IMG/VR virus record: IMGVR_UViG_3300025070_000294
Location: 1-20,884 of that record
Direction: 5' to 3' (one strand)
DNA length: 20,884 nt
Source: a virus
Shown here: positions 1 to 20,884 of the stretch, piece after piece
Position numbering within the stretch: the stretch's first letter is position 1
How the letters are laid out: each line of letters opens with the position of its first letter
The notes under the pieces: model-generated
The model's database searches: none
What the model saw: the letters and a program-made list of their open reading frames with translations, nothing else
What the model was told of the DNA's origin: nothing
Position numbers and translations under genes: made by a program

Positions 1-1
1 T

Positions 2-2197
2 ATGTCTATGTACATCCAGCATATCAATGGTGTACCTAGTCAACCTATTCCTCCTGGTTATTATAGGGTCCAAGGTTTTGGAACTGAAGCCCAGACACAA
101 GGTGGTTCTGCATCACAGGCTGTACAAGGTAACAACCAAGGAGGTATGATCCAAGGGTTTAATCAAGCAGGTCTAACAGTAAACCCTGCAATGAACTTCC
201 AACCTGGTGGTAAAGTTAAACAAGTTGGTGATAAGTACGTAATTGAGTACCCCAATAATGGCGGTCAGTCTCAGCCATACAGCAGTGCAATGGAGGCACA
301 ATCTGCCCTTGACATGGGTACGTCTAACCTTGGCCTACCCGACTATGGTACGTACTTGCAGCAGCAAGGCTATGATATGAACCTACCAGGTTATGATCAA
401 GAGACTATGTTTGGTGCTTATCAGTCTTACCTTTCTGACCCTGCTACACTACAAAATATTCAAGCTCAACAGCAACAGCAAGAGCAAGCTGACCAACCTC
501 CACAAACTGGTGGTATTAATACTGACATGCCAACAGGTCAGATGGATGTAACTGCTGAAGATCTAGCACAAGCACAGAGAGACCTAGTTGCACAATCAAC
601 TGTAGCTCCTGGTGGTGCTGTAGCTGCTGCTCCTGTGTCGTACCTTGACCCTAATACTTATGGTACTGTGATGGATTCCAGTACAGGTCAGGCTCTTGGT
701 ACAGCCCCAATGGTACAAGAGGATCAGGTAGCACAGATTGGATCTGCTACGACTGCTGATGTCCCTACTGGTCAGGGTGCTGCAACCTACGATGCTAACC
801 AAGCATACACTGATGTACAGCAAGCTACAACAGGAATGACTGCAGCTACATCTACTGGACCTACTAAGACTATTACAGCAGAAGAGCAGAAGACAAGTTC
901 TGTTTCAGATCTTGATGCTGCTACTCGTGATTCTATTGATGTTACTGGTGCTCCTACTCGTACACTTCAGACAGGTCCAAATGGTGAAGTAATTACTGGG
1001 ACTGGTGTAGACCAATCAAAAGTAGGTGAAGCATTCGGTACTGGTGAAGTACAGGCTGCATCTGTACAAGGTGAACTAGCTAATCTGATGTCTCAGTTTG
1101 AAGGTGGTGACACACCTGCCTGGGCTGCAGGTTCTATGAGGGCTGCTTCACAGATGCTTGCTGCTAGAGGTCTAGGTGCTTCAAGCATGGCAGGACAAGC
1201 TGTCATTCAGGCTGCTATGGAAGCTGCTTTACCTATCGCACAGATTGATGCCAGCAACAAACAACAGGTTGCTCTATTCAAAGCAGAACAAAGATCTAAG
1301 TTCTTAGGCATGGAGTTTGACCAAGCATTCCAAGCTAAGGTTATGAATGCTGCTAAAGTCTCTGAGATTGCTAACATGAACTTCACTGCTGAACAGCAGA
1401 TTGCTTTGGAGAACTCTAAGGCTGCAAACACAATGGAGTTGCAGAATCTAAGTAATGAGCAAGCATTGGTGATGGCAGAAGCTGCTGCCCTATCTCAGTT
1501 AGATACTCAGAACCTGAACAACAGACAGCAAGCTCAAGTTCAGAATGCTCAGAACTTCTTGCAAGTAGACATGGCTAACCTAGCTAATGAACAACAGACA
1601 GCCCTGTTTAAACAACAATCTTTGATTAACAGTATCTTGACTGATCAAGCTGCCTCTAATGCTGCTGCTCAGTTCAATGCTACGTCAGAGAACCAGACTA
1701 ACCAGTTCTTCTCTAACCTTGCAGCTTCAGTCAATCAGTTTAATGCAGCACAGATGAATGCTATGAAGCAGTTCAATGCTGATGAAGTTAACTCTTTACT
1801 GGAGTTCAATGCAGGGCTACAAAACCAGAGAGAGATGTTTAACGCACAGAACTATCTTGTAGTTGCACAAGCTAATGCTCAGTGGAGGCAGAACCTAGCA
1901 ACTATCAATACTGCTGCAGCTAACGAATCTAATATGGACTACGCACAAACAGTGAATGGTCTTACAGTTAAAACATTGGATGAGATTTGGCAGAGGGAAC
2001 GTGACCTGATGGACTACTCATTTACGTCCAGTGAGAATGCTGCTGATCGTGCTCTGAGTATTCTTTTAGGTGATAAGCAGTTGGCTGCAGTCCAGCAACA
2101 ACTTGACTCACAGGAAGATCAGGCATTAGGTAGTCTTCTAACTAAAGTATTCTTCTCCTCTGATTTCAAATCTATCTTTAGCCCTGAAGAAGAATAG
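2..2197 (+). CDS. Gln/Ala/Asn-rich virion structural protein, 731 aa
   Basis: Large open frame that starts with ATG at the second base of the window, so its ribosome site is not visible and the true start could lie upstream. The N-terminal half (about residues 1-340) is low in charge and rich in Gly, Gln, Thr and Pro. From about residue 385 to 640 it becomes a long helical stretch rich in Ala, Gln and Asn, with recurring units such as QFNA, EFNAG and MFNAQN, which suggests an extended coiled-coil or fibrous region. The C-terminus is acidic (FSPEEE). The pattern of short FNA-type repeats followed by a Trp-containing segment (DEIWQRERDLMDYSF) resembles a virion protein I recall from marine podoviruses. 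It is the first visible member of the late cluster; the next gene starts 8 nt after its stop. Role as an internal or tail-associated virion protein is inferred from context. No enzymatic motif was seen. Confidence 0.7.
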   Translation: MSMYIQHINGVPSQPIPPGYYRVQGFGTEAQTQGGSASQAVQGNNQGGMIQGFNQAGLTVNPAMNFQPGGKVKQVGDKYVIEYPNNGGQSQPYSSAMEAQSALDMGTSNLGLPDYGTYLQQQGYDMNLPGYDQETMFGAYQSYLSDPATLQNIQAQQQQQEQADQPPQTGGINTDMPTGQMDVTAEDLAQAQRDLVAQSTVAPGGAVAAAPVSYLDPNTYGTVMDSSTGQALGTAPMVQEDQVAQIGSATTADVPTGQGAATYDANQAYTDVQQATTGMTAATSTGPTKTITAEEQKTSSVSDLDAATRDSIDVTGAPTRTLQTGPNGEVITGTGVDQSKVGEAFGTGEVQAASVQGELANLMSQFEGGDTPAWAAGSMRAASQMLAARGLGASSMAGQAVIQAAMEAALPIAQIDASNKQQVALFKAEQRSKFLGMEFDQAFQAKVMNAAKVSEIANMNFTAEQQIALENSKAANTMELQNLSNEQALVMAEAAALSQLDTQNLNNRQQAQVQNAQNFLQVDMANLANEQQTALFKQQSLINSILTDQAASNAAAQFNATSENQTNQFFSNLAASVNQFNAAQMNAMKQFNADEVNSLLEFNAGLQNQREMFNAQNYLVVAQANAQWRQNLATINTAAANESNMDYAQTVNGLTVKTLDEIWQRERDLMDYSFTSSENAADRALSILLGDKQLAAVQQQLDSQEDQALGSLLTKVFFSSDFKSIFSPEEE

Positions 2198-2205
2198 GAT
2201 CTAAA

Positions 2206-3039
2206 ATGTATAACTTAAAACAACCAGTTCAGAGTGAGCCTAGAGCCTCTGAAAGAATGGCAAATAAAAGAAGTAAACATTCTGTAGGCTCTGGCAAGCA
2301 ACAAGCTAGAAGAGCCTTAGGTCAGATTGATACAGACCTTATCCCAGGTATGAAGCAACCTGAGGTAAGCGGTGGTGAGGCTGTAGGTTCTTACAGAACT
2401 GCCCTGAACAGTTATAGAGAAAGTATGTCAGATGCTAAAACAAGCTCAGACCTTAAAAATATGGTTACAGAACCTGTTAGTGATGAAGGGCCAGCCACAC
2501 TTTCCGCTTTAACTAAAAAGTTATATGGTAAAAAGGGAACAGAAACTGGAGATGTAGTTTCTCATTCTTATTATAATGATCCTATTTCTGAAGAGGGTTT
2601 TACTCGTAATGCAGGTGGTGCTCCTAAAGAATCTCAAGAAGAAGCAATCAAAACAATTATTCGTGTGGGTAGAAGTCTTGAAGCAACAGACGATGAAATT
2701 GCTTACGCCCTTGCTACTGCTAGGTATGAGTCTGGTTTTAATAAATTTGCAGCAGCAAAGTCAAGTAGTGCGTATGGATTGGGTCAGTTTATAAATAAGA
2801 CTGGAGAAGCCTATGGATTATCTCAAGAGAATAGAGATGATATCGAAATGCAAGCACAAGCTTTAGTTGAACATGTTCTAGATAACTTCGCTATGGCAGA
2901 GAAAAAAGGACTAGGGACTGAGTATGTTTATGCCCTTCATCATGATGGTCCTGCTTTAGATAGAGATGGTCTACAGAAATCTAGGAAAAATGTTATGCCT
3001 TTCCTAGCAGAATATAAGAAAGTAGTGGAGAACTTCTAA
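2206..3039 (+). CDS. Virion-associated lytic transglycosylase / lysozyme-like protein, 277 aa
   Basis: The C-terminal third carries a lysozyme-like (SLT/goose-type) signature. ARYESGFN contains the likely catalytic Glu175, followed by SSAYGLGQF, the usual Gly-Gln-Phe segment of soluble lytic transglycosylases. It ends with an ALHHDGP motif and a short helical tail. The first 130 residues are basic, rich in Ser and Lys, and not recognisable. No signal peptide or membrane segment is seen, and no holin or spanin lies next to it. It sits between virion genes, so it is more likely a particle-borne enzyme that opens peptidoglycan during DNA entry than the main lysis endolysin. The start is supported by AGGA 6 nt upstream of the ATG, and the stop shares one base with the next ATG (TAATG). 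Of its 14 Arg codons, 10 are AGA, 2 AGG and 2 CGT. Confidence 0.8.
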   Translation: MYNLKQPVQSEPRASERMANKRSKHSVGSGKQQARRALGQIDTDLIPGMKQPEVSGGEAVGSYRTALNSYRESMSDAKTSSDLKNMVTEPVSDEGPATLSALTKKLYGKKGTETGDVVSHSYYNDPISEEGFTRNAGGAPKESQEEAIKTIIRVGRSLEATDDEIAYALATARYESGFNKFAAAKSSSAYGLGQFINKTGEAYGLSQENRDDIEMQAQALVEHVLDNFAMAEKKGLGTEYVYALHHDGPALDRDGLQKSRKNVMPFLAEYKKVVENF

Positions 3040-3683
3040 TGTTAGCACCACAAAAACAACCAATGAATGCACAGGCTGCTCAGGTATTTAAGCAACCAGT
3101 CAAGGGTGACACAAGGCCAAAGCCTAAGGCTAAACCTCAGTTAAAGAAACCTGCAGGTAGACCAAGCCCTAAGCTATTCAGTGGCCCTATCCCTGGTCAG
3201 TCACTTACTGCTGAACCTAAGAGCAGACCATATGAGAGACCACCAGAGATCACTGACCCAGAGGATGCACTACGCCTACACCTCACACGTCTTAACAGTG
3301 TAGAAAAACTAGACACAGCTATGATGCTGCTAGATAAAGGTGTAGATGTTCGTAGTCTTACTGAGGGTCTACTGCGTAGTGCAGTATCTGAAGGTATCCA
3401 CAGCATTGACGTAAGTCTAATCATTGCTCCTACTATTCACGAGTTCATTGCTGATGTAGCTGATGAAGTAGGTATTGAATACAAGTCTGGATTTGAGAAA
3501 GACGAACAAGAAGAAGACGATAAAGAAATGTCTATGGTCAGAAGTGCCTTGGCTAAGTCTGAGGGTAGATCTCCTGAGAGACCTGCAATGAGAGAGGCTC
3601 CAAGAGAAGAGCCTAAACAACAAATGGAAATGGATCTTGGTGAGCCTGAGGCTGCACCCAGAGGTCTGATGGCGAGGGTATAA
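3039..3683 (+). CDS. Conserved virion-type hypothetical protein, 214 aa
   Basis: The protein has three parts. Residues 1-70 are basic and Pro/Lys-rich and probably disordered. A compact helical core spans about residues 78-155, with the pattern DKGVDVRSLTEGLL then GIHSIDVSLIIAPTIHEF. The tail is highly acidic then charged, rich in Glu, Pro and Arg. The core pattern (a 'G-x-x-V-x-x-L' helix followed by a hydrophobic 'D-V-x-L-I' helix) resembles an unnamed structural protein I have seen in marine phages; this is a family impression, not a search result. It starts in a TAATG overlap with the lysozyme-like gene and is followed after 2 nt by the next gene, so it is translated in the same late unit. 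No catalytic motif is visible. Confidence 0.65.
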   Translation: MLAPQKQPMNAQAAQVFKQPVKGDTRPKPKAKPQLKKPAGRPSPKLFSGPIPGQSLTAEPKSRPYERPPEITDPEDALRLHLTRLNSVEKLDTAMMLLDKGVDVRSLTEGLLRSAVSEGIHSIDVSLIIAPTIHEFIADVADEVGIEYKSGFEKDEQEEDDKEMSMVRSALAKSEGRSPERPAMREAPREEPKQQMEMDLGEPEAAPRGLMARV

Positions 3684-3685
3684 CT

Positions 3686-4642
3686 ATGGGTTTTTTAGCA
3701 GGTGTTGTAGCAGAGATTAATCGCCAAGAGGATGCTCAGACTAGGGCTGATGAGTTCATGATGGAACTCTTGGAAAGACGTAAGAATCAAATCATTCCTG
3801 AACTACAAGAGATAATAGCGAAGAGGACTGAGAAAGCTAATCAAGCAGTTGCACGAGTTGACTTAGCCCATTCTTTAGGTTTGTCTAAAGAGGCTGCATC
3901 AATCTTAGAAAGAAGTGGTCAACTTGGTCCTGAACTAGAACATCTATCCAAGTTAGGTCCAAGAGAATTAAATAAAGACTGGCTTAAAACTTTGAGTGAA
4001 CATATTGTTGAATCTGTTGAACCAGATAAGGTCGCTTCTGCAGTTAAATATGTTCTTCAAGGGGATTTGTCTGGCGGAGAATCCATGAATAGAACTCTGG
4101 TAAATGCATTATGGAATGCAGAATCTGCTGAAGAGTTTAACATTGGAATTACTGATGCTATGTCTAATATGACAGAAGGATCAGGCCCAAGTATTATGCC
4201 TGTAGAATACAGCAGCAGGGGAGCAGGAATTATAACACCCAGTGAAAGAAGTTCTATTCAAACTACTATTGCAAAGAGTATGGCGAATACCCTTGGTGTT
4301 CAACTTAACTTTGATAACAGTGGTCAGTATGTAGGTTTCCAAGGGGATGATGCAGGTGCTGCACAGGAAATTTTAAATAACGCATTTGATGTTTTCTTAG
4401 AAGTAAATAATGATCCTAATTTCTTAGGAGATCCTCAATCTGTTATTAATCCTCTTGTAGATAGAATGAGAATACTTCAAGCTAATAATGTTCCATTAAA
4501 TGAAATAGCACAAAATAAATACTTTGAGGTTACTGAAACAAACCAAGAACCAGGGGCTAATGGTGGCAGTGAAAATCTTTTAGATAATCTTACTGGGCCT
4601 AAAGATCCATTGGATGAAATCTTGAATGGTGGTAGGGGATAG
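3686..4642 (+). CDS. Hypothetical virion protein, 318 aa
   Basis: Not recognised by name. The N-terminal 110 residues are predicted helical and charged (for example RRKNQIIPELQEIIAKR) and could form a coiled coil. The middle is mixed, with GVQLNFDNSGQYVGFQG suggesting a short beta hairpin. The C-terminus is Gly/Asn-rich and loose. The start codon lies 2 nt after the stop of the preceding gene, and the stop is 11 nt before the next start, so it belongs to the late plus-strand operon. No signal peptide, membrane helix or enzyme motif is seen. By position between the lysozyme-like protein and the large 1131-residue protein, it could be one of the internal or ejection proteins of a T7-like particle; that is inference from gene order only. 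Confidence 0.6.
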   Translation: MGFLAGVVAEINRQEDAQTRADEFMMELLERRKNQIIPELQEIIAKRTEKANQAVARVDLAHSLGLSKEAASILERSGQLGPELEHLSKLGPRELNKDWLKTLSEHIVESVEPDKVASAVKYVLQGDLSGGESMNRTLVNALWNAESAEEFNIGITDAMSNMTEGSGPSIMPVEYSSRGAGIITPSERSSIQTTIAKSMANTLGVQLNFDNSGQYVGFQGDDAGAAQEILNNAFDVFLEVNNDPNFLGDPQSVINPLVDRMRILQANNVPLNEIAQNKYFEVTETNQEPGANGGSENLLDNLTGPKDPLDEILNGGRG

Positions 4643-4653
4643 GAGATCTGACT

Positions 4654-7600
4654 GTGGCTGAAGAAATGTATACTCAAAGAGCCTATGATAGTTCTTTTAT
4701 GGATCTAAAAGATGACAAAGAATTTCAGGTTGACCTAGTACGTTTCTTTTCTGGTGGTAGATATAATCTGTCCAGAGAAGAAATGGAAGAAGTAGGTATG
4801 GATGGGCTTACAGAAAAGTTCGTTGAGCACATGAGAGTTCAAGCATGGAATGAGGTAACTCAAGCCAAAGACTTAAACTACCTTTTGAATAAAGACCTAC
4901 ACAGAAAAGGTAAAGAATCTTTTGCTAGACTACAACATGCCTGGGATGTATCTCAGGAAGCAGGGGATGACTTTGGAGATGCTGCTTTAGATTATGCTGA
5001 AGGTATCTTTACTGCTCCTTCTACCTACCTAGGTCTAGGTTCTTTTGGTCTTGGAAAGCTTGCATCAAAAGCAGCAGGTAAGGCTGCACAAGTAGCTATA
5101 AGAAACTATACTAAGAGACTACTGTCAAAAAATGTTGTTGGAAGAAGTGCAGCTTTGGGTGCAGCCAGTGGTGCTGTAACTGAAGGTGCTGTAGGGGCAG
5201 GACAGTCTTACCAACTAGGGGAACAAAGAGAATTAGCTTCCGAGTTTACTGAAGATGTCCCTGAGTTTGAATACACTGGTCAAGACTTAGCTAAAGATAC
5301 TGCAATATCTGCAGCCTTTGGAGGTATTCTAGGTTCAGCAGGTGGATTTCTTTCTGGTAAAACTGCTAAAAGTAAAGATGCAATGACTGCTGTGCAGGAA
5401 GCAAAGAGAGCCAGTGCAAATGTAGAGGCTAAGAAAGCTGCTAATGCTAGGTTTAAATCTTCTAATCCTGCTAGACAACAAGATGCTGCACAAAGAGTTT
5501 CAGATGTTGAGTCAGTTCTAGCTGCAAAGTTAGGAGATAAGACTGCTAAAGTAAGAGACCCTCTTGATCCTGAGAAGGTGTTAGCAGGTAACGAGATTCT
5601 TAATAAACTGTCTAACCCTGATTTTGATGGAGTGTTTAAGTCTGGTCTATCTATGGATACCATGAGGTCTTTGACTGCAGCAACTATTGATATTGTAGAA
5701 GAACTTCAAATTAACGAAGGGGAAAGGATCACTAGTGCAATAGCAAATAAAATTCGTAGTGGTGATGTAGCTATTGTAGATAAAGTGAATGAGATCAGAC
5801 AAAAGTATAACTTATCCCAAGAACAATTCTCTTTACTATACTTAGCTGAAGTTTCTAACGCAGGTAAAATTCTAGCAGAGCAAAGTATTATATCTAAGGC
5901 TGCAAGAGCAGCAGGTAGACTTACTGGATCTGACCTAGGAAGAACTGAATTTGATGGTTTGAGTGTAGACTTAACAACACTTGCACAAAGTGGTATCTCT
6001 ACATTTAATGATCAGGTAGTCACTGAACTTACTGCTGAAGTAGTGAAAAACTCTGCTCAAAGATCTAAAACATTTAAGTATATTGTTGATCCTATGAGAG
6101 AGATTGATGCTGCTCGTATAGCATTTATGACTTCTCAACCTGCAACAACAATAAGAAACGCAGCATCTACTGTTCTTCTAGCGGGTGTTGATGTTTCAGA
6201 TGAGTTCTTTAGAGGATTAGTCAGGTATGGTAAGGCTGCAAAAGAGGGAGACCTTATACCTGAGCCTGGTAAGACAGTTAAAAGAATGACTGCTACACTC
6301 AGAGGTATGACCTGGAATAATGCACAGGCAAGTCTACTGAAAGATATGTTTGCAGAGGAGATGCCTCAAACATATGCAGCAGTTTTCAACGATGCTATGA
6401 GACTAGAGCTAGGCACAGCTTCTAATTCTATGTTAGCAAAGACTGGTCGTGCAGTTAATGTATTCAACACTGCTCTTGATACCACATTTAAGCAAGCAGC
6501 TTTCTTTGCAAGTCTAGACAGACAGCTAACTGATCAAGGAATTACTGTAGGTCAGTTTATTGCAAGTGGTAAAAAGTTAGAAGATCTTGGACAGGACACA
6601 ATACGTAAAGCATACGATGATGCAAACAGATTTACTATGCAGAGGACTTATGTAGGAGATGAATCTGCTTTTGGAAAGACTGCCAGGTTTGCTGTAAACG
6701 TAAATAGAAAAGTACCTTTCTTAGTATCAGGTGCCTTGGGTATTCCTTTCCCTCGTTATGTTGCAAACCATCTTGAGATGTTGTCAGACTACACACCTGT
6801 GTGGGGTCACTATCTTGCAAAGACACCTGCAGCATCTGACCCAATTAAAACTGCAGAGGATAGAGTTGTTCGTCAGATGACAGGTGCAAGTCTTCTTATG
6901 TTAGGTTATGCTGCTGCAGCAGAGAAGGAAGGTGATGTAGACTACAAGTCTATTGAGACTGCTATAAAAGGACAAGCAGACGTATCGTCCTCACTTGGAT
7001 TTATTATTGGTCACATGTATGCAGGAGACCTTGCTTACAGATGGAAGAATGGATTACCAATGCCAAGTGCTGGGGAGTTAGAAACTGTTTTAGGTGGTGT
7101 TGGAGACTTTAGTGCAGACTTTACTTTCATACAAGAGTTAATCAATAGTTCTAAAGAGGGTCAGGTTACAGAAGGATTTCAGAAAGCTATAGGTAATTTG
7201 GCGGCAACCCTAACCTACCCTGCTACAATATCAAGAGACTTTGTAGGACAATACGACTATGATGCAGCAGGTAATCCTTACATCAGAGATGTCATGGGTC
7301 AAAATCCTTTTGATAATCCAGGTGATGTAAGTCTTACAGGTGAGGTAACAAACTTCCACACTGGTGTAGCACAAGCGACAAGAATGTTACCTGACATTAA
7401 ATCAATCCAGTACACACAGTCTTTCAATGGAGAGACTGATATACCTATGTATTCTATTCTTAATCCTATGAAAGTTGGAGCTATGAACCCACTTCTCAAA
7501 CAGATAACAGGTGTATCAAGTGAACCTCCTATGACTGATATTGAGAGAGAATTTAATAGAATGGGATTGAAAGAATACCAAGTCTATAAACCCTATGCAG

Positions 7601-8049
7601 TTAGGAACCCATCCGTTCATTACCTTATGACCTACAACTTATCTCAGACACTCCATGAAACATTTGATAACTGGAGAAAAGACACACGTCTTGGTGGCCT
7701 AGCAAATGGTAAGACTTACGATCAAATTGAAGATAATGATTTAAAAAAAGAAGCATTGCTTAAATTTGTAGAAGAGTCAGTAAGTCTTGCTAGGACAGAT
7801 GCAACAAAGAAACTTGAAGATGGTCTAGCAAATAATAAGAAATCAGTTAAAGGATATATCAGGCTTAACTACGAAATAAAAAGACAAGAGCTTGGCGTAG
7901 AATACTTCGATAGGGCAGCAGAACAAATATCAAGAGGTGAGTTTAAAACTGCTAAAGATTATTTGATGAACTCTGATAGTCCAAAGCAAGAACTAGAAAG
8001 ACGACTAGGTATTGTAGAAATTGCAGGAGATATCTCCAGTACCAGGTAA
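4654..8049 (+). CDS. Large internal/ejection-type virion protein, 1131 aa
   Basis: The longest gene in the window, and the last of the late block. It starts at GTG with AGGAG about 9 nt upstream. Residues about 110-165 and 205-240 are Ala/Gly-rich, weakly hydrophobic or amphipathic segments (for example GLGSFGLGKLASKAAGKAA and SAAFGGILGSAGGFLSG) of the kind that can insert in or cross a membrane. The rest is mainly helical, with a hydrophobic stretch near residues 490-520 and near 745-760. Its size and position at the end of the virion operon fit the role of T7 gp15/gp16 (internal core proteins that build the DNA-ejection channel), but I see no sequence signature that proves homology, and the lysozyme domain found at the N-terminus of T7 gp16 is instead in the 277-residue gene upstream. 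The stop is directly followed by a bidirectional terminator. Confidence 0.65.
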   Translation: MAEEMYTQRAYDSSFMDLKDDKEFQVDLVRFFSGGRYNLSREEMEEVGMDGLTEKFVEHMRVQAWNEVTQAKDLNYLLNKDLHRKGKESFARLQHAWDVSQEAGDDFGDAALDYAEGIFTAPSTYLGLGSFGLGKLASKAAGKAAQVAIRNYTKRLLSKNVVGRSAALGAASGAVTEGAVGAGQSYQLGEQRELASEFTEDVPEFEYTGQDLAKDTAISAAFGGILGSAGGFLSGKTAKSKDAMTAVQEAKRASANVEAKKAANARFKSSNPARQQDAAQRVSDVESVLAAKLGDKTAKVRDPLDPEKVLAGNEILNKLSNPDFDGVFKSGLSMDTMRSLTAATIDIVEELQINEGERITSAIANKIRSGDVAIVDKVNEIRQKYNLSQEQFSLLYLAEVSNAGKILAEQSIISKAARAAGRLTGSDLGRTEFDGLSVDLTTLAQSGISTFNDQVVTELTAEVVKNSAQRSKTFKYIVDPMREIDAARIAFMTSQPATTIRNAASTVLLAGVDVSDEFFRGLVRYGKAAKEGDLIPEPGKTVKRMTATLRGMTWNNAQASLLKDMFAEEMPQTYAAVFNDAMRLELGTASNSMLAKTGRAVNVFNTALDTTFKQAAFFASLDRQLTDQGITVGQFIASGKKLEDLGQDTIRKAYDDANRFTMQRTYVGDESAFGKTARFAVNVNRKVPFLVSGALGIPFPRYVANHLEMLSDYTPVWGHYLAKTPAASDPIKTAEDRVVRQMTGASLLMLGYAAAAEKEGDVDYKSIETAIKGQADVSSSLGFIIGHMYAGDLAYRWKNGLPMPSAGELETVLGGVGDFSADFTFIQELINSSKEGQVTEGFQKAIGNLAATLTYPATISRDFVGQYDYDAAGNPYIRDVMGQNPFDNPGDVSLTGEVTNFHTGVAQATRMLPDIKSIQYTQSFNGETDIPMYSILNPMKVGAMNPLLKQITGVSSEPPMTDIEREFNRMGLKEYQVYKPYAVRNPSVHYLMTYNLSQTLHETFDNWRKDTRLGGLANGKTYDQIEDNDLKKEALLKFVEESVSLARTDATKKLEDGLANNKKSVKGYIRLNYEIKRQELGVEYFDRAAEQISRGEFKTAKDYLMNSDSPKQELERRLGIVEIAGDISSTR

Positions 8050-8053
8050 AAGA

Positions 8054-8085
8054 AAACCCCCAGGGATTAACTGGGGGTTTAGTTT
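8054..8085. terminator. Bidirectional intrinsic terminator between convergent blocks
   Basis: A 10-bp perfect stem (arms 8054-8063 and 8071-8080, core CCCCCAG/CTGGGGG) encloses a 7-base loop. On the plus strand the stem ends in TTTAGTTT; on the minus strand it is followed by TTTTCTTTT. It lies 4 nt after the stop of the last late gene and overlaps the last codon of the minus-strand gene, exactly where the two convergent transcripts meet. Confidence 0.85.
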
Positions 8086-8332
8086 AAGACGATTTATCTT
8101 TTTGTTTTTTATGATCAAGCATCAGACAGGAATAACAGAATGCTTGACTAACGATCTCGTCTGATCGCATATACTTCCCAGAGGCAAGTAACCCTGACAA
8201 GGCTGCTCCTGCGAAGTAATCCCTAGCAGGTATTTCACCGCTAGGAATCTCTGATTTAATGAACTCTTGGGCTTCTTGCTCAAGGGTTTTATTTTTTGGT
8301 GGTCTACCTCTTGGTCTCTTTTGTTCTGTCAT
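8084..8332 (-). CDS. Small AT-hook-like protein, 82 aa
   Basis: The N-terminus contains KRPRGRPPKNK, a good match to the AT-hook core R-G-R-P, which binds the minor groove of AT-rich DNA. The remainder (about residues 35-82) is helical with DYFAGAALSGLLASGKY and a C-terminal basic tail; a similar 'AAxxGLLA' segment recurs in small proteins of many unrelated phages whose role is unknown to me. I chose the internal ATG at 8332 because it forms the 4-nt ATGA overlap with the upstream gene; a start ten codons earlier is possible but would overlap it by 34 nt. It is the last gene of the minus-strand block and ends in the terminator. Two Cys (FCYSC) may be structural. Function as a DNA-binding accessory protein is inferred. 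Confidence 0.7.
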   Translation of the reverse strand: MTEQKRPRGRPPKNKTLEQEAQEFIKSEIPSGEIPARDYFAGAALSGLLASGKYMRSDEIVSQAFCYSCLMLDHKKQKDKSS

Positions 8333-8604
8333 GCTACCTCTACTAGTTGTTTGAGATACCACTCAGCCTTCTCCAGATCTTGGGCACCATTCTTGTAACG
8401 CCATCTGTGCATGTACTTTGCAATGTTACCTCTGAGGTAACCAATGTATTCTTCTCTGGTCAGGAAGTCTTTGATGTAGTCAATACATTCTATCTCACCT
8501 TGACCGTAGTGGCTTGGTCTCTGTACTGGATCAAACATATCTTCACACTCTGCACACACACCATTATCATCTAATAAATTATCACAGTCAGGACAGTACG
8601 TCAT
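8329..8604 (-). CDS. DUF3310 protein with N-terminal zinc ribbon, 91 aa
   Basis: Residues about 23-91 match the phage DUF3310 (SaV-like) pattern: RPSHY near the start, then IECIDYI, the stretch GNIAKYMHRWRYKNG, then DLEKAEWYLKQL. DUF3310 proteins are common in phage replication and nucleotide-metabolism modules; no biochemical function is firmly known to me. In front of it sits a compact Cys pair motif, C4-x2-C7 and C17-x2-C20, which looks like a small zinc ribbon. The start codon overlaps the preceding stop (ATGA), and its own stop overlaps the next start the same way, so it is coupled to its neighbours on both sides. Confidence 0.85.
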   Translation of the reverse strand: MTYCPDCDNLLDDNGVCAECEDMFDPVQRPSHYGQGEIECIDYIKDFLTREEYIGYLRGNIAKYMHRWRYKNGAQDLEKAEWYLKQLVEVA

Positions 8605-9053
8605 AGAGTAACTAACTCCGCTTCAGTGTAAGGGATGTGGTAGAATGTTTCATTCTCTGGCATACGATAGTTAGGACCACTAGGTTTCTGGATACAATCG
8701 TCTGTCATCTGTGTCCCTTTGATTCTCCAGGCTTTGTCGTATGTGTTATTGAATACAACAAAGTAAAGATTATCTAGGTTGTCTTTATACTTTTGTACTA
8801 GTCTTCTCTTACGTCCAGGGATTCTAACTTCTTTCCACCAGTTAGGCCAGTCACCTTTCCATTGTGCCTTACGCTCAACTTCATGGTAGTATGTTTGACC
8901 ATCCTTTGTTGTGACTAGGTCAGCATAGTAATCCTCCTTCGAAGAAACAACAGAGTGTCCTTCTCTCTCAAGGATCTTAATCAAAGCTTCTTTAGAGGGT
9001 TCATTAACCCTGTCATAAACATCTTTTCTAAACTTACGTACATGAACTTTCAT
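8601..9053 (-). CDS. Putative PD-(D/E)XK-like nuclease, 150 aa
   Basis: Not a confident family match. The middle of the protein has the arrangement of a small PD-(D/E)XK fold: a helix (KEALIKILEREGHSV), a strand ending in D45 (DYYADLVT), then a strand YYHEVERK in which E60-x-K62 could be the catalytic pair, followed by another strand NLYFVVFNN. This would be an Asp, Glu, Lys metal site as in restriction-like or Holliday-junction nucleases. N-terminal residues 1-20 are basic. It sits in a row of coupled small genes (ATGA overlap at both ends) downstream of the nucleotide reductase. Role could be host DNA degradation or DNA processing; it could also be an inactive relative. The assignment rests on motif spacing only. 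Confidence 0.6.
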   Translation of the reverse strand: MKVHVRKFRKDVYDRVNEPSKEALIKILEREGHSVVSSKEDYYADLVTTKDGQTYYHEVERKAQWKGDWPNWWKEVRIPGRKRRLVQKYKDNLDNLYFVVFNNTYDKAWRIKGTQMTDDCIQKPSGPNYRMPENETFYHIPYTEAELVTL

Positions 9054-9205
9054 TTGCCTTGACCCCTATATGGTTTAGTGGCCCTACGTTTATGTTTGTT
9101 CATGGAACCATACTTTATAGAACCTATTCTCTTAGACTGAGAAGTCTTTTTCTTTAGGGCTTGGTGAGAGTTAGCTGATGCACCAACGATCTGAACCTTA
9201 GCCAT
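9050..9205 (-). CDS. Very basic small protein, 51 aa
   Basis: A short gene read directly from the sequence. The start ATG at 9205 is preceded by GGAGGAAAG 3 nt upstream, a strong ribosome site. The stop overlaps the next ATG in an ATGA junction. The start also overlaps the end of the upstream DUF1289 gene by 8 nt, so it fills the gap between its neighbours exactly. The product begins MAKVQIVGAS and is then rich in Lys, Arg and Ser with no acidic residue at all (about 14 Lys/Arg of 51). Such composition suggests nucleic-acid binding, or a partner of an acidic surface. Not recognised as any named family. Confidence 0.8.
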   Translation of the reverse strand: MAKVQIVGASANSHQALKKKTSQSKRIGSIKYGSMNKHKRRATKPYRGQGK

Positions 9206-9386
9206 TGTCTTTCCTCCACATTAGTTCGTGAAGCAGTTTCTTCTGCTCGTAATCGGACAGTATCATCCAATCACGTATTTCGTCAAGTGTTCTTTTACAC
9301 CCCACACAAAGACCATCTTCAATACGACAGACCTTTATGCAGGGTGAAGGTATAGTACCCAGTTTCTTTCTACGTTGTCTATTCAC
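9198..9386 (-). CDS. DUF1289 Cys-rich protein, about 62 aa
   Basis: The core SPCIKVCRIEDGLCVGC followed by RTLDEIRDW is the DUF1289 signature (Cys x3 Cys x6 Cys x2 Cys, then 'RT-x-x-E-I-x-x-W'). With the GTG start at 9386 the cysteines are C16, C20, C27 and C30, probably a metal site. DUF1289 proteins are widespread in proteobacteria, often as short stand-alone proteins; their function is not established. I use the GTG at 9386, which overlaps the RNR stop by 8 nt. A GTG at 9425 would add 13 residues with a hydrophobic look (LATTILLLAYV), but these would lie entirely inside the RNR C-terminal coding sequence. Neither start has a strong ribosome site, so the start is uncertain while the gene is not. 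Confidence 0.85.
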   Translation of the reverse strand: MNRQRRKKLGTIPSPCIKVCRIEDGLCVGCKRTLDEIRDWMILSDYEQKKLLHELMWRKDNG

Positions 9387-11136
9387 ACTGACGTAGGCCA
9401 GTAGCAGGATCGTAGTAGCAAGCACCGCCCTCTTCTACGTAGTCCTGTGTCTCTTCAACTACAGGTTCCTCTGCTACTTCCTCAGAGGTGGAAGCATTAA
9501 GGATACCATAGCGTTTACCTGCTGCTCTGAATGTTGTGCAACCAGAAGAACCACCATCGTAAGCATCCATGTAGACCTGCTTAAACTCTTCCCATGTTAC
9601 GTCTTCACCAACGTTACATGTCTTTGAACATGCTGAGTCAACAAAACGAGAGGCAACGTTCAATACTTTGACGTGATCAAACACTGACAGTTCGTCTGCA
9701 GTCTTACCCTTCACACCAAAGACACGATAGCCATAGTCCTCTACTCGCTCAACCTTGGGTCCATCGAAGGTTTGGATAGTTCTATCGTAGTAATGTGAGA
9801 AGACTGGTTCGATACCTGAGGATACGTTGTCGGCTGACAGACTGATAGTTCCTGTTGGAGCAACAGAAAGCAGATGACTGTTACGAATACCATGATCGCT
9901 AATGAGATTGCGGATATCATCAGGAAGAGACTTAGCGAAGTCACTCTCCAGATAAGCCTGAGTAAAGAGAGGGAAAGCACCCTTCTCAAGAGCCAACTCA
10001 ACAGATGTACGATACGCCACATTCCTAATCACCCCCATGATTTCTTCGAGGGTCTGCAGGAATCGTTCACTGCCGTACTCAAACCCTAGTGCTTCGATAG
10101 CATTTGCTACCCCAGTCACACCAAGGCCCATACGTCTTTTACTCTTGGCTTCTAACTCCTGTTCTTTCAGTGGATACGTTGCTCTATCTACGACATTATC
10201 CATAGCTCTTACGACATGTGGAATGTCATTACGTAGTTGGTTCATGTTGAAGACGTACTTACCTTCGTGATCAACTACATACTTAGTCAGGTTAAATGAA
10301 CCAAGAAGACATGCACCATTAGGTGGTAGTGGTTGCTCACCACATGGGTTGGTTGCAGCAATCTTTTCTGTGTACCACAGGTTGTTCTTCTTATTGATAC
10401 GATCAATGAAGAGAATACCAGGCTCTGCCCAATCCCATGTAGAACGTAGGATCTGATCCCACAGTGCAGTAGCACTCACAGTTTTGTAGACACGTCCATC
10501 AAACTTAAGATCAAAGTCTTTGTCTTCTTTCACTGCTGTCATAAACTCGTCAGTCACACCTACAGATATGTTGAACTGTGTCAGTGTATCAGAGTTGTTC
10601 TTTGCTGTGATGAACTCTTCAATGTCAGGATGATCAACACGTAGGACACCCATCTGTGCTCCACGTCTGTGACCTGCTGATGCGATGGTACGACAGACAG
10701 CATCAAAGATACCCATGAAGGATAGAGGACCAGAGGACTTACTGTCCAGTGATTTAATCAAGGTGCCACGAGGACGCAGTGTACTAAAGTCATAACCAAT
10801 GCCACCACCTAGTCTCATGGTCTCTGCTGCACGTCTTGCTGCTTCCATAATCCCATCCATGCTATCCTCAATAGTCATAGACACAAAGCAGTTGTAAGGT
10901 GTCACACGTCTTGGTGCACCCATAGCTGACTGCACACGTCCTGCAGGTAGGAAGCGTTGGTTGTATAAGATGTTACGAAAGTTATTGAAGTGTGATTCAT
11001 TATCCTTCAGTGCTTCAGCAACACGAGTCATTGCCTCACGAAATGTTTCACCCTTACTACGATACTTCATAGCATGAATCTCTTCTGAGATTGATAGTGT
11101 TGGGCCGTACTCTGGTTCTGTGTTTGGAATGCTCAT
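9379..11136 (-). CDS. nrdJ: Class II (adenosylcobalamin-dependent) ribonucleotide reductase, 585 aa
   Basis: Reduces ribonucleotides to deoxyribonucleotides using a radical generated from coenzyme B12, so it works with or without oxygen. Signature residues: first redox Cys C83 (YNCFVSM), the radical-site motif NPCGEQ with C265, and the second redox Cys C276 eleven residues later (NGACLLGSFNL). This spacing matches monomeric class II enzymes. Other conserved blocks are RLGGGIGYDFSTLRPRG, RRGAQMG, MGLGVTG and the nucleotide-site segment SVAPTGTISL. No small subunit (NrdB) is next to it, which agrees with class II. At the extreme C-terminus C573 and C584 probably form the mobile thiol pair that re-reduces the active site, spaced more widely than the usual short pair. 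The gene is coupled by an ATGA overlap to the upstream MazG-like gene. The presence implies that the host makes or takes up B12. Confidence 0.95.
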   Translation of the reverse strand: MSIPNTEPEYGPTLSISEEIHAMKYRSKGETFREAMTRVAEALKDNESHFNNFRNILYNQRFLPAGRVQSAMGAPRRVTPYNCFVSMTIEDSMDGIMEAARRAAETMRLGGGIGYDFSTLRPRGTLIKSLDSKSSGPLSFMGIFDAVCRTIASAGHRRGAQMGVLRVDHPDIEEFITAKNNSDTLTQFNISVGVTDEFMTAVKEDKDFDLKFDGRVYKTVSATALWDQILRSTWDWAEPGILFIDRINKKNNLWYTEKIAATNPCGEQPLPPNGACLLGSFNLTKYVVDHEGKYVFNMNQLRNDIPHVVRAMDNVVDRATYPLKEQELEAKSKRRMGLGVTGVANAIEALGFEYGSERFLQTLEEIMGVIRNVAYRTSVELALEKGAFPLFTQAYLESDFAKSLPDDIRNLISDHGIRNSHLLSVAPTGTISLSADNVSSGIEPVFSHYYDRTIQTFDGPKVERVEDYGYRVFGVKGKTADELSVFDHVKVLNVASRFVDSACSKTCNVGEDVTWEEFKQVYMDAYDGGSSGCTTFRAAGKRYGILNASTSEEVAEEPVVEETQDYVEEGGACYYDPATGLRQCE

Positions 11137-11510
11137 CTATTGTCTCCTGATCCTTTTAGTTTTCCACGTCTTTGTCTGTCATCTAGCTTGGCAATGTTTA
11201 ATTCAAGAACCTCTTGTAGTCCCTTACCATAAATATTTGCAAGGGCAGTAGCATAGAATACTACGTCACCTAACTCTTTCATGATCTCTTCATTCTGAAA
11301 ACGAGAGCTATCACGAATAAGTTTCTTGATCTTTTCTGCTACCTCTCCTGCTTCTCCCACAAGACCAAGTGTATTCTCTACTAGTCTTGTCTGACCTTCA
11401 GTCATAATCTTTTTCTCTACCCATTTAGAATAAAGATCAGTCCAGTCTACTTCATCACTATCAAAGTTATCAAAGTAACCAAACTTGTCTAAGTCATCTC
11501 CACTTATCAT
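11133..11510 (-). CDS. mazG: MazG-like nucleotide pyrophosphohydrolase, 125 aa
   Basis: All-alpha NTP-pyrophosphatase of the MazG type. It has the metal-binding pattern E53-x-x-E56 (GEAGEVAEKIKK) followed by E79-x-x-D82 (MKELGDVVFY), as expected for Mg-dependent hydrolysis of NTPs or dNTPs to monophosphates. The enzyme would clean up non-canonical nucleotides, or lower alarmone levels as proposed for phage MazG; the second role is a suggestion from the literature and is not visible here. The N-terminal 30 residues are acidic and aromatic, without a recognised motif. Single-domain length fits phage MazG. It overlaps the RNR start (ATGA) and the stop of the small acidic gene upstream (ATGA), giving one translationally coupled nucleotide-metabolism unit. 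Confidence 0.88.
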   Translation of the reverse strand: MISGDDLDKFGYFDNFDSDEVDWTDLYSKWVEKKIMTEGQTRLVENTLGLVGEAGEVAEKIKKLIRDSSRFQNEEIMKELGDVVFYATALANIYGKGLQEVLELNIAKLDDRQRRGKLKGSGDNR

Positions 11511-11662
11511 TTGTCTTTCACCTCTATTTCAACGACTTCAATATCGTCAATGTCATATATAGTGTCCTGAAGAATTTCTTCAAGACTCCTCTCAATACTA
11601 TCTGAAGCAATAAAGTTTGCCTCAGGGTCTAACTCTATCAGCATTGTTACTTCAAACAACAC
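11507..11662 (-). CDS. Small acidic protein, 51 aa
   Basis: A gene too short for routine calling. The GTG at 11662 follows GGAGG with 5 nt spacing; an in-frame ATG at 11644 is the alternative. Its stop overlaps the MazG start (ATGA). The product is strongly acidic (many Asp and Glu, with SLEEILQDTIYDIDDIEVVE), with alternating Ile and Val suggesting a helix then a strand. Not recognised. The acidic character and direct coupling to mazG-nrdJ make a regulatory or DNA-mimic-like role conceivable, but nothing shows it. Confidence 0.7.
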   Translation of the reverse strand: MLFEVTMLIELDPEANFIASDSIERSLEEILQDTIYDIDDIEVVEIEVKDK

Positions 11663-11674
11663 AGGAACCTCCAA

Positions 11675-11702
11675 GTTATATAGCCTAAACTAATTACGTC
11701 AA
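11675..11702 (-). promoter_or_regulatory. Candidate sigma-70-like promoter before the MazG-RNR unit
   Basis: On the minus strand a TTGACG hexamer (11697-11702) and a TATAAC hexamer (11675-11680) are separated by 16 bases, each matching the consensus at 5 of 6 positions. It lies in the 41-base gap between the endonuclease I stop and the small acidic gene, one of the few real gaps in the block. The predicted transcript start (about 11668) falls inside the ribosome site of the 51-residue gene, so it may mainly serve mazG and nrdJ. Confidence 0.5.
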
Positions 11703-11703
11703 T

Positions 11704-12096
11704 CTATTCTTTCAACCAATCGTCAGGAATTGATTTATCTGCGTACTTAAAACCGTACTTCTTGCACCAGTCACCATAGGATGACTTGGCACCTTTATAT
11801 AATTTTGCTCTACTGTTTTGAAATACAAAGCGAATATCCAGATCAGGAAACTGCTTCTGGATTTCACGATGCTTGCGTCTATCTGTTGAGACAAATCGTC
11901 CCTTGGTTTCTATAATGATACCATTAGATAAAACGAAGTCAGGTGTATACGTTCTGACTTTTAAGTCAACCCACTTGATTTTTTCTTTCTCGTAGGTAAA
12001 CTTAATTCCTTTGGAGCGTAGCTCTTTTGCTACATCATCTTCAAAGCCTGAACGATACCCTGCCTTGAGTGCTGCTGCTCTATACTTCTTGCTCAT
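11704..12096 (-). CDS. T7 endonuclease I-type Holliday junction resolvase, 130 aa
   Basis: Equivalent of T7 gene 3: a dimeric nuclease that resolves branched DNA and helps to degrade host DNA. The PD-(D/E)XK site is complete: E19 (SGFEDDVAKEL), D53 (YTPDFVL), and E63-x-K65 (IIIETKGRF), with spacing matching T7 residues E20, D55, E65 and K67. Length agrees with the 149-residue T7 enzyme. I chose the ATG at 12096 (MSKKYRAAAL), which overlaps the upstream exonuclease gene by 17 nt and has AGAGGA about 11 nt upstream. A longer frame to 12138 would add 14 unlikely residues. Placed after the exonuclease gene in a recombination and end-processing pair, as in T7. Confidence 0.93.
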   Translation of the reverse strand: MSKKYRAAALKAGYRSGFEDDVAKELRSKGIKFTYEKEKIKWVDLKVRTYTPDFVLSNGIIIETKGRFVSTDRRKHREIQKQFPDLDIRFVFQNSRAKLYKGAKSSYGDWCKKYGFKYADKSIPDDWLKE

Positions 12097-12949
12097 TATA
12101 GGTAAGATCCTCTGGTACGTTTGGTTTCTTAACCACATCTACCAGGAGTACGTCACCATTACCATAAACAAATCGTCTGGCCTCAGGCCAACACTTCTTG
12201 TTGAACTCACAGAATCCACAAGAAGGATGTAGCTTTGTGTTAGGGCTAGTCTTTGATTGAGGTACAGGATCGAAGCCTCTGTCAGGTATGTCACCTGCTA
12301 CCATCTGCTTGACTTGCTCTACCTCTTTCTCCTTTTGCTCTAACTCAGGAGTGAAGTCATAGACATCAAGACAGATTGAACCATTGACTTTATCTACAAC
12401 AAGAAAAGCCCCATGTGTTTTGTTTGTTACCAGTGGATCGTCCTTGGCTGCATACACATAAGAACTAAGCTGACTGATGTAACCAAAAGGATCATCTTCC
12501 CTCAGGTTACCTTCAGCAAACTTCTTGAATGAGTAAGGAGATGCTGACTTAACATCCACTGTCATGCCATCAATGACTGCATCTCTGTGTCCTGCCAGAT
12601 CATTGATACGCATACGATCCTGCTGTCCTGTTACAGTGTGACCAGATGCCTCGACAATAGCCAAGACTAACTCTTCGATCATGTCACCATAAAAGAACTT
12701 CAACAAATCCGATGGAGCAAGAGGCTTTGCTGTCGCAGTCTCGTTGATCTTATACCATAGTTTTCTTTTGCATGGACTACCAATAGAAGAGAACGACAGA
12801 TACCCTCTTGGTTTCTGTGGTGCTCTGAATCTTGAGGTAGCTGCTTTACCAACACGATCACCCATCTTAAGGCTGATCAGATGATCCCAACCTTTGAGAC
12901 CAAGTATTGTGTCTTCCATATCTTTGACGAGTGTGTCGATGCTTGGCAT
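12080..12949 (-). CDS. Cas4/RecB-like PD-(D/E)XK exonuclease with likely Fe-S cluster, 289 aa
   Basis: Contains GHRDAVIDG (H121, D123), then D132-V-K134 (VDVKSAS) and the Q-x-x-x-Y motif YISQLSSYVYA (Q160). This is the order of the RecB/Cas4/AddB-type exonuclease core. Four cysteines are placed as in Cas4 and AddB iron-sulfur nucleases: C60 (IGSPCKRKLWY) before the core and C244, C247, C253 (HPSCGFCEFNKKCWP) after it, so a 4Fe-4S cluster pinning the ends of the domain is likely. It probably takes the place of the T7 gp6 exonuclease, which belongs to a different fold, working with SSB and the downstream endonuclease I in end resection. ATG preceded by AAGGATAAGAC. Confidence 0.85.
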   Translation of the reverse strand: MPSIDTLVKDMEDTILGLKGWDHLISLKMGDRVGKAATSRFRAPQKPRGYLSFSSIGSPCKRKLWYKINETATAKPLAPSDLLKFFYGDMIEELVLAIVEASGHTVTGQQDRMRINDLAGHRDAVIDGMTVDVKSASPYSFKKFAEGNLREDDPFGYISQLSSYVYAAKDDPLVTNKTHGAFLVVDKVNGSICLDVYDFTPELEQKEKEVEQVKQMVAGDIPDRGFDPVPQSKTSPNTKLHPSCGFCEFNKKCWPEARRFVYGNGDVLLVDVVKKPNVPEDLTYNEQEV

Positions 12950-12969
12950 GTCTTATCCTTTTTGTTTGT

Positions 12970-12993
12970 ACCCCCACCCCGAAGGGTGAGGGT
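12970..12993 (-). other. cUUCGg tetraloop hairpin between ssb and the exonuclease gene
   Basis: The minus-strand transcript would form a 10-bp stem (one G-U pair) closed by a C(UUCG)G tetraloop: loop at 12980-12983, arms 12970-12979 and 12984-12993. There is no U-run after it on the minus strand, so it is not a standard terminator. It may protect or process the mRNA, or attenuate transcription. Confidence 0.7.
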
Positions 12994-12996
12994 GAG

Positions 12997-13029
12997 CTTC
13001 TAGGGAAAGGAAACAGGGAAACCTAGAAG
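12997..13029. repeat. 8-bp inverted repeat spanning the ssb stop codon
   Basis: Perfect arms CTTCTAGG (12997-13004) and CCTAGAAG (13022-13029) are separated by 17 bases rich in purines on the plus strand. The ssb stop codon lies in one arm. Directly beside the UUCG hairpin, so the ssb mRNA would end in two stem-loops. Confidence 0.5.
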
Positions 13030-13547
13030 GGGATTGAGTCCTCTGGTTCTTTTTGGGAGGTGGAAGACGAAGATCCAGAAGAACTCGAATGGTCTGTGAA
13101 CATTGATCGTGGTTGGGAGGGACCACCTTCTGATTCATAGACCACATGCTCAAGGACTTGGACACCTAGTAGGCGTGTACCTGTGCGTCCAGTACGTGTA
13201 GGATAAACTTCTACCTTCACGATACCTTCACTGCCATTACCAATAAGACCTTGTTCCTGTAGGTTCCAAGCCTTACCAGTTACGTCAGCAACGATAGGTG
13301 CGCCACCCATCCAGTCCTGTGCGCCTGTATGAGGACGTGACACTGTGACTTTGTAGCCATCAGTAACTTCCTCAATCTTTTTCATGCAACCTGCTTTCTT
13401 CAAAGCCTGTGCAGTATCTTTATCTGTGGTAACAGTAACCTTGTACTCACCATCAGTTTCTTTATTCCATTCGGCACGATCACGATTGGACTCAAATACT
13501 TTTGCCCAGTCTAGTTTGCCTTTGATGTCGATTTGTGTAGCTGGCAT
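13023..13547 (-). CDS. ssb: Single-stranded DNA-binding protein, 174 aa
   Basis: Functional counterpart of T7 gp2.5. The body (about residues 1-145) has beta-rich segments consistent with an OB fold (EYKVTVTTDKD, GYKVTVSRPHTG, GIVKVEVYPTRTG, TRLLGVQVLEHVVYE). The C-terminus is a Ser-rich linker ending in acidic EPEDSIPF with a terminal Phe, the classic SSB tail that contacts polymerase and helicase partners. Located between the DNA polymerase and the exonuclease, where an SSB would be expected. The ATG is preceded by a strong ribosome site (AAAGGAGGGCGAC) and by a candidate promoter of its own, fitting a protein needed in high amounts. After the stop come two stem-loops that may shape its mRNA. 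Confidence 0.88.
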   Translation of the reverse strand: MPATQIDIKGKLDWAKVFESNRDRAEWNKETDGEYKVTVTTDKDTAQALKKAGCMKKIEEVTDGYKVTVSRPHTGAQDWMGGAPIVADVTGKAWNLQEQGLIGNGSEGIVKVEVYPTRTGRTGTRLLGVQVLEHVVYESEGGPSQPRSMFTDHSSSSGSSSSTSQKEPEDSIPF

Positions 13548-13573
13548 GTCGCCCTCCTTTTTTTGATATCTGT

Positions 13574-13602
13574 TATGTAATACTACCCTGTTAGGATGTC
13601 AA
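13574..13602 (-). promoter_or_regulatory. Candidate promoter for ssb
   Basis: A perfect TTGACA (13597-13602, overlapping the DNA polymerase stop codon) is followed after exactly 17 bases by TACATA (13574-13579), a weak -10. A start near 13567 would give a 20-nt leader carrying the strong GGAGG ribosome site. The -10 is poor, so this is only a candidate. Confidence 0.4.
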
Positions 13603-15575
13603 TGGGTCTCTGCCCAATTTTTTCCTACATCATATGATCCTGGTGTAGGTATTTTGAATCCTAGTTCTTGACCAGTCTCAAGCATACAGTCTGCCTGTAT
13701 CTGACCAAGACGTTTTGCTTCTTCTTCTGTGCCTATGACCTCAACTTGGTATTCGTCATGGATAAAGCCAACCATCTTGAACTTAATACCTTCCTTACGT
13801 GCTACGTCATGCCAACGTAGGAGGGTGTGTTTCATTAGGCAAGCCTCTCCATTCTGTAGGATACCTGCGAGTGCTTTGTGTGTGCTAGGCACCTTGACCC
13901 TACGTCCATCATATCCTTTGAACCAACCATTCTCTCCAACCTGTTTGATGTATCTGTTCTTCAGATCATAGAGACCACCAATGCTCATCTCGAAACGAGT
14001 ACGTGCATCCTGTGCTTCCTTCTTGTTGACCTTCAGTATCTGTGCAGTCTTTGCTACACCTGCACCTAGCAGCCAAGCATAGATGAATGTCTTTGCCATG
14101 TCTCGTGTACCATTAGGAACATCAAGAGCATTCTTGTTCACGTTGTGGATGTCTGTCTCGTCTTCCTTCTTACCTAGCATGATGGCTTGGGCATACTGGT
14201 CTTCACCAAACATACGCCATAGGTAATCAGCAAGCACACGTAACTGAATACCATCAGCATCAGTACCGACAAGCCAAGAGCCTGAGGGTACAGTCCAACA
14301 AGCACGTAGGTGTACGTCATATTGCTTCTTCACTTCCTCTACTGCTGTCAGGGGTTCTACTCTTTTAGCATCTTCATGAAAAGGAGAAGAGATGTTAGCT
14401 GTGTTAGGATCTTTGTGTGCACACCGTCCAGTCCATGCACCAATGCTCTGTATCCTACCATGTATTCTGTTGTCTTCTTTGACTTGGTTAATCCACTCCA
14501 CCAGTGAGGAACGTCTACCTTCAAGGGTCAGCCACTGGGCCAGAGCTTTGGCTCCTGCAGGGGCATCCTCAGGCAGTGTGCTAAGGTTATCCTCAGACAC
14601 AGTAAAACCATATCTGTCTAGGTGTTCCTTCTTCTGATCGTAGAACTCCTGATCCATAGCCTCGACTGACTTACCATAAGGATCACCAACCTGCTTACGT
14701 GCAAAGTTGATAGCTGTCTTTGTTCTATCGACTGGGTTCCAACCTGCATTCCATAAGGCATCAATGCGATCCTTGGGTGAGCCAGGTTTGAAATCAATCC
14801 AGTCAAAACAAACTAAGTCTTCACCTTCTCGTGTTGTCATTGCGTACTTGGACTTGGCATTCTTTACTGTCGCCATCTCTTCACCATCTTTCTTCAGACG
14901 ATACTTGATGCGATTGACCTCAGTCATCTTAGGTGGGAAGTCCACTTGGAATTGTTCTTCCAGTGTCTTCATCTTCTGCTGAACTGAGTTGAGTAGGAAC
15001 TCTGCCTTGTTCTTATCGAAGTAGAAACCATAGTACTGTGTGCGTACCAATTCTATCTGTACGTTGTGTTCTGTTCTTAGAGAAAGTTTCCAATCATTAT
15101 CCCAAATAACAGAAGAGAAATGTTCATAAAGAGCATGAGTAACCTCGATGTCTCCATACCAGTATTCAACCATTTCATCACTGAACTTATCAAATTCATG
15201 GAAGTCTCCTTTATGTTTGTTCAATCTTATACCCCAAGCCTGTAGGCTGTGAGGAAACTTAGCACCCTTGGGTGTGTCAATGTCGTAGTCCACAAGGCGA
15301 CTGATCAGCAATGTGTCTATGACTTTCTGTGGGTCTATGAGTCGAGGCTTCAGTAGTTTGTTCAACATGGGTGCATCAAACTGTATGAAGTTGTGACCAA
15401 CGATTAGGTCTGCTGATTCATACCAAGCGATAGCTGCTGCCTTAGCTACTGGATCTTCGTGGCAGTTCTCAAACTTGTGTACTTCACCAGTGGAAAGATC
15501 CTTCCCACCACAAAGCCACAGCTTGGTGCTGTCCTCTAGCCCATTAGTTTCTATGTCACTGATGACGATCTTCAT
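13599..15575 (-). CDS. T7-type family A DNA polymerase with 3'-5' exonuclease, 658 aa
   Basis: Replicative polymerase. The N-terminal exonuclease domain has D7-I-E9 (ISDIETNG, matching T7 D5/E7) and VGHNFIQFDAPML. The polymerase domain has motif A at D439 (TDADGIQLR), motif B at residues 491-506 (RDMAKTFIYAWLLGAG, with R491, K495, Y499) and motif C at H606-D607-E608 (HDEYQVE). Overall length is slightly under T7 gp5 (704). Tyr499 corresponds to T7 Y526. Unusual: Q444 stands where T7 and E. coli Pol I have the steric-gate Glu of motif A (T7 E480). The ATG overlaps the primase-helicase stop by 4 nt, and the stop is followed by ssb, so the replication genes are consecutive. Confidence 0.95.
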   Translation of the reverse strand: MKIVISDIETNGLEDSTKLWLCGGKDLSTGEVHKFENCHEDPVAKAAAIAWYESADLIVGHNFIQFDAPMLNKLLKPRLIDPQKVIDTLLISRLVDYDIDTPKGAKFPHSLQAWGIRLNKHKGDFHEFDKFSDEMVEYWYGDIEVTHALYEHFSSVIWDNDWKLSLRTEHNVQIELVRTQYYGFYFDKNKAEFLLNSVQQKMKTLEEQFQVDFPPKMTEVNRIKYRLKKDGEEMATVKNAKSKYAMTTREGEDLVCFDWIDFKPGSPKDRIDALWNAGWNPVDRTKTAINFARKQVGDPYGKSVEAMDQEFYDQKKEHLDRYGFTVSEDNLSTLPEDAPAGAKALAQWLTLEGRRSSLVEWINQVKEDNRIHGRIQSIGAWTGRCAHKDPNTANISSPFHEDAKRVEPLTAVEEVKKQYDVHLRACWTVPSGSWLVGTDADGIQLRVLADYLWRMFGEDQYAQAIMLGKKEDETDIHNVNKNALDVPNGTRDMAKTFIYAWLLGAGVAKTAQILKVNKKEAQDARTRFEMSIGGLYDLKNRYIKQVGENGWFKGYDGRRVKVPSTHKALAGILQNGEACLMKHTLLRWHDVARKEGIKFKMVGFIHDEYQVEVIGTEEEAKRLGQIQADCMLETGQELGFKIPTPGSYDVGKNWAETH

Positions 15576-17167
15576 CCCTGAAACACTGCCTCCTCCAGTA
15601 TCGTAGTCTCAGGATCGTAGTAGACTGACCCTGCGTTGCCTAACTTAGCGAAGGGTCTGTTCTTGTCAACGATGAAGTGTGTTGTGTTACGTTCTACCTC
15701 ATCATCTGATTCAGTATCACGTTGCAGTTTGATACAGATGATTGCCTCTTCCTCAAGTGAAGCTGCATACTTGGTACGTCCATCCTCATTGACCTGGGAG
15801 ATAAAGACTACACCAATGTTCAACTCCTTGGCAAGCTGTGCCATGCGTGAGCCTAGTGTGGTCAGTGTACTGGTGGCTGCATCAACCCCAGAGTTTGACA
15901 GGTAGGCCAGACGTTGGACGTGATCAATGAAGATGTACTCTGCGCCATAGACTGTTGATGCTAGGCGTACATACTCCAACAACTGCATAGGATCATCGTG
16001 GGACTGCATCTCAAAGATGATTGTGCTTTCACCACCTGCCATCTTCTGGGCTGCAGCAATGACCTGCTCCTCAGTAAACCCTGTGGCAATGGCATCCTCT
16101 TTGGTTCGTACATTCCAGCCCAACTCGTAGGTTGCCATAGCACGATAGGTGGTGGACTTCATCTCTTCCATGTGGAGTAGGGCCACTCGTGTCTGTTGCT
16201 TCAGTAGGGCAACCTCAAAGTATCTGACTAGCTCAGTCTTACCTTGCCCACGCAGTGCCTTGATGAATGTCAGGCCACCCTTAACTAGGCCACGTAGCTT
16301 ATCGTCTAGGCCAGTGTGTCCTGTTGGTACATACTCGTAGGGGTTCTCAGTTGTGATTGCTTTCTCAACTTCAAGATCACCTACAAAGAAATTGTCTGGG
16401 CTGAAACGTTGAGGCTTGAGTGCTGCCCACTTCAGGTCATCACCATCACCTTCCATCAGGAACTCGTTGGCATCTTTCCACTTGGACATGGGTACGTAGT
16501 AAAACTTGTCAGGCATCATGCTGTAAAGTTTCTGTGCTGCACCCTTACCTGCTGCGTCAAGTTCACCTGCGTAGACTACCATCTCAAAGGCATTGAGATA
16601 CTCAAAGTTATCTTTGATAAACTTCTCTGATAGGCTTGCACTTGGTAGTGACTTCACAGGGTAGGACTTGCCTAGTACCTGATAGAGACTGGCAGCATCG
16701 AACTCACCCTCTGTGATGTAGATACGTTTGCTTGATCCTGCATTGAAGTCAGGGCCAAACAGATCAGTGGGTGCTCCACGTTCCTTTGTCCAGAACTTCT
16801 TCTCTGCAAAGCCACGATACTTTACGTTGTTAGGATACTTGAATGCGTAACGTACTGGTGTGCTGTTCTCACCATACTGCAGTTGGATGTTGTAGAGTTT
16901 AGCTACGTCTTCATCCAACCCACGAATGTCGTTGAACCTACCAGAAATAATCTTGGTGTTGCGTAGGTCTACCTTTGGTGGAGGGGGAGGGTATGTTCCC
17001 TCTGCCCAGGAAAACTTCTTGTCTCTGCCAGGGTATGCTCTACCACATGAATGGCATGAGCCTACTTTAAGTACTACGTTATATGAGAATGCATCACTAC
17101 TTGCACAATCCTCGAAGGGGCAAGGCTGATGGGTTATCTCGTTGCTGCTGTTCACTGCTGCTGTCAT
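15572..17167 (-). CDS. T7 gp4-like primase-helicase, 531 aa
   Basis: Unwinds DNA and primes the lagging strand. Domains in order: a zinc ribbon with C16, C21, C38 and C41; a TOPRIM domain with Y-I-T-E153-G-E155-x-D157 and then E202-L-D204 (AGELDAAGK); and a RecA-like DnaB-family helicase with Walker A G307-Q-G-K-T311, Walker B YIFID415, and VFISQ458 as motif H3. In the TOPRIM second motif the usual D-x-D is E-x-D. The start is supported by AAGGA about 8 nt upstream. The stop is coupled to the DNA polymerase start by ATGA. Length is close to the 566 residues of T7 gp4. The N-terminus is overlapped by 71 nt of a small upstream gene in another frame. Confidence 0.94.
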   Translation of the reverse strand: MTAAVNSSNEITHQPCPFEDCASSDAFSYNVVLKVGSCHSCGRAYPGRDKKFSWAEGTYPPPPPKVDLRNTKIISGRFNDIRGLDEDVAKLYNIQLQYGENSTPVRYAFKYPNNVKYRGFAEKKFWTKERGAPTDLFGPDFNAGSSKRIYITEGEFDAASLYQVLGKSYPVKSLPSASLSEKFIKDNFEYLNAFEMVVYAGELDAAGKGAAQKLYSMMPDKFYYVPMSKWKDANEFLMEGDGDDLKWAALKPQRFSPDNFFVGDLEVEKAITTENPYEYVPTGHTGLDDKLRGLVKGGLTFIKALRGQGKTELVRYFEVALLKQQTRVALLHMEEMKSTTYRAMATYELGWNVRTKEDAIATGFTEEQVIAAAQKMAGGESTIIFEMQSHDDPMQLLEYVRLASTVYGAEYIFIDHVQRLAYLSNSGVDAATSTLTTLGSRMAQLAKELNIGVVFISQVNEDGRTKYAASLEEEAIICIKLQRDTESDDEVERNTTHFIVDKNRPFAKLGNAGSVYYDPETTILEEAVFQG

Positions 17168-17279
17168 TACACTGTTCCTTTTCTTTCGATCTTTGACGTT
17201 CTTCCAAAGTCATAGCACGAATCTTATCACGATACCACTCATTTTCAAGTGGCTTCCTCCCCTCAGGTAGCTTCGTCAT
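17097..17279 (-). CDS. Small charged protein overlapping the primase start, 60 aa
   Basis: Begins ATG with GGAG 6 nt upstream and overlaps the end of the preceding gene by 17 nt. Residues 1-35 are highly charged (PLENEWYRDKIRAMTLEER) and look like real protein. From about residue 37 on, the frame runs 71 nt into the primase-helicase gene and becomes low in complexity (Ser/Gln), so the tail may be incidental. Without this gene there would be a gap of about 95 bases upstream of the primase. Not recognised. It may be a genuine leader gene; the long overlap makes it less certain than its neighbours. Confidence 0.5.
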   Translation of the reverse strand: MTKLPEGRKPLENEWYRDKIRAMTLEERQRSKEKEQCNDSSSEQQQRDNPSALPLRGLCK

Positions 17280-17508
17280 CTTCTACTCCAAATTTATACT
17301 CTGTCAGATCATCTGCTTCATACCTTATATGGTCTTCGATGAAGTCATATACAACCTGCAAATCTAACTTTGCTGCTGCACAATACAACACTAGCCTCAG
17401 CCCTTCCTCCTGCAGTAGCTTGGCGCAGTTATTATCAAGGTGGAACTGGTAGGTGGCACTGCCATCCTCGTGTTCCTCTACCTGTTCAACTCCAATCATT
17501 CCAGTCAT
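17263..17508 (-). CDS. Conserved phage-type hypothetical protein, 81 aa
   Basis: Starts at ATG 17508, one base after the thyX stop, with GAGGA just upstream; a longer frame to 17571 would lie inside thyX and is less likely. The sequence has a short strand (GSATYQFHLDN), then a helix with LLQEEGLRLVLYCAAAKLD and an acidic C-terminal half. I recall similar 'HEDGSATYxF ... LxEEGLRLxLYCAA' proteins in other phages and marine viruses, of unknown role. No transmembrane segment, metal motif or enzyme motif is visible. Located between thyX and the primase, so it belongs to the DNA-synthesis module. Confidence 0.75.
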   Translation of the reverse strand: MTGMIGVEQVEEHEDGSATYQFHLDNNCAKLLQEEGLRLVLYCAAAKLDLQVVYDFIEDHIRYEADDLTEYKFGVEDDEAT

Positions 17509-17509
17509 A

Positions 17510-18166
17510 TCAATCCTCGTATGCTCGTAATGCTTCCCATGATACAGGGAATAGCTTTGCCATCTCTTCATCTATATGGTTAGCCACGATCTGTGTTTCA
17601 AGTTGTGTGTCAGGCTTACATCGTAGACTACACATCTTATGCATTGCTTTCATTGTACCTGACCAGTACCACTCTGTCATCATGCTCTGTGGTAGTACCA
17701 TACGTGCTTGCTCTGGTGCTACACCTTCATCAAGTAGCTGTGTATATACACCTAGCATCGTGTCATTAAAGTAATGTACGTTAGCGTTACTCTTAACAAT
17801 ACCATCACTGCCCTGCTTCTTGTCTTCACTACGTCCACGCCATACATCAGGTTGATAAAACTCAGGCTCTTCATCCACGTATCGTCTACTTATTTCGTTC
17901 CAAATTGTGTACTCATGTTTCTGAAGCTGACGAGCTACAAAGATAGGAGCTTTGACGTGGAAGGTAACAAACGTGTGATTGAATGGGCTGTAGTGTTTGT
18001 GTTTGGCTAGATACTTGATCAGCTTGTCATCCTTAAACTGCAGCACCTTTGGCTCACCATTGTGCACCGTTGGCATCCAGTCTGACTTCTTACCAAAGCT
18101 AACTCGTGCAGCATTCACAACTGACAGGTCAGATCCCATGTGGTCTATGTATGTTACTTCAATCAT
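17510..18166 (-). CDS. thyX: Flavin-dependent thymidylate synthase, divergent, 218 aa
   Basis: Makes dTMP from dUMP using FAD, NADPH and methylenetetrahydrofolate. Family features present: NAARVSFG near residues 18-25, LIKYLAKHKHYSPFNHTFVTF (residues 49-69, where most ThyX have SPFEH), RQ at 79-80, NEISRRY at 90-96, ARMVLP (R155) and SLR (R182). The hallmark RHR-x7-S is replaced by KHE-x7-S (residues 83-93), so H84 and S93 are kept but both flanking Arg are not. Length is normal. Its role fits the RNR and MazG genes nearby. The start overlaps the HNH gene stop by 8 nt (ATGATTGA). Arg codons are 8 CGN and 1 AGA, unlike the HNH gene just upstream. Confidence 0.9.
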   Translation of the reverse strand: MIEVTYIDHMGSDLSVVNAARVSFGKKSDWMPTVHNGEPKVLQFKDDKLIKYLAKHKHYSPFNHTFVTFHVKAPIFVARQLQKHEYTIWNEISRRYVDEEPEFYQPDVWRGRSEDKKQGSDGIVKSNANVHYFNDTMLGVYTQLLDEGVAPEQARMVLPQSMMTEWYWSGTMKAMHKMCSLRCKPDTQLETQIVANHIDEEMAKLFPVSWEALRAYED

Positions 18167-18776
18167 TCATCTGTTCCTTCATTTGATCCCTACCTTCACC
18201 ATGATAAGGGGAGTATCCATACTTTATTTCTGCTTCTTTCCTTACCAGTACTGCTTCATCTTTGTTAGAAAAATGACCAAGATATATGTCTTCACCTTTG
18301 TCAGATATTCTAGCAACCCACTTATCAAGAACTTTACTAAAGTGTACACCAACTGTGCCTGAAGTATTGTCACTTCTTAATGGTAAGTTTTTACCATTTA
18401 ATACTTTGTCTGCTTTTCTTAGGTTACTAATCCTATTATCAGTTGAGTCACCATTGATGTGATCAATATCAAAGTCAGGCCATTCCTTGTAGAGCAATGC
18501 CCAAATAATTCTGTGCTCTTTATAGATATAACCATTTAAGTGGATAAGCCTAGAAAAATAAGGTCTCCTACCAACATCTATGAATTTTTTCTGACAACTA
18601 TTGTGGACGTAACCTGCACGTTTACCAGATGTTCTTGTGTGACTTATTCGCATAGCTTTTGTTGTCTTAAAGTGATGCCTTGGTCTTTCTTTCCAGAATA
18701 AATAACCAGTATCTTCGTCATAAGAGAAGTACTCATGTAAAGTTTCTGCAGGTAATGCAAGATATTTTGAAGTCAT
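18159..18776 (-). CDS. HNH homing-type endonuclease with AP2 domain, 205 aa
   Basis: Free-standing HNH nuclease. The centre has KEHRIIWALLY (H88), then DIDHINGD (D105, H106, N108) and DNRISNLR (N114, N118), the HNH_3 pattern. This is followed by an AP2-like DNA-binding domain (about residues 137-190: DNTSGTVGVHFSKVLDKW, then DIYLGHFSNKDEA). These proteins are typical selfish genes that cut and convert neighbouring loci in phages. It lies between a tRNA gene and thyX, with an 8-nt overlap onto thyX, so no host gene is interrupted. Of 15 Arg codons I count 7 AGA, 6 AGG and 2 CGN, opposite to thyX, which suggests a recent arrival. The ATG has AAGGAAAC upstream. Confidence 0.88.
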   Translation of the reverse strand: MTSKYLALPAETLHEYFSYDEDTGYLFWKERPRHHFKTTKAMRISHTRTSGKRAGYVHNSCQKKFIDVGRRPYFSRLIHLNGYIYKEHRIIWALLYKEWPDFDIDHINGDSTDNRISNLRKADKVLNGKNLPLRSDNTSGTVGVHFSKVLDKWVARISDKGEDIYLGHFSNKDEAVLVRKEAEIKYGYSPYHGEGRDQMKEQMND

Positions 18777-18796
18777 GTCAGTTTCCTTTCTGGTAT

Positions 18797-18873
18797 TGGC
18801 CCACCCTGTAGGACTCGAACCTACAACCTACTGCTTAGAAGGCAGTTGCTCTATCCAGTTGAGCTAAGGGTGG
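18797..18873 (-). tRNA. tRNA-Arg (anticodon UCU)
   Basis: Complete cloverleaf of 77 nt on the minus strand. Acceptor stem CCACCCT/AGGGTGG, D-arm GCTC/GAGC, anticodon stem ACTGC/GCAGT around loop CTTCTAA with anticodon TCT, a 5-base variable loop, T-arm GTAGG/CCTAC with TTCGAGT, discriminator G and an encoded CCA. It reads AGA (and AGG by wobble). AGA is the main Arg codon of the late gene I counted and of the adjacent HNH gene. It lies in the gap between the 61-residue gene and the HNH gene. Confidence 0.95.
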
Positions 18874-18879
18874 TATCTC

Positions 18880-19065
18880 TCAGAACATAGGTTCCCAGAC
18901 TTCACCTTGTTCTCTGCGTTTCTTTGCTTCCTCTAACTGTGGCTTCAGTAGGTCAGCTAGATCAAGTTGGTTGTCCCACTCGTAGTCATCTATCTGTCGT
19001 GCCAGGTCAGAGATATATTTCTCTAGACTTACTAGTCTTCCTTCAAAAGTTCTCGTCTGTATCAT
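18880..19065 (-). CDS. Small coiled-coil-like protein, 61 aa
   Basis: ATG at 19065 has GGAG about 8 nt upstream. The product is almost wholly helical and charged, with heptad-like hydrophobic spacing (RLVSLEKYISDLARQID and LADLLKPQLEEAKKRREQ), and ends WEPMF. This suggests a short coiled coil. No family was recognised. The stop lies 6 nt before the tRNA gene in the transcribed direction. Confidence 0.7.
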   Translation of the reverse strand: MIQTRTFEGRLVSLEKYISDLARQIDDYEWDNQLDLADLLKPQLEEAKKRREQGEVWEPMF

Positions 19066-19104
19066 TCCAATCTCCCAAGCCAGTGTGTTACATCATCGTG
19101 TGGA

Positions 19105-19320
19105 TCATCTGTCCATGTAGTCCTTGTCCCATTCAATCTGAATATCCTTCCCCATTACTTCAGACAATGCTTTAACCACTGATTCACTTCCCTTTTCAAA
19201 CCCTTCATCGTATGCTTCTGCTATGTCTTCCTTATCGTTGTACTGCCTATACAGGAAACCTGCTAAGAAAGATAGGACTACAATTAAAATTGTAATAGGT
19301 TCTGGTATATAAATATTCAA
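19105..19320 (-). CDS. Small single-pass membrane protein, about 71 aa
   Basis: One N-terminal hydrophobic segment (ITILIVVLSFLAGFLY) is followed by a charged cytoplasmic or periplasmic part rich in Asp, Glu and Lys. I place the start at TTG 19320, because it overlaps the upstream stop by 4 nt (TTGA, like the ATGA junctions elsewhere) and has GAGG 8 nt upstream. A GTG at 19353 would add 11 residues and a 37-nt overlap. Unrecognised. Possible roles include a lysis accessory or superinfection function; nothing in the sequence decides this. Confidence 0.7.
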   Translation of the reverse strand: MNIYIPEPITILIVVLSFLAGFLYRQYNDKEDIAEAYDEGFEKGSESVVKALSEVMGKDIQIEWDKDYMDR

Positions 19321-19520
19321 TGGTATATCCTCAAATCTTTTTGTTTCTTCCACTCATGAAACTGTTCTGCTGTTAGTCCACTGTCTTCCATAAACTCTTG
19401 TAGATCGTAGACTGATTCCATCAGTTCAGTATTCGTCAACATAATTTTTTTCATTAAGTCTTCTGTGTCTTCCTCATTCAACAACTGTAAAACTTTCTTG
19501 TAGTCATCATCTGTCACCAT
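19317..19520 (-). CDS. Small acidic helical protein, 67 aa
   Basis: Starts at ATG 19520 with AAGGAGG 3 nt upstream. The ten extra residues of the longer frame (to 19550) lie inside the upstream gene and lack such a site. The product is acidic and helical (VLQLLNEEDTEDLMKKI, ESVYDLQEFMEDSG) without a recognisable domain. Start and stop both overlap neighbours by a few bases (7 nt upstream, 4 nt downstream), so it is translationally coupled. Confidence 0.75.
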   Translation of the reverse strand: MVTDDDYKKVLQLLNEEDTEDLMKKIMLTNTELMESVYDLQEFMEDSGLTAEQFHEWKKQKDLRIYH

Positions 19521-19735
19521 GTCCTCCTTGTTTTCCAGTAGACCCAACACTCAGAGCAGTGACCTCTGCCTAGGACTACATCAATCAACCAAACAATATT
19601 AAATCTTTTATCTCTTTTCCATTGCCAGTTTCTAGCACTGAAAGTTTGGTTGTTACTACCCCCTAATACTACATTAATCAGAACACTGATAGCTGTAATA
19701 ACTCTGAACCAGTAGGGCTTACCTGTAGTATACAC
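19514..19735 (-). CDS. Small phage protein with LGG...SAR motif, 73 aa
   Basis: GTG start at 19735 is supported by AAGGAACTTAAA just upstream. The sequence PYWFRVITAISVLINVVLGG, then NQTFSARNWQWKRD and a C-terminal GHCSECW, resembles a short phage protein family I recall from other phages ('DQ-x-x-N-x-x-LGG-x-x-x-E-T-L-SxRA'); its function is not known to me. The N-terminal third is hydrophobic enough to be membrane-associated. First gene after the inverted-repeat control region, so it may be the first gene of its transcript. Confidence 0.75.
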   Translation of the reverse strand: MYTTGKPYWFRVITAISVLINVVLGGSNNQTFSARNWQWKRDKRFNIVWLIDVVLGRGHCSECWVYWKTRRTW

Positions 19736-19753
19736 TTTAAGTTCCTTTCTTAA

Positions 19754-19829
19754 AGTATTACTAACAGTAACTAATCTATATAAGAAATAAAGATATAAGT
19801 TTTAACTGTTAGTAATACTATTAGTATTA
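19754..19829. promoter_or_regulatory. AT-rich inverted-repeat control region with promoter-like core
   Basis: Perfect 15-bp inverted repeats (AGTATTACTAACAGT at 19754-19768; its complement at 19805-19819) flank a 36-base AT-rich loop. On the minus strand the loop holds TTAAAA (19800-19805) and TATATA (19777-19782) exactly 17 bases apart, a promoter-like core. A second inverted repeat of 8 bp (19813-19820 and 19822-19829) overlaps one arm. It lies in the largest non-coding stretch (19736-19870), immediately before the 73-residue gene. Consistent with a promoter and operator or a replication initiation site. Confidence 0.6.
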
Positions 19830-19870
19830 GTTATATTGATCCTGTTTCGTTTCAAGTATGACAGATTGTC

Positions 19871-19945
19871 TCACCACCCAATAAACACAAGTAACCCTAC
19901 GTAACCCACGTTCAGTGCTATCGCTATGATCTCGTATGTTTCCAT
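19871..19945 (-). CDS. Membrane microprotein, 24 aa
   Basis: Reading the minus strand, ATG at 19945 shares one base with the stop of the upstream gene (TGATG). The 24-residue product is METYE followed by a single hydrophobic span (IIAIALNVGYVGLLVFIGW) ending at the stop. A single-span microprotein. The coupled start and wholly hydrophobic composition argue against chance, but such short frames are uncertain. Confidence 0.5.
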   Translation of the reverse strand: METYEIIAIALNVGYVGLLVFIGW

Positions 19946-20166
19946 CAGGTTCTGTTCGCTCTGCTGTCGTAGATGTTAGTCCAAGTGTACTCTCTATTGT
20001 CCACGTCTGTTAGTCTCCAGTATCCATCAACACAGTGGTTGATCATGCTGTCTGCCTGAAACATGGCATGTGTCTTTATGTTCTTGTCTCTACTGTCGAA
20101 GTAGTATGTTCGTTGCTTGCCGCCATAGTTAAACGTGTAAGAAATCTCGTGCTCTGGGTCAATCAT
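19945..20166 (-). CDS. Hypothetical protein, 73 aa
   Basis: ATG overlaps the stop of the 47-residue gene upstream (ATGA), with a purine-rich GGAGAAG upstream. The sequence shows short beta-like stretches (HEISYTFNYGG, RTYYFDSRD, REYTWTNIY) and two Trp; it looks like a small beta-rich domain. No recognised family. The stop forms a TGATG junction with the membrane microprotein. Confidence 0.7.
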   Translation of the reverse strand: MIDPEHEISYTFNYGGKQRTYYFDSRDKNIKTHAMFQADSMINHCVDGYWRLTDVDNREYTWTNIYDSRANRT

Positions 20167-20306
20167 GTCTTCAACTTCTCCATCTTAACTGTGTAACCAA
20201 ATGAGGTGTAAACTCTCCACAGTTTTGTTGCTTCTTCCATTGTTTTGACTAGGTGATTTGCAATACGCAAACCACCCTTGTCTGATATGATTAGATCAAT
20301 CCACAT
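20163..20306 (-). CDS. Small protein, 47 aa
   Basis: Read directly from the minus strand. ATG at 20306 shares a base with the stop of the upstream gene (TAATG), and its own stop overlaps the next ATG (ATGA), so it fits exactly between two genes. The product starts MWIDLIISDKGG and continues as a helix with basic residues (KTMEEATKLWRVY). No known family was recognised. Confidence 0.7.
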   Translation of the reverse strand: MWIDLIISDKGGLRIANHLVKTMEEATKLWRVYTSFGYTVKMEKLKT

Positions 20307-20665
20307 TAGTCTAGTCTCGAATCCGCAAAGGCTTCTAGGCCATAGGCTTTGAGTATTGTAGCTGCAGCCTGTGCACCTGCAAGTTTGCAGTCAATGTTCT
20401 GGAAGCCACAGGTGCTAGGGTTCCACCACTGGTAGGCTTTACCTGTCCAGTCCTTCTTTAGACCTAGGGCTGTAAGAACTTTACGTTCTTCTTTACCTAG
20501 TTTGGTGTTGCCCTTGTGCTTTGGGTAGACTGTGACCCAAGCAAACCCACAGGCATACTTGTCTTCATTATCAAGATACTTTTCGATGTACTTGTTGGTG
20601 GCTACGACTGCTGATGCCCACGCCTCTTCACGAATTTTTTCTGCTGTGTTTACAGTAAGTTCCAT
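20306..20665 (-). CDS. Conserved phage hypothetical protein with CGFAWV motif, 119 aa
   Basis: Starts at ATG 20665 with AAAGGAAAACAA upstream; a further-upstream ATG (20719) lies at the candidate -35 region and is unlikely. The helix-rich N-terminus is followed by YACGFAWVTVYPKHKG, then GLKKDWTGKAYQWWNPS and a C-terminal AGAQAAATILKAYGLEAF. A CGFAWV segment with a later 'WNP' and Ala-rich end is familiar to me from small proteins of many phages, function unknown. It follows the candidate promoter at 20690-20719 and begins the run of coupled genes. Confidence 0.8.
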   Translation of the reverse strand: MELTVNTAEKIREEAWASAVVATNKYIEKYLDNEDKYACGFAWVTVYPKHKGNTKLGKEERKVLTALGLKKDWTGKAYQWWNPSTCGFQNIDCKLAGAQAAATILKAYGLEAFADSRLD

Positions 20666-20689
20666 TTGTTTTCCTTTCTTTCTGTAACT

Positions 20690-20719
20690 ATTACATGGGG
20701 TTTGGGTGGGGTATTTCAA
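20690..20719 (-). promoter_or_regulatory. Candidate sigma-70-like promoter
   Basis: TTGAAA (20714-20719) and TGTAAT (20690-20695), each matching the consensus at 5 of 6 positions, are separated by 18 bases on the minus strand. A start near 20683 gives a short leader with a strong ribosome site for the gene starting at 20665. It lies in the gap after the partial gene at the right edge. Confidence 0.5.
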
Positions 20720-20737
20720 CCCCCTGTCTACAAAAAT

Positions 20738-20884
20738 TTATGAGAATAGTTCTTGTAGTTTATCCCACTTGTGTGCCTTATCCTTAAAGGTCTTCATTGT
20801 TTTTATTGTATTAACGTGATCATCCTTTGCTTTCTGTAATTGATCTCGCAGGTTTTGTAGTTCGTTATTAACTAGATCAGAAAA
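20738..20884 (-). CDS. Partial gene, C-terminal 48 aa of a coiled-coil-like protein
   Basis: Open frame entering from the right edge and ending at TAA 20738. The visible 48 residues are a charged amphipathic helix (ELQNLRDQLQKAKDDHVNT, then KDKAHKWDKLQELFS), suggesting a coiled coil. The N-terminus is outside the window. The frame is open to the very end and its codon use is plausible. Identity unknown. Confidence 0.6.
   Translation of the reverse strand, partial: FSDLVNNELQNLRDQLQKAKDDHVNTIKTMKTFKDKAHKWDKLQELFS

Follow-up and report, generated by a model that had tools for sequence, protein, structure and literature searches.

What would a perfect inverted repeat enclosing a promoter-like sequence do in a phage genome, and which genes would it serve? 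The question is raised by a locus in a 20,884-base viral contig (the window, i.e. the whole stretch of DNA that was analyzed), for which a preliminary description had proposed either a promoter flanked by operators or a cruciform-forming replication site. As judged from sequence comparison, the window represents part of the genome of a phage akin to Roseobacter phage CRP-9, the closest named phage, with DNA 82% identical over 46% of the window, mostly in the replication block. According to the accessible text of PMC8528129, CRP-9 and CRP-13 combine a Cobavirus-like replication module with an HMO-2011-like virion module.

Setting and architecture of the inverted repeat

The long reading frames of the window run leftward to the right of position 8084 and rightward to the left of position 8049, which places the element inside the replication/early operon. 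Between the converging operons, a perfect 10-bp hairpin with a T-rich tail (8054-8080) is probably a terminator. Two further genes were observed on the minus strand: a tRNA-Arg (tct) at 18797-18873, 59 bases of which are 93% identical to Synechococcus phage tRNA-Arg genes, and an HNH endonuclease gene at 18776-18159, which adjoins thyX, matches PHROG 99 and possibly encodes a homing endonuclease.

The two 15-bp arms are exact and lie 36 nt apart, with AGTATTACTAACAGT at 19754-19768 and its reverse complement at 19805-19819. No other perfect inverted repeat in the window exceeds 10 bp with a loop of at most 100; dinucleotide shuffling of the entire window (30 shuffles) gave arms of up to 14, and shuffling of the 210-bp gap (2000 shuffles) gave arms of up to 13. 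Each arm sits inside a longer imperfect 21-bp dyad (19748-19768 and 19805-19825) with the consensus ACTnnnAGTAWTACTnnnAGT, which has 15 fixed positions. A further 8-bp repeat, described as overlapping the right arm (19813-19820/19822-19829), is present but not separate, being part of the right dyad plus its flank. The features of the locus are listed below, where A1 denotes an alignment of 15 sequences.

19871-19945, minus strand: 24-codon reading frame METYEIIAIALNVGYVGLLVFIGW, which precedes the element
19860-19870, minus strand: box B, near-palindrome GACAATCTGTC, directly 3' of the stop of the 24-codon frame (19871); similar palindromes lie beside the late sites
19850-19855, minus strand: TTGAAA, possible -35 region, conserved, 14 bp from TATAAC in 15 of 15 aligned rows
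19830-19835, minus strand: TATAAC, possible early -10 and possible operator half-site, conserved (CATAAC in L242)
19805-19825, minus strand: O1, 21-bp dyad ACTAATAGTATTACTAACAGT, 15 of 15 fixed positions, contains the right arm, kept in A1
19769-19804, minus strand: AT-rich 36-bp core between the dyads, holding most of TTAAAA-N17-TATATA
19748-19768, minus strand: O2, 21-bp dyad ACTGTTAGTAATACTTTAAGA, 14 of 15 fixed positions, contains the left arm, kept in A1
19514-19735, minus strand: first gene 3' of the element, 73 aa, PHROG 3342 (function unknown), GTG start, ribosome site at about 19741-19751
19317-19550, minus strand: next gene, gp18 family, 66-77 aa, more consistently adjacent to the early element

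Read along the minus strand, the order is box B, TTGAAA, TATAAC, O1, AT-rich core, O2, ribosome site and GTG start. The gap had been taken as non-coding, but the 24-codon frame (19945-19871, minus strand) also lies inside it. The frame is hydrophobic and overlaps the stop of the preceding gene; in relatives, a short hydrophobic frame of varying sequence occupies the same place before box B. That the arms might form an RNA terminator, an alternative raised at the outset, is not borne out, as neither arm is followed by a T-run, and a terminator scan, which takes loops of 3-8 only, lists none at 19748-19825.

Conservation of the early cassette

The arms are conserved in relatives, where they are kept as paired 21-bp dyads. 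The 133-bp gap was recovered in CRP-9 (5146-5262, 81% identity over 115 of 133 bases) and in five IMG/VR contigs at 79-100% identity. Alignment A1 includes contigs fetched by pattern; loci repeating the same contigs were left out, as was L243, a near-copy of L240. Across its rows, both dyads largely retain the ACT and AGT triplets and the AGTAWTACT core, while the nnn triplets and the inter-dyad stretch vary; the exceptions are L241, in which O1 is broken by an insertion, and L248, in which the O1 core is one base longer. Box B and TTGAAA are invariant by construction in eight of the 15 rows (L240, L242 and L244-L249), which were retrieved with an exact box-B pattern; both are also present in the seven rows found otherwise (WIN, which is the window, G003, L007, L241, CRP-9, L123 and L239).

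The alignment bears directly on where the promoter may lie. The preliminary description had placed TTAAAA-N17-TATATA between the arms, and the motif does exist on the minus strand (19805-19800 and 19782-19777, with 4/6 matches per hexamer), but it is not conserved: among the 15 aligned rows, both hexamers occur together in just two, the window and G003, a near-copy of it, with L007 keeping TTAAAA, and the proposal of a promoter between the arms is not upheld. A promoter scan lists nothing in the gap, with TTAAAA-N17-TATATA scoring below its cut-off, and a rule-based search found no TTG-type promoter in the window's gap. What is kept across the 15 rows is TTGAAA ... TATAAC, upstream of the arms. 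The 14-bp spacing between the two is too short for an ordinary sigma-70 promoter, and TATAAC is a possible early -10, assigned by its spacing.

In two rows, L123 and L239, no match to the 73-aa gene was found, and the same element abuts a gp18-family gene. The element thus stays while the downstream gene changes, indicating that it serves the operon rather than the 73-aa gene. The distance between O1 and O2 varies from 43 to 85 bp, the AT-rich core accounting for 22-64 bp, and a phased DNA loop between the two dyads is disfavoured by this variation.

The late cassette and competing explanations

Two dyad places per genome were found in 14 records. In CRP-9, clusters of the exact ACTNNNAGT box together with the dyad scan mark 5.2 and 55.0 kb, and in G003, a 57-kb contig, they mark 12.4 and 7.8 kb; CRP-13 has box clusters at 3.4-3.5 and 54.2-54.3 kb, its late dyads reaching only 12/15. 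The remaining records with two places are G004, G006, G008, G009, G017, G018, G023 (where the second place is a single 13/15 dyad), G028, G029, G033 and G038. A single place was found in records that are contig fragments or were part-scanned (the window, G001, G007, G010, G013 and G016), and G036 has no dyad place. Lone dyad matches of 13-14/15 occur elsewhere at CRP-9 7289 and G006 20121, and also in G023, G038, G025 and G039.

The late cassette, which lies outside the window, precedes a gp73-family gene, the first of the opposing operon, and in CRP-9 this late operon continues from gp73 to the terminase, portal and coat genes. A scan for gp73 relatives gave 433 stretches, of which 80 were kept; 79 gp73 loci were reduced to 37 non-redundant ones by shared 11-mers, with L328 left out (7 bp upstream). 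Within the 300 bp upstream of gp73, the dyad is present at at least 13, 14 and 15 of 15 positions in 29, 26 and 20 of the 37 loci, respectively, compared with shuffle means of 0.55, 0 and 0 for 13, 14 and 15/15 dyads and with 0/36 in a downstream control; eight of the 37 have no dyad at 13/15 in this region. A TTG-type, sigma-70-like promoter matching at least 10 of 12 positions accompanies 25 of the 37 loci (1.8 expected) and is perfect in nine (0.03 expected).

For the 32 loci having both a promoter of at least 9 and a dyad of at least 12, we took the nearest promoter-dyad pair. The dyad begins exactly at the end of the -10 in 13 of them and within 3 bp in 21, a distance that has no shuffle control and that the nearest-pair choice biases towards small values; in six loci (L329, L330, L339, L359, L363 and L364) the nearest dyad lies 42-110 bp beyond the -10. 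The start of the dyad at or near the late -10 is the strongest mechanistic evidence, as O1 would cover the transcription start.

Specificity was assessed in several ways. Exact paired dyads in viral contigs gave 33 stretches, in 21 of which the fetched sequence encodes a gp73 or gp18 relative (in L370, the gp73 evidence is a 21-residue end alone); the other 12 are low-complexity repeats, coding as judged by eye. A one-mismatch dyad occurs in 17 of 25 gp73 records (isolated in G039), versus 0/25 for a reversed control pattern. When named phages were searched with the DNA of the element, CRP-9 was the only one with E <0.1 among the best 40 of 46 records (E up to 10). The dyad at 13/15 is absent from ICBM1, CRP-4, CRP-345 and CRP-1, CRP-5 has one isolated 13/15 dyad at 31154, and no dyad was found in the approximately 11 kb scanned of each of CRP-207 and CRP-2.

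Other repeated motifs were seen along the way. By eye, CRP-2, CRP-207, CRP-345, ICBM1 and CRP-4 have inverted or repeated motifs that differ from phage to phage, either ahead of the late operon or within the terminal non-coding sequence, e.g. two copies of AACATTAATGTT in CRP-2. The non-coding right end of the CRP-9 record (approximately 55440-55555) has multiple GTTTAACRTTAAAC-like palindromes, perhaps the operator of another regulator. In L139 and L183, three copies of the reverse complement of AGTATTACTAACAGT at 39-bp intervals are apparently a repeat within coding sequence, unrelated to the operator.

In four integrase-bearing relatives, the other site precedes the integrase gene. It lies about 50 bp before a long frame matching Phage_integrase in G028 and G038, and by coordinates 415 bp separate dyad and integrase domain in both G029 and G033, suggesting that in these relatives the operator is tied to integrase control.

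Box B is conserved in relatives upstream of the dyads as the palindrome GACAnnnTGYC (GACAnnnTGTC-like). From its centre to the last base of TATAAC the distance is 35 bp in 11 of 11 early rows; in the 13 late loci that have both box B and a late -10, the distance between them is 62-65 bp (64 in 10 of them), the script having taken the copy nearest 65. With the -10 end counted as -7, box B centres at about -42 in the early and about -71 in the late cassette, positions that we take to be those of class II and class I activators. An exact TTGACA -35 occurs in 0/13 box-B loci versus 10/21 others (Fisher p 0.005, for a hand-listed comparison that ignores relatedness). The arrangement resembles activator promoters of the CRP class I and II type in having a palindrome at about -42 (early) or -71 (late) and -35 hexamers that depart from TTGACA, and it differs from them in that box B is shorter than a CRP site and the early -10 is deduced from spacing.

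The positions of the dyads also bear on whether the sites are phage replication origins, with iteron-like dyads for an initiator, an AT-rich unwinding element and, possibly, initiation from the adjacent promoter. We consider this very improbable. An AT-rich core between repeated dyads and two sites per genome would suit an origin, RNA polymerase is absent among the annotated products of CRP-9, and the late site of that phage (54974-55090) lies within 1 kb of the cumulative GC skew minimum (55700). The skew, however, is confounded, as its extremes in CRP-9 (16400 and 55700) coincide with switches in gene orientation, and the early site at 5.2 kb is at no extreme; furthermore, the core has no strongly conserved motif, and an origin would not need late dyads positioned relative to a -10 hexamer.

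The O1/O2 pair could instead act in cis as an RNA hairpin in the 5' leader, serving as an antitermination signal, stabilizing the mRNA or masking the ribosome site, an explanation to which we give little credence. Each phage has two cassettes, each in a presumed leader, and the arms are predicted to fold with -23.8 kcal/mol (z -3.65, with 0/200 shuffles as stable), but such a fold in the window is expected of any perfect inverted repeat. To evaluate pairing across relatives, 48 elements gave 33 O1-O2 pairs, which were reduced by hand to 23 by dropping near-copies and broken or ambiguous pairs. With early and late pairs pooled, the inner variable triplets pair at 59/99 positions versus 41.2 in shuffles (0/5000) and the outer triplets at 47/99 versus 37.7 (0.02). 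When 23 of the 33 pairs were stratified into early and late, the excess in the hairpin registers shrank to 40/69 versus 33.2 (0.035) and 35/69 versus 30.1 (0.06), and of two wrong-register controls one was equally inflated (31/69 versus 24.2, 0.007) and the other was not (32 versus 31.5, 0.50).

Within A1, cells changed on both sides favour the hairpin (11 versus 6.6, reached in 14/500 shuffles), as does the covariation score (34/500), but at the variable hairpin columns 4-7 of the 15 rows have no pair, the number of further pair types does not exceed that in shuffles (496/500 as high), and pairing each dyad with itself does no worse by the same comparison (2 and 4 of 500). In L329 and L330, moreover, overlapping dyads stand 12 bp apart before gp73, unlike the arms of a hairpin. 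Because the pairing is not specific to the hairpin register and self-pairing of the dyads is as good, the data look more like inverted copies of a single DNA operator than like a selected RNA stem, although they do not amount to proof. HK022 put and lambda nut are antitermination signals that likewise occur as two sites per phage in the leaders of two operons; in contrast to them, the arms here show no specific conservation of their pairing.

The operator flanking proposed in the preliminary description thus fares well, in that relatives keep the arms as dyads and the same genomes carry these dyads again at a second promoter. We regard it as probable from these sequence comparisons that the element is a phage promoter regulatory region, with O1 and O2 as operators around an AT-rich core, and that it belongs to a two-promoter regulon in which the operators block RNA polymerase. 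According to this model, the early promoter would drive the remainder of the early operon in the leftward direction (minus strand), with O1 and O2 downstream of or overlapping it. A dimeric protein would bind O1 and O2 and keep RNA polymerase off, and the same regulator would act at the second cassette before the late (structural) operon. Exclusion of RNA polymerase at both cassettes would switch both operons together, and box B, centred some 42 bp (early) or 71 bp (late) upstream of the presumed start, may be the site of a second, activating protein.

Candidate regulators and biological context

Which protein could bind the operators? The absence of a recognizable repressor gene nearby holds within the window, which ends at 20884. 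An XRE (HTH_3) protein encoded further upstream in the operon of G003 was rejected, as it was found in only one of 14 related records, G003 itself; HTH_3 is over the cut-off in one of 15 records. The gp14 and gp18 families tracked the cassette in the first comparison but are present in only 6 and 9 of 25 gp73-bearing records, respectively, and G028 and G038 carry the cassette without either, so that both were dismissed as the regulator.

The gp73-family protein is our leading guess, a tentative one, and as the product of the first gene of the late operon it would possibly be autoregulatory. Its gene adjoins the late operator, and the protein is very conserved around RVHIPRSDVFY. A model of the monomer (mean pLDDT 86.4, pTM 0.72) has helices at residues 13-22, 26-29, 37-50 and 56-65 and no strand of at least 3 residues; residues 31-35 may form an intersubunit strand, and from the order of elements in the model we would guess at a ribbon-helix-helix fold. 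Comparison with the PDB gave no match at E ≤0.001 (best E 2.6, best Z 2.4), sequence searches gave no match to a DNA-binding family, and comparison with BFVD gave two unnamed or uncharacterized viral proteins at E <0.01. The family is also present in CRP-345, CRP-2 and CRP-207 at 43-62% identity, where the dyad was not found (CRP-2 and CRP-207 being part-scanned). The 82-92 aa protein encoded at 8362-8084 of the window stays a candidate: it has an AT-hook match that is barely over the cut-off in the window copy and does not appear in the CRP-9 copy, and it is present in all carriers compared and also in the dyad-less G036.

The dyads might otherwise be operators of a host transcription factor, a variant of the promoter-operator reading whose odds overlap with it and which seems unlikely to us. 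No recognized sequence-specific DNA-binding family is common to the carriers among the proteins scanned, as this variant would have it, but in the genome collection the exact paired dyad turned up in just 4 stretches (from a Herbinix, two Alistipes and one Bacilli bin), where the fetched sequence has none of these phage genes, and CRP-1 and CRP-4, isolated on strain FZCC0023 like CRP-9, are without the dyad at 13/15. As all 4 matches are unrelated, prophage evidence from genome contigs was rejected as well.

The element read as a promoter regulatory region has well-known counterparts. Lambda OR/OL and P22 Arc and Mnt are multi-dyad phage repressor-operator regions at two promoters, and the Arc and Mnt operators are 21 bp long. 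The present system is similar in having repeated dyads that overlap the start of two promoters in one phage and, compared with Arc and Mnt, a dyad operator of the same length. It differs in that two dyads flank an AT-rich core of 22-64 bp, that the operons controlled would be a replication/early block and a structural block, and that the repressor is here a candidate. The sequence comparisons indicate an operator system with two sites that is real and conserved in a group of marine phages, of an ordinary kind (operators at phage promoters) and undescribed in the literature searched.

The word 'promoter' occurs 0 times in the accessible text of PMC8528129, PMC9038755 and PMC6918029, and the literature covered on HMO-2011, marine-phage operators and Cobavirus promoters, with subscription papers mostly outside that coverage, contains no description of the element.

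A more far-reaching and rather doubtful interpretation is that the cassette is a lysis-lysogeny or immunity-like switch in abundant ocean phages, in which one repressor, perhaps an Arc-like autorepressor gp73, would repress both the integrase/replication and the virion blocks. The architecture would then have been kept while the operator sequence changed between groups, and it would persist in integrase-less phages of the CRP-9 type. A route to the regulator leads through a protein common to dyad carriers, and the cultivated phages CRP-9 and CRP-13, together with the host strain FZCC0023, make the question directly testable. If the reading as operators holds, two short DNA elements would define the promoters that such a phage switches.
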